DNA of 64,000 nucleotides from Lentimicrobium sp. Lineage in GTDB: Bacteria > Bacteroidota > Bacteroidia > Bacteroidales > Lentimicrobiaceae. Positions 1 through 64,000 of this stretch are shown in pieces (position 1 is the first letter of the stretch; each line of letters opens with the position of its first letter). Both the position numbers and the translations under genes were made by a program. The notes under the pieces are model-generated. The model made no database searches and had not been told where the DNA came from. It worked only from the letters and a program-made list of their open reading frames with translations. The stretch is taken from positions 1 to 64,000 of the forward strand of contig JANJXJ010000096.1 of NCBI GenBank assembly GCA_024709105.1, given 5' to 3'.

Positions 1-2
1 AG

Positions 3-314
3 AATATCCGACAACAACCCATAAATGTGGGATTTGTCAGAAGTTATTTCAGAATAATCGATTTTATTATTCCCGAAGGATATGAGGTTAAGAATATTGC
101 TGACCTAAATATGAACTATTCAATGGAGGTAAATAATCGCATCAGTTGCAAATTTATTTCTGAAGCAAAACAGGAAGGAAATAAGATCAGAATAATCATT
201 GATGAGTATTATTCAGAGTCCAATTATCCGGTAGAAAAATATGAAGAATTCAGAAAAGTGATTAATGCTGCGGCTGATTTTAACAAAAAAAACCTACTTC
301 TGAGCAAGAAATAA
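3..314 (+). CDS. C-terminal fragment of a DUF3857/transglutaminase-like protein (5' end outside window)
   Basis: The frame is open from the first bases of the window, so the true start lies upstream and only about the last 103 residues are seen. The GTG at 27 is an internal valine rather than a convincing start. The tail, with YPVEKYEEFRKVINAAADF near the end, resembles the C-terminus of Bacteroidota DUF3857/DUF3858 proteins, which usually carry a transglutaminase-like core between two beta-sandwich domains and are exported. None of the catalytic region is in view, so enzymatic function cannot be judged. A large hairpin follows the stop. Confidence 0.6.
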   Translation, partial: NIRQQPINVGFVRSYFRIIDFIIPEGYEVKNIADLNMNYSMEVNNRISCKFISEAKQEGNKIRIIIDEYYSESNYPVEKYEEFRKVINAAADFNKKNLLLSKK

Positions 315-360
315 CAAGAGTACAACGGTAAAAAATTAAATCAAGATTTTATTCTGACTT

Positions 361-408
361 TTTTATCTCCAGACAATCAGTTTTAAAACTGTATGTCTGG
401 AGATAAAA
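361..408. terminator. Long perfect inverted repeat, probable bidirectional terminator
   Basis: A 15 bp perfect stem (361-375 with 394-408, TTTTATCTCCAGACA and its complement) encloses a second palindrome, CAGTTTTAAAACTG (378-391), so the hairpin has about 20 pairs interrupted by one 2x2 mismatch. It lies 47 bp after the first gene's stop and is followed by TTTTAT. The A/T ends of the stem would give U-tracts on both strands. Confidence 0.6.
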
Positions 409-666
409 TTTTATACAAAATGCAATTAGAGAAACATGTAATTTTTGAAATTATTAAACGCACCTTTCGTGTTAATTTAGCATAATAAAGATTTTTAGCT
501 TTAAAAAACAGCATTTCAAATAAAGCCAAAGCAGAATCAGTAACCAGGACAAAATCTTGTATTCTATTGCTTTCACTGTAAACTTTAACTTACTTATCTC
601 TATTAATTAATAAATTAATTTAAAGAAAATCTTACCTTTATACGGAATAAAACAACAGTTTAAAAA
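409..666. other. Intergenic AT-rich stretch with a weak promoter-like box
   Basis: No credible ORF, tRNA or repeat was seen. The only recognisable signal is TACCTTTA at 633-640, one base off the Bacteroidota -7 consensus TAnnTTTG and 27 bp before the ATG at 667, so it is the likely promoter of the BNR protein. Confidence 0.4.
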
Positions 667-2265
667 ATGAATTCTTTTAAGAAAGTGATGATTTACAGCA
701 CCATAACTGCTGCTTTCATATTTCTGATCAGGCTGGAATGCCCTGGACAAAATCAAAACCTTTCTTCAGGAGTAGTTTTCGACGGTGAACCATACCTTGC
801 TGTAAATCCGTATAATCCTCAGCATATGGTAGTTGCCTGGATGGGGTATACATTTATGCAAAAAATCACAATAAAAACACGGGTCAGCCTTGACGGTGGA
901 TTAAGCTGGAGCCCGCTGCAAAGTATACCTCATCAGAACAATATTTACACTTCAGCAGATCCTTCAATTGATTTTGACCACCTGGGGCGGGTGTACTTAA
1001 GCTACATTGATTATGATCCGGCATTTTCCTCAGGTTATGTTTTTCTGCGAAGGTCAGATGATGGAGGTATCAGCTGGAGCTCTCCTGTTACTGCCATTGC
1101 ATGGGATTCTGATCCCGGGCGATATCCCATTGACCGTCCATGGCTCAGTATTGACAGAAATGCCGGTAATCAGCAAGGCAATATCTACATTACCACTATG
1201 AATGCCAAAGCTGCCGGCGCTCCCCCATACCATCCTTATTTCGTTAAGTCAGTTGATATGGGAGAATCTTTTGAACCCTACCGATACCTTGACACAGCCG
1301 GATGGTTATCCGGCCCGTTCATTCCAAAACCTATGCCTGCGCCTGCAATCGGTGCAAACGGAGATTTTTATGCCGTTTACCCAAGTTACGTGTTATCGCA
1401 AAATTTTCAGCCTCAGTATATACTGGCTTCGAGCAGTGATGCTGGCAACAGCTTTGAATACCAAACCCTTTTTGCTTCGGCATCTTCAGTTGCAGTAAGC
1501 GACACCTCTGCCAAAAAGGGATATCTGCTGCGTGCTGATCCTTCCGATCCTTCTCACCTTGTCTTTTTTCACCTGAGCAACGAAAACGGAGATGCAGATA
1601 TATACTTCAGAGAATCCTTCGATTACGGACAGAACTGGAGTGAAGGCCGTCGCATCAACGATGACCCGCCGGGAAACGGCCGGATGCAGGATCTGGTTTG
1701 GGCCGATTTTGATTCAGATGGTGATCTGGCAGTTGCCTGGCGCGACCGCCGCAATGCTGCGGATACAGGCTATGCTGCCTCCTACGAGATATTTGCTGCC
1801 GTCAGGCTAAAGAATACCTCAGATTTCCTGCCCAACTTCAGGCTTACCAATTCTATTGTTGCCTTTGATGATGTCCTGTTTCAGAATGGTAATGACTTTA
1901 TGTGTTTAAATCTTTCAAACGACACAATATCAGCTGTTTGGGGTGACACCCGCGATGGCAGACTTAACATCTGGTTTCAGAGGGCAAGCCTTTCAGGAAC
2001 CTTATTAAACAGAAAAAACCTTGATGGCTCAGCACTGCCTGCCATTGAAATAACTTTCCCGACAGCAAGCCTTATGCAAGTTAACTCCGAAAGCTTCAAT
2101 GAATTTATACTGCTGGACACCAGAGGTAAAGAATGTATAAAAAAAACAGGTTTAAATGGAAGAAATTCACTGACTATAAACACGTCAGCACTGAAAACCG
2201 GGGTTTATATTGTTCAGATTATGGGGGCATATGGCAAGGTTTCATCAAAAGTATTTATTCGCTGA
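667..2265 (+). CDS. Secreted BNR-repeat (sialidase-like fold) protein with type IX sorting tail
   Basis: The 532-residue protein starts with a signal peptide (hydrophobic residues 7-25, then CPGQNQ). Asp-box/BNR-type motifs recur: SLDGGLSWSP, RSDDGGISWSS, SSDAGNSFEY and SFDYGQNWSEG, which indicates a sialidase-like beta-propeller. The last ~75 residues, ending in KTGVYIVQIMGAYGKVSSKV, match the Por secretion (T9SS type A) tail, so export to the surface through the type IX system is expected. No sialidase catalytic set (Arg triad, FRIP) was identified, so enzymatic activity is not claimed. A divergent hydrolase gene begins 27 bp downstream. Confidence 0.75.
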   Translation: MNSFKKVMIYSTITAAFIFLIRLECPGQNQNLSSGVVFDGEPYLAVNPYNPQHMVVAWMGYTFMQKITIKTRVSLDGGLSWSPLQSIPHQNNIYTSADPSIDFDHLGRVYLSYIDYDPAFSSGYVFLRRSDDGGISWSSPVTAIAWDSDPGRYPIDRPWLSIDRNAGNQQGNIYITTMNAKAAGAPPYHPYFVKSVDMGESFEPYRYLDTAGWLSGPFIPKPMPAPAIGANGDFYAVYPSYVLSQNFQPQYILASSSDAGNSFEYQTLFASASSVAVSDTSAKKGYLLRADPSDPSHLVFFHLSNENGDADIYFRESFDYGQNWSEGRRINDDPPGNGRMQDLVWADFDSDGDLAVAWRDRRNAADTGYAASYEIFAAVRLKNTSDFLPNFRLTNSIVAFDDVLFQNGNDFMCLNLSNDTISAVWGDTRDGRLNIWFQRASLSGTLLNRKNLDGSALPAIEITFPTASLMQVNSESFNEFILLDTRGKECIKKTGLNGRNSLTINTSALKTGVYIVQIMGAYGKVSSKVFIR

Positions 2266-2291
2266 AAAAGCAAAATTCTGTAAAAACTTTA

Positions 2292-2984
2292 ATGATGAAG
2301 ATATTTAAAACCAGAAAAGGGACAAAGATTTACAAATTGCTTGGAGGAAGAAGCAACATCTTTCTGGTAGATACCGGAGAACAGAAACTTATGATTGACA
2401 GCTCGCACCGGTTGTATGCTTCAATTATCCGCAGCAGACTCAGGAAATTAAGCATCAATCACATTGATTATCTTATACTTACACATACACATTTCGATCA
2501 CACAGGAAATGCTGCACTTATTCGGAATGAATTTGGTGCAAAAACAGCTGTACATCATTCCGAGGCAGATTATTTGCGAAATGGCAGAAGTCCGCTGCCC
2601 AGAGGAGTAAACGCTTCCTCGAGGTGGATATTAAAACATCTGGGACCCATAGTTGTCGGCACACCTGTGTGCAATCCATGCCCGGCAGATATTTTATTAA
2701 ATAATGGCGACATATTTCCTGATAAGAATTCATCTGTCAGCATACTTCATTCACCTGGTCATTCAGAAGGCTCAGTTTGCATAATAATAGACGATGAATT
2801 TTGCATTGCAGGAGATACCGTTTTTGGAATTTTTCCATGGAGCAGCTTTCCACCATTTGCTGATGATGTTGAATTGCTTGAAGAAAGCAGAAAAAAACTG
2901 GCAGAAACTCACTGCCACACTTTTCTGCCTGCCCACGGAAGAGCTGTCAGCCGGAAACTTTTGCTTAAATCAAACAAGGATTAA
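2292..2984 (+). CDS. Metallo-beta-lactamase-fold hydrolase
   Basis: The protein has about 230 residues from the ATG at 2292 (or the adjacent ATG at 2295). The frame is open further upstream, but that would overlap the preceding gene and add sequence unlike the family. The metal-binding motif THTHFDHTG (HxHxDH) is followed by a His in HSPGHSEGS, an Asp in AGDTVFG and a terminal LPAHG, the complete set for a binuclear zinc hydrolase of the glyoxalase-II/MBL superfamily. There is no signal peptide from this start, so it is probably cytoplasmic. The substrate cannot be inferred. The 26 bp gap suggests co-transcription with the BNR gene, although their functions look unrelated. Confidence 0.75.
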   Translation: MMKIFKTRKGTKIYKLLGGRSNIFLVDTGEQKLMIDSSHRLYASIIRSRLRKLSINHIDYLILTHTHFDHTGNAALIRNEFGAKTAVHHSEADYLRNGRSPLPRGVNASSRWILKHLGPIVVGTPVCNPCPADILLNNGDIFPDKNSSVSILHSPGHSEGSVCIIIDDEFCIAGDTVFGIFPWSSFPPFADDVELLEESRKKLAETHCHTFLPAHGRAVSRKLLLKSNKD

Positions 2985-3283
2985 TTCATTTATAAGCAAA
3001 TAATAGCTTGAGTTAACAAATCATTATGACTTATTTTAACCACTGAAATGGCGAATAAACAATAAACAGACCGGCAAGATTCCTGTAAAGATAACCTGTC
3101 TGCAACATTTTGATTGATCAAAACCGGGAAAATGTATAAGGTAAAAATCCCGTATTGTGGAAAATTATACACAATAATAAAAACGGCATTGACACATATA
3201 TCGCTGCTAATCAGTTTATTATAAATTAAACCAAATTATGGCAGATATTTTGTCCAGATCAGTATGTCTAAAAACCGACTCTT

Positions 3284-4156
3284 ATGAAAAGATTGATGAT
3301 TTTACTGATTGCACTGCCTTTTATTTTGGCATCATGCGAAAACAAGAAACAAACCGAACAGATCAATCAGCTTCAGGCTGAACAACAAAGGTTATACAGT
3401 GAATCGGTTGCCAAAGATTCACTTATCAACGACTTTCTGTTAACCATGAATGAGATACAGGCCAACCTTGCCGAGATTAAAACCAGGGAAAAGCTGATCA
3501 GCAATAAAACAACACAGGGAAGCGAACTGAATAAAACAACCCGAGAACTGATCAATGAAGACATCAGACTCATTAATGAACTGATGCAGGAAAACAAGCT
3601 TAAGATTTCATCCCTGAACCGGAAACTCAAGGAATCAAATCTGAAAATCACTGAGTTTGAAAACATGGTTGCAATAGCCAATATTCAATTGGCTGAAAAA
3701 GACGTTGAAATCACCAGGCTAAAAGAAGAGTTAACGGGATTAAACTTTTCTATTTCAGTCCTTAACGATACCATTTCTCAAATCAGAGACAGAAACCGTA
3801 ACCTTAATAATGTAATTGCTGACAAAACCAATGAGATGAATGAGGCCCGTTTTCTGGTTGGAGATAAAAAAGAGCTGATTGAAAAGAATATTCTGAATAA
3901 ACAGGGCGGTTTCCTTGGACTGGGCCGCACTCAGAAACTTGCCGGAGATGTTGACATGAATGAATTTACCAAAGTTGACATCCGCAATCTGACCTCTATT
4001 CCCCTTGACGTAAAAAAAGCCACCCTTATGACCACACACCCGGCTGGTTCTTACGAACTCATTGTGGTTGACAAGATTGTAAAGGAGCTGGCAATCAAGG
4101 ATTATGCACAGTTCTGGCAAAAGTCAAGGATACTGGTAATCTCCACTGAAGAATAA
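3284..4156 (+). CDS. Coiled-coil lipoprotein
   Basis: The 290-residue protein has a type II signal peptide (MKRLMILLIALPFILASC, lipobox LASC, Cys18). From about residue 25 to 205 it is an almost continuous, charged, heptad-like coiled coil, followed by a compact ~75-residue C-terminal domain that begins near GGFLGLGRTQKL. The overall plan resembles Bacteroidota lipoproteins annotated as Cbp1-like adhesins, but that is a loose resemblance. It is expected to be membrane-anchored in the outer envelope. It sits alone and ends in a strong terminator. Confidence 0.6.
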   Translation: MKRLMILLIALPFILASCENKKQTEQINQLQAEQQRLYSESVAKDSLINDFLLTMNEIQANLAEIKTREKLISNKTTQGSELNKTTRELINEDIRLINELMQENKLKISSLNRKLKESNLKITEFENMVAIANIQLAEKDVEITRLKEELTGLNFSISVLNDTISQIRDRNRNLNNVIADKTNEMNEARFLVGDKKELIEKNILNKQGGFLGLGRTQKLAGDVDMNEFTKVDIRNLTSIPLDVKKATLMTTHPAGSYELIVVDKIVKELAIKDYAQFWQKSRILVISTEE

Positions 4157-4204
4157 TCCCGCAAAGTTCAGAAATTCCTCGTCGGACAGGAAAGAATGAA
4201 CTTT

Positions 4205-4239
4205 AAGCCGCCTGACAATTGTCGGAGCGGCTTTTTTTT
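4205..4239 (+). terminator. Rho-independent terminator after the coiled-coil lipoprotein
   Basis: AAGCCGC (4205-4211) pairs with GCGGCTT (4227-4233). The GACAATTGTC palindrome inside extends the stem, and eight T residues follow. It shows that the reading frame open from 4196 is not the start of the next gene. Confidence 0.9.
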
Positions 4240-4285
4240 CTGCAGAGCAATTCATTCTTTCCCTCAACCAGCATGTATGCTGTTA

Positions 4286-4316
4286 TTGACTATTTCAGTG
4301 AAAATGTGTAGGTTTG
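4286..4316 (+). promoter_or_regulatory. Bacteroidota-type promoter of the first hybrid kinase
   Basis: TAGGTTTG at 4309-4316 matches the -7 consensus TAnnTTTG. A TTG at 4286-4288 lies 20 bp upstream as the -33 element. The ATG at 4331 is 14 bp past the box, which supports that start. Confidence 0.65.
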
Positions 4317-4330
4317 CAAATAACATTAAA

Positions 4331-6874
4331 ATGAAAAAACCTGCAATACATGAGCGAATAAAAGGCAAAGTCTTTACAGGCTTTGTAATTTTGCTTGCAT
4401 TGGTTTTTGCCGCAATTTTTATCACCATCAGGCTTGCGTCCCAGCTTTCGCCTCCCGATGCTGGTGTTTCTCAGTCAGTTACAAAACTCTCTTTAGTAAG
4501 TAACATGCTTTCATCACTTATTGATGCTGATGGGCAGGCCAGAGCATACATATCAACAGGTCAAAAAAAGTATTTGTACAATTACCGCCGCCACGAGAAA
4601 GAAATCAGGCAACTCACCGATTCTTTAAAGAGCCTTAGCATAGAAAACAGCGATCAGTACGAAAGAATGATGGTTGTTGACAGTTTGCTCGACCTAAAGA
4701 AACGCGCATTGGACTCTTATCTGCGACATCGGAGTTCATCGGAGCTGAACATAATCAGTCCCGAAAGGCTCCAAAATATTGTTGACCGGTTTTCAGATAC
4801 CATTGGGGTAACAACAAAAACACCGGGAGCCCAGCCTATGGCAGATGAGGAACCCACGCAGAATACAGAAACGGCCAGGCGTAGTAATTTTCTGAAAAGA
4901 TTATGGTCGAATCTCACAGGTAAAACATCAAAAAGTGACAGCCTGGCCAAGCCCGACCGGCAACAGAATTTGCCCGATACCATACTCACTTATACCACCA
5001 TCAACGACACAGCTATTGAGTCCATCAGGCAGCAACTCGAAAGAATGGGTAAAGAAGAGCGCATTGAAAGGCAGTTGGCAATGGAGAGGGAGCTAATGTT
5101 ATTGCGTACCGATCAGATCATTCTTGATGAAATAAGAAATGTGCTTATCCTTTTCGAACAGGAGGAGCTCAACAGAGCCATACAGGGTGCTGAGAATTCA
5201 AACGAAGTACTCCGAAAATTATGGAATACCGCGCTGGCGTCGGCTCTAATCGGCATAATTACAATTCTGGTTTTTGTAATTCTTATCTGGAAAGACCTGG
5301 CAAGAAGTGCTTTTTATCGAAAAAAGCTTGAAGAAGCCAGACTGCTTGCAGAAAAGCTGCTTAAGGTAAAAGAGATGTTTCTTGCAAATATGAGCCACGA
5401 AATCAGAACTCCGATTACAAGTATCATAGGCTTTTCAGAGCAAATGAAGAATACCCGGCTCAGTAAAGAACAGCACAAATACATGAATTACATCAATTCA
5501 TCGTCAGAGCATTTGCTTCGGCTTATTGATGATTTGCTGGATTTCAGCCGTATAGAAAGTGGTAACCTTCAACTGGAAAACAGGCCTTTTAATATTAAGT
5601 CACTGTTCTACGAGGCATTCCAGACACTTCAGGCCAAAGCCTCGCAAAAGGGATTGGAAATGAAATTTGATTTCCGCGCAAATGCCGGAATCAATGTGCT
5701 GGGAGATGACCTCAGGATCAGACAGATTATCTTTAACTTACTGAATAACAGCATAAAATTTACACATAAAGGAAGCATAATTCTTTTTTGTGATGCAAAT
5801 TGCTCGGATGATGATGTACATTTAATATTCAGTGTCAGCGATACCGGAATAGGTATACCTCCTGAAAAGCAGCAGGATATGTTCAGGGAATTTACCCAGT
5901 CAGACCCGGGCATTACCCGAAAGTACGGTGGATCAGGATTAGGGCTTGCAATTTGCCGGAGGCTCACAGATATGATGGGAGGCGAAATCTCGCTTGGCAG
6001 TGTGCCCGGAGAAGGCACTACTATTAAAGTTTCACTTCCACTGAAAAAGTTTGAAGGTGAACATATTCCGGGAACACAAAGTTTAAAGAGCACTCTCCCC
6101 GATTTGGCTGGATTAAAAATACTGCTTGCTGAAGACGATGAAGCCACCCGGATACTCATCACTGAAAATCTGCTGGCTTGTGGTGCAACAGTTCTGGAAA
6201 ATAGTAGCGGAACATCAGCCTGGTCGGCCTTTGAGGATGCTGATGGTGACATTGACCTGCTTATTTCCGACATACAGATGCCTGGTATGAGCGGACCGGA
6301 ATTGGTAAAAAAAATATTGCAATGGTATTCAAATAACATTATAGAACCCTGCCCGGTTCTGGGCCTTACTGCTCATGCAACTCCTCAGGAAATTAAAAAT
6401 CTGTCGGAAGCCGGTTTTACAGATTTGCTTCTAAAACCATTCAGGCAAGCCGGGCTCTTTGGAAAGATAAACCAGCTTCTCGATTTGCAAAACAGCCAGA
6501 ATCCTGAAATACCATTACATCAAGCAGATTTAACAAATAGTGGTTTGAGTTTTGAAATCTTTAAAGAATTTGCCAATCACGATGAACAGGCTTTTCAAAA
6601 AATACTGGCATCTCTTGCTGACGCAATCAGGCTGGCCGCCGAAAATCTTACAACAGCATTACAAATAAATGATTATATGATGATTGCAAATATTGCTCAC
6701 CGAATACTTCCAAATATCCGAAACCTTGCTGCAGAACAAACTGCATTAAAACTCATGAATCTGGAGTCTTTAAGAAGCAATACTGCGCCAGACAATGCAC
6801 TGATTAAGAAGGAAACCGATGAAACTGTAGCTGAGTTAATCTATATTGAGAAGGAACTGAGAAAACTGATTTAA
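4331..6874 (+). CDS. Hybrid sensor histidine kinase with receiver and Hpt domains
   Basis: The protein has 847 residues from the ATG that follows the promoter and terminator. TM1 is at ~14-34 and TM2 at ~300-322, with a ~265-residue charged extracytoplasmic sensor of no recognised family between them. HisKA carries MSHEIRTP with His356. The ATPase domain has NLLNNSIKF (N-box), DTGIGIP and GSGLGLAI. The receiver has Asp647 in ISDIQMPG. The C-terminal Hpt-like domain has a candidate phospho-His, His790, in IAHRILPN. It therefore carries a full His-Asp-His relay ready to pass phosphate to a separate regulator. The sigma-54 regulator gene lies convergently 9 bp away and is a natural candidate partner, although this is only positional. 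Confidence 0.9.
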   Translation: MKKPAIHERIKGKVFTGFVILLALVFAAIFITIRLASQLSPPDAGVSQSVTKLSLVSNMLSSLIDADGQARAYISTGQKKYLYNYRRHEKEIRQLTDSLKSLSIENSDQYERMMVVDSLLDLKKRALDSYLRHRSSSELNIISPERLQNIVDRFSDTIGVTTKTPGAQPMADEEPTQNTETARRSNFLKRLWSNLTGKTSKSDSLAKPDRQQNLPDTILTYTTINDTAIESIRQQLERMGKEERIERQLAMERELMLLRTDQIILDEIRNVLILFEQEELNRAIQGAENSNEVLRKLWNTALASALIGIITILVFVILIWKDLARSAFYRKKLEEARLLAEKLLKVKEMFLANMSHEIRTPITSIIGFSEQMKNTRLSKEQHKYMNYINSSSEHLLRLIDDLLDFSRIESGNLQLENRPFNIKSLFYEAFQTLQAKASQKGLEMKFDFRANAGINVLGDDLRIRQIIFNLLNNSIKFTHKGSIILFCDANCSDDDVHLIFSVSDTGIGIPPEKQQDMFREFTQSDPGITRKYGGSGLGLAICRRLTDMMGGEISLGSVPGEGTTIKVSLPLKKFEGEHIPGTQSLKSTLPDLAGLKILLAEDDEATRILITENLLACGATVLENSSGTSAWSAFEDADGDIDLLISDIQMPGMSGPELVKKILQWYSNNIIEPCPVLGLTAHATPQEIKNLSEAGFTDLLLKPFRQAGLFGKINQLLDLQNSQNPEIPLHQADLTNSGLSFEIFKEFANHDEQAFQKILASLADAIRLAAENLTTALQINDYMMIANIAHRILPNIRNLAAEQTALKLMNLESLRSNTAPDNALIKKETDETVAELIYIEKELRKLI

Positions 6875-6883
6875 TTCCTGGAA

Positions 6884-8272
6884 TTACTGAAGTGGAATAT
6901 CATATTGCTTCATTTTATTATAGAGTGTTTTACGGTCAATATCCAAAAGTTTGGCTGCTTTTGATTTATTGAATCTTACTTTCTCTAAAGCAGCAAGGAT
7001 AACTTCCCGCTCACTTTTTCTGGCAGACTCTCTGAGATTTAATTCTGCAGAAACTTCCGGCTCTGCTGAAGGAGTTTCAATTACCGCCTCTGCCACTATT
7101 TGAGATTTTGAAATTCCTGACTCTTTAATCAACTCGTCGGGCAAAGTTTCGGCCAATATAACATCTGAAGCTGATAATAAAACAGCCCTTTTGATGATAT
7201 TCTTCAATTCCCTGAAATTACCCGGCCAGCCGTAAGCCCTGAAAATTTTAATTACCTCTTCAGAAAAAAGCGCAACTGATTTACCGAGTTCGGCGTTTGC
7301 CTGCTGAAGAAAATATCCGGCAAATAACAGCAAATCCTCCTGTCTTTCGCGCAGCGGGGGAACCTGAATGGCAAATTCATTGATGCGGTGGTAGAGGTCT
7401 TCTCTGAATTCGCCCCGGCTTACCGCCTGTTTTAAATCTTCGTTGGTGGCAGTAATAATGCGCACATCAACAGGAATCTCCACAGTTGAACCTATTCTTC
7501 TTATTTTTCTTTCCTGTATCGCTCTGAGCAATTGCACCTGAATTTCGTAGCTCAGATTTCCGATTTCATCCAAAAAAATAGTTCCGCCATTGGCTGCTTC
7601 GAATTGACCTTGTTTATCAGCTATAGCTCCGGTAAAGGAACCTTTGGTATGGCCAAAAAATTCACTGCCTGCCAAATCACGGGGAAGTGCACCGCAATCA
7701 ATAGCAACAAAAGGCTTGTTACACCGGTCGCTTTGTTCATGAATGCGCCGGGCAACAAATTCTTTTCCTGTTCCGCTTTCACCAAGAATAAGTACCGACA
7801 TTCCTGTAGGTGCCACCAGCCGGGTATGATCGTTTATACGGCGGGCTGCATTACTTTCTCCTTCAAGAAAGGTATCAGGTTGCTGCAGTTGACGGCCAGA
7901 AGTTTCAGTCTCGGCTGAACGCAATGCCCTTTTAACTGTTGCCAGTATTTCGTCAGGGTTAACAGGTTTGGTCACATAATCAAATGCTCCCATTTTCATG
8001 GCTTTTACAGCTGTCCTGATGTCGCCGTAACTGGTCATAAGCACAACCGGAACCCGCGACGATTCATTCTTAAGCAGTTTGAGCAATTCAAGTCCATCGT
8101 GGTCGGGCAGACGAAGATCAGTAAGAACCAGATCGGGCTGAAATTCAAGAAACTTTTTGCGGCCTTCATTATAAGAAAAGGACTGAGTGACTGTATACCC
8201 ATGCTTTGAAAGCAGAGTTTCAAGCATCAGGCAAAACGTAACATCGTCATCAACAATCAGTACCTTACCCAT
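6884..8272 (-). CDS. Sigma-54-dependent response regulator (NtrC/AtoC-type)
   Basis: The 462-residue protein has a receiver domain (MGKVLIVDDD, phospho-Asp52 in LTDLRLPDHDG, Lys102), then an AAA+ central domain (Walker A GESGTGKE at ~164-171, sigma-54 contact loop GSFTGA at 211-216, Walker B TIFLDEIGNL) and a C-terminal Fis-type HTH (NKSKAAKLLDIDRKTLYNKM). The sigma-54 loop reads GSFTGA rather than the canonical GAFTGA, keeping the essential Phe-Thr. It would activate sigma-54 promoters after phosphorylation. It lies 96 bp upstream of a second hybrid kinase on the same strand and converges on another kinase. Confidence 0.92.
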   Translation of the reverse strand: MGKVLIVDDDVTFCLMLETLLSKHGYTVTQSFSYNEGRKKFLEFQPDLVLTDLRLPDHDGLELLKLLKNESSRVPVVLMTSYGDIRTAVKAMKMGAFDYVTKPVNPDEILATVKRALRSAETETSGRQLQQPDTFLEGESNAARRINDHTRLVAPTGMSVLILGESGTGKEFVARRIHEQSDRCNKPFVAIDCGALPRDLAGSEFFGHTKGSFTGAIADKQGQFEAANGGTIFLDEIGNLSYEIQVQLLRAIQERKIRRIGSTVEIPVDVRIITATNEDLKQAVSRGEFREDLYHRINEFAIQVPPLRERQEDLLLFAGYFLQQANAELGKSVALFSEEVIKIFRAYGWPGNFRELKNIIKRAVLLSASDVILAETLPDELIKESGISKSQIVAEAVIETPSAEPEVSAELNLRESARKSEREVILAALEKVRFNKSKAAKLLDIDRKTLYNKMKQYDIPLQ

Positions 8273-8368
8273 GAGCAGACTTAAGTTTATTTACCGCAAA
8301 AATAAAAGATAAAACATCAACGCAAAAATATTGGTAAAAAGTATGACCAATATTTTATGAATTCCATT

Positions 8369-11300
8369 TTAACCCAGATGCTTTTTCAGCAGAATGAGAA
8401 GCTGTTCTTTGCGCAATGGTTTGGCAATATAATCTGAGCAACCGGCATTCAAAGCTTTTTCACGATCGCCTATGAGTGCGAGTGCAGATTGAGCAATTAT
8501 AGGCAGGCCTGGTTTGATCTTGCGGATTATTTCAGAGGCCTCAAAGCCATCCATAACAGCCATCTTTAAATCCATAAGAATGACATCAACAGCTTGATTT
8601 GCTTTACAATAGTCTACAGCCTGCTGCCCATTGATCAGATGAACAAGATTCGGGCCGTAACCAGAAAGCATTCCTTTAATCAGTCTGAAGTTATACTCTT
8701 CATCTTCAGCAACCACAATAGTTTTCCCATTCAGGAACTCGCCATTAATTTCTTCTCTTTTATTATCGTTACCTGAAAACCTTCTTAATGATTGTTTAAA
8801 AGGTAATTCAATATAAAAAGTGCTGCCTATACCCGGTTCGCTTTCCAGCCAGATACGGCCTCCCATAAGTTCAATGTATGATTTAGAAATAGATAGCCCC
8901 AGCCCCGTGCCCCCGGTGTTCATGCTCAGGGCATGATTCACCTGCCGGAAACGGTCAAAAATAACATCGTGCATTTCAGGTGCAATTCCAAGACCAGTAT
9001 CCTTTACAAACAGCTTAATGGCTTTATTATCAACGGAATAACCAACATGCACACTTCCAGAACTGGTAAACTTTATTCCGTTTGATATCAGGTTATTAAG
9101 AACCTGAGTTAGTTTCGTTTCGTCAGCTATAATTTCTGCAGAATCGTCAACCAGTCCAAAAGTATAATACAAATTAAGTCCCTTTTCAATGGCCTTACCA
9201 TGGTGCTGCAAAACAGCCAATTGTATGGCTTTGTTAAGATTCATGTTGCTTTCGCGCAGTTTTTCCTGGCCGGCTTCCAGTGTGGCAATGCTCACAATAT
9301 CGTTGATAATGGCCAGTAATTGATTACTGCAATCGTTTATAATTCCGAAATATTCTTCTACTTCCTTTGATGGCAGTCCGGGCTGTGTAATTAAAGCTGA
9401 AAAGCCAACAATGCCATTCATTGGTGTACGTATCTCATGACTGATATTATGTAAAAATGCAGTTTTCAATCGGTCACTTTCTTCAGCCTTTTCCTTGTTG
9501 GCAATAATCTCTGAAATCATATTGTACCGGTCGGTAATGTCAATTGCCAACACGAGTACTACTGTTTTTCCAAAGTAATTTCCTTTATAAAACCGAACTT
9601 CTTTAGGAAAAATCTCCCCATTGCTTCGTCTTCCCCAGAATTCAATCTGCTGAGGTTCTCCATGTAATGTTTTAGAGAGGATTGCAGATAAATTTATGTG
9701 ATCATTTTTACCCGGAGTAGACAAAAATGCAGGTGTGTTACCTAAAAATGTTTCCTTAGGATACCCGTACATATTTACTGCACCCTGGTTAACATCCAGG
9801 AAAATACCATTTTCATCCTGAATATAAACAGCACCTGTAATTGAGTCAAATAATCCACGATAGCTTTCCTCGCTTTTAATCAGCTCACTTTTTACAAATC
9901 GCTGATGTAAGGCAACTGCCGCGACTTTAATAAATGCCTCAATAACTCCTTTATTTTTTAGTAGTCTGTTTTTGGGAAGTATAATAGTTACATCACCCAG
10001 GAGTATATCTTTACCTGCAAAACCCATCTCATAAATTTTACCAATTTGCAATAGGTTTTCAAGTGCAAAACATATGGGTCTGCTTAACGCACCATTAAGC
10101 ATTTCATACAAATCTTTCCGGGTAGTGAGAGATTGAATGAGAACATCCTTTTTTCGGATCGGATCAATATAGGATTTCATTCCGATCGGATTCTGATTAA
10201 TCAGACTCAGTGCCTTTTCGGTGAACTTGCCTAAGCCGGTAAGAGCGCGTAAAGTTGCCTCTTGAGTGGTTTCATCAAAGGAGGTTGCCATTACAATACA
10301 ATCACCGGCTAATGTATGAACCTTATCTACAATGTATTTAAAGATGTCATCATTATCAGACATTTGCAAGAAATCCAGGGCACTTTCATTCAGGAAGTTT
10401 GTTTCTTTTTCGGCATCAACACGGCGGGTGATGTCGCGCCCGAAAACAACAAGTCCTTTCCTGCTGCCGTCTTCATTATATAATGGAACCTTAATTACAT
10501 CAAAAACATGCTGAAACCCATGAATGTCGGGAGTAACTTCCTCAGTGCGGGATAAGGTTCCTGCCTGCCAGGCAACTTCATCAGACTTATTACAATTATT
10601 AAAGGCTTCTTTGTAGATATCATGAGTAAATTCGGCCAGTTCTGAATCAGATTTGAACCTGTAATCAACATCCTGAAGGTTATAAAGCCTTAATATACTT
10701 TCGTTTGCCTGCAACCATTTGCCATTTTCATCTTTAAAGCATATAGCATCGGGAGTTGAATTGATAAGTACCCGCAAACGTTCTTCGGTTTCAAGATGTC
10801 TTTTGACTTCTGACAAACGAAGTTCCTCGAGCCCCAGCGCAGCTGCAAAAATGTCCATTACATGGTAAAACGCATCATCGGGGATAAAGTCATTCTGAAA
10901 AACCAAACAAAGTGATCCTACGGCTTTGCCTTCGCAAAAAACAGCACGGCCAACATAAGTCTGTAAATTATATAGCTTTACATTTGGGTCTGTTTCATTG
11001 TAAATGGTTTCTGGCAACCTGCTGACATATAACGCATTTTCTGATCCATTTTTAATAACATCATAACAAAGGTGACCTTCGGGAGAGTCAACTTCTTTGT
11101 ACCCCGGAGGAGTAGCCCACTGCCCGACAGAACATAACATTCCCTCTTCAAGCCGATTGTAGAGAGCACAAGTTGCTCCGTAAAACTGACCGAACAGGCT
11201 GGTTATAATATTTATATTCTGCCTGTAGTCTGAAGACAGGTTTTGCAAAGCACGGTAAAGAATCCCGGTATATTTTTCGAAACTAACAAAACTAACATCG

Positions 11301-11467
11301 GGCAGAGGGTTAACTTCAGCTGATTTTTGATTTTCAACTGATTCAAGTTCTGACCAAAGGTCCTTGATTAATGCCAGCAACTCCTGAGATTCCGGCGTTT
11401 TTTCATTTCCGGTTCCTTTTGCCAGCACTTCGCTCACCCTGAACTTTAAACTGTTCCTGTCTCCCAT
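8369..11467 (-). CDS. Cytoplasmic GAF/PAS hybrid histidine kinase with C-terminal receiver
   Basis: The 1032-residue protein has no signal peptide or membrane span, so it is a cytosolic sensor. Order read from sequence: GAF ~60-215 (with VSRLPETIY and VGRAVFCEGKAVGSLCL), PAS ~230-350 (STPDAICFKDENGKW), a second GAF-like region ~360-525, PAS ~530-650 (SITGAVYIQDENGIF), HisKA with NISHEIRTP (His677), HATPase (NLISNGIKF, DTGLGIAPE, GTGLGLSI) and a receiver (VAEDEEYNFRL, MDLKMAVMDG, ending IAKPLRK). It has no Hpt domain, unlike the neighbouring kinase. It probably belongs to the same unit as the sigma-54 regulator gene downstream (96 bp gap). The signal is unknown. Confidence 0.9.
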   Translation of the reverse strand: MGDRNSLKFRVSEVLAKGTGNEKTPESQELLALIKDLWSELESVENQKSAEVNPLPDVSFVSFEKYTGILYRALQNLSSDYRQNINIITSLFGQFYGATCALYNRLEEGMLCSVGQWATPPGYKEVDSPEGHLCYDVIKNGSENALYVSRLPETIYNETDPNVKLYNLQTYVGRAVFCEGKAVGSLCLVFQNDFIPDDAFYHVMDIFAAALGLEELRLSEVKRHLETEERLRVLINSTPDAICFKDENGKWLQANESILRLYNLQDVDYRFKSDSELAEFTHDIYKEAFNNCNKSDEVAWQAGTLSRTEEVTPDIHGFQHVFDVIKVPLYNEDGSRKGLVVFGRDITRRVDAEKETNFLNESALDFLQMSDNDDIFKYIVDKVHTLAGDCIVMATSFDETTQEATLRALTGLGKFTEKALSLINQNPIGMKSYIDPIRKKDVLIQSLTTRKDLYEMLNGALSRPICFALENLLQIGKIYEMGFAGKDILLGDVTIILPKNRLLKNKGVIEAFIKVAAVALHQRFVKSELIKSEESYRGLFDSITGAVYIQDENGIFLDVNQGAVNMYGYPKETFLGNTPAFLSTPGKNDHINLSAILSKTLHGEPQQIEFWGRRSNGEIFPKEVRFYKGNYFGKTVVLVLAIDITDRYNMISEIIANKEKAEESDRLKTAFLHNISHEIRTPMNGIVGFSALITQPGLPSKEVEEYFGIINDCSNQLLAIINDIVSIATLEAGQEKLRESNMNLNKAIQLAVLQHHGKAIEKGLNLYYTFGLVDDSAEIIADETKLTQVLNNLISNGIKFTSSGSVHVGYSVDNKAIKLFVKDTGLGIAPEMHDVIFDRFRQVNHALSMNTGGTGLGLSISKSYIELMGGRIWLESEPGIGSTFYIELPFKQSLRRFSGNDNKREEINGEFLNGKTIVVAEDEEYNFRLIKGMLSGYGPNLVHLINGQQAVDYCKANQAVDVILMDLKMAVMDGFEASEIIRKIKPGLPIIAQSALALIGDREKALNAGCSDYIAKPLRKEQLLILLKKHLG

Positions 11468-11633
11468 GATATTAAAGAGATTAATCCATAAACAAGTAAA
11501 TCATCTTTGATCAATGACCAAAGAAGGCAATAATAAACACCTGATCAAGGCGCTGATTCCTTTAACTGATAAAAATGTTGATTAGCTTTCAAAACCGAAA
11601 TTTACAAAAAAACAACTGAAATACAAAAACAAT

Positions 11634-11641
11634 TATTTTTG
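11634..11641 (+). promoter_or_regulatory. -7 box of the flavoprotein gene
   Basis: TATTTTTG matches TAnnTTTG exactly and lies 17 bp before the TTG start codon at 11659. That leaves room for a short leader and supports the non-ATG start. No convincing -33 element is seen. Confidence 0.55.
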
Positions 11642-11658
11642 CCGAAAATGTTTAGAAC

Positions 11659-12876
11659 TTGAAATACCAAACCATAATTGCCGGTGCCGGTCCTGCTGGA
11701 TTATTTGCCGGAGCAATGCTGAAAAACGGCCCTGCACTGATTCTTGAAAAAAAGGAGTTGCCAGGCAGAAAGTTAATGATTTCGGGTACAGGGCAATGCA
11801 ATTTTACCCATGCAGGAAATCTAAATGAATTTAAAAATCATTTCGGCGAGGGTTATAATTTCTTAAAACATGCTTTTAAATCTTTCAGCAATCACGATTC
11901 CATTCGTTTTTTCCGGGAAAGAGGAGTCAGCAGCATTACAGAAGACAACGGCAAGGTTTTTCCGTCATCGCGAAAAGCTTCTGACATTCTTGAAGCACTT
12001 GTAAACTCAAGCGATGCCAAAATTATTCAGATTAAAACCGGACACAACATAAAGAGCATAACCAAAGAAAACGAAGTATTTAAGATTGTTACAGACAGTT
12101 CAATCTTCTTTGCAGAAAACCTTATAATTGCTACAGGCGGGAAATCGTATCCATCAACGGGCTCAACCGGCGATGGATATTTATTCGCTCAATCTTTGAG
12201 TCATACGGTCACAGATCCGAATCCGGCTCTTGCTCCTGTTATAATTGAAAACTACTCTTTTCAGGAATTGGCAGGCGTAAGCGTAAAAGATGCTGAGGTT
12301 ATACTTAAGGAGAGATATGGAATAACAAGAACCTATAAAGGAGACATTCTTTTTACACATCAAGGGTTGTCAGGCCCGGGTATTTTGAATTTTTCAAGGT
12401 ACCTCAGGGCAGGGCAGACCCTGCAGGTAAACTTTGCTGGTTTGAGTGAAAATGAACTTGAAAAACTCTTTACCAACAATGCCGGTATTCAGGGAAAACA
12501 AAGTATTTCCACTTTTGCACGTACATTAAATATTCCCAGAAGCCTGATCAATACAATCATTCAGCTCAGTATAGGGAGTGCAACCCGCCCCCTGGCTGAA
12601 ATATCCAGGCAGCAACGCAAACATTTTATAAATCTTTGTTGTGCATTTCCTTTTAAAATTGAGAAGGTGGGTGGGTTTAAGAATGCCATGGTTACTGCTG
12701 GTGGAATAAACCGTGATGAAATTAACCCTTTGACCATGGAATCTAAATTAGTTCCGGGATTATACTTCTGCGGCGAAGTAATTGATATTGATGGAGATAC
12801 TGGCGGATACAACATTCAGGCAGCATTTTCTACAGCACACCTTGCTGCAATGTCTATCAATAAAAAAGCCACCTGA
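11659..12876 (+). CDS. NAD(P)/FAD-dependent oxidoreductase of the HI0933/YhiN family
   Basis: The 405-residue protein starts with TTG. The nearby ATG at 11648 is out of frame and closes after four codons, so TTG is the best start. The FAD Rossmann motif IIAGAGPAGLFAGAM is followed by LPGRKLMISGTGQCNFTHAG, the signature of the HI0933-like flavoprotein family. Later come IIATGGKSYPSTGSTGDGY and the C-terminal FAD contact GLYFCGEVIDIDGDTGGYN. The physiological reaction of this family is not established. The terminator hairpin overlaps the stop codon. Confidence 0.9.
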   Translation: MKYQTIIAGAGPAGLFAGAMLKNGPALILEKKELPGRKLMISGTGQCNFTHAGNLNEFKNHFGEGYNFLKHAFKSFSNHDSIRFFRERGVSSITEDNGKVFPSSRKASDILEALVNSSDAKIIQIKTGHNIKSITKENEVFKIVTDSSIFFAENLIIATGGKSYPSTGSTGDGYLFAQSLSHTVTDPNPALAPVIIENYSFQELAGVSVKDAEVILKERYGITRTYKGDILFTHQGLSGPGILNFSRYLRAGQTLQVNFAGLSENELEKLFTNNAGIQGKQSISTFARTLNIPRSLINTIIQLSIGSATRPLAEISRQQRKHFINLCCAFPFKIEKVGGFKNAMVTAGGINRDEINPLTMESKLVPGLYFCGEVIDIDGDTGGYNIQAAFSTAHLAAMSINKKAT

Positions 12877-12888
12877 GTCAGATGGCTT
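12866..12888. terminator. Hairpin at convergent gene ends
   Basis: AAGCCA (12866-12871) pairs with TGGCTT (12883-12888), with CTGA/TCAG extending the stem. The stop codon at 12874 lies inside it. It separates the flavoprotein gene from the convergent DHOD-like gene. Confidence 0.6.
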
Positions 12889-12918
12889 AAAACTTTTGGG
12901 AGCAGCTGAATTCTTCTT

Positions 12919-13905
12919 CTATTCTATACCTGCAAAGTGTTTCATAAACTGAACACGCTCATAGGCTCCCGGATTTTCGGCTTTTTTAAAACTCATTTTG
13001 CCAATGAATTCTTCGGTTTTTTCATAACCATGCTGATCCATCCATGCATTGAGGCCGGCATTCATTTCGTCAATCCGGTCGAAGCCGTTTTTATATAAGG
13101 TTGAAGCAATCTGCACTGCTTTAGCGCCAGCAAGCAATTGTTTGATGAGGCCTTCACTATCGTGAACACCTGTAGAGGCACAAACATCGCAATACACTCT
13201 GTCGCTGAGCATGGCTACCCATCTCAGCGAGGTAGAGATTTCCTCAGGAGTACTGAAAACGTTGGTTGCCACAACTTTAAGTGTATTAATATTGATATCG
13301 GGCGAATAAAACCGGTTAAAAAGCACCAAACCTTTAGCTCCAGCCCACGAAAGTTTAAGCGCCATTTTAGCCAACCCTGAAAAATAGTAGCTTATTTTAA
13401 GCGCTATGGGAATATTCACAAGCTTTTTTACTTCGTCAAGTATGTCGAAATATACCTTTTCATTATGCTCTGCCCCGAATGAAGGGTCGCTTGGCATAAT
13501 GAACACATTGAGCTCAAGAGCGTCGGCTCCGGCTTCTTCAATTTTTTTTGCAAATGAAACCCATTCTTCAGAAGAAATACAATTAATGCTGGCAATGATG
13601 GGAATAGAAACTTCTTTTTTGGCTTTCCTGATAAGTTCCAGGTATTCATCAACCCTGTGATTTCTACTATAGTTGGCAATGTAATCCTGAGCTTCGGGAT
13701 ACATATTTGCAGTAAGATCGTGCGCACTGGTATGAGCAATTTCGTGCCGGATTTGCTCTTCAAACAGCGATTTCAGCACCACTGCCCCTGCTCCGCGTGA
13801 AGCAAATTCCCTGATGTTGTCCAGAGAACTGGTTAGCCCTGAACTTCCGATGATCACCGGGCTGCTCAACTTCAAGCCCATGTAGGTGGTTGCTATGTTT
13901 GCCAT
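12919..13905 (-). CDS. Dihydroorotate dehydrogenase-like protein
   Basis: The 328-residue FMN TIM barrel opens with MANIATTYMGLKLSSPVIIGSSG, continues with AGAVVLKSLFEEQI and ASINCISSEEW, and has LKISYY and a C-terminal phosphate-binding region near LLAGAKAVQIASTLYKNG. This matches the class-1-like DHOD branch common in Bacteroidota that is annotated 'dihydroorotate dehydrogenase-like'. It may not be the true pyrimidine-pathway enzyme: the region between strands 4 and 5 reads NCISSEEW, and no electron-transfer partner is nearby. Monocistronic. Confidence 0.85.
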   Translation of the reverse strand: MANIATTYMGLKLSSPVIIGSSGLTSSLDNIREFASRGAGAVVLKSLFEEQIRHEIAHTSAHDLTANMYPEAQDYIANYSRNHRVDEYLELIRKAKKEVSIPIIASINCISSEEWVSFAKKIEEAGADALELNVFIMPSDPSFGAEHNEKVYFDILDEVKKLVNIPIALKISYYFSGLAKMALKLSWAGAKGLVLFNRFYSPDININTLKVVATNVFSTPEEISTSLRWVAMLSDRVYCDVCASTGVHDSEGLIKQLLAGAKAVQIASTLYKNGFDRIDEMNAGLNAWMDQHGYEKTEEFIGKMSFKKAENPGAYERVQFMKHFAGIE

Positions 13906-13956
13906 AATCTGTTGTGTTGTAAATTATCTTCAGACTGAGTACTTACTTTTCGCAAA

Positions 13957-13964
13957 CAAATTTA
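13957..13964 (-). promoter_or_regulatory. -7 box of the DHOD-like gene
   Basis: On the minus strand the sequence reads TAAATTTG (TAnnTTTG), 51 bp before the ATG at 13905. The -33 element is not clear. Confidence 0.4.
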
Positions 13965-14184
13965 GTGATTGAATTGAAAAGTCCTAATCTGTTATGTGGT
14001 TTTGATGGGCTTATTCCGAAAAAAAATCATTGTTTGTAACGCGGACAAGCACAAAAGCAAAGACCCTGAGTTCAAGGAGCGCCCCAAGAACCTGACAACC
14101 AAATTACTAAATATTTAAAGAAATTCTTTAAAACAATATTGATTTAAAGAAACTTCCTGAAATTAATCAGTATAAAACCTGAGA

Positions 14185-15801
14185 TTACATGGATAATGAG
14201 AGTTTTCTGAAGTTGTTGGCATTCTCAATCACCTCAACCGCTTTCATCAGTTCATGATCTACCGGGCTGATAACTTCAAAATATGCACTCACTCCAAAAA
14301 GATTGCGGGCAATAAGTCCGGCTACAATGTGCCTGATTTCGTTGTCGGAGCGCTTAATGTCTTCCTCTTTTTCTTCAACCCCTTTTTTGGCTGCATATTC
14401 AATAAAGTTGCGCATGAAAGCATCGTCAACCACAAATTCGCTTTTAAATGCGGCAACCGAAGGGTATTTCGAAACAAGTTCCTTGCGGTTTTTATCCAGA
14501 TAATCCATGGTAAAATCATTAAACACACTTTTGCGCCACAAGTCATTGTAATAACCTGAGGATGAAGTAGTATCAATGGGGATAAAAATATCGGGCATGA
14601 TTCCGCCTCCACCATAAACTACCCGTTTGGCAGTAGTAAAATATTTAATGGAATCAGGAAAACGAATGCTGTCTGCAGTAACAAATTCACCATGTTTGAA
14701 ACGATTGGTAAGGTCAGCGTAATAATCTTCAACTCCGTCAGCATAAGGTTTCTGAATACTACGGCCAGAAGGAGTATAATACCTCGCAGTGGTAAGCCTT
14801 ACCACTGAACTATCGGGCAGAGTAAAAGGCCTCTGTACCAATCCTTTACCAAATGAGCGCCGGCCGAGCACCAGCCCGCGATCCCAGTCCTGAACTGCTC
14901 CTGATACAATTTCACTGGCAGAAGCACTGCCTTCGTTAATCATTACTATAAGTTTGCCATTTTCGAAGTTCCCCCGGCCTGTTGCTTTGAAATCCATTCG
15001 CGGACTTCTTATCCCTTCGGTGTAAACAATCAGTTTGCCGGCAGTAAGAAACTCGTCGGCAAGATCCACTGCAATGTCAAGAAAACCACCCGAATTGCTT
15101 CTTAAATCCAGGATAAGGTTTTTCATACCCAGGGCTTGAAGCTGAGCGATGGATTGACGTACTTCAGTTAAAGAGGTACGTGCAAACCGGGTAAGTTTTA
15201 CATAACCGATAGAGTCGTGAAGCATAAAAGTAGCATCCACACTGTTGATGGGAATTCTATCTCTAACAATATTATACTCAATCAGATTTTTAACCCCTTT
15301 GCGAAAAATTTCGACTTTTACCTGAGTTCCACGCACCCCGCGAAGGCGCTCCATCACAAAAGTGTTGGTAATCTTGCTGCCGTGTGCAACTTCTCCGTTT
15401 ATGGTGATTACTTTGTCACCGGCTCTGATGCCAAGTTTATCAGAAGGGCCACCGGGAACAGCTGCAACAACCAGTATGGTATCTTTATAAAGCTGAAACT
15501 GTATACCAACTCCATCAAAATTCCCTTGCAACGGCTCATTGGCTTTGGCAATTTCCTCCTTGGTAAGATAAACCGAATGAGGGTCAAGCTCTTTAAGCAT
15601 GGCTACTATAGCCTTTTCTGTTAACTCAGATTGATTGGTTGAATCAACATAATAGTAGTTAATTATCTGGAGCAGTGAAGAAAACTTCTGACTTGTAGAA
15701 CGAGTATCTGACCGATACTGACCAAAAGTAAAGAATGGAAGAATTAAAAAAAGTACGGCCAATAGCCTTGTCAACCTTTTGGAAAAACCTGTTGCTGTCA
15801 T
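14185..15801 (-). CDS. S41-family C-terminal processing protease with PDZ domain
   Basis: The 538-residue exported protein has an N-terminal signal/anchor (~10-28). A PDZ domain at ~95-170 contains GVGIQFQ and DKLGIRAGDKVITINGE. The tail-specific protease core carries the nucleophile region NEGSASASEIVSGA (~289-302) and the catalytic Lys in RRSFGKGLVQ (Lys319). This is the Ser-Lys dyad arrangement of CtpA/Prc. The ~150-residue C-terminal region beyond the core is typical of Bacteroidota homologues. Likely role: periplasmic processing or degradation of envelope proteins. Monocistronic. Confidence 0.92.
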   Translation of the reverse strand: MTATGFSKRLTRLLAVLFLILPFFTFGQYRSDTRSTSQKFSSLLQIINYYYVDSTNQSELTEKAIVAMLKELDPHSVYLTKEEIAKANEPLQGNFDGVGIQFQLYKDTILVVAAVPGGPSDKLGIRAGDKVITINGEVAHGSKITNTFVMERLRGVRGTQVKVEIFRKGVKNLIEYNIVRDRIPINSVDATFMLHDSIGYVKLTRFARTSLTEVRQSIAQLQALGMKNLILDLRSNSGGFLDIAVDLADEFLTAGKLIVYTEGIRSPRMDFKATGRGNFENGKLIVMINEGSASASEIVSGAVQDWDRGLVLGRRSFGKGLVQRPFTLPDSSVVRLTTARYYTPSGRSIQKPYADGVEDYYADLTNRFKHGEFVTADSIRFPDSIKYFTTAKRVVYGGGGIMPDIFIPIDTTSSSGYYNDLWRKSVFNDFTMDYLDKNRKELVSKYPSVAAFKSEFVVDDAFMRNFIEYAAKKGVEEKEEDIKRSDNEIRHIVAGLIARNLFGVSAYFEVISPVDHELMKAVEVIENANNFRKLSLSM

Positions 15802-15844
15802 GTATCTTGTGAGCAGTTTAATGATTAGTAAATGAAGTAAACTA

Positions 15845-15852
15845 CAAAAGTA
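15845..15852 (-). promoter_or_regulatory. -7 box of the S41 protease gene
   Basis: The minus strand reads TACTTTTG (TAnnTTTG), 43 bp before the start at 15801. No clear -33 match was seen at the expected distance. Confidence 0.4.
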
Positions 15853-16078
15853 GCTACATTTTGCAGTTTTTGTTTAAACAACCGAAACAAATTTAGGTTT
15901 TAACAGTTTTTAACCAATGATCTGATTATTCTGAAAAAAAGTATCACCGTTTTTCTGAGTTACAGGATAATCTCAAAACCTGAAACTGGTAAAAGAAGGA
16001 TAAACCGGCAATTTACGTTCAATTTTTCAGGATTTTTGACATGCATAATCAGTTTTTGCTACAATCAAATATTAAAGC

Positions 16079-16807
16079 ATGAATAATTTCTCAGCAAGAA
16101 AAAAAAGCATGGGTTCTGTAAGTCTCATGCTTCTGGTTCTGATTGTTTTTTTTGCAGCCTGCAAACATGAGCCTGAAGCCCTACCACAACCAGAAGAGCC
16201 TGGAGATACCACTGCACAAGGAATCCCGTGTAATCCCGACACCGCATACTTTGAAAATCAGGTTTTACCCATACTTACTTCAAGTTGCGCATTTTCGGGG
16301 TGTCACGATGCTGCTTCAGCAAACGATGGAGTAATACTTGAAAATTATCAGTCAATCATGCAAACTGCAGGTATCAGACCAGGTAATCCTGGTGGCAGCG
16401 ACCTGTATGAAGCCATTACTGATGATGATCCTGAAGACCGTATGCCTCCCCTTCCCATGCAGTCTTTATCGCCTCAGCAAATTGAAATCATAAGAAAATG
16501 GATAGCACAAGGCGCCAAAAACAATCGTTGCGACAGCGACTGCGACACCTCACAATTTACTTTTGCGGCTACCATTCAGCCCATTATCAATAACAACTGC
16601 AAAGGTTGCCACAGTGGTGCTGCACCCGCAGGCAATGTGCTGCTCGATAATTATGATAACATCAGAAATGTTGCTGTTTCCGGTAAATTATATGGTTCAG
16701 TTGCTCATTTACCTGATTATGCACCTATGCCACAGGGAGGTAAACTGTCGGATTGCAACATTACTCAAATTAAAAAATGGATTGAAAATGGTTCTCAAAA
16801 CAACTAA
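16079..16807 (+). CDS. Lipoprotein with two c-type cytochrome domains
   Basis: The 242-residue protein has a type II signal (FFAACKHEPE) followed by a Pro/Glu-rich linker. Two cytochrome-like domains follow. The first binds heme through C-AFSG-C-H (CX4CH, in LTSSCAFSGCHDA) and the second through CKGCH (in NNNCKGCHSG). Each is followed by a Met-containing segment (RMPPLPMQSLSP, APMPQGGKLS) that could supply the distal ligand. This fits the planctomycete-type cytochrome c domain. It is the first of three tightly packed genes (4 bp and 12 bp gaps) with a second cytochrome and an outer-membrane DUF5777 protein, so a joint role in envelope electron transfer is likely. Confidence 0.8.
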   Translation: MNNFSARKKSMGSVSLMLLVLIVFFAACKHEPEALPQPEEPGDTTAQGIPCNPDTAYFENQVLPILTSSCAFSGCHDAASANDGVILENYQSIMQTAGIRPGNPGGSDLYEAITDDDPEDRMPPLPMQSLSPQQIEIIRKWIAQGAKNNRCDSDCDTSQFTFAATIQPIINNNCKGCHSGAAPAGNVLLDNYDNIRNVAVSGKLYGSVAHLPDYAPMPQGGKLSDCNITQIKKWIENGSQNN

Positions 16808-16811
16808 TACC

Positions 16812-17192
16812 ATGAAAAAGAACCTGTTAAGAACAGTATTTTTTGCTTTGGCTGCAATTTCGCTGCACTCCTGTTACTATGACAATGAGGAATATTTGTA
16901 TCCTGAACAACCAGGAGGCAACTGCGATACTGTAAATGTCAGCTATGCTTCGGTTGTAGCTCCGGTCATGGCAGCGAACTGCAATGCCTGTCATGGTGCT
17001 GCGGCCCCTTCAGGTAACGTAATTACCAGTACTTATGAAGGAATAAAGGCCTCGGTAAACAGCGGACAGTTCTGGAAAGCCATCAATCATGAAAGCGGGG
17101 CATCGCCTATGCCAAAGAATGGTAACAAGCTGCCTGCCTGCGAATTAAAAAAAATAAAAGCCTGGATTGATGCCGGAGCTCCACAAAATTAA
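16812..17192 (+). CDS. Small single-heme c-type cytochrome lipoprotein
   Basis: The protein has 126 residues from the ATG at 16812, four bases after the previous stop. The in-frame region upstream overlaps the previous gene and is not used. Signal and lipobox are ISLHSCYYD. One heme motif, CNACH, sits in MAANCNACHGAAAPSGN, followed by SPMPKNGNKLPAC with a probable distal Met. It closely parallels the second domain of the preceding protein (NCKGCHSGAAPAGN), so the two genes share a duplicated domain. Co-transcribed with both neighbours. Confidence 0.8.
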   Translation: MKKNLLRTVFFALAAISLHSCYYDNEEYLYPEQPGGNCDTVNVSYASVVAPVMAANCNACHGAAAPSGNVITSTYEGIKASVNSGQFWKAINHESGASPMPKNGNKLPACELKKIKAWIDAGAPQN

Positions 17193-17204
17193 TACAAGAA
17201 ATTT

Positions 17205-18107
17205 ATGAAACAGATTATTTTCAAATGGTTTCTAATGGTTGCTCTGTCTGCCGGAATTCAAACTATTTCAAATGCTCAGGACTTATTAGACCTGCTGGGC
17301 GAGGATGAACCTACCACCGAGTTTACTTATGCTACTTTTAAAACAACCAGAATCATAAATGGTCATTCGGTTGAAAACCCGGCTGACGGTGTGTTGCTTT
17401 TTATGATTTCGCATCGCTTTGGTAAGCTGAATTCAGGGGCTTATGATTTTTTCGGACTCGACCAGGCAACCATCAGATTGGGATTTGAATATGGAATTGG
17501 CGAAAGACTGAGTGTTGGCATCGGCCGCAGCTCTTATCAGAAAGCTTATGATGGATTTGTGAAATACAAAATTCTAAGACAAAGCAGCGGTGACAGGACA
17601 ATGCCTCTTACCATGACCTGGTTTTCATCCATGGACCTGTTTTCATTAAAATGGCAGGATACTGAACGCAAAAATTATTTCTCTTCCCGGTTGTCGTTTG
17701 TGCATCAGCTGCTGTTGGCACGAAAATTCAGCGACAAGTTCTCGCTGCAGGTTTCTCCTACATTTATCCATAAAAACCTGGTACTTACCGAAGCTGATGA
17801 CAATGACACTTTTGCCATGGGGGTTGGTGGCCGGTTAAAACTAACGCAAAGAGTTAGTGTTAATGCCGAATACTTTTACCTGATGCCGGGCAGTGTGGCT
17901 AATAATTTTGTCAATCCATTGTCCATAGGTTTCGATATAGAAACCGGTGGCCATGTATTTCAGCTTCACTTCACCAACACGCAGCCAATGTTTGAGCGGG
18001 GATTTATTACCGAAACCCGTGGCAAATGGACCAACGGGGATATTTATTTTGGATTTAACCTGAGCAGGGTATTCACAATTAAAAAACCGGCTGAATTCAG
18101 GGAATAG
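17205..18107 (+). CDS. DUF5777 family outer-membrane beta-barrel protein
   Basis: The 300-residue protein has a signal peptide ending near SNAQDLLDLLGED. The sequence is rich in alternating beta strands with aromatic ends and contains the family-typical stretch FKTTRIINGHSVENPADGVL and DFFGLDQATIRLGFEYGIGERLSVGIG. The molecular role of DUF5777 is not established. It is the last gene of a three-gene unit with two cytochrome lipoproteins, an arrangement that suggests it anchors or accommodates these redox proteins at the outer membrane. Confidence 0.75.
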   Translation: MKQIIFKWFLMVALSAGIQTISNAQDLLDLLGEDEPTTEFTYATFKTTRIINGHSVENPADGVLLFMISHRFGKLNSGAYDFFGLDQATIRLGFEYGIGERLSVGIGRSSYQKAYDGFVKYKILRQSSGDRTMPLTMTWFSSMDLFSLKWQDTERKNYFSSRLSFVHQLLLARKFSDKFSLQVSPTFIHKNLVLTEADDNDTFAMGVGGRLKLTQRVSVNAEYFYLMPGSVANNFVNPLSIGFDIETGGHVFQLHFTNTQPMFERGFITETRGKWTNGDIYFGFNLSRVFTIKKPAEFRE

Positions 18108-18146
18108 TTTTTGCAGTATCAGGTCAGGATAATTAATTGATAAACA

Positions 18147-18863
18147 ATGCCCGACCAGGAAGAAAAACAAAAACTGCTCAACAGCATACTTTTCTCTCTC
18201 ATTATTCTTGCTGTAATGTGGGCTGTAAAAGCCTCAGAACTCATTTTTGGCATTTCGTTATCCTTCCTGGGAATACTTCCTCTTGAAAGCAAAGGCCTTG
18301 CCGGAATAATATTTGCTCCGCTGATTCATGCCGATATGGCTCATCTTACTGCCAATTCGACACCTTTCATTCTGCTCACTGCAGCGCTGGTTTATTATTA
18401 TCGAAAAGAATCATTCAGGATATTAACCCTCCTTTGGATCATCACAGGTTTGTGGGTTTGGCTTTTTGCCAGAGGAAACAGCTATCATATCGGAGCCAGC
18501 GGTGTAGTTTATGCACTTGCTGCATTCCATTTTACCGGAGGCATTTTACGACGCGAGCCCAGACTTATGGCTTTCAGCATGCTTATTATTTTTCTCTACG
18601 GATCTTTGGTCTGGGGGTTCTTTCCCGAATTCTTCCCCGAAAAAAACATTTCGTGGGAATCGCATCTGATGGGGGCAATTGCAGGTGTGCTGTTTGCTTT
18701 TTACTTCAGGCAAGCCGGGCCTCAGGCGAGAGTTTATGAATGGGACGAAGAGGATGAAGATGATGAAAATGATTTTTATCCTGAAACTGACAAAGACAAT
18801 GAGAACAAAGAGAATAACCCAAACACAGACAGAACTATTAATTATCATTACAAACCTGATTAA
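18147..18863 (+). CDS. Rhomboid-family intramembrane serine protease with acidic tail
   Basis: The 238-residue protein has six membrane spans. The catalytic serine lies in YHIGASG (GxSG, Ser118) and the partner His in WESHLMGAIAG (His173). The oxyanion-side motif HADMAHLTANS is in the second span, as usual for rhomboids. The last ~45 residues after the final span form a very acidic, probably disordered cytoplasmic tail (EEDEDDENDF, then Asp/Asn/Glu-rich). No substrate is evident from the neighbours. It cleaves transmembrane substrates within the inner membrane. Confidence 0.85.
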   Translation: MPDQEEKQKLLNSILFSLIILAVMWAVKASELIFGISLSFLGILPLESKGLAGIIFAPLIHADMAHLTANSTPFILLTAALVYYYRKESFRILTLLWIITGLWVWLFARGNSYHIGASGVVYALAAFHFTGGILRREPRLMAFSMLIIFLYGSLVWGFFPEFFPEKNISWESHLMGAIAGVLFAFYFRQAGPQARVYEWDEEDEDDENDFYPETDKDNENKENNPNTDRTINYHYKPD

Positions 18864-18956
18864 CAAGCTTCTTTCTTATAATAGCAGAAAAGAATCTTTA
18901 AAATCCGTTGGTTTATTTCTCTTATTAGCAGAGCCTGAAAGCCTTACATAAATAAA

Positions 18957-20306
18957 TTATTTCATCCCCATTGATTTTTTAAAAGTATAGCGGGACAAGC
19001 CCCAGGCAGAAAACCCAACCAAAAGAATTACCAATCCGAAAATGAAATAATTTCTGATTTGTTTGTCTTTTTCCAGCCTGGCTTTATTTGGGTTAACCTC
19101 GGCCTCAATAGGGTTTGCCGAGTACCATGATGAATCCAATGCCTGAACATATTGAAGGAGAAAAACATGAGCACTGTCAAATTTGTGCATGGCAGCATAA
19201 CACATCAGCAAATTTCCATTCATTACCCTGGCTTCCTGACGCAAACTAAGTTCTTCGGCAAGAATTTTTCCGCGATTCAGATAATCAATTGCTGCCGGGA
19301 AATCCTTTTTATGAAGTAATAATTCACCAATAGAATTGAGAGTTATGGCAGTACTTCGTTTGTCGCCCAGCTGCTGGTTAATCTGCAAAGCCTGATAAAA
19401 GTAGTTCAGTGCCTGATCAAAGCGCTTCAGCCTGATGTACATTTTCCCAAGATTATCCAGTGTTGTTGCCAATCCGGCCTGATCACCCAGATCGTCGCGC
19501 AAAGCCAGTGCCATGTTGTAAAAAGAAATTGCTTTGTCGTCTTCGTGTATGTTCTGATAAACAGCACCTATATTATTGTAGCAGTATGCAAGGCTATAGT
19601 CATCACCGGTTTTTTGTGAAAGGTCGCGGGCCATTTGCAGCTCGCTGAGTGCTTTTTCAGGTATTTTTTCGTTTATCCACACCGAACTCAGGTTGATACG
19701 TGCATCTATCAAACGGCTGGTGTCCCGGCTCAGCGACGCGATACGGATAACTTCGTTGAAAGTTTCAATGGCTTTGGTGTTATTCCCTGTGTAACTGTAA
19801 ATGGTTCCGGTATTGACCATTCCGCTCATAGCTCCGGTACTGTCGCCCAGTTCCAGTTTCATGGTTACCGATTTTTCAAAAAACTCTATGGCCTTTGTAT
19901 AATTGCTCTTTTCCTGATGTACTACGCCCAGGTTGTTAAGGCTGGCTGCAATTCCTGCTTTATCATTCAGGACTGTGTAAGTTTTATAAGCTGAATCAAA
20001 TTGAGCCTCAGCCAGTTGAAGATCTCCTTTCATAAAGCTGAGTACACCAATGAATCTCATAACACGGGCAGTTGAAAGATCATGTTTCTCTTTTCTGGCT
20101 TCTTCAAGAGCTTTTCTGGCAAGTAGCATAGCTTTGTCCGGGTCTGAGTTCCGGTAGCCGTCGGCTTCCTTCACCATGGCCTCTATGCCGGGTAAAACCT
20201 GGCCAACCGATCTTATAGCGGGAAAAAGTAAAAGCGTAAAAAGCAAAAGCAACCACACACTGGGTTTACTGCTCACTTTCCTTTTTCTTCTGTGGATTAG
20301 TCTCAT
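18957..20306 (-). CDS. Tetratricopeptide-repeat protein anchored by a C-terminal membrane span
   Basis: The 449-residue protein has an N-terminal signal-like segment (~12-36) and about nine TPR units of ~40 residues, for example AASLNNLGVVHQEKSNYTKAI and ATTLDNLGKMYIRLKRFDQAL. One C-terminal membrane span (FIFGLVILLVGFSAWGL) is followed by a short basic tail. It has the layout of the TPR sensor part of Bacteroidota TPR-kinases/regulators but lacks any kinase or DNA-binding domain. It overlaps the upstream HhH gene by four bases (ATGA), so the two are translated together. Confidence 0.75.
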   Translation of the reverse strand: MRLIHRRKRKVSSKPSVWLLLLFTLLLFPAIRSVGQVLPGIEAMVKEADGYRNSDPDKAMLLARKALEEARKEKHDLSTARVMRFIGVLSFMKGDLQLAEAQFDSAYKTYTVLNDKAGIAASLNNLGVVHQEKSNYTKAIEFFEKSVTMKLELGDSTGAMSGMVNTGTIYSYTGNNTKAIETFNEVIRIASLSRDTSRLIDARINLSSVWINEKIPEKALSELQMARDLSQKTGDDYSLAYCYNNIGAVYQNIHEDDKAISFYNMALALRDDLGDQAGLATTLDNLGKMYIRLKRFDQALNYFYQALQINQQLGDKRSTAITLNSIGELLLHKKDFPAAIDYLNRGKILAEELSLRQEARVMNGNLLMCYAAMHKFDSAHVFLLQYVQALDSSWYSANPIEAEVNPNKARLEKDKQIRNYFIFGLVILLVGFSAWGLSRYTFKKSMGMK

Positions 20307-21235
20307 TGCGGTGTTTTATCAACAGTTAAATAGGGTTTGATTTTCAGATAAAGTGCTTCATAAACCAGTGGAATCTCCATAATCTGGCTTACATGTGTAT
20401 AAGCACCTTTTTGAACTCTTTTATCAACAATGGCTTTGGCAACAAAGTAATCAAGATACGGATGCGCCCTGAGCTGATCAACTGAAGCAGTGTTGATGTT
20501 GATTTTTTTAATTGATGATTGATCTACAGACAAATTTCTTTCGATCTGCAGAAAACGTGCACTGTCAATACCATAAACATCAAGCAACTGATTCAGATCG
20601 CTATAGCCGCCCAGTTTTTCGCGATACCTGATGATGCGCCTTGCAAATGCCGGCCCTATGCCTCTTACATTCACCAAAGTTGCAGAATCGGCTGAATTTA
20701 ATTCAGCTACAGCAAACTCTTTTTTGCGGTAGGATTTTGTGGATGCTGTGTCGGATTTCGTAAATGCAGGAACAGCCTTCTCATCAATAATTACAAAGGG
20801 TTCCAGCTTGTTGTATATGACCTCGTCAATAACAAACAACTTCATCAAGTCTTCTTTTTTTCTGAATGTTCCACCCTTTTCCCTGAACCTGACGATACTT
20901 TCAGCCTGTTTTTTACTGAAGCCCAATTGCTCCCAACCTTTTGCATCAAGTGTATTGGGATCAAATCTGAATGGCTTAATGCGATCAACTGCTGAAGATT
21001 TGTCGGGCTGATAGAAATCGAACTCCTGCTGATCGGCCGCGGCAATTATCTCAGACTTCTTCAAAAATGCATCTACCTCTGCTTTAAAATCATAATTATC
21101 AACCACTTCCGGGTTTCTGATTCCAGCAAGATATGAAGGTAAAATTATTGCTAGTATAATAATTACCAATACAATACCAATAGCATTACGCTCCGCTTTC
21201 CCAAAATGTAAAAACTCCCTCAGCCTGTCTTTCAT
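20303..21235 (-). CDS. ComEA-like helix-hairpin-helix protein with N-terminal membrane anchor
   Basis: The 310-residue protein has one membrane span at ~18-36 (IGIVLVIIILAIILPSYL). At least three helix-hairpin-helix regions follow: LGFSKKQAESIVRFREKGGTF, VRGIGPAFARRIIRYREKLGG and the C-terminal LDYFVAKAIVDKRVQKGAY. These motifs bind DNA non-specifically, as in ComEA, but this protein is longer than ComEA and no competence genes are nearby. Overlap with the TPR gene indicates a two-gene operon. Confidence 0.75.
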   Translation of the reverse strand: MKDRLREFLHFGKAERNAIGIVLVIIILAIILPSYLAGIRNPEVVDNYDFKAEVDAFLKKSEIIAAADQQEFDFYQPDKSSAVDRIKPFRFDPNTLDAKGWEQLGFSKKQAESIVRFREKGGTFRKKEDLMKLFVIDEVIYNKLEPFVIIDEKAVPAFTKSDTASTKSYRKKEFAVAELNSADSATLVNVRGIGPAFARRIIRYREKLGGYSDLNQLLDVYGIDSARFLQIERNLSVDQSSIKKININTASVDQLRAHPYLDYFVAKAIVDKRVQKGAYTHVSQIMEIPLVYEALYLKIKPYLTVDKTPQ

Positions 21236-21415
21236 GAGCTGTTATGAATTTATCGTTGGCATTATGTAATGCATGACTATGGATATCAGAAATTTGATTC
21301 AGAAAAGAAATGAGTATTCATCACTTTCAGTTTTTAGATTCATTTGTCTTCATTGATATGATTTTCAGCGTCGGCAAATTATTGTAAATCATACATATAG
21401 CCGGCAATAAATCCT

Positions 21416-21559
21416 TCATCGCACCAGGTCATCGTTTTCAGAAAATGAATCTGGTTCTTCTTTTGGCCTGGAAACCAAAACCTTGTAAAAAAACCACCCG
21501 GTTAATATGGTTACAATCACCTGAACTGTAATCATCAAAAATAAAGCTGAACTATTCAT
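21416..21559 (-). CDS. Small single-span membrane protein, probable NSS transporter small subunit
   Basis: From the ATG at 21559 this is a 47-residue protein consisting of one membrane helix (LFLMITVQVIVTILTGWFFY) and a charged acidic tail. Its start lies inside the last codons of the transporter gene (8 bp overlap), so translation is coupled. A tiny one-helix protein directly after an NSS-family transporter is the MetS-type arrangement known from MetPS-like transporters. The family match rests on size and context more than on sequence. Confidence 0.6.
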   Translation of the reverse strand: MNSSALFLMITVQVIVTILTGWFFYKVLVSRPKEEPDSFSENDDLVR

Positions 21560-23390
21560 GAACAGGTCTCCCCTCTTTAATTCGTTTGCGCCAGGCATAA
21601 TATACCAGGCCTGAAATCATTAAAAAAACTGACAATAAAAGTAATCGTGACATATCAATAAAGAATACCCTGTTGATTACTTTTCCGCTGTAAAGAACTT
21701 CACCGGCTTCAATTCGTTCTCCGGGCTGCACCTTTAGGGAATGTTTTGCTTTTTTAAACCGGTAGTCTTTGCTGCTTACTTTACCGTCTTTATCAGTATT
21801 GCTGATGCGGATATAGGTTTTCTCACGAAGTATAAAGACACTGTCAACCACTCCACTGTTTTCGGCATAAAATTCATTGGCAAACCATTCGCTGTTGGGC
21901 CCAATGCCTTTGTGCTGCAATTGTCCGATGATGCTTTCATTATGAAATTCCCACTCACGGGGATTAAGGTTGCTCCAGTCGTCGTTTACTGGGCGAATCA
22001 GGGCGCCGGTAAAAACAAGAATCAAAACAACCGGAGTGACATATTTAATTATAAACCGGTAGATCAAAGGTATTCGTACATCTGCCCCAGCAGTAATCTC
22101 CCGCCAGCCTTTGTCCATTCCAAATACCCACGAAAAAAGAACTGCTTCGAGCAGGGCAAATACTACCAGAGAAACTGTACCTGCCCAATAGTCGTATTCA
22201 TCAAAAACACCTTCGGCAAAAAAGAAAATGGTTGGAAGTCCAAGCAGAAAGATTACAGTTCCGAAACCTATAGCGGCCTTTTTTCTCGACCAATTGAATT
22301 CATCCATCATAAATCCCATACCAGGGGTACCCATGGCTAATGAGGAAGTAATGCCGGCAAAGAACAAAAGTCCAAAGAAACTTACTCCGGCTAAAGCCGA
22401 AAGTATAGGCCCCCATTGCTCAAATAAATATGGCATGGTGCGGAATCCCAGCCCCAGGCCTCCTATTCCGGTAAGCTCAACAACTTTATCAATTCCCAGA
22501 TAACCTATCGCAATGGGAATAATCACAGCGCTGCCCAGTACAATTTCTACAAATTCATTCATCCATCCTGCTGACATGGCATTTAATGCTATGTCATCGC
22601 GTTTTTTCAGGTAGGAAGCATAACATTGTATGGATCCCATACCTACTGAAAGTGTAAAGAAAATCTGACCGGCAGCGGCTAACCACACTTTTGGATTTGC
22701 CAGCGATGAATAATCGGGTGTCCATAAAAAGTTGAGACCCACTACTCCGTCATAAACAGCTCCGTCCTCGCCAGCTTTCAGAGTAATGCCCCGGTAGGCC
22801 AGAAAAATGCCAAAAATTATCAGCATGGGTACTCCGATTTTGGCCACTTTTTCAATACCTCCGCTCAATCCGCGGCTCAAAATCCAGGTATTGAGAGCCA
22901 GACAAAGTATGAAGAAAATTAATGCTTCATATGGAATACCGGTGGTTGAAGTAGTTACATCCAGATAATTGGAAAAGAAACCGGCCACTTCAAACTGGCT
23001 CATTCCATTGAAAGTTCCAAACAGAGAATGAAAAATATAGGAAATTGTCCAGCTTTCAAGATAGCAATAATAGGAAGCAATGGCGATATTGGAGAAAATA
23101 CCGAATACTCCGACATATTTCCAAATCCAGCGCTTGTCCATTGAGCCCATGATAAATGGAGTGGAATGATGACCGAATTGTCCGCCAAACCGCCCCGAAG
23201 ACCATTCTATCATCAGCAAAGGAATCCCAAGAATTAAAAATGAAACCAGGTAGGGAATAATGAATGCTCCTCCTCCATTTTGTACTGCTTGTACCGGAAA
23301 TCTGAGAAAATTTCCAAAACCTACTGCATTACCGGCCATTGCCAGTACCAGGCCAACCCGTGAACCCCACGCTTCAGTATTTTTTACCAT
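21552..23390 (-). CDS. Sodium-dependent transporter of the NSS (SNF) family
   Basis: The 612-residue protein has TM1 with the family signature GNAVGFGNFLRFPVQAVQNGGGAF and about twelve spans. TM6-type GMGSIQCYASY and TM8-like SLAMGTPGMGFMMDE supply the usual sodium and substrate positions. It transports an amino acid or similar amine with Na+. Unusually, ~130 mostly soluble residues (from RPVNDDWSNLN to SGKVINRVFF) sit before the last membrane span. It is followed by an overlapping one-helix small-subunit gene. The substrate cannot be assigned. Confidence 0.88.
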   Translation of the reverse strand: MVKNTEAWGSRVGLVLAMAGNAVGFGNFLRFPVQAVQNGGGAFIIPYLVSFLILGIPLLMIEWSSGRFGGQFGHHSTPFIMGSMDKRWIWKYVGVFGIFSNIAIASYYCYLESWTISYIFHSLFGTFNGMSQFEVAGFFSNYLDVTTSTTGIPYEALIFFILCLALNTWILSRGLSGGIEKVAKIGVPMLIIFGIFLAYRGITLKAGEDGAVYDGVVGLNFLWTPDYSSLANPKVWLAAAGQIFFTLSVGMGSIQCYASYLKKRDDIALNAMSAGWMNEFVEIVLGSAVIIPIAIGYLGIDKVVELTGIGGLGLGFRTMPYLFEQWGPILSALAGVSFFGLLFFAGITSSLAMGTPGMGFMMDEFNWSRKKAAIGFGTVIFLLGLPTIFFFAEGVFDEYDYWAGTVSLVVFALLEAVLFSWVFGMDKGWREITAGADVRIPLIYRFIIKYVTPVVLILVFTGALIRPVNDDWSNLNPREWEFHNESIIGQLQHKGIGPNSEWFANEFYAENSGVVDSVFILREKTYIRISNTDKDGKVSSKDYRFKKAKHSLKVQPGERIEAGEVLYSGKVINRVFFIDMSRLLLLSVFLMISGLVYYAWRKRIKEGRPVHE

Positions 23391-23601
23391 TTGATTAAAT
23401 TTGGTTTCCTCTTGGTTAAAAATGGTTTGTCAACTCAGGGAGCCAACTGCGCTCTTTTAATAAAAGACCTTTACCTATTGCAATATTAGAAAAAAAGTGA
23501 TCATCAAGCTGCACATTTGATAAATTTCTTCCGTAAAGATATTACAGTCTTTTGGGGGCCGGGTATAAAAATCTGCCGATTTGGTCTAATGCCAAAACAA
23601 A

Positions 23602-24879
23602 TCACTCATTCTCCATTCCGTTTCGCAGCAAGTAATTACCTATGCGGCAATTTAAACAACGTTTTTTGTCGCAATAGCTGGTTTTTAAACCGATCAAGGC
23701 CTGTGTGTTAAAGGCGTTTCCAGTATCCATGCCGGCTTTTTCCCAGTTTTGAGTGATTGAATTCTTTTCGCCAGGTAATTTTGTGTAGAGATCAAGCGCC
23801 CTGTTGCATAGTTCATCATTGTCAATGGCACGGCCGTATACAAAAATAAAGGGAAGAATTGCATTGATTAAAATCAGATGTATAGCATCATGCCCGAGAC
23901 GTTTAGACTTTTTTACTGTTTTTGAGTCAAAATTATAGTGATTCCGCCAGTATTCCGAGGTTTCTACACCAGCAAAAAGATTTTCAAGTTCTTCAATGGT
24001 TTTGCAGCTGGTGATTTTCGACAACAACTGACTGTGTTTGCCAAGCAGGGCAGCAAATTGTGAAAGCCTTATGGTAGGGAAATTCACGGGTCTCAGCCTA
24101 AGAAACTTCCATAAATGCGCTGCAATTGGAATCAGCTGATATTTTTTTCTGAGGAATTCATATTCAGCAAGCAAAGCCAGGGCTGTAGGATCGGATACTT
24201 CAGAAGTCAGCAATCCCGACTGACCCAGGATCAGAGCCTCTGTTTGAAAAGGATTGCCGGTATGACGCGCTATTACTTTGTAGGGAAGCGACCGTGCCAG
24301 CATCTCGAATGGCAGCGCATTTACATTAAATCCGAAGCTGCGGGCCAGAGTAACATACAAAGCTTCTTCCCAGTTGTTTTTTCCGGTTTCCAGAAAAACA
24401 TGAATCAGATCGGCTTTGCGCTCAAGGCGTTCAATCAGCATGCGTTCCAGCCACAAAGCCTTGTCGGTTTCAGGAACAGTGTTTATCTGAGCTGCGCAAG
24501 GCACCCAAAGCCGGGTTTCTATAAAGCGGTGGTATTTAAAAAAGAGGTTCTCGTCAAAAAATCCCCTGAGCTGCAACACAGGAATGCGGCTTTCAAAGCC
24601 CGGCAGGTCATGGTGGTAAACCACATGCAACACCACATTATCGTAGGCCGGATCGTGCTGATGGCCATGTTTGAGCCAGTCGGAGGTATTCACATGAATT
24701 TCCACATTTCCGGCCCACATGGCTTGTCCGATGCGCAGCCGGGCATCAGAAAAATCGGGTCCGGCATGGTGATTGTGAATCCCGGGAGATAAAATTTCGA
24801 TAGTTTCGCCTTCGGTAGTTTGTAATAACTTATTGAATAAGCGATATTTCCATAAATAGTGTAAGAAATCCTCGTTCAT
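23602..24879 (-). CDS. DUF2851 family protein
   Basis: The protein has 425 residues from the ATG at 24879 (MNEDFLHYLWKYRLFN), the usual N-terminus of this family. The frame is open 69 codons further upstream, but that part is low-complexity and overlaps promoter-like sequence. Typical features are ILSPGIHNHHAGPDFSDARL, VEIHVNTSDWLKHGHQHD and NVVLHVVYHHD. The C-terminus has four spaced cysteines (SYCDKKRCLNCRIG) that could bind metal. The function of DUF2851 is unknown. Monocistronic. Confidence 0.8.
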   Translation of the reverse strand: MNEDFLHYLWKYRLFNKLLQTTEGETIEILSPGIHNHHAGPDFSDARLRIGQAMWAGNVEIHVNTSDWLKHGHQHDPAYDNVVLHVVYHHDLPGFESRIPVLQLRGFFDENLFFKYHRFIETRLWVPCAAQINTVPETDKALWLERMLIERLERKADLIHVFLETGKNNWEEALYVTLARSFGFNVNALPFEMLARSLPYKVIARHTGNPFQTEALILGQSGLLTSEVSDPTALALLAEYEFLRKKYQLIPIAAHLWKFLRLRPVNFPTIRLSQFAALLGKHSQLLSKITSCKTIEELENLFAGVETSEYWRNHYNFDSKTVKKSKRLGHDAIHLILINAILPFIFVYGRAIDNDELCNRALDLYTKLPGEKNSITQNWEKAGMDTGNAFNTQALIGLKTSYCDKKRCLNCRIGNYLLRNGMENE

Positions 24880-24995
24880 GCTGAAAATTTTATTAAAAAT
24901 ATAAAAAAAGATGCAAACGATTGAAATAATGACTATATTTGAAAAAAAAAGCTTTGCTTTGCCCCGGCGGCTGGCAGGTAAACAAAACTTTAGCT

Positions 24996-25003
24996 TATAT
25001 TTG
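24996..25003 (+). promoter_or_regulatory. -7 box for the coiled-coil/zapA unit
   Basis: TATATTTG (TAnnTTTG) lies 20 bp before the ATG at 25024 and only 11 bp before the one at 25015, which favours 25024 as the start. A second TATATTTG at 24934-24941 on the same strand may be a weaker upstream promoter. Confidence 0.5.
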
Positions 25004-25023
25004 CCGCCCCAAACATGGTATTC

Positions 25024-25311
25024 ATGACAAATGCTGAAACACTTACCACAGGGATAGAGTATAAGGTGAGAAAGTTGCTCGAACAAAATGCAGCCATCAA
25101 AACCGAAAACGAAAAACTTGCCGGTGAAATAAAAGTGCTGAATGCAAAGATTGAAAACCTGATGGCAATTACAAATGAACTGGAAAGTAAATTAACTGTT
25201 GTTAAACTTGCTAAAGCGCTCAACAAGGAAGAGAGCCGGACAAACGTCAAATTGAAAATAAACGAACTTGTGCGGGACATAGATCGTTGCATTGGACTTT
25301 TAAACAAATAA
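25024..25311 (+). CDS. Small coiled-coil protein upstream of zapA
   Basis: About 95 residues form nearly one continuous coiled coil (ALE-rich heptads from TGIEYKVRKLLEQNAAIKTE) with a short C-terminal helix (KINELVRDIDRCIGLL). It lies 20 bp upstream of zapA, and its size and composition resemble ZapB-like division-associated coiled coils, though it is not recognisably orthologous. An alternative in-frame ATG lies at 25015. Co-transcription with zapA suggests a role in Z-ring organisation. Confidence 0.6.
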   Translation: MTNAETLTTGIEYKVRKLLEQNAAIKTENEKLAGEIKVLNAKIENLMAITNELESKLTVVKLAKALNKEESRTNVKLKINELVRDIDRCIGLLNK

Positions 25312-25331
25312 CAAACCGATTATAAACCCTG

Positions 25332-25622
25332 ATGGATGAATTGTCAATTACCGTTGTTATCGCCGACAGGCCTTATAAACTCACGATAAACCGTAGTGAG
25401 GAAGAAGGTGTGCGAAAAGCGGCAGCAGCCATTGACAATCAGATCGAAAAATATGCAAGCTACTTTCAGTATAAGGACAAGCAAGACCTGCTGGCCATGG
25501 TAGCACTGCAATTTTCGGTAAGTTCCATTGAATACGAAAACCAGCTGAAGTTTCGCGATCAGGAACTGATGCAAAGGCTTTCAGGAATTGACAAGGTTTT
25601 AACCGAGGCGTTAGCTGATTAA
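25332..25622 (+). CDS. zapA: Cell division protein ZapA
   Basis: The 96-residue protein matches ZapA in length and layout: N-terminal beta region with SITVVIADRPYKLTI, a central helix EEEGVRKAAAAIDNQIEKYAS, then a long helix (DLLAMVALQFS through the C-terminus) that dimerises. ZapA crosslinks FtsZ protofilaments at the division septum. It is followed by an ncRNA-like element and rny. A zapA gene followed by 6S RNA is a neighbourhood also known from other bacteria. Confidence 0.88.
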   Translation: MDELSITVVIADRPYKLTINRSEEEGVRKAAAAIDNQIEKYASYFQYKDKQDLLAMVALQFSVSSIEYENQLKFRDQELMQRLSGIDKVLTEALAD

Positions 25623-25725
25623 AAGTCGGCAGAGTAAACCAAAACTCATTATACAATAAATTCTGGTTGCAGAAGTTATTCAATTAAATGTTTTGAAATA
25701 CTCTGACTAAGTTCTTTGAAAAACA

Positions 25726-25931
25726 TAAAGACATCCCGCATTGAACCTGAAAAGTTTGTAAACTCAACATTTTCAACTTTGGGGCACAAGCTCAGAATGT
25801 GATGTAGAACAGGCCTTACCCCGGTCTCGGCCGGGTCTCGCTACGGCGGGCATTGGACGTTCGAAGTCCCTGGCAGCTCCATTTATGTCGTTTTGGGGTT
25901 TACCAAAACACGCAGGTCAATGCGGGTTTTT
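25726..25931 (+). ncRNA. ssrS: Probable 6S RNA (SsrS-like)
   Basis: This 206-base stretch between zapA and rny has no ORF. CCCGCATTGAACCTG (25735-25749) pairs with CAGGTCAATGCGGG (25913-25926), complementary apart from one missing base and 163 bases apart. Five T residues follow directly. Inside are a second long-range pairing (TGGGGC near 25788 with GCTCCA near 25876) and local hairpins (CCCGG/CCGGG; GGAC-TTCG-GTCC; TTTTGG/CCAAAA at 25891-25908). A long rod with a closing terminal stem and ~200 nt length is the plan of 6S RNA, which sequesters housekeeping RNA polymerase. Placement beside zapA adds support. The 5' end is approximate. A tmRNA was considered, but it is too short and lacks the proper acceptor pairing. 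Confidence 0.6.
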
Positions 25932-25987
25932 ATTTGTCTGTATCCTTCCTCCATTTTCAATATACACCATTAAACTTTTATCACAAA

Positions 25988-27529
25988 ATGGAGACATTAA
26001 TAACTGTTCTGGCCTTAATAGCAGGACTTGTAGCCGGTGGACTGATTACCGCTACACTGCTGCGAAAAGCCATTGAAAAGAAAAGTGAACACATTCTGAA
26101 AGATGCCGAAGAAAAAGCAGAAATGATCCGTAAGGACAAAAATCTGCAGGCAAAAGAAAAGTTTCTGCAGATGAAAGCAGATTACGAAAATACCTTTCAG
26201 GAAAAAAACAAGGAAATACTCAAAAACGAAAACCGGCTGAAACAAAAAGAAGCCAGTCTTTCACAAAAATTTGAAGAATTACAAAGAAAACAAAAAGAAA
26301 CCACAGCAATCAAAGACAACCTGACAGCACAGCTCGAGCTGCTTAATAAAAAGCAGACTGACCTGGACAAAGCCATCAAACAGCAGGTTGAACAATTGGA
26401 AGCCATTTCGGGGATGTCGCCCGAAGAAGCTAAAAATCAAATGATTGAAGCCCTTAAAGATGAAGCCAAAGCCGAAGCAATGGTGCACATCAAGGATATT
26501 GTAGAAGAAGCCAAGCTTACTGCAAATACCGAGGCTAAAAAAATTGTAATTGAAACCATACAGCGCACTGCCGCCGAACATGCCATTGAAAACAGCGTTT
26601 CTGTTTTCAATATTGAAAATGAGGAAATTAAAGGTCGGATTATTGGCCGCGAAGGCCGCAATATCCGCACTCTTGAAGCGCTCACCGGCATCGAAATCGT
26701 AATTGACGATTCACCCGATGCCATTATTTTGTCGGGCTTCGATCCGGTGCGCCGTGAGATTGCCCGCCTTTCGCTGCACAAACTGGTTACCGACGGCCGC
26801 ATTCACCCCGCCCGCATCGAAGAAGTGGTAGCAAAAACCCGCAAACAAATTGAGCAGGAAATAATTGAAACCGGCAAACGTACTGCCATTGATCTGGGTA
26901 TTCACGGCCTGCATCCTGAGCTTATAAGAATGATCGGTAAAATGAAATACCGCTCCTCTTACGGACAGAACCTGTTGCAGCACTCCAAAGAAGTAGCCAA
27001 TCTCTGTGCAACCATGGCTGCAGAGCTCGGACTTAGTCCTAAAAAAGCCAAACGCGCAGGGCTGCTGCACGACATAGGCAAAGTGCCCGATAACGAACCT
27101 GAATTGCCACACGCAATCCTGGGTATGAAACTGGCAGAACGATACAAAGAGCCTGCTGACATTTGCAATGCTATTGGTGCTCACCACGATGAGGTTGAAA
27201 TGGAAAGCCTGATTGCACCCATTGTTCAGGTGTGTGATGCCATTTCAGGAGCCCGCCCCGGAGCAAGGCGCGAAGTGGTGGAAGCCTATATTCAACGTCT
27301 CAATCATCTCGAAGAACTTGCCCTCTCCTATCCCGGTGTGGTAAAAACCTATGCCATACAGGCAGGCCGCGAGCTGAGAGTAATTGTAGGCGCCGATAAA
27401 GTAAGCGACGACGACGCCAACAAGATTTCATACGACCTGTCGAAAAAGATACAGGACGAAATGACCTATCCCGGTCAAATTAAAATTACTGTAATCCGCG
27501 AAACCAGAGCCATCAGTTTCGCCAAATAA
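25988..27529 (+). CDS. rny: Ribonuclease Y
   Basis: The protein has 513 residues from the ATG at 25988. Upstream in-frame codons overlap the ncRNA and are not used. N-terminal membrane anchor ([22 protein letters not shown]), long charged coiled coil (~30-175), KH domain ([21 protein letters not shown]), then HD phosphohydrolase domain with LLHDIGK (His361-Asp362) and IGAHHDEVE. It is a membrane-bound endoribonuclease that initiates mRNA decay. The last codons, stop and terminator of this gene reappear twice downstream (see repeats at 29453 and 31017). Confidence 0.95.
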
Positions 27530-27550
27530 ACATAGATTATTGTTATGGGA

Positions 27551-27579
27551 AAAGCATCCTTCGGGGTGCTTTTTTTTTG
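27551..27579 (+). terminator. rny terminator
   Basis: AAAGCATCC pairs with GGGTGCTTT around a TTCG tetraloop (27551-27572) and is followed by a run of T residues. Near-identical copies occur at 29600 and 31164. Confidence 0.92.
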
Positions 27580-28150
27580 CAAACAAAACAGTTCAGAAAT
27601 ATTCATGTCAACGAATTACATGAATTTTCGCGGATTTAGTGCGTAAAGAATTTTAAATTTCTGTGCAATACGTATGTACTTCATAAAGCTAGTATATTGA
27701 TTCAGGTGACCTTATGAGCATAATGATAAAATTGTCAGATTGGCATTTCGGATAAATCATTATAGAAACCTACACAACAAAATATTCCATACCACTAATT
27801 ATCAATACGCCGTTGTCCGGGAAAGAGTAAGAGATTACCTTCCACCGCGCCGCCATCGGCGGCAGGGTTCTGCCGGTGAGCTCCCCCGCTTTCGCTGCAC
27901 TACTTAGTGGCTCGCCTTTGGTCGGTTGTAGTTCCGCTCCAATTTTTTCCTTTTGAGACAACCACTTGTACAATACAACCTGAAGAGCAGAACCCCGGAG
28001 TGGGTTCCCCAAGGATAAAGGGCGACCCTTACAGGGTTGTTTTGTTTGCCTATCCATTAACCACCGGTTGGGCAAGCCGTACCGGGGGGAGACTATGTAT
28101 CAGAATATCCCATATTAAAGGGAAACCCCTAACGGAGTTTTTCAGCATAA
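27580..28150. other. Gene-free island with a string of short hairpins
   Basis: No credible gene was found in these ~570 bp. The part from about 27840 to 28145 is visibly more GC-rich than its surroundings and contains five hairpins in a row: GCCGCC-ATC-GGCGGC (27849-27863), GAACCC-GGGTTC (27990-28007), ACCCT-AGGGT (28025-28037), CCGGT-ACCGG (28064-28085) and AAAC-CC-TAAC-GG-GTTT (28123-28140, followed by T residues, terminator-like). Open frames across it read as low-quality protein on both strands. It could be a decayed insertion or a structured repeat. Confidence 0.45.
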
Positions 28151-28212
28151 ACTAATTAGTAATTAGCATTAGAAATCATTTTCACTAATTAGTAATTGTT
28201 TTTGTATCTTTG
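28151..28212 (+). promoter_or_regulatory. Promoter with paired operator-like repeats, first ATPase gene
   Basis: The -7 box TATCTTTG is at 28205-28212, 13 bp before the ATG at 28226. ACTAATTAGTAATT occurs twice, at 28151-28164 and 28184-28197, offset by exactly 33 bp, and each copy holds the perfect palindrome ACTAATTAGT. The second copy begins 21 bp before the -7 box and fills the spacer where RNA polymerase binds, so a regulator bound there would block or modulate transcription. Confidence 0.6.
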
Positions 28213-28225
28213 TAAAAACGTTTCT

Positions 28226-29494
28226 ATGAAAGCTAAGATACTTCAGGTAGCCTGGCAGCAAAGAGAGCGAATGATCTTTCAAAAGGAATTGATCAATCGA
28301 GATGCGATGCCGGCGGCAAAAGAGGCATTGCTGAGTGATAACCGTGTGCTGATCATAAGCGGGATGCGCCGCACAGGCAAATCAACACTGCTTATGCAAC
28401 TAATGCAGGAAGTGGGAAACGCAGCATATTTCAACTTCGAAGATGAAAAATTGCTGGATTTTACCATCGCACATTTTGGCGATCTTGAAGAAGCGCTTAT
28501 AGAAGTTTACGGCCCTGCGGACTTTTGGTTTTTCGACGAAATTCAAAATGTTGGCAATTTCGAGGTTGCCATTCGCCGTTTGCAGGACAACGGAAAGAAA
28601 TTGGTGATTACCGGGTCCAATTCTTCAATGCTCAGTATGGAATTCGGATCAAAACTTACCGGCCGCTATAAGCAGATCGAGTTGTTCCCTTTTTCGTTTG
28701 GCGAATATCTTCGGTTTCAGAAAATAAATTTTTCAGAAAAGGATTTTTATCTGCCTGAAAGCAGAGTGATGCTCAAGAATCATTTTAATAAATGGCTCAA
28801 CGAGGGCGGCTTGCCCGAATTCCTCAAATATCAGGATGAGCAATATGTAAAAACACTTTTCGACAATATACTTTACCGCGACATTATCGTCCGTTATGGC
28901 ATCCGGCGTCACCGCGAATTCCGCGAACTGGTGCAACTCCTTGCCAGCAATCTTTCCCTGCCGGTAACATTCACTTCACTTCAGAGAAGTATTGGGCTTT
29001 CGAACTCAGATACCATTAAAGAGTACATGGGTTATTTGTCAAATGCCTATATGTTTTACGAAATGTATCAGTTTCATGATTCTGTTAAGAAGCAACTTCG
29101 CGCCCCACGTAAGGTTTATCTTAACGATGTGGCTTTTCATAATCTGGCAGGCTTCAGTTCAACCCCCAATCAGGGGCGCAAGCTCGAGAACGCAGTATTT
29201 CTGACCTTAAGGCGTAAATTATCAATGGTTTATTCGTTCAACGGAAAGGGTGAATGTGATTTTGTTATGCCTGAAAAAAAACAGCAAATCAAAACCATTC
29301 AGGTTTGTCAGCAGTTGACTCCGGAAAATCAAACCCGTGAACTGAATGGCCTTACTGAAGCCATAGAGGCATTTGATTCATTCAATGGTATCATACTGAC
29401 ATATGATCAGGAATATGAATTACAGCACAAAGGAATAAGAATTCCGGTAATTCCAGTGTGGAAATGGATGTTAACCAATACGGCCGACGATTAA
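28226..29494 (+). CDS. AAA+ ATPase of the AAA_14/DUF4143 family (cassette A)
   Basis: 422 residues from the ATG following the promoter. Walker A GMRRTGKST (~46-54), an acidic strand YFNFEDE, Walker B FWFFDEIQ and sensor-type VITGSNSSML, followed by a winged-helix-like region and the DUF4143 C-terminal domain with GECDFVM and IQVCQQL, a degenerate PD-(D/E)xK-like core with Gln/Cys where the catalytic Lys would be. The role of this family is unknown. A second, clearly divergent member follows in tandem; the two share their last codons and ~120 bp of 3' flank almost exactly. Confidence 0.85.
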   Translation: MKAKILQVAWQQRERMIFQKELINRDAMPAAKEALLSDNRVLIISGMRRTGKSTLLMQLMQEVGNAAYFNFEDEKLLDFTIAHFGDLEEALIEVYGPADFWFFDEIQNVGNFEVAIRRLQDNGKKLVITGSNSSMLSMEFGSKLTGRYKQIELFPFSFGEYLRFQKINFSEKDFYLPESRVMLKNHFNKWLNEGGLPEFLKYQDEQYVKTLFDNILYRDIIVRYGIRRHREFRELVQLLASNLSLPVTFTSLQRSIGLSNSDTIKEYMGYLSNAYMFYEMYQFHDSVKKQLRAPRKVYLNDVAFHNLAGFSSTPNQGRKLENAVFLTLRRKLSMVYSFNGKGECDFVMPEKKQQIKTIQVCQQLTPENQTRELNGLTEAIEAFDSFNGIILTYDQEYELQHKGIRIPVIPVWKWMLTNTADD

Positions 29495-29608
29495 CTGCAA
29501 CTTTTTGAGAAATCAATGTGTGTTTTGACAGTAAGCCCGTACAAAAAAGACATTAAAATCAATTGTTTCGCTAAATAAACTAAAATTATTGTTCTGAGAA
29601 AAGCATCT
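29453..29608 (+). repeat. ~155 bp direct repeat, copy A (ATPase 3' end plus copied rny tail)
   Basis: This segment starts in the last codons of ATPase A (KWMLTNTADD) and continues through the stop to a terminator relic. It matches 31017-31171 with about five differences (four substitutions, one single-base indel). From 29565 onward it also aligns without gaps to the 3' end of rny from 27516 (GTTTCGCYAAATAAAC and following bases), including the codons Phe-Ala-Lys-stop. Confidence 0.85.
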
Positions 29609-29626
29609 TTAGGAATACTTTTTTTA
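29600..29626 (+). terminator. Degenerate terminator of cassette A
   Basis: AAAG and CTTT still pair at the ends (29600-29603 with 29618-29621) around AT/AT, but CATCCTTCGGGG has become CATCTTTAGGAATA, so the stem is largely lost while the T-run remains. Read-through into cassette B is plausible. Confidence 0.5.
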
Positions 29627-29737
29627 TCTGTTAGGTTTTGTTTCTGCAAGTGAAATTATCAGTAAACTAAACTTTATTGCCTTTGATAACTTAATGATTT
29701 TTACAAAACCACAGAGATATATGACAAGTATTTCACT

Positions 29738-29792
29738 TTTGTTTTGCATACAAAACAAATTAAGTGTATATTTGTATCGTATACAAAACAAA
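29738..29792 (+). promoter_or_regulatory. Promoter with paired operator-like repeats, second ATPase gene
   Basis: A textbook Bacteroidota promoter: TTTG (29743-29746), 20 bp spacer, TATATTTG (29767-29774). G(C/T)ATACAAAACAAA occurs at 29746-29759 and 29779-29792, offset exactly 33 bp. The first copy starts 21 bp before the -7 box, the same register as in cassette A. A perfect 9 bp inverted repeat (TTTGTTTTG, 29738-29746, with CAAAACAAA, 29751-29759) overlaps the -33 box. Confidence 0.65.
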
Positions 29793-29796
29793 ATCA

Positions 29797-31059
29797 ATGG
29801 AAAGCAGTTCTATAAAAAAAATCATCCTTGAGAATCAGGTTCGTATACCGGGCTTAGATGTCATCAAACGTGCGTATGACCTTGATTCTGAAGTAAATTA
29901 TATTTTTACCGGCCAAAGGCGGGCAGGTAAAACCTGGTTTATGTTCTCAATCATTCAACATTTTCTGCAACTGGGTCATTCTGCGGAAGAAATCCTTTAC
30001 ATAAATTTTGAAGATGAGCGCCTTATTGGACTGGAAATAACCCAGATGGACAGCATCCTCGGCAGTTACCGCGAATTATTCAGTCACAGGCCTTTACTCT
30101 TTTTTGATGAGTTGCAGAATATTGTGGGTTGGCAGAAATTTGCCCGCAGGTTATCTGATTCAGGTTACAGAGTGTACATCACCGGCAGTAATTCCACCAT
30201 GCTGAGTTCCGAAATGGCTTCAACACTCGGTGGCCGGTTTTTGGTTAAGGAAATTGAAACGCTGACTTTCAGTGAGTTTCTTACATTCAACGAACGATCT
30301 CTCAGCCCCAATTTTGAATACTCTGACGAACGATTTGAAGTGTTTCGCCTGTTTGAAAGCTATTTTAATCAAGGAGGCTTCCCCGAGTTGGTGCGTTTGC
30401 GCGACAAAAAGGAATATCTGAGTACAATTTTCCAAAAAGTATTTCTGGGAGATATTATCGCACGAAATCAGATCCGGAACACTTTTGCGCTGAAGCTACT
30501 GATCAAGAAACTTGCTGAAAGCACCATGGATGAAGTATCGTTTACACGGATTCGTAACATCATTGCATCAACCGGCCTGCAGATTGGAACTGCTACTGTT
30601 ATTGAGTATGAACGTTATCTTGAAGAAGCTTTTCTGATCGCATCCCTTCCTGATTTTGGCTCAGGAATCAGCAACCGGGAATCTAAAATGAAATATTATT
30701 TTCGCGATCATGGACTACTTTCCCTGTTTTTGGTCAACCCTGAGTCGTTTGTGCTCGAAACAATGGTCTATAATAACTTGAGAAGGTGGTTTGCACCAAA
30801 TTTATTTTACCTGCGTGATATTACTGAAGTTGACTTTTACATTCCGGGAAAACTGCTTATTCAGGCTGCATGGCGTTTGGACAATGAAACCACCCGAAGG
30901 CGCGAGGTTGCATCACTAATTAAGGCGGCTGATAAATATCCGGCAGAAAAGCTGCTGATTATTACTTACGATCAGGAAGAAAAAATACTGGTTGACAATC
31001 GTATGATACATGTACTCCCAGCGTGGAAATGGATGTTAACCAATACTGCCGAAGATTAA
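29797..31059 (+). CDS. AAA+ ATPase of the AAA_14/DUF4143 family (cassette B)
   Basis: 420 residues from the ATG at 29797, placed after the promoter; the open frame upstream runs through the -7 box and is not used. Walker A FTGQRRAGKTW, strand YINFEDERL, Walker B LLFFDELQN and YITGSNSTML parallel cassette A, but the two proteins differ widely over most of their length. The C-terminal domain has TEVDFYIPGKLLIQAAW, again without a catalytic Lys. The last codons (KWMLTNTAED) and downstream ~120 bp are almost identical to cassette A. No toxin, nuclease or transposase gene accompanies either cassette. Confidence 0.85.
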   Translation: MESSSIKKIILENQVRIPGLDVIKRAYDLDSEVNYIFTGQRRAGKTWFMFSIIQHFLQLGHSAEEILYINFEDERLIGLEITQMDSILGSYRELFSHRPLLFFDELQNIVGWQKFARRLSDSGYRVYITGSNSTMLSSEMASTLGGRFLVKEIETLTFSEFLTFNERSLSPNFEYSDERFEVFRLFESYFNQGGFPELVRLRDKKEYLSTIFQKVFLGDIIARNQIRNTFALKLLIKKLAESTMDEVSFTRIRNIIASTGLQIGTATVIEYERYLEEAFLIASLPDFGSGISNRESKMKYYFRDHGLLSLFLVNPESFVLETMVYNNLRRWFAPNLFYLRDITEVDFYIPGKLLIQAAWRLDNETTRRREVASLIKAADKYPAEKLLIITYDQEEKILVDNRMIHVLPAWKWMLTNTAED

Positions 31060-31171
31060 CTGCAACTTTTTGAGAAATCAATGTGTGTTTTGACAGTAAG
31101 CCGTACAAAAAAGACATTAAAATCAATTGTTTCGCTAAATAAACTAAAATTATTGTTCTGAGAAAAGCATC
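31017..31171 (+). repeat. ~155 bp direct repeat, copy B
   Basis: Partner of the repeat at 29453. Here the terminator half is intact, and from 31129 it aligns without gaps to rny from 27516 with 6 mismatches over 56 bases. The copy abuts the convergent DUF493 gene. Confidence 0.85.
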
Positions 31172-31191
31172 CTTCGGGGTGCTTCTTTTTT
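31164..31191. terminator. Terminator between cassette B and DUF493
   Basis: AAAGCATCC-TTCG-GGGTGCTT followed by C and six T residues. The complementary strand also ends in TTTTC, so it can serve the convergent DUF493 gene, whose stop codon is at 31190-31192. Confidence 0.85.
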
Positions 31192-31468
31192 ACAAATCCA
31201 CTATCCCCTCAATAGCAGCTGCTTTACGGTATTTTACCAATACCTCGGCAGCACTTATCATCATTTCTCGGGCAGTTACTGAGAGGTATTTATCGCCGGT
31301 AGAATTACGCACCTTCAGTTCAGCTCCTTCGCTGAAAATTTCCTGAAGTATAGCATAGTCGCGGTTATTGTTGAGTACAATAAACTTGAACATGTACACC
31401 TTTGGCCATTGGGCTTCGCGGTTCAGCATTTCTTCAAGCCGGCTTAAAAAGTCTTCGTTTATGGCCAT
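31190..31468 (-). CDS. DUF493 (YbeD-like) family protein
   Basis: 92 residues from MAINEDFLSRLEEML; an in-frame ATG at 31498 would add ten residues of less typical sequence. The small alpha/beta domain contains WPKVYMFKFIVLNNN and YLSVTAREMMISAAEVLVKYRK, matching DUF493 in length and pattern. The family is described as a small, ACT-like regulatory fold of undefined function. The gene lies convergent to ATPase cassette B, sharing its terminator. Confidence 0.75.
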   Translation of the reverse strand: MAINEDFLSRLEEMLNREAQWPKVYMFKFIVLNNNRDYAILQEIFSEGAELKVRNSTGDKYLSVTAREMMISAAEVLVKYRKAAAIEGIVDL

Positions 31469-31555
31469 TGCGGTGGTGTTTATTCCTGAGAACAGCACTT
31501 CTTGTATCTCATTTATTGGCAGTGCAAAAGCCCAGGGAAGTTAAAATATTAATAA

Positions 31556-32491
31556 TCAATGCATTTTCACCCTTTTGAGCAGGTAAGGGAGTAAAACTTG
31601 TTTGTAACCGAGGGCAATATCTGCATCAATCAGGTCAATGTGATACTGTGCACATTTTAAGGCAAGCCCGGTGCGATAGGCATTCATTTCGGTTTTGTAG
31701 CCTTCACGTATTTCGTGCGGGCGAACCTTCACCTCTTCACCGGTTTCCATATCAATAAACCGGTAAGGCTTGTTGTCGAAGGCAAAATCTACCTCATGCC
31801 TTTTATCGGTGACATGAAAAAGTATGACTTCGTGTTTGTTGTGTTTCAGATGCTGCAATGCAGGAAACAGCTGTTCGCCGCTGATATCATCATCAAGCAT
31901 ATCGCTGAAAATGACTACTAAGGAACGTTTATGAATGTTTTCGGCAATCTCGTGCAGAGCTGCCGCAGCCGAAGTGGTTTTGCCCGACCTGCGGCTCTTG
32001 TCGTTCAGCAGTTTTTCGAGTTCCCCGAACAAATATTTACTATGTACCAGATTGGAATGTGCACCCGTATGTAATTCAACAGCATCGGTAAAAACGCTCA
32101 AACCGGCCGCATCGCGCTGCCTGCGGAGCAAATGCATAATGGCAGCCGCTGAATATACCGAAAAACTCATTTTATCGGGGTCGTCGGGGCCGGGATGATC
32201 ATGGAGCGGAAAATACATGGATGAGGAGCCGTCAATTACAATCTGGCAGCGAAGATTGGTCTCCTCTTCAAATCGTTTAACATACAGCCGGTCGGTTCGC
32301 CCAAAAAGCTTCCAGTCAATATTTTTTACCGATTCCCCCTGATTGTATAAGCGGTGTTCGGCAAATTCAACCGAAAAACCATGGAACGGGCTCTTGTGAA
32401 GGCCTGTTATAAACCCTTCCACTACCTGCCGGGCAAGCAGCTCCAGCGGACTAAACTCCTCAAATCCTGATTGATCAATGGTTATTGGCAC
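31556..32491 (-). CDS. DUF58 domain-containing protein
   Basis: 311 residues, soluble, no signal peptide. Carries the family's GxSVEFAEHRLYNQGESVKNIDWK-type region (RLYNQGESVKNIDWKLFGR) and a vWA-like half starting at CQIVIDGSSSMYF (a MIDAS-type DxSxS) with LVVIFSDMLDD. DUF58 proteins usually accompany a MoxR ATPase and vWA proteins in chaperone-like modules, but none of these is within this window. It ends before a hairpin and trxA. Confidence 0.88.
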   Translation of the reverse strand: MPITIDQSGFEEFSPLELLARQVVEGFITGLHKSPFHGFSVEFAEHRLYNQGESVKNIDWKLFGRTDRLYVKRFEEETNLRCQIVIDGSSSMYFPLHDHPGPDDPDKMSFSVYSAAAIMHLLRRQRDAAGLSVFTDAVELHTGAHSNLVHSKYLFGELEKLLNDKSRRSGKTTSAAAALHEIAENIHKRSLVVIFSDMLDDDISGEQLFPALQHLKHNKHEVILFHVTDKRHEVDFAFDNKPYRFIDMETGEEVKVRPHEIREGYKTEMNAYRTGLALKCAQYHIDLIDADIALGYKQVLLPYLLKRVKMH

Positions 32492-32511
32492 AGCTACCGG
32501 TATTAAAATAA

Positions 32512-32546
32512 ATGCCGGGACACAACAGCTGGCTGTATCCCGGCAT
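32512..32546 (-). terminator. Hairpin downstream of trxA
   Basis: ATGCCGGGA (32512-32520) pairs with TCCCGGCAT (32538-32546), extended by ACA/TGT. On the minus strand the stem is followed by TTTATTTTAA, a broken U-tract, so it is a probable terminator for trxA. Confidence 0.65.
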
Positions 32547-32561
32547 GAATCATTGCATTAT

Positions 32562-32879
32562 TTACAAAAGTTTTTCAAGTTTGGCCACCAAAACTGATTT
32601 AGGTACGGCTCCCACCTGTTTGTCGGCAACTTCACCATTCTTAAAGAAAAGAATAGTAGGGATATTGCGGATACCATATTTGGCAGTAATTCCGGGATTG
32701 CTGTCAACATCAAGTTTTCCGATTACGGCGCGGCCATCGTATTCGTGGCTCATTTCTTCAACAAGCGGGCCTACCATACGGCAGGGTCCGCACCATTCTG
32801 CCCAGAGGTCTACTATAGCGGGCTTGTCTGATTTTAAAACAATTTCTTCGAAATTGGCATCGGTTAATTCAAGGGCCAT
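32562..32879 (-). CDS. trxA: Thioredoxin
   Basis: 105 residues, the standard thioredoxin length. Active site DLWAEWCGPCRMVGPL (Cys30/Cys33), cis-proline loop RNIPTILFF, and the buried Asp in IVDLW. There is no signal peptide, so it is the cytoplasmic dithiol reductant for ribonucleotide reductase, methionine sulfoxide reductases and similar enzymes. Own promoter upstream and hairpin downstream indicate a single-gene unit. Confidence 0.95.
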   Translation of the reverse strand: MALELTDANFEEIVLKSDKPAIVDLWAEWCGPCRMVGPLVEEMSHEYDGRAVIGKLDVDSNPGITAKYGIRNIPTILFFKNGEVADKQVGAVPKSVLVAKLEKLL

Positions 32880-32919
32880 GATGTACTATTATTTTTGGTT
32901 TAACATTCTGGTTGGGGTT

Positions 32920-32927
32920 CAAAGATA
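32920..32927 (-). promoter_or_regulatory. -7 box of trxA
   Basis: Minus strand TATCTTTG (TAnnTTTG), 40 bp before the trxA start. Confidence 0.5.
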
Positions 32928-33169
32928 ACGCATTTTTTCAGTAAGGGTTTTACTGAAAACTACTTTTTTTATGATTTTAAGAAATAAATCATGGCAAACA
33001 CCTCAGCCTGTGATGCATTTTAAAATCTAAATATCAAAAAATCATACATTTAGATATTTACATCTAATGCAACTCTTTGAATCCTGGCAAAAGGCAGAAT
33101 CAGGTTTTCTGTTGTTGTTCTTCAGAAATTATTCTTTATATATGCTCTCAATAAGGAGTTTCAGGCTGA

Positions 33170-36100
33170 TCAGGATAAAGATAACCTTATTCCTTCCTTG
33201 TTTTTGAGCATGGCAACCAATTGCCGGGCCTGTATTCTCAGGCGGGAAGGCATTTTTACCGATATCCTCGATGTTTCATTGACAACATTTACGTACAAAG
33301 GAGTGTTTCCGCGGGATGCAGATACAGCATCCTTAAGCATGGCAACCATCTCATCGTTTACTTCAAAGGCATCAAGTGTAATGGTAACACTTTTGGTAAG
33401 TTTGTCAATGGATTCAGCAAGCAGGCTCACATTGCTGACTTTCAGCTCTATCTGATCAGAATCCCGGAAACGTTTCTGCACAGAACCGGTAACAATGAGC
33501 GACATTCCCTGCACTAAAAGATGCCTGAATTTCATGTAATCATCAGAAAACATCGAAAGCTGGACCGAATCGTTGTGATCTTCCATCACAAATATGCCGA
33601 AAAGCGTATTGTTTTTAGTGGTTCGTTCGGTTGATGAAGTTACAATACCGGCAACACTCACCTGATGGCCGAGCATACGTTTGATGTTTTCTTCGCGTAT
33701 ATCGGCGATGGTATTTTTGCAGAAAGCTTCTATTTCGAGACGGTAATCATCCAACGGATGCCCCGACATGTAAAATCCTGTAACCTCCTTTTCGTTGCGC
33801 AACTGTTCGAAGTTGCTCCAGGGTTCACATTCTGGCATTTGTACTTCGGGCATTTCCACTTCGGAGTCACCTCCAAATAAGCTGGCCTGCATACCCATTT
33901 TTTGTGCCTGATAATCAGATGCATGTTTCAGCACTTTTTCAAGAAAAATGGGTGCATCGGGTCCTTCCTGATAAAAATACTGAGCTCTGTGGGAACCTTC
34001 AAAGGTGTCGAAAGCACCGGCATTTGCCATAGCCTCGAGACTCCGGCGATTGATGGTGCGCAGGTTTACGCGCCGGGTTAGGTCAATAATGTCTTTAAAT
34101 TGTCCGTTGAGGTTTCTTTCATCAATAATGGCACTTACGGCATTCTCTCCCACTCCTTTTACAGCACCGAGCCCAAACCTGATTTGTCCGGCTTTGTTTA
34201 CAGCAAAGTTATAAGCCGACTCATTAACATCCGGCCCCAAAACCGGAATGCCCATACGGCGGGTTTCATCAATAAAAAAGGTAATCTTCTTGATGTCGCT
34301 CAGGTTATGGGTAAGCACCGCAGCCATATATTCTGCCGGGTAATGAGCTTTAAGATAAGCTGTTTGAAAAGCTACAAATGCATAACAGGTTGAATGTGAC
34401 TTGTTAAAGGCGTAAGCTGCAAATGCCTCCCAGTCAGTCCATATTTTTTCACAGGCTTTAAGGTCAAGGTTATTGGTTTTGCAACCTTCCATAAACTTGC
34501 CCTTCTTTTCGTCCAGGGTTTTTCGGTCCTTTTTACCCATAGCTTTTCGCAGGGTATCGGCATCGCCTTTGGTAAAGTTACCAAGTTTCTGCGAAAGAAG
34601 CATCACCTGCTCCTGATAAACGGTTATACCGTAGGTTTCTTCGAGGTATTCTTCAAGTTCAGGAAGATCATACACCACTTTTTCGCGCCCGAACTTACGG
34701 TTGATAAAATTCGGGATGTAATCCATAGGCCCGGGACGGTAAAGGGCGTTCATGGCTATGAGATCTTCAAACTTATCAGGTTTCAGCTCGCGAAGGTGTT
34801 TCTGCATACCTGCAGACTCAAACTGAAAGGTTCCGTTTGTTTCGCCGCGCTGGTAAAGTTCAAAGGTTTTTTTGTCGTCGAGCGGAACTTCGTCAATATT
34901 CAGTTTAACGCCATGGTTTTGCTCAATCATTCTGAGTGCATCCCGAATGATGGTAAGGGTTTTTAATCCGAGGAAGTCCATTTTGATTACCCCGGCATTT
35001 TCGATTTCTTTCCCCTCAAACTGGGTGATGAGCAGATCAGTTTCCTTGGAAGTATGTACCGGAATGATATCGGTAAGATCGGTTGGGGCAATGATGATAC
35101 CAGCCGCATGAATACCCGTACTTCTTACTGATCCCTCAAGCCGCACTGCTTCGCGAAGCACTTCGGCCTGAAGGTCTTTTCCTTTGGCGATTTCGCGCAA
35201 TTTTTTAACATCTTCAATATCCTCATTCTGCAATCCTTCCTTTTCTTTGAGACTCCCTGGTCCGTCAAGCGGAGCCAACATTACCCTTTTCAGCTCAATG
35301 CCTGGTTTCTCAGGAACCAGTTTGGCAAGATTATTCGAATCGTTGAGCGGAAGGTCGAGCACACGGGCTACATCTTTGATAGAGCTTTTGGCTGCCATGG
35401 AACCAAAAGTCACAATCTGAGCTACCTGATTGCGGCCATATTTTTCTACCACATAATCAATTACTTTCTGTCGTCCTTCATCGTCGAAGTCGGTATCAAT
35501 ATCGGGCATGCTCTTTCGGTCTGGATTCAGGAACCGCTCAAACAGCAATTTATATTTCACCGGGTCAATGCTGGTTATTCCAATACAATAGGCTACTACG
35601 GAACCTGCTGCTGAGCCACGGCCGGGGCCAATAAACACGCCTATGTCGCGGCCGGCTTTTATAAAATCGGACACAATCAGAAAGTATCCTGTAAAACCCA
35701 TCTGCCTGATGACATTGAGCTCAAAATTTATACGGTCGGTAACCTCAGGTGTCAAATCGCCATAACGCTGCCTAGCCCCGTGAAATGTGAGATGGTGCAA
35801 ATACTCAAACTGATCGGTATATCCCTGCGGCAATGCAAAATGCGGAAGCATAATGTCTTTCTGCAGATTGAGCAGTTCTACCTTTCCCTCAATGTCGTTG
35901 GTATTGTCAATGGCCTCGGGAAGATCGGAGAACAACTCCGACATTTCCTGTGTAGTTTTGAAATAGAACTGGTCGTTATAAAAAGCAAAACGTTTGCCCT
36001 TGGTGGTATTGTCCTCGTCGTTGTAATCCTTTACTGTAGGTGTGCTCTTTTTTTCGCCGGTATTTACGCAAAGCAAAATATCGTGGGCTTCGTAAAAGTC

Positions 36101-36760
36101 CTGCTCTACATAATGTGTATCGTTGGTAGCGATGATTTTAACGTTGTATTTCCGGGCAAACCTGACCAAAACTTCATTTACCTTATTTTGCTCTGGAATT
36201 CCATGTCGCTGAAGTTCAACATAATAGTCTTCACCAAAGATGTCTAACCACCATTTAAACATTTTTTCACCCTCTTCTTCGCCTTTGTTCATAATGGCCC
36301 GGGGAACTTCGGCAGCGAGACAGCAGGTGGTGGCTATCAATCCTTTGTGGTATTTAAGTAAAAGTTCCTTGTCGATGCGCGGATATTTACTGTAAAAACC
36401 CTCCATATATCCCAAGGAGCACAATTTCACCAGGTTATTGTACCCTTCCTGGTTTTTTGCCAGCAACAGCTGATGAAAACGATTGTCTTTCAGGTCGCGG
36501 GTAAATTGTTTGCGGTGACGGTCTTCTACAAGATAAAATTCACATCCAACTATGGGTTTGATTACAGGTGGTTCACCTTTTTTATTAAACTTCCCGGCTT
36601 CGGCAACAAACTTAAACACCCCAAACATATTACCATGGTCAGTAAGTGCAATGGCGGGCATTTTATCATTAACGGCTTTTTGATACATCTGGCTGATTTC
36701 AGATGCACCATCGAGAATCGAATACTTTGAATGTACGTGAAGATGTGTAAATTTACTCAT
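33170..36760 (-). CDS. dnaE: DNA polymerase III alpha subunit
   Basis: 1196 residues from the ATG at 36760 (MSKFTHLHVHSKYSILDGA); a second in-frame ATG at 36790 would add ten atypical residues. PHP domain with HLHVHSKYS and ALTDHGNMFG; polymerase palm with GRGSAAGSVVAYC and the catalytic aspartates in MPDIDTDFDDEGR; Y-family-like QEQVMLLSQ and thumb region; helix-hairpin-helix (INRRSLEAMANAGAFD); C-terminal OB fold (VSVAGIVTSSTERTTKNN). This is the replicative polymerase catalytic subunit. Monocistronic here. Confidence 0.95.
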   Translation of the reverse strand: MSKFTHLHVHSKYSILDGASEISQMYQKAVNDKMPAIALTDHGNMFGVFKFVAEAGKFNKKGEPPVIKPIVGCEFYLVEDRHRKQFTRDLKDNRFHQLLLAKNQEGYNNLVKLCSLGYMEGFYSKYPRIDKELLLKYHKGLIATTCCLAAEVPRAIMNKGEEEGEKMFKWWLDIFGEDYYVELQRHGIPEQNKVNEVLVRFARKYNVKIIATNDTHYVEQDFYEAHDILLCVNTGEKKSTPTVKDYNDEDNTTKGKRFAFYNDQFYFKTTQEMSELFSDLPEAIDNTNDIEGKVELLNLQKDIMLPHFALPQGYTDQFEYLHHLTFHGARQRYGDLTPEVTDRINFELNVIRQMGFTGYFLIVSDFIKAGRDIGVFIGPGRGSAAGSVVAYCIGITSIDPVKYKLLFERFLNPDRKSMPDIDTDFDDEGRQKVIDYVVEKYGRNQVAQIVTFGSMAAKSSIKDVARVLDLPLNDSNNLAKLVPEKPGIELKRVMLAPLDGPGSLKEKEGLQNEDIEDVKKLREIAKGKDLQAEVLREAVRLEGSVRSTGIHAAGIIIAPTDLTDIIPVHTSKETDLLITQFEGKEIENAGVIKMDFLGLKTLTIIRDALRMIEQNHGVKLNIDEVPLDDKKTFELYQRGETNGTFQFESAGMQKHLRELKPDKFEDLIAMNALYRPGPMDYIPNFINRKFGREKVVYDLPELEEYLEETYGITVYQEQVMLLSQKLGNFTKGDADTLRKAMGKKDRKTLDEKKGKFMEGCKTNNLDLKACEKIWTDWEAFAAYAFNKSHSTCYAFVAFQTAYLKAHYPAEYMAAVLTHNLSDIKKITFFIDETRRMGIPVLGPDVNESAYNFAVNKAGQIRFGLGAVKGVGENAVSAIIDERNLNGQFKDIIDLTRRVNLRTINRRSLEAMANAGAFDTFEGSHRAQYFYQEGPDAPIFLEKVLKHASDYQAQKMGMQASLFGGDSEVEMPEVQMPECEPWSNFEQLRNEKEVTGFYMSGHPLDDYRLEIEAFCKNTIADIREENIKRMLGHQVSVAGIVTSSTERTTKNNTLFGIFVMEDHNDSVQLSMFSDDYMKFRHLLVQGMSLIVTGSVQKRFRDSDQIELKVSNVSLLAESIDKLTKSVTITLDAFEVNDEMVAMLKDAVSASRGNTPLYVNVVNETSRISVKMPSRLRIQARQLVAMLKNKEGIRLSLS

Positions 36761-37079
36761 AAAGAAACGGCACAGTGTTTTTAAAGACACTGATTATTAA
36801 GAAATTAATATCATCAGGGCAAATACGGCCCTCCGGAAAGCCGGGCGTTTTTGAAAAAGAATTTTTCTGTGGTAAAATTACTCAAAAGCATAGTGAAATG
36901 GGTTATTGTTGATAAGTTTTCGGAGAACAAAAGTTTAAGAAATTACTTTTTTAACCGGAAAATGAGACAAAAGTAACTGAGAGTCAGTCTTTGAACTTGA
37001 GTGGAGTAAACTATTTACAATCTCCAGACTTTTTCAGTCTGTTATTGATTTATCTTTGCATTGCCAAATAAAACAGCTC
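36761..37079. other. Divergent intergenic region between dnaE and the glycosyltransferase gene
   Basis: 319 bp without a gene. TATCTTTG at 37051-37058 (TAnnTTTG) lies 21 bp before the ATG at 37080 and is the probable promoter of the plus-strand gene; it also overlaps an alternative upstream ATG (37056), arguing against that start. A GC-rich patch (GGCCCTCCGGAAAGCCGGGCG near 36832) could form a small hairpin in the dnaE leader. Confidence 0.45.
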
Positions 37080-39035
37080 ATGACACTGAGAGCTAAACAG
37101 TTAAAAATTGCTGGAATCACTTTCCTGTCCTTGATCGGGCTGTTGCTTCTTACCGGTTTTTTAAGCCGCAATCTGTTACTTAACCACTTCATCAGCAGCA
37201 GAATAAACAATACAGAGGCTACCGGAGGAATGTATGTACACATTGCAAGTGCAAGATTTTCAGGGATAAGCACCATAAAGATCAACCGACTTTCAGTTAC
37301 ACCACCTCAAGGGGATACACTGCTGAAGATTAATGAAATACGTGTGAATGTAAACCCTGTTTCACTGATTTTTCTGAAACTAAGGTTTGGTTATGTTGAA
37401 ATTAAAAATCCTCAGCTTCAGCTCGTTAGAAATGGAACAGAGAGTAATTATCTATTTCTGCTGAAAAAGGAAACGGATACTGTTCAGAAAAGTGATACAA
37501 CCACAGTTCCACTCAACTTCAAATACCTTACTGACCGGATTTTTAGCCTCATTTTCAACTACATACCCTCCAATATTCTAATTGAGAATGCTGGTGCAAC
37601 TGCTGCCATTGACGGGCATTACATTTCGGTAAAAATGAACCAGCTGCTCATTGAAGACCGGGAATTCAATACAAAAATCTTTATTCTGGAAGATAGTGTT
37701 GCCAATCAGTGGGAGCTTAAAGGCGAAATTTCTCCTGCTGACAGACAGATGGGATTTACTTTGTCCACCTCAGGAATAGCCCCTGTAAAAATGCCCTATC
37801 TGCAGCACCGGTGGGGTTTCTTACTGGCTTTTGACACCCTGCAGCTGGATGTAAAATATCTGGCTGAAAGTGATTCAACCTCAGTAATAACAGGCTATGC
37901 CAGGGCCAAAAATCAGGTAATCAACCACAGCCGCATTTCTGACAGAGATGTTTTATTGGAAACCGGAGAAGCTTCCTTTGTGCTCAGAGCCGGAAATCAC
38001 TTTGCCGAAATTGACAGCCTCACACAGATTACGTATAACCAACAGTCGTTCAGGATGTTTGCCAGATACGATAATTCGCCTGAAAAGAGAATCCGGTTTC
38101 GCATACATGAACCCGATTTTGATGCCGGTACCTTTTTCAGTTCATTGCCCGAAGGATTGTTCAATAATCTGAGAGGCGTAAAAGTAAAAGGGAGGCTGTC
38201 ATTTCACCTGAACCTTGACCTTAATCCGGAATTACCTGATTCCCTTGTATTTACTTCCGCTCTAAAGTCAAAGGATTTCTCAATTCAGGAATATGGAAAC
38301 ACCAATTTTACATATATAAATCAGGAGTTTGCCTATACTGCATTTGAAAAGGGAAAGGCTGTAAGAACTTTTATGGTTGGGCCTTCAAATCCAGATTTCA
38401 GGCCGCTGCAAGCTATTCCGCAAAGGTTGCAGTATGCAATAATGACATCAGAAGACGGAGCATTCTTTTACCATCGCGGCTTTTTGCCTGATGCTATCCG
38501 CGAAAGCCTGATAAAAAACATCAAAGAAAGGCGTTTTGCACGAGGAGGAAGTACCATCAGTATGCAGCTGGTTAAAAATGTATTTCTCACCCGCAACAAA
38601 AACATCACCAGAAAGGTAGAAGAAATGCTGATTACGTGGCTGATTGAGTCAGAAAGGCTGGTTTCAAAAGAACGAATGATGGAAGTTTATCTTAATGTAA
38701 TTGAAACCGGACCCATGGTTTATGGAGTGAATGAAGCGGCTCATTTTTATTTTGCAAAAGATGTTTCAAAACTTACCCTTGCAGAATCAATTTTTATTGC
38801 CAGCATAGTTCCCAAACCCAAATGGTTTAAGTACTCTTTTGACAGCAACGGACAGTTAAGAGAACATATGAAGGCATATTATGAGCTGGTTTCCGGCAAG
38901 ATGCTTGGCAAAGGGTGGATTACTGAACAGGAACATCAGGCATTGTTGCCGGTAGTTGAGTTAAAAGGGCCGGCCAGGAATCTGGTGATTCTGTCAGATT
39001 CTATTCCGGCAGATTTTGAAGAAGATATGGAATAA
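37080..39035 (+). CDS. Monofunctional peptidoglycan glycosyltransferase (GT51) with large N-terminal AsmA-like region
   Basis: 651 residues. One membrane anchor (ITFLSLIGLLLLTGFL, ~12-30), then ~400 residues of beta-rich sequence that resembles AsmA/DUF3971-type repeats, then the GT51 domain with the catalytic Glu in MTSEDGAFFYHRG, RGGSTISMQLVKN, KVEEMLITWLIE and YLNVIETGPMVYG. There is no transpeptidase domain, so it polymerises glycan strands only, or acts in a specialised step. The combination of a long periplasmic domain ahead of GT51 differs from MtgA (~240 residues). Confidence 0.8.
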   Translation: MTLRAKQLKIAGITFLSLIGLLLLTGFLSRNLLLNHFISSRINNTEATGGMYVHIASARFSGISTIKINRLSVTPPQGDTLLKINEIRVNVNPVSLIFLKLRFGYVEIKNPQLQLVRNGTESNYLFLLKKETDTVQKSDTTTVPLNFKYLTDRIFSLIFNYIPSNILIENAGATAAIDGHYISVKMNQLLIEDREFNTKIFILEDSVANQWELKGEISPADRQMGFTLSTSGIAPVKMPYLQHRWGFLLAFDTLQLDVKYLAESDSTSVITGYARAKNQVINHSRISDRDVLLETGEASFVLRAGNHFAEIDSLTQITYNQQSFRMFARYDNSPEKRIRFRIHEPDFDAGTFFSSLPEGLFNNLRGVKVKGRLSFHLNLDLNPELPDSLVFTSALKSKDFSIQEYGNTNFTYINQEFAYTAFEKGKAVRTFMVGPSNPDFRPLQAIPQRLQYAIMTSEDGAFFYHRGFLPDAIRESLIKNIKERRFARGGSTISMQLVKNVFLTRNKNITRKVEEMLITWLIESERLVSKERMMEVYLNVIETGPMVYGVNEAAHFYFAKDVSKLTLAESIFIASIVPKPKWFKYSFDSNGQLREHMKAYYELVSGKMLGKGWITEQEHQALLPVVELKGPARNLVILSDSIPADFEEDME

Positions 39036-39246
39036 ATTTACCTTCGGTGAGCTCGCAAGCTCGGTTCCGGCAGATTTGCATATTCATAATCCTGAATCAG
39101 TGGAAAAATCGCGTAGCACTTACTTCTATTTTGTTGATTATCTGTGCATTAATATTCTAATTCAAAACCAATTGAATTTCGAATTTTAAACAAAGGATCA
39201 TTAAAATAATTATGAATCAGGGCTTTGATTATTAAGAAAATATGCG

Positions 39247-39254
39247 TTACTTTG
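39247..39254 (+). promoter_or_regulatory. -7-like box of the rpsP operon
   Basis: TTACTTTG, one base off TAnnTTTG, 46 bp before the ATG at 39301. Weak but in the right position. Confidence 0.35.
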
Positions 39255-39300
39255 CACCCCTGTTTAAAAAACACATTTTTAACACTTTAATTCTTTTTTT

Positions 39301-39858
39301 ATGCCAACAAAAATGAGATTACAACGTCATGGTAAGAAGGGCAGACCTTTTTATCACATTGTAATTGCGGACGGTCGTGCACCCCGGGATGGAAGATTCA
39401 TCGAAAAGATTGGCACGTATAATCCTGTTGCAAAGCCAGCTGAAATTGATCTTGATTTCGCAAAAGCTTACGATTGGTTTGTAAAGGGCGCAGATCCCAC
39501 TCCTACTGTAAAGGCTATTCTTTCACACGAAGGAGTTCTTCACTACAACCACCTGATGAAAGGTGTTGCCAAAGGCGCATTTACCAAGGAAGTTGCCGAA
39601 GTTCGTTTCAACGAATGGAAAGCTGCCAAAGTAAACAAGGTTGAGAGTGCAGAAAAAGCAATCGAACTTGCAGCAAAAACCGAAATGAAAAAGCGTTTGG
39701 AAGCAGAAGCCAAGGTTAACGAGGCCCGCGCTGCCGAAATTGCAAAGAAACGCCTTCAGGAAGCTCATGCTGCTGCCGGTGTAACCGAAGAAGCTCCTGC
39801 TGAAGAAGCCGCAGAAGAAACTGCTGCCGAAAACACAGAAGAAAACGCAGCCGAATAA
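39301..39858 (+). CDS. rpsP: 30S ribosomal protein S16, long form
   Basis: 185 residues. N-terminal ~80 residues are classic S16: MRLQRHGKKGRPFYHIVIADGRAPRDGRFIE-type sequence and GTYNPVAKP. The remainder is a long charged helical extension that ends in an Ala/Glu-rich tail (EEAPAEEAAEETAAENTEE), as in Bacteroidota S16 versus ~80-90 residues in Proteobacteria. Followed 20 bp later by rimM, the usual rpsP-rimM pairing of ribosome assembly genes (without trmD-rplS here). Confidence 0.95.
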   Translation: MPTKMRLQRHGKKGRPFYHIVIADGRAPRDGRFIEKIGTYNPVAKPAEIDLDFAKAYDWFVKGADPTPTVKAILSHEGVLHYNHLMKGVAKGAFTKEVAEVRFNEWKAAKVNKVESAEKAIELAAKTEMKKRLEAEAKVNEARAAEIAKKRLQEAHAAAGVTEEAPAEEAAEETAAENTEENAAE

Positions 39859-39878
39859 TCACGGCAAATTATCAGGAA

Positions 39879-40403
39879 ATGGAAGGTTACTTCTATCTGG
39901 GCAAAATTTTAAAACTTTTTGCTTCCAAAGGAGCCCTTCAAATCTACTTAGATGTAGATGATCCTGAAGATTATACAGAATTGGAATCAGTTTTCGTTAA
40001 AATGAACGAACAACTGATTCCTTTTTTTATTGACGACCTGGAACTCAGGCAAAAAAAGACAGCCGTAGTAACTTTTGCCGATGTTGACAACGTTGATCAG
40101 GCATCAATGCTCACAGGCTGCGAGCTTTACCTCCCCCTCAATCAACTGCCCGAACTCACCGGTAACCGCTTTTATTACCATGAAGTGAAGGGTTTCGAAC
40201 TCATTGATCAGAATTATGGACTGGTGGGCATACTGGATGATGTATTGGAATATCCTCACCAGGATGTTTTCAGATGTATTCACAAAAGTGGAAAAGAAAT
40301 TCTTATTCCGGTAAGCGACGAGATAATTACCGGACTCAACCGGGATTCTAAGCAGATTTTTATTCAGGCTCCCGAAGGTCTGATTGAACTATACCTCGAA
40401 TAG
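39879..40403 (+). CDS. rimM: 16S rRNA processing protein RimM
   Basis: 174 residues. Two-domain layout: N-terminal beta barrel starting YFYLGKILKLFASKGALQIYL and a C-terminal PRC barrel (FYYHEVKGFELIDQNYGLVGILDDVLEYPHQDVF split across the boundary, ending ILIPVSDEIITGLNRDSKQI). RimM assists maturation of the 30S head and binds S19; co-occurrence with rpsP supports the call. The N-terminal GKIxxxxGxxG motif is relaxed (LGKILKLFASKG), common in this phylum. Confidence 0.88.
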   Translation: MEGYFYLGKILKLFASKGALQIYLDVDDPEDYTELESVFVKMNEQLIPFFIDDLELRQKKTAVVTFADVDNVDQASMLTGCELYLPLNQLPELTGNRFYYHEVKGFELIDQNYGLVGILDDVLEYPHQDVFRCIHKSGKEILIPVSDEIITGLNRDSKQIFIQAPEGLIELYLE

Positions 40404-40572
40404 CACAAACTGCACCATTTCCGTTTTCCGGGAAGTTTATCCGTGCAAGAAATGCAATTATGAATCTGATCCCATTACGTTGCATACTCCATTAATATTC
40501 TCACCGAAACATCACAACTCAATAGCAATTTCATTTGAATTTAAATATAGACAGGAGCAGCCGGTTTTCGGT

Positions 40573-40580
40573 TATTTTTG
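40573..40580 (+). promoter_or_regulatory. -7 box of the Gfo/Idh/MocA oxidoreductase gene
   Basis: TATTTTTG (TAnnTTTG), 31 bp before the ATG at 40612; supports choosing this start over the long upstream open frame. Confidence 0.5.
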
Positions 40581-40611
40581 CATCACTGTTCTACCTGTAA
40601 ATAATGGGTTC

Positions 40612-41610
40612 ATGAAGAAAACGATAAAATGGGGAATACTGGGGCCCGGAAAAATTGCCCGGAAATTTGCACAAGACCTTCTGCTGCATCCCGATACTGA
40701 AATATATGCTGTAGCCTCAAGAGATTCAGAAAGGGCTGCCAATTTTGCAGCAGAATTTAATGTAAGCCGGAAATATGTTAGCTATCAAGAACTTGTACAG
40801 GATCCTGAAGTTGATATTATTTACATAGCAACGCCACATGTTTTCCATTACGAACAGGCACAGCTTTGCCTGAACGCCGGCAAAAACATACTTTGCGAAA
40901 AACCTTTCGGTATGAATGCCCGGGAAGTAACTGCCATTTCAGAATTGGCCGGGAATAAAGAACTTTTTGCAATGGAAGGTATCTGGACCAGATTTATTCC
41001 CGGAACCGAAAAAGTTCTTGAAATCATTAATTCCGGGGCAATTGGTGAAATACTAAACATAAAAGCTGATTTTGGATTTCTTGGAAATGAAAATACCACC
41101 CGCAGGGTTTATGATATTTCGCTGGGAGCAGGATCTTTGCTTGACATAGGTATTTATCCGGTTTACCTGAGCCTGTTGCTTCAGGGGATACCAAAAACCA
41201 TCAATGCTATGGCCACCTTTGCAGCTGGCGGAGCAGATATCTGGTGTGGTATTTTATTTGATTTCGAAAACGGAAGCAAGGCAATTCTTGAATCTACCAT
41301 GCTCGCCAATACTGAGATTGAGGCTGTAATTTACGGAAGCCGGGCAACGCTTATTATGCACCACCGGTTCCACCACACCAAACAAATTACTGTAAATTAC
41401 CACAATGGCACTCAGGAAACTTTTAACATCGGTTATACCGGCAACGGCTATTATCATGAAATTCAGGAAGTGATGCATTGCCTTAAAAACGGGCAAACCG
41501 AAAGCCAGAAAGTACCATTGGAGATGAGCCTGAAACTTGCTGCAACCCTCGACAAGATACGGGAGATAATAGGGCTGAAATACGATGCCGACCTGCAGCA
41601 TCAGAAATGA
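40612..41610 (+). CDS. Gfo/Idh/MocA family oxidoreductase
   Basis: 332 residues from ATG 40612; the frame is open from 40384 but those codons overlap the rimM end and a promoter. Rossmann fold IKWGILGPGKIARKFAQDLL for NAD(P), then VDIIYIATPHVFHYEQ and the catalytic-lysine motif CEKPFGMN, followed by the substrate-binding half with ISLGAGSLLDIGIYP. Likely a sugar or inositol-like dehydrogenase (trans-1,2-dihydrobenzene-1,2-diol dehydrogenase subgroup); the substrate is not assignable. Monocistronic. Confidence 0.88.
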   Translation: MKKTIKWGILGPGKIARKFAQDLLLHPDTEIYAVASRDSERAANFAAEFNVSRKYVSYQELVQDPEVDIIYIATPHVFHYEQAQLCLNAGKNILCEKPFGMNAREVTAISELAGNKELFAMEGIWTRFIPGTEKVLEIINSGAIGEILNIKADFGFLGNENTTRRVYDISLGAGSLLDIGIYPVYLSLLLQGIPKTINAMATFAAGGADIWCGILFDFENGSKAILESTMLANTEIEAVIYGSRATLIMHHRFHHTKQITVNYHNGTQETFNIGYTGNGYYHEIQEVMHCLKNGQTESQKVPLEMSLKLAATLDKIREIIGLKYDADLQHQK

Positions 41611-41680
41611 TAAACCGGCAAATTGAAAAAGCAGAATAAACATTGCAGCGATTAATTCCGCCTGGCCTTTTCAGGTGAAA

Positions 41681-42406
41681 TTATTTCAGATTGGGCCTGA
41701 CTTTCATCCAGGTAACTACCGCCTTATCAACAAAACCCATACTCCTGAATAACTTCAGTGAAGGCAGGTTCGATGGCTCAATATGTGCAAAAACCGGCAT
41801 ATTTTTTTCCTTTACCTTTGCTGACATAGCATCAACAAGCATCCGGCCCAGGCCTTTTCGCCTGAATTCATTCATTACATGAAGCATCCCTACTGAACCA
41901 TCGTCGTGGCTCATAACCCAGGCTACAGGAACTCCATTATTTTCAATATAAAACCCGCCTCCCAGCCGCAAACGTGTTTCGAGGTAATCCATAGACAAAA
42001 ACTGCTGGTAACCTGAGTTATGGTAAACCCAGGGTAGTTGCCTGCTGGTAATCGGAAGTATTGAAATATCAGAGCTGATGTTAAAATTCCCCTCTCTGAA
42101 AAGCCTCAGGCATGTGATTTCCCATATCACTTTGTGTTTTTCTTTAACCCATTTTACAACTTCGGGGTTTGAAATTACAAGGAATTGTGATCCTGATTGC
42201 TGAAGAAGATAATTGCAGAGAAATTCTGTATTTGCATTGTGCGAGAGATAGCACCAGTTTTCGTCAGACCTGAATGCAAAGGCATACATGCCCTGTTCTT
42301 CATAAAAATTAACCAAAGGATAGTCCTTTGACATGCATAAAATACAAATGTTGTTATAGAAGTCAGAGCTTACAACTTCTGAAACCAACTCAAGATGATC
42401 TGACAT
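41681..42406 (-). CDS. GNAT family N-acetyltransferase
   Basis: 241 residues. The C-terminal GNAT core has the acetyl-CoA-binding stretch MLHVMNEFRRKGLGRMLVDAM (RxxGxG/A-type), then VFAHIEPSNLPSLKLFRSMGF, a typical FR47-like ending. The N-terminal ~110 residues are a second, diverged half with no clear motif, giving the two-lobed layout of glycine-N-acyltransferase-like enzymes. Acceptor substrate unknown. Monocistronic. Confidence 0.75.
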   Translation of the reverse strand: MSDHLELVSEVVSSDFYNNICILCMSKDYPLVNFYEEQGMYAFAFRSDENWCYLSHNANTEFLCNYLLQQSGSQFLVISNPEVVKWVKEKHKVIWEITCLRLFREGNFNISSDISILPITSRQLPWVYHNSGYQQFLSMDYLETRLRLGGGFYIENNGVPVAWVMSHDDGSVGMLHVMNEFRRKGLGRMLVDAMSAKVKEKNMPVFAHIEPSNLPSLKLFRSMGFVDKAVVTWMKVRPNLK

Positions 42407-42493
42407 GATTGAGGATTTTTACAACCGAAATCAAAATCAGTTTTAAATCAGATTCTATTAGTAAATGACTACAATTACTCAGTTTTTGTACTT

Positions 42494-42694
42494 TCAGGGT
42501 TTAATTTTGCGTTGATTATATCTTTCGATAATCTCAGCTTCTTTGCTTTTGTCTGAAATATAAATGGTAGTTTTACCGCCATCCAGCACAACTGCATACT
42601 TGCCTTTTACTGAGCCGCAACTATCAGCCACTTGTTGAGTAAGCACAGGCACGGTTTTTGGGTTTCGGTTTGAGAGAGGTCTGTTTTTCTTCAT
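42494..42694 (-). CDS. Small conserved-looking protein of unknown function
   Basis: 66 residues, starts with ATG (MKKNRPLSNRN), one compact region GKYAVVLDGGKTTIYISDK and a basic C-terminus. No signal or membrane span; two of the charged segments look like a small beta hairpin. It stands alone between a GNAT gene and a divergent acyltransferase. No family recognised. Confidence 0.5.
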   Translation of the reverse strand: MKKNRPLSNRNPKTVPVLTQQVADSCGSVKGKYAVVLDGGKTTIYISDKSKEAEIIERYNQRKIKP

Positions 42695-42848
42695 CTTTTT
42701 AACTTTAATGTGGGAAGATACGAAGAAAAACCGGATAAATGATTTTTTTTATGAACACACTTTCAAATATTTATGAAAAATTAACAAAACATAAAACATC
42801 TTTCGTATAAAAAAAAATTGGAATGTCTGCGATCATTGGGGATATTCG

Positions 42849-42856
42849 TAATTTTG
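42849..42856 (+). promoter_or_regulatory. -7 box of the acyltransferase gene
   Basis: TAATTTTG (TAnnTTTG), 35 bp before the ATG at 42892. Confidence 0.45.
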
Positions 42857-42891
42857 GGAGTTGATAATTATAGTTTTGTTTTGTACTCAAT

Positions 42892-43776
42892 ATGAAGGGT
42901 TTTCATCGCTTTTTGTCTCTTTTGGTTTTTGCCCTGGTGAAGCTCGCAGCTTTACTCCCCATTCAGGTACTATACTTCAAGGCATCAGTACTTCAGTTTT
43001 TTGCTGAAAAAGTTCTTCAATACCGAAGGTCTGTTATTGTACAGAACATTTCCAGAGCTTTCCCCGAAATGAATTATTCGCAGATAAAAGCTTTAACACA
43101 TAACTTCTACACTCACTTTTTCAGGGTATTTGCTGAGGTTATTAAAAGCCAGGGAATATCAGAAAAGGATGCAAAAGAAAGATTCAGAATCACAAATCCC
43201 GGCCTGATTGAAAACCTTCACAAACAAAATATTAATGTAATTGCACTGGGCGGACATTGGGGCAACTGGGAGTGGCTGAGTATAGCTCCGCTGTTTTTTG
43301 ATTTCAGTGTTTATACGCTTTATAAACCACTCAGCAGTGGTATTATAGAGAATCTGATGGGAAAATTACGAAGCGTATTTGGACTTAAACTGTTATCGAT
43401 GCAAAGGGCAGGCAGATATATACTCAAGAAAGAAGATTACCCTGCTCTGTACGTATTTATAGGAGATCAGTCGCCCAGCCACAAGGATCCGGAGTACTGC
43501 TATAACTTTCTGAATCAGGAAAGTTTATTTTTTAACGGAGGAGCAAAATTAGCCTCTGCAACAAAATCGGCAGTGGTTTACATTTCAATGAGATGTGCTA
43601 AACCTGGTTATTACGAAGTTACTTTTTCGCCCATCTCAATGCCTGATGAGCAATTGAAAGACAATGAAATATTACACAGATTTGTCAAGAGACTCGAACA
43701 AGATATTAAAGATAAACCGGAGTTCTGGCTATGGTCGCACAAACGCTGGAAACATAAACCAGACCGGAATCAATAA
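42892..43776 (+). CDS. Lysophospholipid/lipid A-type acyltransferase (LpxL/HtrB superfamily)
   Basis: 294 residues with an N-terminal membrane-associated helix (FLSLLVFALVKLAALLPI). The catalytic HX4E motif appears as HWGNWEW after ALGG, and a later GDQSPS motif (FIGDQSPSH) and FFNGGAKLA match the LpxL/LpxM fold. It probably transfers an acyl chain to lipid A or a related lipid on the inner face of the membrane. Terminator immediately downstream. Confidence 0.88.
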   Translation: MKGFHRFLSLLVFALVKLAALLPIQVLYFKASVLQFFAEKVLQYRRSVIVQNISRAFPEMNYSQIKALTHNFYTHFFRVFAEVIKSQGISEKDAKERFRITNPGLIENLHKQNINVIALGGHWGNWEWLSIAPLFFDFSVYTLYKPLSSGIIENLMGKLRSVFGLKLLSMQRAGRYILKKEDYPALYVFIGDQSPSHKDPEYCYNFLNQESLFFNGGAKLASATKSAVVYISMRCAKPGYYEVTFSPISMPDEQLKDNEILHRFVKRLEQDIKDKPEFWLWSHKRWKHKPDRNQ

Positions 43777-43777
43777 A

Positions 43778-43807
43778 AAAAAGCAGAACCCCCTTGTTCT
43801 GCTTTTT
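43778..43807. terminator. Bidirectional terminator
   Basis: AAAAAGCAGAAC (43778-43789) pairs with GTTCTGCTTTTT (43796-43807). Both strands end in T-rich tracts; it lies between the acyltransferase and a convergent secreted-protein gene. Confidence 0.9.
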
Positions 43808-43828
43808 CAATTTAAAGTAACCAGTTTA

Positions 43829-44410
43829 TTACTGATTGTAGGCCATATATTCCATCATCATTAAGTTTCCGGCTTCGTCGGGTTTTACAGGGCAATATTT
43901 GAACCACTCCTGAATTTCATCGGTAGGAAGGTTTCCTTTAATTGTAACCTTAATATTGCCGCAATTGCAACCAGTAAAGTTGGTAACATATTTGCTCGAA
44001 ATCCATTCTCCCTGATTTTCTTCGGTTTTACCAAGAAAATTCCAAACATTTTTATTTCTGAGTGAAACGGTATTCATGTAATTTACAGCGTAATCAAGTT
44101 TTTCGTTGCTGGCAACAGTGATGTATTTGCTGCAAACTCCATTTTCGTCAAATTCGTAGATATGAGCAACGTTCGATTTATTCTGGTTGGTTGCTACTTC
44201 ACAATAATACACCAGGCGATCAGGATAAGAAAATCTGTTCCATTGTTCCTGAGGATTGGCATCGTTCCACACCTTATAGGCTGAAATAACAGCCGATGTA
44301 TCTTGTCCGATCATTACGGTGGGGGCTACTGTAGGTTTTACAGTTTTGACCTGAGCAAATACTGTTGCTGCACCGGCTACTAAAAGCAGAGAAATAAGGA
44401 AGTGTTTCAT
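43829..44410 (-). CDS. Secreted protein of unknown function
   Basis: 193 residues with a clean type I signal peptide (MKHFLISLLLVAGAATVFAQ). Two Cys sit close together in NFTGCNCGNIKV, possibly a disulfide or metal site, and another is in YKYCEV-like segments. No family recognised. Monocistronic; ends at the shared terminator. Confidence 0.55.
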   Translation of the reverse strand: MKHFLISLLLVAGAATVFAQVKTVKPTVAPTVMIGQDTSAVISAYKVWNDANPQEQWNRFSYPDRLVYYCEVATNQNKSNVAHIYEFDENGVCSKYITVASNEKLDYAVNYMNTVSLRNKNVWNFLGKTEENQGEWISSKYVTNFTGCNCGNIKVTIKGNLPTDEIQEWFKYCPVKPDEAGNLMMMEYMAYNQ

Positions 44411-44629
44411 ATTGATTTTGGTTTTTGTTTTGTTGATAATCAGTTAATTAACCCGTAATATTACTTTTTGTTTTACTGAGTTAGCAGTTTTGGTTTTTAA
44501 GCCCCTCAGCTATTGTAATATTATTTTACAAAATTACACCCAAACCACAATGTGCACAAGTCGGGCAAATACTGATTTTGAAAAATTCCAACAAAAATAT
44601 CCATGGGTAAAAATACGCATAAAAGGAAC

Positions 44630-44665
44630 AAAAAAGACAGCCGGACAAAATCTTTTGCCCGGCTG
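44630..44665 (-). terminator. Terminator of the TonB operon
   Basis: CAGCCGG-ACAAAA (44638-44650) pairs with TTTTGCCCGGCTG (44653-44665), one internal mismatch. On the minus strand the stem is followed by CTTTTTTG, marking the end of the four-gene operon. Confidence 0.8.
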
Positions 44666-44691
44666 CTTAAGAAAAAAAATAGTTTATTACT

Positions 44692-45708
44692 CTAAATATC
44701 AGATAATTGCACAAATCTAACCTCATTCAAACTACGTATAGAACGGTCAGAAAAGTAATCGGCAGCCGGGTAAAGCATAAAGGCTCCTTTATGTGGAATT
44801 CCGGTCATTGGAACAATCAGAACTTCTGCCTGATCGTTGCGGTTAAATATTTCACTGTAGGTAAAAACTGCTCTGTATCCATCAGGAGCAGAGACTAAAA
44901 ACAATGCTGTTCTTATATTTTCAGCACTCAAGGGATACTGTTCAGCAGTAATGTCTTTAAGCATTACACCTGTAAACGGCGATGTACCGTGAATACCCGT
45001 ACCGCGTCCGTAATATACATTACCATATGAAACAAGCTGACCTGGCAGTTTACCCTCTGTAATACTCAGAACTTCATTGCTTCCATTCAGCAATTTAAGC
45101 TCAGAAGCGTACATATCAGGAATGTTTCTGTCAATCTTGAATTGAATTTTAGATGACCTCACGGTAATTTTGACAGGATTACTGATATTTCTTTCAGTAA
45201 AAAGATCAGATGCAACCACCAGCTTACTGTCAACAGGTAATGGCCACAATTCTTTGGTTTTTGATGGCACTATTCGCCTTACTCCGCTGGCAATAAGTAT
45301 TTCGTGCCTGTGAATGGGATAATAAATCTCACCCCAGCTTAAAACTACTTTTTCCCCTTTGTCGTTTTCTATTTCAACAAAAAGATCAATAATGGGAGGA
45401 AACTCCGCTTCATTCTTTTTCTTAAGTACAACTTGATTCAGAATGTCATAAACAGAATAACCTTCATAAAGGTAAGCACCAGTAAAAGTTCCGTTTTTGC
45501 CATCGAATCCGGTTTCCTTTACAATTACTTCCCTTACCGGAAGTTCCTGCAACGAAACAATACCCGGATTGGCAATTTCACCGTCAACTGTAATGGTTTG
45601 CATCTTCAGTTTCTGAAGCGGGGCATCATCATAAAAATCATTTGTTTGCGCGATTACTGTTAATTGCATAATCAGCAAACCAGCAATAAGGTAAAAAATA
45701 CGTTTCAT
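44692..45708 (-). CDS. Secreted tandem sulfite-oxidase-fold (Oxidored_molyb-like) protein lacking the cofactor cysteine
   Basis: 338 residues, signal peptide ending IAQ. Two diverged copies of one ~120-residue unit are visible: FTGAYLYEGYSVYDIL / FTGVMLKDI, then LSWGEIYYPIHRHEILIA / FTYSEIFNRNDQAEVLIV, then ASDLFTERNISNPVKI / AADYFSDRSIRSLNEV. The first unit opens with VDGEIANPGIVSLQELP, which looks like the sulfite-oxidase molybdopterin fold, but the position of the cofactor Cys is Thr (VKETGF) and the protein contains no Cys at all. It is therefore probably a binding or structural protein rather than an oxidoreductase. It is the last gene of an operon with a TonB-dependent receptor and two lipoproteins. 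Confidence 0.6.
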   Translation of the reverse strand: MKRIFYLIAGLLIMQLTVIAQTNDFYDDAPLQKLKMQTITVDGEIANPGIVSLQELPVREVIVKETGFDGKNGTFTGAYLYEGYSVYDILNQVVLKKKNEAEFPPIIDLFVEIENDKGEKVVLSWGEIYYPIHRHEILIASGVRRIVPSKTKELWPLPVDSKLVVASDLFTERNISNPVKITVRSSKIQFKIDRNIPDMYASELKLLNGSNEVLSITEGKLPGQLVSYGNVYYGRGTGIHGTSPFTGVMLKDITAEQYPLSAENIRTALFLVSAPDGYRAVFTYSEIFNRNDQAEVLIVPMTGIPHKGAFMLYPAADYFSDRSIRSLNEVRFVQLSDI

Positions 45709-45737
45709 TGAGAAAGGTTTAAGTGGTTTAAAACAAA

Positions 45738-48098
45738 CTAATTATTAAAGCTGTAACCAACACTCAGGGTGATGAATCTACCCGGCCCGACATTATACTT
45801 ACTATCGTAAATTTTTACATCGGTAAGATTTTGAATATTGAGTGCCAACCGCCAGCTTTGATAAAATTCCCGCCAAAATCTCAGGTCCAGCGTTGAATAG
45901 GCCGGATACCGGTCGCTGCCCAAAAGGTCATCTTTAGTATTCTGATCATTAATGTAAGCTTCGCCGGTGTACCTGAAGTTAAGAGATGCATTTACTATCC
46001 GGTGCTGAAATGCCACGCCTCCATTAGCAATAACATCGGGCACCTCGGTCATTGTCTTTCCTGACAAGTCAATAGTATCCTGCAATGCAATTTTTGAATA
46101 ATTCAGAATCTTTGCATCTGCCAAGGCAAAACCAGCATATAAACTGAAGTGTTTTTTCAATTCATAATTTACACTGAGTTCCGCTCCTTTAATTTCGGCT
46201 TCGCTGATGTTGGCTCTGATAAGTACAGGCCTTTCGCCAAATCCCATATCAATGGATTGTCCGTTGGTAACATAATACTGAAAATCTTTTCCTATTGACC
46301 AGAAGGCAGACATCTCCATTTTAAGGTTTTCGAGCAGATCGCCTGTGAATGGTTTCAGATCAGCTCCGATTTCAAAGTTATTCAGATATTCAGGTTTCAG
46401 CTCAGGACTTGCAACTTTGAATCCTCCTTTTATCCTTCCTGATCGGCACATATCATCGAGTACAGCAGGCCGGAATCCTCTTGAATAACCGGCATAAACA
46501 CGCATATTGTTGTTCCACCGGTAATGTGCTGAGAGCCTGGGACTGATGGCTTCTCTCACATGAGCTGCCATCGCATTATTCTGATAAATCTCCATAAACC
46601 GGGTCTCAGCAGTTGGCATTTCGATGTAAAATGCTCCATCGTAGAACCTGGCTCTGTCATATCTTAAACCGGCTAAAATGCTGAGTTTATCTTCCAAAAG
46701 CATCAGTTCATCCTGCACAAATACTGACCAGGTATTCATTTTGCCGGCATTATAAACGATATCTGTTGAGGTGTAATATTGATCGCTGGCATCTACACTC
46801 CCGGCTTTAATGTCCACACCAGCTGTAATTCTTTGATATTTACCAGCTTCTCGTGTAAATGAAGTCAGCCAACCATAATCGCGTCTTACACTCAGTACGT
46901 CGTACCACGTGTAATCATCTTTGAGATATTCATTCACTTTTTTATAGTCCTCATTCAGGAAATATGCAGAGGATACAATCTTAACCTTTCCTGTCTGTCC
47001 TTTATAAAACATTGAAAGTGAATAACTATCATGATCCGTGATATTGCCTTCAGGTTGAAAAACTTTTTCACCTGTACCACGCCGGTCGTTATAATAGTTG
47101 GAAGTTATGCCGAAAGTATGCTGATTTTTATAACTCATCTCTGCACGTAAACCTGCACCTCCTTCTTTAAGGTTTGACTTGATTATGTAAGGATTGGCTT
47201 TAACGTCTGCTTCCGACTGAGTAATATATCCGTCACTTTTCCTGTAAAAGGTATTAAAATTCCAGGTTGCATTCCAGTCGGGATTCTTTAATTTTAAACT
47301 TCCGCCGGCATTAATTCTTCCTGCAAGTGTATTAAAAGTTCCGTAATCAATACTGGCATTAAGATTTAACTTGCCACTGGGTTTACGGGTTAATATATTG
47401 ATGATTCCACCCATGGCATTTCCACCGTAAATCGCGGAGCCAGGGCCTTTTATCACTTCAATACCCTGAACTTCCGACGGATCCAGCATATTCCAGTCAA
47501 AGCCTCCCCCATCACTTTTGTTTACAGGTATTCCATCAATCAGTATCAGCACCCTTCCGGCTTCTTTACCGCTCATACCACGCATGGTAACTGTAGCTTT
47601 GGTGCTGAGAATGCCAAAAGAGCGACTATAATATATTCCTGGTAATGTTTTCAGAATTTCATCAGCAGACTGTACCGGTAACTTTTCAATATCCTGAGGG
47701 TTCATCCGGTGAATACGAACCGGGGTATTTCTGATATCAGTACCTGAGCGGCTGGCCGAAACCTCAAATTCCTCAAGCAGAGCAACATCCTGGCTCAATA
47801 GGATGATAAGGTCCTTGTCACCTGATGCGACTTTAACTATAACACTTTTAAAACCGACATAGCTAAATATTAGTTCGGTATGTTTCCCTGAAAATCCGCA
47901 AAATTTAAAGTCGCCCTGCTGATTACTTGTTGTACCGGCTCCGCCAGATTGGGTAATGGTAACTCCATACAATGGTTCTCCGGTATTGGCATCAATCACT
48001 TTACCTGCAGCGCAATTCTGTCCGTCAGCCTGAGCTGAGGATAAGAGGCAAACCAAAAGAATGGCAAAGCCTGAAAGAATTTTTCTGTTCAATATCAT
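45738..48098 (-). CDS. TonB-dependent outer-membrane receptor
   Basis: 786 residues. Signal peptide; carboxypeptidase-regulatory-like domain (~28-110, KVIDANTGEPLYGVTITQSGG); plug with LPVQSADEILKTLPGIYY, RGMSGKEAGRVLILIDGIPVNKSD and EVIKGPGSAIYGGNAMGGIINI; then a ~22-strand barrel ending RFITLSVGYSF-NN. It imports a ligand across the outer membrane with TonB energy. The ligand is not evident. It overlaps the upstream lipoprotein gene by four bases and is followed 29 bp later by the sulfite-oxidase-fold protein. Confidence 0.92.
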   Translation of the reverse strand: MILNRKILSGFAILLVCLLSSAQADGQNCAAGKVIDANTGEPLYGVTITQSGGAGTTSNQQGDFKFCGFSGKHTELIFSYVGFKSVIVKVASGDKDLIILLSQDVALLEEFEVSASRSGTDIRNTPVRIHRMNPQDIEKLPVQSADEILKTLPGIYYSRSFGILSTKATVTMRGMSGKEAGRVLILIDGIPVNKSDGGGFDWNMLDPSEVQGIEVIKGPGSAIYGGNAMGGIINILTRKPSGKLNLNASIDYGTFNTLAGRINAGGSLKLKNPDWNATWNFNTFYRKSDGYITQSEADVKANPYIIKSNLKEGGAGLRAEMSYKNQHTFGITSNYYNDRRGTGEKVFQPEGNITDHDSYSLSMFYKGQTGKVKIVSSAYFLNEDYKKVNEYLKDDYTWYDVLSVRRDYGWLTSFTREAGKYQRITAGVDIKAGSVDASDQYYTSTDIVYNAGKMNTWSVFVQDELMLLEDKLSILAGLRYDRARFYDGAFYIEMPTAETRFMEIYQNNAMAAHVREAISPRLSAHYRWNNNMRVYAGYSRGFRPAVLDDMCRSGRIKGGFKVASPELKPEYLNNFEIGADLKPFTGDLLENLKMEMSAFWSIGKDFQYYVTNGQSIDMGFGERPVLIRANISEAEIKGAELSVNYELKKHFSLYAGFALADAKILNYSKIALQDTIDLSGKTMTEVPDVIANGGVAFQHRIVNASLNFRYTGEAYINDQNTKDDLLGSDRYPAYSTLDLRFWREFYQSWRLALNIQNLTDVKIYDSKYNVGPGRFITLSVGYSFNN

Positions 48099-49039
48099 TG
48101 CTGGATTTTTATTTCAAGCTGAATTGTTCCTGATTCAGACTCATCTGCTTTAATGACTTTAATCATTCCATACTTGCCTGACTGAGTCTTAAAAGGTATA
48201 ACTCTGCCAGCATATGCATATTTACAGTTCCCGCTTACCCTTGTCGGATTATAAGCGGTAATGAGTAAACTGTCGTTGAGGGCGGCATCAAACTGAACTG
48301 GTGTTACCAACTGATTGTCAGACGTATAATAATCGAAAAGGGTAGTATTTTTTTGCGACCAATTGGCCATTGCCGGATAATAACCAACTGCAGAGGTATA
48401 ACCCGGACAAGTAAACGTGGGTGAAGGTAAACCAGATGTGAAATAAAAATAAGGTACAAGGTCAATTTCCTGCTCTTTCCCGGCTGTTTCAGCAAGACTA
48501 TAAACCTGTCCTTGGTCCAGATCAAGATAATTGCCGGTTTCAGTATTGTTTTGCATACCAATTGACAAAGGCCCAAAATGATGAATCTGTCCGTAATTAA
48601 CGCCTTGGCCTTTATATACTTTAAATGATGCTGAAGCTGTACTTCGCGAGGCACTCATTACAAACACTCTCCAGATTTCAGTTTCAGCATTACCTTTCGG
48701 AAAAGAAAAATCCTTATCAAACCCTTCTCTGCCGGCATAAATGCCTCTGTCGAGTTGTACAGAAGTATCGTTGCCTGTAATCCTTTCAATTCTGAGATAG
48801 GTAAGTGGCGATTCAGCACCCGAAGCAAGAATGCCTATTCTTATAGTACCTCCCGGAGATATTACTGCTCCCTCGGCTGTGTAGTTTACACCTGTTTTTA
48901 AAATTACTGAGGCTTTTCCTGTTTCCGTTTCCTTCTGGCAAGAAAAAATCAGCAGAGTAATGGCCCATAAAAAAACAATCTTCCTGAAGGTGCAAATAAC
49001 ACCCTCAGGAAGATTATTCAAAAAACTATACTTACTCAT
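48095..49039 (-). CDS. Surface lipoprotein, paralogue of the next gene
   Basis: 314 residues, lipobox LLIFSCQKE. After an N-terminal Ig-like region (NYTAEGAVISPGGTIRIG) the second half has YLDLDQGQVYSLAETAGKEQ and ends GKYGMIKVIKADESESGTIQ, mirrored in the neighbouring lipoprotein (FLSLSNNQAVKYFQAN; LYGLIKVIAVTGTETGTLE). The C-terminal pattern loosely recalls HmuY-like ligand-binding lipoproteins. It shares one base with the upstream gene (TAATG) and overlaps the receptor gene, so all are co-translated. Likely captures the receptor's ligand at the cell surface. Confidence 0.65.
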   Translation of the reverse strand: MSKYSFLNNLPEGVICTFRKIVFLWAITLLIFSCQKETETGKASVILKTGVNYTAEGAVISPGGTIRIGILASGAESPLTYLRIERITGNDTSVQLDRGIYAGREGFDKDFSFPKGNAETEIWRVFVMSASRSTASASFKVYKGQGVNYGQIHHFGPLSIGMQNNTETGNYLDLDQGQVYSLAETAGKEQEIDLVPYFYFTSGLPSPTFTCPGYTSAVGYYPAMANWSQKNTTLFDYYTSDNQLVTPVQFDAALNDSLLITAYNPTRVSGNCKYAYAGRVIPFKTQSGKYGMIKVIKADESESGTIQLEIKIQQ

Positions 49040-49923
49040 TACTGTTTCTGAATTTTAACAGCAATTTCAAGAGTTCCGGTTTCGGTTCCGGTTACTGCAA
49101 TAACTTTAATCAAGCCATACAAGCCTGATTGAATTTTAATTGCATAAACGTCTCCGGCTGTCAGAACGCTTGCTTTCTTTCTTGCTTCGGCAGTATTATA
49201 GTTGGCAAGAATAACTGCGTCGTTCTGAATGGCATCAAACTGAGCTGCTGTCAGCGTGGTTTTGTAGAAACGGGTAAGGTTCTTGGTGGTATAATTATCA
49301 GGTGATGTTGCTCCTGTAAATACTCCGGTGATGTTTGATCCGGGTGAGCCTAGTGACATGTAGTTCTGATGAGTTGGTGTATCTTCGTAGAAACAGAAAA
49401 TATCTATTTTGTCCTGATTCTGGAAAGCATTTGCCTGAAAATATTTCACTGCCTGATTATTGCTCAGCGAAAGGAAACTTTCAACTGCTGCATTGTCCTG
49501 TGCGCCGAATAAAATAGTTGTGTACGAATTTATTGCACCAAAGTTACCAGTAATGGTAATGGTTTCGGTTTTTTTGTTGCCGGCAATGTCAGTAGCTGTA
49601 AATGCCCATACTTCAGTATCAGCAATACTCTTTATTGCATAAAAGTTAAAAACAAACGAAGCAGTGTTGATGGTTGAATCTACCAATACCTGATCGTTGG
49701 CTTTTACTTCAAACTTAACCAGGTTATCGGCTCCGTTTGACTGAAGAATAATACCAAAATTTAAAGTGTCTCCGTAAGCAGCTGTGGTATTACCTGTAAT
49801 ATATCCAGCTGTCTGATTAAAAGCTACGGTGGGTAAAACAGGTTCGTCATCGTCTTTGGTGCAACTGCTGATTAAAAAACCTGCTATCAAAGCAAATAAT
49901 AGTGAAATGTGATTCTTTTTCAT
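49039..49923 (-). CDS. Surface lipoprotein, first gene of the TonB operon
   Basis: 294 residues, lipobox FLISSCTKD with an acidic stretch after the Cys (DDDEPV), a position-dependent signal linked to surface export of lipoproteins in this phylum. Two-domain layout like the next gene: Ig-like N-terminal half (SNGADNLVKFEVKANDQ) and a C-terminal half with KIQSGLYGLIKVIAV. It is less diverged in spacing than in sequence from the following gene, consistent with an old tandem duplication. A good promoter lies upstream. Confidence 0.65.
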   Translation of the reverse strand: MKKNHISLLFALIAGFLISSCTKDDDEPVLPTVAFNQTAGYITGNTTAAYGDTLNFGIILQSNGADNLVKFEVKANDQVLVDSTINTASFVFNFYAIKSIADTEVWAFTATDIAGNKKTETITITGNFGAINSYTTILFGAQDNAAVESFLSLSNNQAVKYFQANAFQNQDKIDIFCFYEDTPTHQNYMSLGSPGSNITGVFTGATSPDNYTTKNLTRFYKTTLTAAQFDAIQNDAVILANYNTAEARKKASVLTAGDVYAIKIQSGLYGLIKVIAVTGTETGTLEIAVKIQKQ

Positions 49924-49969
49924 TTTCCTGGTTGGTTTTAGCGTTTAGATTGAATTTTCACATCGCTGG

Positions 49970-50000
49970 CAAAATTATAGCTTTAGTAATAAATGACAAA
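49970..50000 (-). promoter_or_regulatory. Promoter of the TonB operon
   Basis: On the minus strand TTTG (50000-49997), 19 bp spacer, then TAATTTTG (49977-49970): a full -33/-7 Bacteroidota promoter, ~47 bp before the start codon at 49923. No Fur-like or other operator was recognised. Confidence 0.7.
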
Positions 50001-50066
50001 TGAAAGTATGAATTTAGAATGATTCTAAAATAGGTAGTATAATCCTGAATCTCACATGCAGGAGAC

Positions 50067-51542
50067 CTATAACATGTTAATCCCCAAACAGCTGTTAATG
50101 CTTGCCAGATCTTTTGGACTGTCGGTCATTACCAGCAGGTTATCACCGGGTTCAATAATTGTAGCTCCGTTTGGAGTAATGTACTTTTTATCTCTTTCAA
50201 TCATAACAATCAATGCATTCTTCGGGAACCCAATGTCAACCAGAGGTTTTCCTGCTGCTGTGCAGTCTAAAGGCACCTGAACTTCAACAAGCTCATTATG
50301 AAAACCATCCGTTAGTTCAAGCTCAAGAGGGTATTTACGTTTTTGATTTTCGGGGCGGTAAAGTTTAAGCCATTTAGCAACAAAAGATAATGTTGTACCT
50401 TGCAATGCAACAGAAGTAAGAACAACGAAGAACACTATATTAAAAATTGTATCTGCTTTTACCAGGCCAGCCATTAATGGATATGTGGCAAAAATGATAG
50501 GTACAGCACCTCTCAGCCCAACCCATGAAATAAGTGTCTTTTCGCGAATCTGCATTCTGAAAAAAGACAAGCTGAGAAAAACTCCTATTGGTCTGGCAAT
50601 AAATATAAGTACAAATGATACCAAAAGTCCGGTTCCTACAACAGGCAGTATCTTTGAAGGATACACCAATAAACCAAGTGCCAGAAACATCACTATCTGC
50701 ATAAGCCATGCCTGCCCGTCGTAAAATTTAAGCATGCTTTTTTTGTGAATAAAGTTGTTGTTACCTAAAATAACAGCTGCAATGTAAATGGCTAAAAATC
50801 CGTTTCCGTTTAAAGAAGCAGTAATTGCATAAGTAAAAAGAACCAGACCAGTTAACAGTACCGGATAAAGTCCGTCATAATCAAGTTTGATCCGGTTAAG
50901 TACCCACACCATTATTTTGCCCATCAGGTATCCTGATGCAGCACCAACCGACATCTGAATAAAAAATGAGATAACACCAGCCCAAATGCTGCTTTCGGTA
51001 TTAACGGCCAGTTGAGTAAGCGTAATAGTCAGAAAAAAAGCCATTGGGTCATTACTCCCCGATTCCAGTTCAAGCAGCGGGCGCAAGCGGCCTTTTAATC
51101 CGATATTTTTTGATCTGAGTATTGAAAAAACAGCGGCTGCATCGGTTGAAGAAATAATAGCACCCAGCAATAATCCTTCTACCAGGCTAAAGTCGGTTAG
51201 AAAATATACAAAAGCACCAACCACCCCTGCCGTTAATAAAACACCCAGTGTTGACAACAGCACTCCTTTCCACAATACTGGCTTTACACTCTCCCATCGC
51301 GTGTCCATACCTCCGGAGAATAGTATCAGGATAAGCGCAAAAACGCCAAGCATCTGAGCAATTCCAGCACTTGAAAATTCAATTCCACCCGGACCATCAG
51401 AACCGGCAAGCATGCCAATCAGAAGAAAAAGCAAGAGCGAAGGAACACCAAGTCTGCCACTTGTTTTACTGGCTACTATACTCAGCAGCAACAAAATAGC
51501 AGCAATTAAAATAATATGGTCAATATTCAGTCCAATTCCCAT
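50067..51542 (-). CDS. Potassium/proton antiporter (CPA1, NhaP2/CvrA-like) with RCK_C domain
   Basis: 491 residues, about 12-13 membrane spans from IDHIILIAAILLLLSIVAS. The ion-site region STDAAAVFSILRS and LESGSNDPMAFFL are typical of CPA1 exchangers (the ND of NhaP). The last ~100 residues (VEVQVPLDCTAAGKPLVDIGFPKNALIVMIERDKKYITPNG onward) form a TrkA-C/RCK_C-type regulatory domain. It expels K+ (or Na+) in exchange for H+. Monocistronic. Confidence 0.9.
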   Translation of the reverse strand: MGIGLNIDHIILIAAILLLLSIVASKTSGRLGVPSLLLFLLIGMLAGSDGPGGIEFSSAGIAQMLGVFALILILFSGGMDTRWESVKPVLWKGVLLSTLGVLLTAGVVGAFVYFLTDFSLVEGLLLGAIISSTDAAAVFSILRSKNIGLKGRLRPLLELESGSNDPMAFFLTITLTQLAVNTESSIWAGVISFFIQMSVGAASGYLMGKIMVWVLNRIKLDYDGLYPVLLTGLVLFTYAITASLNGNGFLAIYIAAVILGNNNFIHKKSMLKFYDGQAWLMQIVMFLALGLLVYPSKILPVVGTGLLVSFVLIFIARPIGVFLSLSFFRMQIREKTLISWVGLRGAVPIIFATYPLMAGLVKADTIFNIVFFVVLTSVALQGTTLSFVAKWLKLYRPENQKRKYPLELELTDGFHNELVEVQVPLDCTAAGKPLVDIGFPKNALIVMIERDKKYITPNGATIIEPGDNLLVMTDSPKDLASINSCLGINML

Positions 51543-51877
51543 GTTCTTTTACCTTTTTCCTATTGATTTATCAGTAACATTCTCAATCTGAGTGCACTGT
51601 CTGGCTGTATGAATTCAATGTAAATACAAACAAATATTTACAATGTTCACAGTCATAAAACCAAAGTTACAATAATTTCTCTATTTTAAGTCTTCAGAAA
51701 AAAACAACTGAGAAAAAATAAAGATTCACAGGTTCTTTTGAATTGATAATTAATACTATAAGGAAGCATGAAAAAATTTATTTTCTATGCAAACGATTGC
51801 GGTAAAAGTTTGTATATCAGCAATTTATTTTATATCTAACTTTGCAGTGACCTAAGTTATTACCAAAATTTTACCAA
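51543..51877. other. Divergent intergenic region ahead of the PEPCK-like gene
   Basis: 335 bp, AT-rich, no gene. A promoter candidate for the plus-strand gene is TTTG (51809-51812) with TAACTTTG (51837-51844); the spacer is 24 bp, a little longer than usual, and the -7 box is 33 bp before the ATG. Nothing else recognisable. Confidence 0.45.
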
Positions 51878-54800
51878 ATGAAAAAAGATAAAAATCATGT
51901 TGCCGGCCTGCCCGACCATGGTGTTCAAAACACCCGCGACCTGATCAGATATATAAATCTGAAACTGGCCACCATGGGTAAACCTGTATTTGATGACCGG
52001 GGCTCTTCGGGCGATGAAGCAGTGCTGGCAGATCCTGCCTTTCTGGAACTTACCTCAAACCTCATCACTACATTCAGAAGCCGGACACGACTTGTTTCTG
52101 ATATTTATGCACCTGCCGACAACAGGATACAACAATTTATCAGCGAGTATCTTTCGGATCTTAAGCTTGAAAAAATTCCAAGGCTTCCGAACAATACACT
52201 TGTAAGCGACAAACCGGGAATTGCCAGAGTTCTGAGCCTTCCCCCGCATCAGAACCATTACAGCAACGAACTTGTTGATTCATACAGAATCAGGCAGGGA
52301 GTGCTTCATAATCCGAAAAATGACCGGCGTACTACGCAAGGCTCGTTTCATATTGTTGATGGCGGGCTGCCGGTTCCGGTTGATAAGATAGAAGTACCCA
52401 AAGCGGCATGGCCAAAATTTCTGGAAGCGGCTTTTAATCCACCTGCAGAGCTCAACCGTCTGCCTTTTACATCTGCTCAGAATGAAAAAGCTGAAGTGTT
52501 TGTATCTCTCCTACTGAGGCCGGTGGTTTGTCCTGAAGTAAAAGGAGTGATCAAGCGCAAAACCATGGAAGTTAGGTTTTTCGCACCGGGCAGCCTCGTA
52601 AGTAATGTTGATTTTGTTGAATCCATATTCGGAAATGCCGGCAATCCGTCAAATCCGGCCTGCGATGCTGCACTTGATCCGGAGCACTGGACTGGACACA
52701 CCGGCTGTATTGTACTGGCTCCGCAACTTACCAAGCTTACTAAAAAGGAACTTGGACTTCCGCATTTCAATGATGCAACCGAAAGGCAGATACGCGATGG
52801 CGTTTGCTGGAAAGATGAAAATGAGCTGTACAACGGCGGAAATGCCTTTAAACTCACCTGCCGCGACGAAAGAGGCGTTGTGATTACACTCATTGCCGAC
52901 AACTATTTCGGATATTCCAAAAAGGAGATCAAAACACAAATCAGCTACAGCGCAAATCTTTTTGGGCTTGTAGAAGAGGAGCATTCGGGCGGTGCGATAG
53001 CTTTCAGAAGGAAGAACATCGGAGCCAACTTTAACGGTGCTCTTTTTATGAAAAACCGGCTCAAAAAGAACTTCTATTTCTCTGAAGTTGTAAGTAAGTT
53101 TGGTGAGCTCATGAATCTGCAACCTGAAGGTTATGGTATTGACAAAAATTTCAGCAATATCATTTATATCCCCGAAGATACAGAAATTGATCTTTACAAA
53201 GGTACAGTTCAATGGGATAAGGAAGGACAAAAGCAAACCATTCCCCTCAGGCCTGAGCATTACTACATTTACCCATCGGGCCATAAGTTGCACATGGAAA
53301 AGCATCCTTCGGCGCCATCATGGAGGTTAGTAAGCACTCATGCCAAGGGAACTTTCTGCCATAAGCCCAGCACCGTATCGGGCGGGGGAAAATCAGAAAT
53401 TTCCAAATCTTTACTCAATGCCATCATTTACGGATCATTCTTCGTAGATGATTTTGACAAGGATATGAAGGCAGCTGATGAAATCATTAACAGGAACTAT
53501 TCTGGCCGCTGGAGAAATCCTGAAGAACATAATCCTGTTTCAAGGCCTTTGCTTTCTCCGGAAAGAACCCTGGGCTCTGTAATCAAGTTACTCAATCCAT
53601 CTTCACAATACACCGATGAGTATAATGAGTTTGTAAAATCAATTCCGGCTCATATCAAAGCCCTGGTTTTTTATGTTAAACGCTTCTACAGGCCTGAGCG
53701 TACCAACGACAACTGGAAAGATTATTTTTCGGCCGACGTAATCAACGGGCGCAAGGGACATGAGTTGCTGTTCAACAACCGTAAACTGAGTGCAAGTTAT
53801 CTGAGGGTTGGATTTGCAGGCGACAATTCCTGGTATTTGCATAAACTGAGGTCAGACTTTATTGCTGCTGCCAAAATACAGATGGAAGATGATATTACCG
53901 CTTCCATCACACTGCCAGTCAGAGAGCTCAGGTATCTGAACCCGGTTTACACCAACAGAAGTGTAAAAATTACCGAAAACTGTGAAGAGAAATTCTTTCA
54001 GCGCCCCGACGAAGCCATTCACCGTGGTTACGACAAAGAAACCGAAGCAGATCTTTCGCAAAGGAATAATTTCTGCAGCAATTACGAACCTCTCACAGCA
54101 GAAGATGGGAAACGACTGATTGAAAATGCCATAAACTTCGATCTGTATACCCGTCCCATCAAAAAGCTGATTACTGAAGGCAGTGCCGATACATCAGGAA
54201 ACTATTTCATTACACCTTCACATCCCAGGATTGTAAACGGGGCTCCTTCAAAAAATCCTCGTTACCTGCAGATCCGGCCCGATCTGGTTAATCCAATTGA
54301 TGATCATCTGGCTGAAATCGGTATTCGTTTCAATGAAAGGATACCGTTGAGCGAAACCGTTTTTCATCCCATCAATGCCATACTTCCCGGCAGACGCAAC
54401 AATCCGCCTGAACCTAAAAATGGAATCAGAGGTCTGAGTGTTTACGGACCCATTCATTATCAGGAGCTTCCTGAATTATTTATGGATTTTGTGTGCAGCC
54501 TTACCGGAAAATCGCCATCTACCACAGGTGCCGGAAGTGAAGGTGCTCTTACCAAAGGACCATTTAATATGCTTAGTCCGGTAACCGACCTAAATAATGC
54601 CTTACTGAGCTACATTCTTTCTGATTACCATGCTTTTACATCAGCGGCTGGCTACATTGGAACAGAATCGAGGGTTGATCATGACATTTCCTTATTAATC
54701 CCGGAACTATGGAGCCGAATGGATGTTAAGGACAGAGACCCAAAAAAACTTATTGCAGAAGGCTCACTTGAAAAACTTGAAGATTTTGAATTTGAAGGCA

Positions 54801-55375
54801 AGATGGTATTGGCAAGCCGGCTTGGTTACAGAATTACCGAAAATTTTACCTTCAGCTATCTGAAAAGTATTTTTGATGAACCTCAGGCGGTTTTTACCGA
54901 CAAGATGTTGCGTCCTGAAAAGCAAGACCTTGCTGCATTTGCCGATGGCGTCAATAACATAGTGGAAGCCCAGCAAAGAGTTGCACTCGATTATTTTGCC
55001 GATGGTAGTGCTGAAGCAGCTATCCCTCCTCTTAAAGCATTATTATATATTATGGCTTATGGTTCCTGGGAAGGAAAAACGGCCCTCGATCCGGAGGTGA
55101 GACAAATGTTTGATCGTGAGTATGTGCTTTCGTCGGACTGGTATCAGCAAAGGCTGCTGAGAAAACAGGAAATTGATGTAAACTATCTGACTCAGAGTAT
55201 AGAATATATCCGGGAATTTGTCAGCAGGAGCGAAAACACTGAGTACTCCGAAGCACTGAATCTTTCACAAAGGATAACCGAAATTGAAAAAGAACTCGAA
55301 TATGTGAGTTCTTCAGCCTACATTAACTTTCTTCAGGGAACTATTGGCGCTGATCCTTTGTTCAGGAATAAATAG
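51878..55375 (+). CDS. Large cytoplasmic protein resembling pyrophosphate-type phosphoenolpyruvate carboxykinase
   Basis: 1165 residues (~130 kDa), no signal or membrane span. Recalled similarity, not searched: the length, the stretch RFFAPGSLVSNVDFVESIFGN, EHWTGHTGCIVLAP, CWKDENELYNGG and IADNYFGYSKKE, and a phosphate-loop-like CHKPSTVSGGGKSE (Gly502-Gly504, Lys505, Ser506) match what is known of PPi-PEPCK, which interconverts oxaloacetate plus PPi with PEP, CO2 and Pi. It is ~2x the size of ATP- or GTP-PEPCK. No CO2-fixation or glycolytic gene is adjacent. If the family call is wrong, it is an uncharacterised large enzyme. Strong terminator follows. Confidence 0.6.
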   Translation: MKKDKNHVAGLPDHGVQNTRDLIRYINLKLATMGKPVFDDRGSSGDEAVLADPAFLELTSNLITTFRSRTRLVSDIYAPADNRIQQFISEYLSDLKLEKIPRLPNNTLVSDKPGIARVLSLPPHQNHYSNELVDSYRIRQGVLHNPKNDRRTTQGSFHIVDGGLPVPVDKIEVPKAAWPKFLEAAFNPPAELNRLPFTSAQNEKAEVFVSLLLRPVVCPEVKGVIKRKTMEVRFFAPGSLVSNVDFVESIFGNAGNPSNPACDAALDPEHWTGHTGCIVLAPQLTKLTKKELGLPHFNDATERQIRDGVCWKDENELYNGGNAFKLTCRDERGVVITLIADNYFGYSKKEIKTQISYSANLFGLVEEEHSGGAIAFRRKNIGANFNGALFMKNRLKKNFYFSEVVSKFGELMNLQPEGYGIDKNFSNIIYIPEDTEIDLYKGTVQWDKEGQKQTIPLRPEHYYIYPSGHKLHMEKHPSAPSWRLVSTHAKGTFCHKPSTVSGGGKSEISKSLLNAIIYGSFFVDDFDKDMKAADEIINRNYSGRWRNPEEHNPVSRPLLSPERTLGSVIKLLNPSSQYTDEYNEFVKSIPAHIKALVFYVKRFYRPERTNDNWKDYFSADVINGRKGHELLFNNRKLSASYLRVGFAGDNSWYLHKLRSDFIAAAKIQMEDDITASITLPVRELRYLNPVYTNRSVKITENCEEKFFQRPDEAIHRGYDKETEADLSQRNNFCSNYEPLTAEDGKRLIENAINFDLYTRPIKKLITEGSADTSGNYFITPSHPRIVNGAPSKNPRYLQIRPDLVNPIDDHLAEIGIRFNERIPLSETVFHPINAILPGRRNNPPEPKNGIRGLSVYGPIHYQELPELFMDFVCSLTGKSPSTTGAGSEGALTKGPFNMLSPVTDLNNALLSYILSDYHAFTSAAGYIGTESRVDHDISLLIPELWSRMDVKDRDPKKLIAEGSLEKLEDFEFEGKMVLASRLGYRITENFTFSYLKSIFDEPQAVFTDKMLRPEKQDLAAFADGVNNIVEAQQRVALDYFADGSAEAAIPPLKALLYIMAYGSWEGKTALDPEVRQMFDREYVLSSDWYQQRLLRKQEIDVNYLTQSIEYIREFVSRSENTEYSEALNLSQRITEIEKELEYVSSSAYINFLQGTIGADPLFRNK

Positions 55376-55399
55376 AAATAATCACCAGACAAAAATTGA

Positions 55400-55440
55400 A
55401 GAGGCTCAACCCCGGGAAACCGGAAGCTGAGCCTCTTTTT
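55400..55440. terminator. Terminator between convergent genes
   Basis: AGAGGCTCA (55400-55408) pairs with TGAGCCTCT (55428-55436), with a CCCGG/CCGG inner stem, followed by a T-run; A-rich sequence before it gives a partial T-tract on the minus strand as well. Confidence 0.9.
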
Positions 55441-55471
55441 ATTATAAAACTAAACTGTAATCGGTTTATAA

Positions 55472-58400
55472 TCAATTAAAAACATCCTTAAGATCTTCCG
55501 GAATAATCATTCTGGTTTTCAGATCTTCGAGCATTTCTTTCTGATTGTAACGGTCGGCATATTCCCATATTCTGGCAAGCACTGCATAAGCCTGCATGGA
55601 ATCTTCGTGGTAGAAGCTTGCAAATTCAGGGCTCACAGCATTGTAATAATTCAGATTTTCAATGTACACATTGGCCAGTGTTGTGAGGAAATCATTGCCT
55701 TTATCAGGTGCTCCTGCGTCATAATACACTTCTGCCATTGGCAGCATGTAGTAGTCAAAGGTGATTTTATTGTTCGGAAACTCAGCAATACAACGATCGG
55801 CAACAGCAATGGCTTCGGTATTTTTTCCCTTGCGCTGCAGTGCTTTGGCCAATCTGAGATAACTCTGCCGTGGCATCAGTGAGTTGCGATAACTTTCAGG
55901 GTCAACATGTACGCCCGGTTTATTCAGATTACCCCATTTGCTCTTGTTCATGAGTATATCATAACTTGCAACATCGTCAACTCCGCCAAGACCGGGAGCA
56001 TAATCTTCAGCCAGAACAGGGATAAATTTATAAACAATGCCTGTCTGGTGACAATATTTGTCAATATCCAGCACTTTGCTTACACTGCTTGGACTGGCAA
56101 AATACAATGGACGATCCCAATCCTGAGTAGCAAGAAAATCAAGAAGCATCAGGTCGTTTTTATAAATATAGTTAGCTTTTACATCCCATTCAATAACCGG
56201 TACAATTCTGTCGGCCATGTATGAAGGAACAATACCTGAAGCAACGGCTTTGGCTGAATCAACAGTAAGTTTCAGTCTTTTGGTGGGGAAGAAATTAATC
56301 TTTTTACCGGACTGAAGTGCAACTTTGCTCCTGTCTGACTCATCGGCAATGAAGTTAATCAGTTGTTTAAGTTCAACCCTTTCCTTAATTTCACCTCGGG
56401 TAAAGTGAGGGATGTACTCATTAACACCTTTATTATACTGTTCAGGGGTAAGAGTAAATTTGAGCGGCTCTGAATCGTAAATTTTGCGTGCCAGCTGGTG
56501 AACATACCAATCGCCTGAGGAAAGCATGTAGTTGACCACTCTGATGTCAGTTCTCACACCTTCAACTTCCTGAGCATACCAGAGCGGAAAAGTATCATTA
56601 TCTCCATTGGTAATTAAAACTGCATTCGGAGCACATGAGTTCAGGTAATTGTATGCAAAATCGCGGGCTGCATATTTATCTGAGCGATCGTGGTCGTCCC
56701 AGTTTTCGGCTGCCATAATCCCCGGAACCAGAACTAAACAAACAGCAGTGGCTGATCCTGCAGCAAGCACATCATTAAGCTTAAGTTTTTTGGTGAGAGC
56801 ATCCCAAAGGGCTATAACACCAAGTCCAATCCAGATGGCAAAGGCGTAAAAAGATCCTGCATAGGCATAATCCCGTTCACGTGGCTGGAAAGGAGTTTGG
56901 TTGAGATAAATTACTATGGCCAGTCCGGTCATAAAGAACAGCAATGCAACAATCAGCCCGTCTTTATAGTTTTTGTTGAAATGGAATAACATACCCACCA
57001 CACCAAGCAGAAGAGGCAACAGGTAATAGGTGTTGCGGGCCGGGCTTTGCATACCCTGAGGCAGGTCTGTCTGTTTGCCTAATCGCATTTCGTCGAGGAA
57101 TTTTATTCCACTCAGCCAGTTGCCATTTTGTATGCCACCATGACCCTGAGTATCGTTTTGCCGGCCGGCAAAATTCCACATAAAATACCTGAAATACATG
57201 TGCCCGAGCTGGTATCTGAAGAAAAACCTCAGGTTCTCTCCCATTGTTGGCCTGATAATGGTTTCAGGCTCTCCATTATTATTGATGGCTTGAATGGGAA
57301 TCCCCTGAACTTTGCCCCAACTCTTATATGCCCTCACATGGTTTTCCTGAGGGCTGTACATCCTGGGGAAAATGGTGGTGAATCTGGGATCAAAATTCGC
57401 TACGTCATTTTCGCGTGTATCGGTAATAATATACTTTCCTGCTTTTTTGTCGCGAACATATATTGGAGACCCATCGCTGTAGGGATCCTGCGGGTCGAGC
57501 GGTGCACTGTAATATTGTCCGCTGAACAAAGGCCAGGTACCGTATTGCTCACGATTCAGATAAGATAGCAAACTGATTGCATCATCAGGATTGTTCTCAT
57601 TAATCGGAGTGTTGGTATTTGCTCTGATAACCAGCATGATAAATGAAGAATACCCGATCAGGATAAAGGTAAGCGATAGCAAGGCCGTATTGGCAATGAG
57701 GTTTCCTTTGCGGTGGGTGTAACGCAAGCCAAAAACAAGGCCGGCAGTGAGCAGCAGGAAGTAAACAATGGTGCCGGAATTAAATGGCAATCCAAGGGAA
57801 TTTACAAAAAGAAGCTCAAACCGGGCTGATAAATCTACCACCCAGGGGATAATGATGTACATTATAATTGCCAGCAACAAAACCGAAGTAGCACCGGTTA
57901 TAATAATTCCCCTGGTGGTAGCTTTGTACTTTTTGAAATAATATACATATGCAATTGCCGGAATAGCCAGCAAGTTAAGCAAGTGAACACCAATTGACAA
58001 GCCAACCAGGTAAGCTATAAAAACTATCCATCTTATGGAATGTTTCTGATCTGCAGCTTCTTCCCACTTAAGGATAGCCCAGAATACAACAGCTGTAAAG
58101 AAGGAAGACATAGCATACACTTCGCCTTCGACTGCCGAAAACCAGAATGAATCGGTAAATGTATAGGTAAGCGCTCCAACCAGACCACTTCCCAACACCA
58201 CCCACATCTGACCATTGGTCATATCACCTTCAGCTTTTACCAATTTTATAGCCAGGCGGGTAATAGTCCAGAAGAGGAACAAAATGGTAAAGGCACTCAC
58301 CAGGCCCGACATAAAGTTAATCATCAAAGCTACCTGAGATGTATCGCCAAAGGCAAACAAGGAGAAAAATCTTCCGGCCATCTGAAAGAGCGGTGCTCCC

Positions 58401-58552
58401 GGCGGATGCCCAACCTGAAGTTTATAGGCTGTGGCAATGTACTCTCCGCAATCCCACCAACTGGCTGTTGGCTCAAGCGTGAGGGTGTAAACAATCAGGG
58501 CGATGGCAAAACTTACCCAGCCGAAGATGTTGTTTAGTTTTTTGTAATTCAT
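55472..58552 (-). CDS. DUF2723 membrane protein (GT117-like, TMEM260-related)
   Basis: 1026 residues. The N-terminus has the family signature TLEPTASWWDCGEYIATAYKLQVGHPPGAPLFQ followed by about a dozen membrane spans; the acidic DCGE in the first loop fits a GT-C-type glycosyltransferase. The central region is periplasmic and the last ~250 residues contain TPR-like helices (LRLAKALQRKGKNTEAIAVADRC). Human TMEM260, a protein O-mannosyltransferase, belongs to the same superfamily, so a role in protein or glycan glycosylation across the inner membrane is plausible, but the donor and acceptor are unknown. Confidence 0.8.
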   Translation of the reverse strand: MNYKKLNNIFGWVSFAIALIVYTLTLEPTASWWDCGEYIATAYKLQVGHPPGAPLFQMAGRFFSLFAFGDTSQVALMINFMSGLVSAFTILFLFWTITRLAIKLVKAEGDMTNGQMWVVLGSGLVGALTYTFTDSFWFSAVEGEVYAMSSFFTAVVFWAILKWEEAADQKHSIRWIVFIAYLVGLSIGVHLLNLLAIPAIAYVYYFKKYKATTRGIIITGATSVLLLAIIMYIIIPWVVDLSARFELLFVNSLGLPFNSGTIVYFLLLTAGLVFGLRYTHRKGNLIANTALLSLTFILIGYSSFIMLVIRANTNTPINENNPDDAISLLSYLNREQYGTWPLFSGQYYSAPLDPQDPYSDGSPIYVRDKKAGKYIITDTRENDVANFDPRFTTIFPRMYSPQENHVRAYKSWGKVQGIPIQAINNNGEPETIIRPTMGENLRFFFRYQLGHMYFRYFMWNFAGRQNDTQGHGGIQNGNWLSGIKFLDEMRLGKQTDLPQGMQSPARNTYYLLPLLLGVVGMLFHFNKNYKDGLIVALLFFMTGLAIVIYLNQTPFQPRERDYAYAGSFYAFAIWIGLGVIALWDALTKKLKLNDVLAAGSATAVCLVLVPGIMAAENWDDHDRSDKYAARDFAYNYLNSCAPNAVLITNGDNDTFPLWYAQEVEGVRTDIRVVNYMLSSGDWYVHQLARKIYDSEPLKFTLTPEQYNKGVNEYIPHFTRGEIKERVELKQLINFIADESDRSKVALQSGKKINFFPTKRLKLTVDSAKAVASGIVPSYMADRIVPVIEWDVKANYIYKNDLMLLDFLATQDWDRPLYFASPSSVSKVLDIDKYCHQTGIVYKFIPVLAEDYAPGLGGVDDVASYDILMNKSKWGNLNKPGVHVDPESYRNSLMPRQSYLRLAKALQRKGKNTEAIAVADRCIAEFPNNKITFDYYMLPMAEVYYDAGAPDKGNDFLTTLANVYIENLNYYNAVSPEFASFYHEDSMQAYAVLARIWEYADRYNQKEMLEDLKTRMIIPEDLKDVFN

Positions 58553-59153
58553 TACTGGAGAATTATTTATGTAAATAATGGTAATATGCGGTTACAAAAA
58601 ATCAAATGGAAACTACCTGACAGGTTAATAAGTCAGAACCGTCCAAATCCTGTTGCTCAATTTAAAGCACAAGGCGCTGCGAAGTTAGTGAATTTAGAAT
58701 AACGTTAATTGGCATACTATTATTAAATAATGTTAAGGAATTGAAAAGTTTAGTATCATTGTATGACATTAATCTACAATATATTATTGAAATATCCCGG
58801 TAATTTAGCCTTCTGCTGATATAAAAACAGATAATACTTTATAATTCAGGTCTTCTAAAAATTGGTCATTTCTCGATTAAATGATCAAGGTGGATTCAGG
58901 TATAATACAGTGCAAACAAGCCTGAAAATTCTAATCAATTATTATTTTTATCTGAGTTAAAGAATAAGTTGTACCTAAAAATAGAAATCAGTAAAGTTAA
59001 AATTATTGTATTACGTTGTTATTCAACAATATAAATGTAACTAATTTTAACATAAGACACTATACTTTTGTGTGTTTTCAGCGATAAAATTAATTTCTGC
59101 AAAGAAAAACTTAAAATTCGCTTAAAAAAATTTTCGCAAATCAAAAAAATGCC
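58553..59153. other. Gene-free AT-rich intergenic region
   Basis: About 600 bp without a credible gene or repeat. It contains several A/T runs and possible weak -7-like boxes but no convincing promoter apart from the one that ends it (59154). Small RNAs cannot be excluded. Confidence 0.4.
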
Positions 59154-59161
59154 TATTTTTG
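59154..59161 (+). promoter_or_regulatory. -7 box of tRNA-Gln
   Basis: TATTTTTG (TAnnTTTG), 20 bp before the tRNA; TTTTCG at 59131-59136 is a near -33 match at the right distance. Confidence 0.55.
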
Positions 59162-59181
59162 CACACCTTTTACAGGGATTC

Positions 59182-59252
59182 TGTCCGATGGTGTAAAGGC
59201 AGCACAAGAGATTTTGGTTCTCTTGGTCTAGGTTCGAATCCTGGTCGGACAA
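59182..59252 (+). tRNA. tRNA-Gln (anticodon TTG)
   Basis: A complete cloverleaf: acceptor TGTCCGA (59182-59188) pairs with TCGGACA (59245-59251); D-arm GTG...CAC; anticodon stem AGAGA/TCTCT around loop TTTTGGT, giving anticodon TTG (59214-59216, decodes CAA); T-arm with GGTTCGAATCC. The CCA end is not encoded. Confidence 0.95.
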
Positions 59253-59352
59253 CATTAAAAAACAATCACCCCGCTGCGATAATTCGCGCGTACTCAATGG
59301 TGAAACTAAGTTGAGGGGACTGAATTGTCCCCTCTTTTATTACATCGCAAAA

Positions 59353-59802
59353 ATGATTGAAAAAGACGCCATTACCCGTGAAGTTGAGTCGGTTTTAGCT
59401 GAAACTGACAAATTTGTGGTCGAAATCAAGGTGAAAGCCGGCAATCGCATCACCGTTCTTCTCGACAGCGATACCAGCATTTCCATCGATGATTGTATTG
59501 CCGTTACCCGGCATATTGAGTCTGTTTTTGACCGCGAAACCGAGGACTACGACCTGATTGTTTCCTCGGCAGGAATCGATCAGCCTTACAAACTACTCAG
59601 GCAATACATCAAAAATGTTGGCCGCGAGGTTGAAGTTACCCTGAAAGATGGCAGCATTTTTACCGGCAAACTTACATCGGCCGATGCTGAGAAAATATCG
59701 GTTTACCGGAAGACCAAAGTTAAAAAAGTTGAAACTGAAGAAACAAGGGAAATTCCCTTTGCAGAAATAAAGCAAACCAAAGAGGTTATCTCTTTCAAAT
59801 AA
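59353..59802 (+). CDS. rimP: Ribosome maturation factor RimP
   Basis: 149 residues from ATG 59353. Layout KDAITREVESVLAETDKFVVEIKVK and IDDCIAVTRHIESVFDRE, then VSSAGIDQPYKLLRQYIKNVG, the RimP signature (SSPGxDRPL is SSAGIDQPY here), ending in the beta-barrel part. RimP acts in early 30S assembly. It begins the rimP-nusA-infB cluster, the standard gene order. Confidence 0.92.
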   Translation: MIEKDAITREVESVLAETDKFVVEIKVKAGNRITVLLDSDTSISIDDCIAVTRHIESVFDRETEDYDLIVSSAGIDQPYKLLRQYIKNVGREVEVTLKDGSIFTGKLTSADAEKISVYRKTKVKKVETEETREIPFAEIKQTKEVISFK

Positions 59803-59838
59803 ACAAACAAAACAACGATTACCAAGAACACCGAAGCA

Positions 59839-61074
59839 ATGGAACATATCAATTTAGTCGAAACCTTCTCCGAATTTAAGGAGTTTAAAAACATCGACCG
59901 CGAAACCATGATGCGCATCATCGAGGATGTTTTCAGGCATATGCTCATCAAAAAATACGGCTCCGACGAAAATTTCAATGTCATTGTCAATATTGACAAG
60001 GGTGACCTTGAAATCTGGCGTAACCGTGAGATTGTGGAAGACGGTGAAGTTGAGGACGAAAACAAACAAATTGAATATTCCGAGGCTATTAAAATAGAGC
60101 CCGATTTTGAGGTTGGTGAAGAAGTATCGGAAGAGGTTAAAATGAAAGACTTCGGCCGCCGCGAAATTCTTACCATCAGACAGAACCTGATGTCAAAAAT
60201 TCAGGAGTACGAAAAAGATAACGTTTTCAAAAAATACAAGGAACGTATCGGCGAAATCATTACCGGTGAAGTATATCAGGTTTGGAAAAAGGAAATTCTT
60301 GTGCTCGATGACGAATACATTGAACTAACCTTGCCCCGTTCGGAGCAAATTCCTTCTGACTTCTACCGCAAAGGTGATACCATCCGTGCAGTTGTTAACA
60401 GGGTGGATATGAGAAACAACTCTCCGGTAATCATCTTATCAAGAACAGCACCTGCTTTTCTCGAAAGACTTTTTGAACAGGAAGTACCTGAAGTTTACGA
60501 TGGTTTAATCACCATTCGCAATATTGTGAGGGTTCCTGGAGAAAGAGCAAAAATAGCAGTTGAAAGCTACGACGACCGAATTGATCCGGTAGGCGCTTGT
60601 GTAGGTATGAAAGGTTCACGTATTCATGGAATCGTAAGAGAACTGCGTAACGAAAATATTGACGTTATCAACTTTACCAACAATCCATCGCTTTACATAA
60701 CACGAGCTTTGAGTCCTGCAAAAATTTCGTCAATCACCATAAACGAAGGCGAAAAAAGGGCAGATGTGTTCATGAAACCCGATCAGGTTTCACTCGCTAT
60801 TGGAAAAGGTGGCTATAATATTAAACTGGCCAGCAAACTTACAGGCTACGAAATTGATGTTTATCGTGACACTGATATTGACAATGAAGATGTTGATATT
60901 CAGGAATTTAACGATGAGATTGATCAGTGGATTATTGATGAGTTTAAAGCCATTGGTTGCGATACCGCCCGCAGCGTGCTTGATTTGAGCATAGAAGAGC
61001 TGGTTAACCGCACCGACCTTGAGGAGGAAACCATAAAAGAGGTGGTGAGGATTCTCAGGGCTGAATTTGAATAA
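59839..61074 (+). CDS. nusA: Transcription termination/antitermination factor NusA
   Basis: 411 residues, N-terminal RNAP-binding domain, S1 domain (~135-200, GEIITGEVYQVWKKEIL), KH1 with VGACVGMKGSRIHGIVREL and KH2 with SLAIGKGGYNIKLASKLTG. A C-terminal ~65-residue helical region follows. It modulates pausing, termination and antitermination. The 36 bp gap after rimP indicates co-transcription. Confidence 0.95.
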   Translation: MEHINLVETFSEFKEFKNIDRETMMRIIEDVFRHMLIKKYGSDENFNVIVNIDKGDLEIWRNREIVEDGEVEDENKQIEYSEAIKIEPDFEVGEEVSEEVKMKDFGRREILTIRQNLMSKIQEYEKDNVFKKYKERIGEIITGEVYQVWKKEILVLDDEYIELTLPRSEQIPSDFYRKGDTIRAVVNRVDMRNNSPVIILSRTAPAFLERLFEQEVPEVYDGLITIRNIVRVPGERAKIAVESYDDRIDPVGACVGMKGSRIHGIVRELRNENIDVINFTNNPSLYITRALSPAKISSITINEGEKRADVFMKPDQVSLAIGKGGYNIKLASKLTGYEIDVYRDTDIDNEDVDIQEFNDEIDQWIIDEFKAIGCDTARSVLDLSIEELVNRTDLEEETIKEVVRILRAEFE

Positions 61075-61197
61075 ATGCTTACGCAAAATTATTGTTCACG
61101 CGGATAATTCCGGAATACTAAGGGTTTGGAGAACATTTTTAGCGAATTTTTACAGAAAATCCGTAGCAGCAAACGGATAATAACATCAAACTACAAC

Positions 61198-64000
61198 ATG
61201 TCAGAAGTAACAAAAACAACAAGACTTGGGAAAGCAGCTCAGGAGTTCAATGTCGGGGTTCCTACCATTGTCGAGTTCCTTCACAAAAAAGGAATAAAAA
61301 TCGACAATAACCCCAACACCAAACTCACTCCCGAGATTTACACTATGCTGGTGAAGGAATATCAATCTGAGAAAACTGTAAAAGAGGTTTCCAAAAAGAT
61401 TGAACTCGAATACACTCAGCACAGAACCATTACCATTTCCGACAAACGTCCTCAGGTTGAAGAAGATGTTGACGTTGACACCGGAGGAGATCTGTTTATC
61501 AGAAATACTCAGATTGACCATGGTACTACAGTCAAATCCAAACCTGCTGATGAGCCCAAACCAGCTCCTGCTGCCGAGCCTGCTAAGGAAACAGTTGCAA
61601 AGCCTGAACCAAAAGCTGAAGCACCGGTTGAGGAAGTTATTGCCCAACCAGAACCTAAGCTTGTTGAAGAAACTCCGGTTGCTGCTCCGGAATCTACTCC
61701 TGAACCCGAAATTCACAAAAGTAACCCTGAACCTGTTGTAATTAAATCAGAAGAACCTGTCCAGCCCATAGATATTGTTCATCCTGAACCTGTTAAGGAA
61801 GAAAAGACAATTGAACCCGAACCTGTGGTTGAAGCCCCTGAGCCTGTTACTGATGAAGTGTCTCCCAAGCCCGAAGAAATTGCAGCAGATGAAACTCCGG
61901 CAGAAACAACAACCGGAATTAAGGTTCTGGGAAAAGTTGACCTGGATCAGTTCAGGCGGCCGGCAAAGAAAGGCAAAGACAAAGACCATAAAAGAAAAGA
62001 GCAACCTGCTGCTGCCAAACCGGTTGAAAAGGGAACTCCTGCTCCGGCCGTGAAAGAAACACCAGCCCCTGCCCCTGCCCCTGTTGCTGCTCCTGCTCCT
62101 GTTGCTGAACCGGAACCTGTTCAACCAGTTGAGACTGTAGCTCCACAAGTTGAGCCGGTTGCTGTTCCTGAACCAGTTGCAGAAAAAGCACCCGAGCCTG
62201 TAATTCCCGCTCCGGTAGAAAGAGAATCAAACTTTCTTAAAACAGAAGTAAGGAAATTAGAAGGTCCTACCATTCTTGGTACCATGAAATTGCCCGAGCC
62301 TCGCAAACCCGAGCCTAAGAAACCGGTTGCATCATCCTCGGACAACTCTCTAAATTCCAAGAAAAAGAAACGCAAACGCATCAAAAAACAGGGCGAAGGT
62401 GCCGGTGAAAACCAACAATCAACCCCGGGTGCAGATAATACAAACAGCAACAATAATAATAACCGTCAGCAGCACCAGCATCCCCACAGCGGACCCGGAA
62501 AAGGAAAACCACAGCGCGACAAGCGGGGTCCCGCGCGTCCTGAACCTGTTAAAGTTGAGCTATCAGATGAAGATATCCAGAAGCAGATTAAGGAAACGTT
62601 GCAGCGATTGAGTGGTGGCGGAAAATCGAAAACCTCAAAACACCGCCGCGAGAAACGCAGTCTGGCAAGCCAGCATCAGGCAGAGGAGGCACTCCGCCGT
62701 GAAGAAGACCTCAAGACCATTATGGTTGCTGAATTTGTTACAGCCAATGAATTGGCCAACCTCATGAACGTTCAGGTTACGCAGGTAATTTCAACATGCC
62801 TCTCGCTCGGACTATTTGTTTCCATTAATCAAAGGCTTGATGCTGAGACCATTGTGGTTGTTGCCGATGAATTTGGATTTAATGTAAAATTTGTTGGTGT
62901 TGAGGATGCTGAAACTGCAGTTGACGAAACCGATGCTGACGATCCTGCAGATCTTGAACCTCGTGCACCCATTGTAACTGTGATGGGACACGTTGACCAT
63001 GGTAAAACCTCACTGCTTGACTACATCAGAAATGCAAATGTTATTGCCGGTGAAGCCGGAGGTATTACTCAGCACATTGGAGCCTATGAGGTTAAATTGG
63101 AGAACGGAAGGAAAATTACTTTCCTTGATACTCCCGGTCACGAAGCATTTACTGCTATGCGTGCCAGGGGAGCCAAAATAACCGACATTGTAATTATTGT
63201 TATCGCTGCTGATGATACTGTGATGCCTCAGACAGTTGAAGCCATCAACCATGCACAGGCGGCTGGTGTTCCTATTATTTTCGCCATCAACAAGATTGAT
63301 AAATCGAATGCCAATCCCGAAAAAATCAGGGAAGAACTTTCGAAAAGGAATATATTGGTCGAAGACTGGGGCGGCAAATATCAGAGTCAGGAAATCTCAG
63401 CCAAAAAAGGACTTAATGTTGAGCTGCTTCTCGAGAAAGTACTTTTAGAAGCTGAAATGCTTGAACTTAAAGCCAACCCCAACCGGGTTGCCAATGGAAC
63501 CATTCTTGAATCATCACTTGATAAAGGCCGTGGATATGTTGCCAAAATTCTGGTGCAAACCGGTACGCTGAAAATCGGAGACCTTGTAATCGCAGGTACT
63601 ACCCTGGGTAAAGTGAAAGCAATGTACAACGAAAGGAATCAGCCTATTAAAGAAGCTGGCCCAAGTACACCGCTTCTGCTGCTGGGATTAAATGCAGCTC
63701 CTCAGGCAGGTGATACATTTAAGGTGATGACCGATGAACGTGAAGCCAAAAACATTGTTGCCAAACGTCAGCAACTGCAGCGCGAACAGGGTATCAGAAC
63801 TCAAAAACACATTACACTCGACGAAATCGGACGCAGGATTGCCATTGGCGATTTCAAGGAACTCAATATCATTGTTAAGGGAGATGTTGACGGTTCTGTA
63901 GAGGCTCTCTCTGATTCGTTGCTCAAACTTTCAACTCCTGAAGTTCAGGTAAATATCATCCACAAATCGGTGGGTGCCATTACCGAAAGCGATGTATTGC
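61198..64000 (+). CDS. infB: Translation initiation factor IF-2 (3' end outside window)
   Basis: Starts at ATG 61198 and stays open to the window edge, so only the first ~934 residues are seen. N-terminal IF2_N domain ([21 protein letters not shown]), then a long Pro/Glu/Ala/Val-rich linker (~110-480, repeated PEPV-like units), a second IF2_N-like region, and the G domain with G1 [13 protein letters not shown] (~596-608), G3 [11 protein letters not shown] and G4 NKIDK. It places fMet-tRNA on the ribosome. Frame continuity from start to G1 was checked (591 codons). The stop and domain IV lie beyond 64000. Confidence 0.95.

Follow-up and report, generated by a model that had tools for sequence, protein, structure and literature searches.

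At the junction between rny and a convergent DUF493 gene of Lentimicrobium sp., two solitary genes for ATPases of the AAA_14-DUF4143 type are flanked and separated by three copies of the rny 3' end (tails A, B, and C), and we estimate a probability of about 0.6 that such tails are scars of the insertion of single ATPase genes, followed by recombination between the repeats. In the genus, comparable scars lie beside about half of the family members tested, which suggests that the family travels alone and that its landing site is duplicated. All coordinates refer to the window, i.e., positions 1-64,000 of the forward strand of contig JANJXJ010000096.1 (assembly GCA_024709105.1, genome of 4.47 Mb).

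Three copies of the rny 3' end

The three 57-bp tails (Table 1) align without gaps, as the original prediction had stated. When the first half of the tail was searched as a 28-base pattern (TTTCGC to ATTATTGTT, at most 3 mismatches), exactly three matches were obtained genome-wide, namely A, B, and C, and the reversed control pattern gave none in the whole genome. The whole tail was not found in 59 other genomes searched, and the own genome has no second copy of rny at E ≤ 1e-30. Tails A and B differ at 11 of the 57 positions, A and C at 7, and B and C at 6; the 6 differences in 56 positions that had been attributed to the comparison of B with rny are in fact those between B and C. Six differences from tail A are common to B and C, five are private to B and all lie in its terminator, and one is private to C. 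Although Phe-Ala-Lys-stop is in phase in both copies, as had been proposed, this support is limited to four codons, because rny homology is not detectable before these codons (an equal or better score is reached by 244 of 1000 shuffles); a longer upstream homology was discarded on the same grounds.

Tails B and C are parts of a longer repeat of 179 bp and 93% identity, absent from the original prediction, which takes in the 3' end of each ATPase ORF. A tandem duplication of the whole cassette had been postulated but does not hold, because ATPase 1 and ATPase 2 are only about 34% identical and only the 179 bp at their 3' ends are repeated. The similarity between tails A and C spans 68 columns and reaches the last codons of DUF493. 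The segment between tail A and ATPase 1 (query 27573-28225) has 11 matches in its own genome, query included, and 10 in the relative G012 (E ≤ 1e-5), mostly within the dispersed repeat listed in Table 1. A search of Rfam with 25.5-32.5 kb yielded three matches, all below the gathering score.

Table 1. Features of the rny-DUF493 locus (window coordinates).
Feature	Position	Strand	Basis
rny (RNase Y), gene with the copied 3' end	25988..27529	+	Pfam RNase_Y_N, KH_1, HD
Tail A: last codons of rny, stop, terminator	27516..27572	+	Alignment
Dispersed intergenic repeat between tail A and ATPase 1	27874..28158		Genome matches
Paired operator-like repeats (ACTAATTAGTAATT, twice) and putative promoter region of ATPase 1	28151..28225	+	
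ATPase 1, AAA_14 + DUF4143 (PDC-S01), 422 aa	28226..29494	+	
Copy B of the 179-bp repeat, comprising the ATPase 1 end (~16 codons), a spacer, and the tail	29447..29625	+	
Tail B, terminator degenerate	29565..29621	+	
Inverted and direct repeats preceding ATPase 2	29737..29793		
ATPase 2, AAA_14 + DUF4143 (PDC-S01), 420 aa	29797..31059	+	Profile scan from 29800
Copy C of the 179-bp repeat, comprising the ATPase 2 end (~16 codons), a spacer, and the tail	31012..31189	+	
Tail C, terminator intact, abuts DUF493	31129..31185	+	
DUF493 gene, convergent; neighbor of rny in most relatives examined	31190..31498	-	Pfam DUF493, 23.2 bits (just under the 24-bit cut-off)

The rny-DUF493 site in relatives

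Among 18 relatives of the same genus, 17 have an rny locus, and G002, where rny is fragmented, was left out. In 12 of the 15 relatives with 1.5 kb of downstream DNA, rny adjoins the convergent DUF493 gene, and an ATPase gene follows rny in none of the 16 with downstream DNA. The intergenic DNA behind rny in these relatives shows no visible homology with the tail, so that the exact insertion junction at this locus is only putative. The idea of an insertion at the rny 3' end with regeneration of that end nevertheless gains support from these ATPase-free junctions, from the uniqueness of the tail to this locus, and from similar scars at other gene ends.

Direct repeats beside other ATPase genes

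In a survey of 14 genomes of the genus, mostly fragmented, a locus was scored as positive if its upstream and downstream 1-kb flanks contained a direct repeat of more than 30 bits. From 75 ATPase matches, 69 were tabulated (left out were G004:C270, G005:C78:230165, G001:2625624, G013:C79, G009:C143, and G007:C60) and 63 passed the conditions on flank length and stop codon. Direct repeats are present at 32 of these 63 loci, compared with 3/87 random ORFs and 5/87 neighboring non-ATPase ORFs (Fisher's test, 5e-12 and 2e-10, respectively, with loci counted singly); after merging loci shared between genomes, 23 of 49 have a repeat. In a wider set, where 79 of 80 loci could be tested, repeats occur at 21/79 named loci versus 16/234 neighboring ORFs. 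Of these 16 positive controls, 12 were inspected and 5 profile-scanned; two are DUF4143 ATPases themselves and several others are ATPase-like by eye. Repeat length is variable (34-278 columns over 51 loci with more than 35 bits) and copies are often only 75-95% identical. No flanking repeat was detected at 31/63 ATPases of the genus, among them the ATPase 1 orthologues of G005 and G013, at 58/79 of the wider set, or at any of 8 inspected relatives on plasmids (searches had matched 240 and 518 records).

Limits and exchange of the unit

Where related ATPases occur at different loci, colinear DNA is limited to the promoter region and the ORF, and the common unit contains no other gene. Identity of the unit is 91.5% for G012:C11 and G018:C81, 75% for ATPase 1 of the window and its counterpart in G005, 92.1% for G000:C149 and G012:C65, and 96.9% for G001 and G002, one flank being short in both of the latter pairs. 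For ATPase 1, the left limit of the common DNA is the segment with the paired operator-like repeats. The pair G018:C15/G012:C56 was dropped as a relocated unit, since it represents the same locus in both genomes.

Two gene-free sites have a single copy of the repeat: at one, a 62-bp repeat is present once in G001, whereas two copies in G013 enclose 1232 bp; at the other, a 52-bp repeat is present once in G012, whereas two copies in G018 enclose 1212 bp. From the sequences, both sites would fit either gain or loss of the ATPase unit. At G005:C6 there is no clean empty site, other DNA being present in G001 and G013, and the G018 kinase loci are matched in G012 by one 276-bp piece only, again with no empty site. 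Horizontal exchange is seen between G016 and G005, where upstream DNA is 78.0% identical over 2395 bp, the left repeat 100%, the ORF 99.8%, the right repeat 98.4%, and downstream DNA 98.1% over 257 bp; the switch in identity lies 100-200 bp before the unit.

Family and fold of the ATPases

The best PADLOC match of both ATPases is PDC-S01 (E 8e-106 and 2e-88), a candidate defense family in which an ATPase is fused to a PD-(D/E)XK-like domain. According to the available part of its description, it was found by guilt by embedding, validation is pending for most PDCs, and flanking repeats, unlike at the loci presented here, go unmentioned (PMC12988326). The model of the C-terminal domain (pLDDT 82) has a PD-(D/E)XK nuclease fold and, upon re-scoring of Foldseek matches, resembles best among the matches listed McrBC chain 6hz4_M (Z 8.8, rmsd 3.3, 111 aligned residues), with R.BspD6I2 and Can2 (both Z 8.4) as further matches. 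Modeling also points to a similar fold in the XisH-type excision factors (PDB 2okf and 2inb; Z about 6), a resemblance which is weak and structural only. No PDB relative was found by sequence at E ≤ 0.01. The conserved D is present in both window ATPases, but motif III reads Q-V-C and Q-A-A and a canonical E-x-K is missing, whereas another class of these ATPases has it (35/149 by a loose pattern). In the open-licence literature, no paper is by its title about the AAA_14-DUF4143 family among those on AAA_14 ATPases, and none was found for PF13635.

Origin of the repeats and alternative explanations

We propose that the mobile unit would consist of one ORF and a promoter region with operator-like repeats, and that its insertion would turn adjoining DNA into long direct repeats flanking it. 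At the window locus, the duplicated DNA would be the 3'-terminal codons of rny plus the terminator common to rny and DUF493, so that neither gene would be damaged. Probably, DNA bearing ATPase 1 entered the junction first, giving rise to tail A and the ancestor of B and C, and ATPase 2 may have been a later arrival, through a crossover within the conserved ATPase 3' end, by which the 179 bp would have been duplicated. Recombination between repeats, within and between species, could then spread, excise, or exchange units. Candidates for the mover are the ATPase-nuclease itself or host recombination.

The repeats are not all of one kind. At gene ends, derivation from the target is plausible. Besides rny, copied gene ends are those of a yjbQ-like gene (L228), of a 471-aa ORF (L209), and, at three G018 ATPases, of LytS-like kinases. 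In the spmB-like group, palindromic repeats lie next to the promoter and accompany the ATPase subfamily at a further locus as well; they look element-borne rather than copied from the target, and the gene-free site of G001 may therefore reflect an excision. In the kinase tails the reading frame is intact, and at G018:C83 most differences are synonymous; these tails may therefore be what is left of paralogous genes. The notion of a gene-end-targeted cassette fits some loci but not others, where repeats are dispersed or recur with an ATPase subfamily. Palindromes as a general target were rejected, as downstream repeat copies do not fold significantly better than controls (Mann-Whitney p 0.31, 51 versus 97); 29% of them versus 13% of control segments fall below z -2 (mononucleotide shuffles).

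An unlikely alternative is that ordinary accessory, possibly defense, genes are moved passively by homologous recombination and gather between repeats because incoming DNA recombines harmlessly at repeats and gene ends, with no duplication linked to insertion. Of 31 classified repeats of the genus, 19 match at least two other places in the DNA compared (5 of these only beside related ATPases), and some may therefore predate the gene; the position of the identity switch between G016 and G005 and the resemblance of kinase tails to paralogues point in the same direction. Repeats also flank control genes for RhuM, a DUF234 ATPase, a PF09820 ATPase, AAA_21, and a weak AbiEi match, and such repeats at other solitary defense-like genes count against an ATPase-specific mechanism. 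However, passive movement leaves unexplained the copied tail of rny, itself a gene with one copy at the above E-value limit, and the 12 repeats with at most one other place, and 82 of 87 neighboring genes lack repeats.

It is considerably more doubtful that the unit is mobilized by its own product, an AAA ATPase-PD-(D/E)XK protein which would bind the palindromic operator of its gene, nick widely spaced target sites, and insert the gene, the stagger giving a long duplication. The common unit without another gene, the subfamily-specific palindromic repeats on either side of the gene at two separate loci, and the nuclease-like C-terminal model would agree with this, but the window subfamily has Q-x-C/A in place of E-x-K, half of the genus loci lack a repeat, and repeats also occur at non-ATPase genes. 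Equally speculative is the generalization that PDC-S01-type ATPase-nucleases are self-mobilizing, primarily selfish single genes which insert at gene ends with long target duplication and for which the palindromic repeat serves as operator and as landing or leaving site, although they have so far been listed as candidate antiviral defense genes. That the repeats are selected binding sites or misassemblies in metagenome bins seems very improbable: the spmB-like repeats are indeed palindromic and next to a promoter, and most genus genomes are fragmented, but the gene-end copies (rny, yjbQ-like, and others) are unlike operators, positives include the two-contig genome G001 and the isolate Salinimicrobium terrae DSM 17865 (L187), and few controls from these assemblies have repeats.

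The ATPases belong to a widespread family of suspected antiviral genes, with a putative role in protection from phages. If, as we favor, these genes move alone and leave long repeats, mobility may account for their patchy occurrence in multiple copies no less than defense does, and other genomes could be screened for the flanking repeats as a signature.

Comparison with known systems

Integrase-driven islands at gene 3' ends regenerate the gene end at the junction, and the rny end would be regenerated likewise. In contrast to such islands, no integrase is recognizable by inspection among the ORFs of the interval, in agreement with the original prediction, and the repeats are long, imperfect, and variable. 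An IS element or transposon, which would bring a transposase, terminal inverted repeats, and a short target duplication of fixed length, is disfavored on gene content and repeat length, as the two ATPases are the only long ORFs in the interval, common DNA consists of promoter region and ORF, and repeats are long and variable. A new type of island, as had been envisaged, need not be invoked, because restriction-modification genes are known to insert with long, variable target duplication (Nobusato 2000 and Furuta 2010, as cited in PMC3031569 and PMC1643837); for Bacteroidetes, no paper on long target duplication was found in the open-licence literature. As in that process, a short unit lies between long variable direct repeats, and at two loci a gene-free relative has one copy where the occupied genome has two. 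Unlike there, the cargo is a single AAA-PD-(D/E)XK ATPase gene and no restriction-modification system, and the repeats, whose copies have often diverged, are frequently gene ends, dispersed repeats, or operator-like palindromes. If our interpretation is true, the mode of mobility of restriction-modification genes would extend to solitary genes of the same guild.

Repeats and ATPase Genes at the rny Locus

The 3' end of rny in the window (tail A, 57 bp) consists of four codons, the stop and the terminator, and is found again as tails B and C; the three copies named in the original prediction are thus borne out. Mismatches number 11 (A-B), 7 (A-C) and 6 (B-C) of 57 positions, and a whole-genome search with the first half of the tail gave no match beyond these copies. 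The interval from A to C holds two AAA_14+DUF4143 ATPase genes, the best match for both being PDC-S01 (a PADLOC candidate), and a convergent DUF493 gene directly adjoins tail C. B and C each form the right part of a 179-bp repeat (93% identity) that reaches back into the ATPase ORFs and takes in the final ~16 codons of each. Since the two proteins are only ~34% identical and the repeat spans just 179 bp, the second gene is no duplicate of the first, and the proposed tandem duplication of the cassette does not hold. We infer that recombination within the conserved 3' ends of the two genes joined them.

Coordinates of features in the window and in loci of the wider comparison (L)
Feature	Position	Remark
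rny	25988-27529	3' end is tail A
ATPase 1	28226-29494 (+)	
Tail B	from 29565	
ATPase 2	29797-31059 (+)	
Tail C	from 31129	
DUF493 gene	31190-31498 (-)	
Repeat-flanked defence-like genes	L120:4648-6000, L125:1069-1905, L189:1033-2220, L242:3904-5142, L212:9886-10500	

Over the ~117 bp from ATPase stop codon to terminator, B and C differ by a single indel; the terminator of B (29608-29621, versus 31172-31185 in C) shows 5 substitutions in about 18 bp. Positions 27874-28158 are a dispersed GC-rich intergenic repeat that matches 11 places in the genome of the window, its own position counted, and 10 in the same-genus genome G012. The 4.47-Mb genome holding the window holds eleven AAA_14-DUF4143-type genes.

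Of 15 genomes of the genus whose DNA extends 1.5 kb beyond rny, 12 have a convergent DUF493 gene behind it, at a gap of about 55-460 bp. None of the 16 with any downstream DNA has a relative of either window ATPase there, and the window genome has the sole occupied rny-DUF493 site among the genomes examined. As the relatives' intergenic DNA has no visible homology to the tail, the exact empty junction is unreadable there. An ATPase 1 orthologue (78% amino acid identity) occurs in G005 and G013 with other neighbour genes and no flanking repeats; the DNA in common with the window begins 75 bp upstream of the ATG and stops 13 bp short of the stop codon's end. Between rny and an ORF that by eye is ZapA-like, some 200 nt (25752-25925 in the window) are 79-87% conserved at 17/17 same-genus rny loci, a layout resembling zapA-ssrS (6S RNA); the segment has no Rfam match to a 6S family at E<=1, and its fold z-score (-0.97) is unremarkable.

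Frequency, Position and Nature of the Repeats

Upstream and downstream 1-kb flanks were compared and direct repeats counted above 30 bits. Such repeats flank 32 of the 63 AAA_14-DUF4143 ATPases taken from 14 same-genus genomes (23/49 after merging loci common to several genomes), compared with 3/87 genes drawn from the window and from random regions, namely two tandem paralogues and one transposase, and 5/87 non-ATPase neighbour genes. For 79 named loci, mostly from Bacteroidota with some other phyla, the figure is 21 versus 16 of 234 neighbouring ORFs, several of these 16 being themselves ATPases or solitary defence-like genes. Repeats also flank a DUF234 ATPase, RhuM, a PF09820 ATPase, AAA_21 and a below-cut-off AbiEi match, all solitary and defence-like.

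Repeats above 35 bits occur at 51 loci of both sets together. The upstream copy most commonly ends 100-150 bp before the ATG (18/51), the downstream copy has its start within -50 to +100 relative to the stop in 33/51, and these positions are close to the limits of DNA common to related units. An ORF end or start falls within a repeat copy at 19/51 loci by a mechanical test in which some ORFs are doubtful. Convincing gene-end repeats are the rny end, a yjbQ-like end at L228 (93 bp, 98%), the end of a 471-aa ORF at L209, CHU_C-like ends in G001 and G012, and a LytS-like kinase 3' end beside each of three different ATPases of G018; the yjbQ, glmS, glycosyltransferase, CHU_C, LytS and spmB names come from translations read by eye, not from a database match. 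The kinase copies keep frame and, at G018:C83, differ mainly synonymously, and may therefore stem from paralogues. ATPases of G018 adjoin LytS-like histidine kinase paralogue 3' ends in both orientations (L111, L156). By eye, the L191 repeat resembles a glycosyltransferase gene start and that of L208 a glmS end.

Among 31 classified genus repeats, 19 match at least two other places and 12 none or one in the DNA compared. Palindromes paired immediately ahead of the promoter, and once more beyond the stop, make up the repeat of the spmB-like group; a subfamily member at a different locus has the same arrangement, and in this group the repeat looks like part of the element.

Movement of the Units

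One 62-bp copy without a gene in G001 corresponds to two copies around 1232 bp in G013, and one 52-bp copy in G012 to two around 1212 bp in G018; the single-copy sites could be never filled or excised. Four related ATPase pairs have colinear DNA in common only over the promoter region and ORF, one flank being short in two of the four, and the G001/G002 pair additionally shares dispersed repeats at differing offsets. G016 and G005 share 78.0% identity over 2395 bp upstream. Identity rises to 100% in the left repeat and is 99.8% across the ORF, 98.4% for the right repeat and 98.1% for the remaining 257 downstream bp. On the left, identity changes 100-200 bp ahead of the unit; on the right, no switch is seen within those 257 bp. 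We read the G016/G005 pattern as a recent exchange. From these comparisons together we conclude that the unit moves horizontally, carried by recombination in its flanks.

Predicted Protein

The ATPase 1 model (pLDDT 85.6) matches the archaeal AAA+ ATPases 2qen (Z 17.6, rmsd 4.4, 267 aligned) and 2fna (Z 17.1, rmsd 3.7, 255 aligned). Modelled separately, the C-terminal part, a candidate nuclease domain, matches McrBC chain M, R.BspD6I2 and Can2 nucleases (Z 8.8-8.4). The window subfamily has glutamine at the first position of the canonical E-x-K motif, which another ATPase class retains.

Comparison With Known Insertions

Against counting the ATPase units as a form of insertion with long target duplication stand the 31 of 63 genus loci without direct repeats, the absence of repeats at all 8 plasmid-borne relatives examined, the ambiguity between gain and loss at single-copy sites, the dispersed repeats, and the repeat-flanked genes other than ATPases. 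For part of the repeats, a target origin is only a possibility. Compared with insertion with long target duplication as described for restriction-modification genes (PMC3031569, PMC1643837), the ATPase units agree in layout and in having sites that lack the gene, but differ in cargo. We regard them as a new variation on that process and not as a separate new kind; that the tails are scars left by insertion of solitary ATPase genes is moderately likely (roughly 60%).
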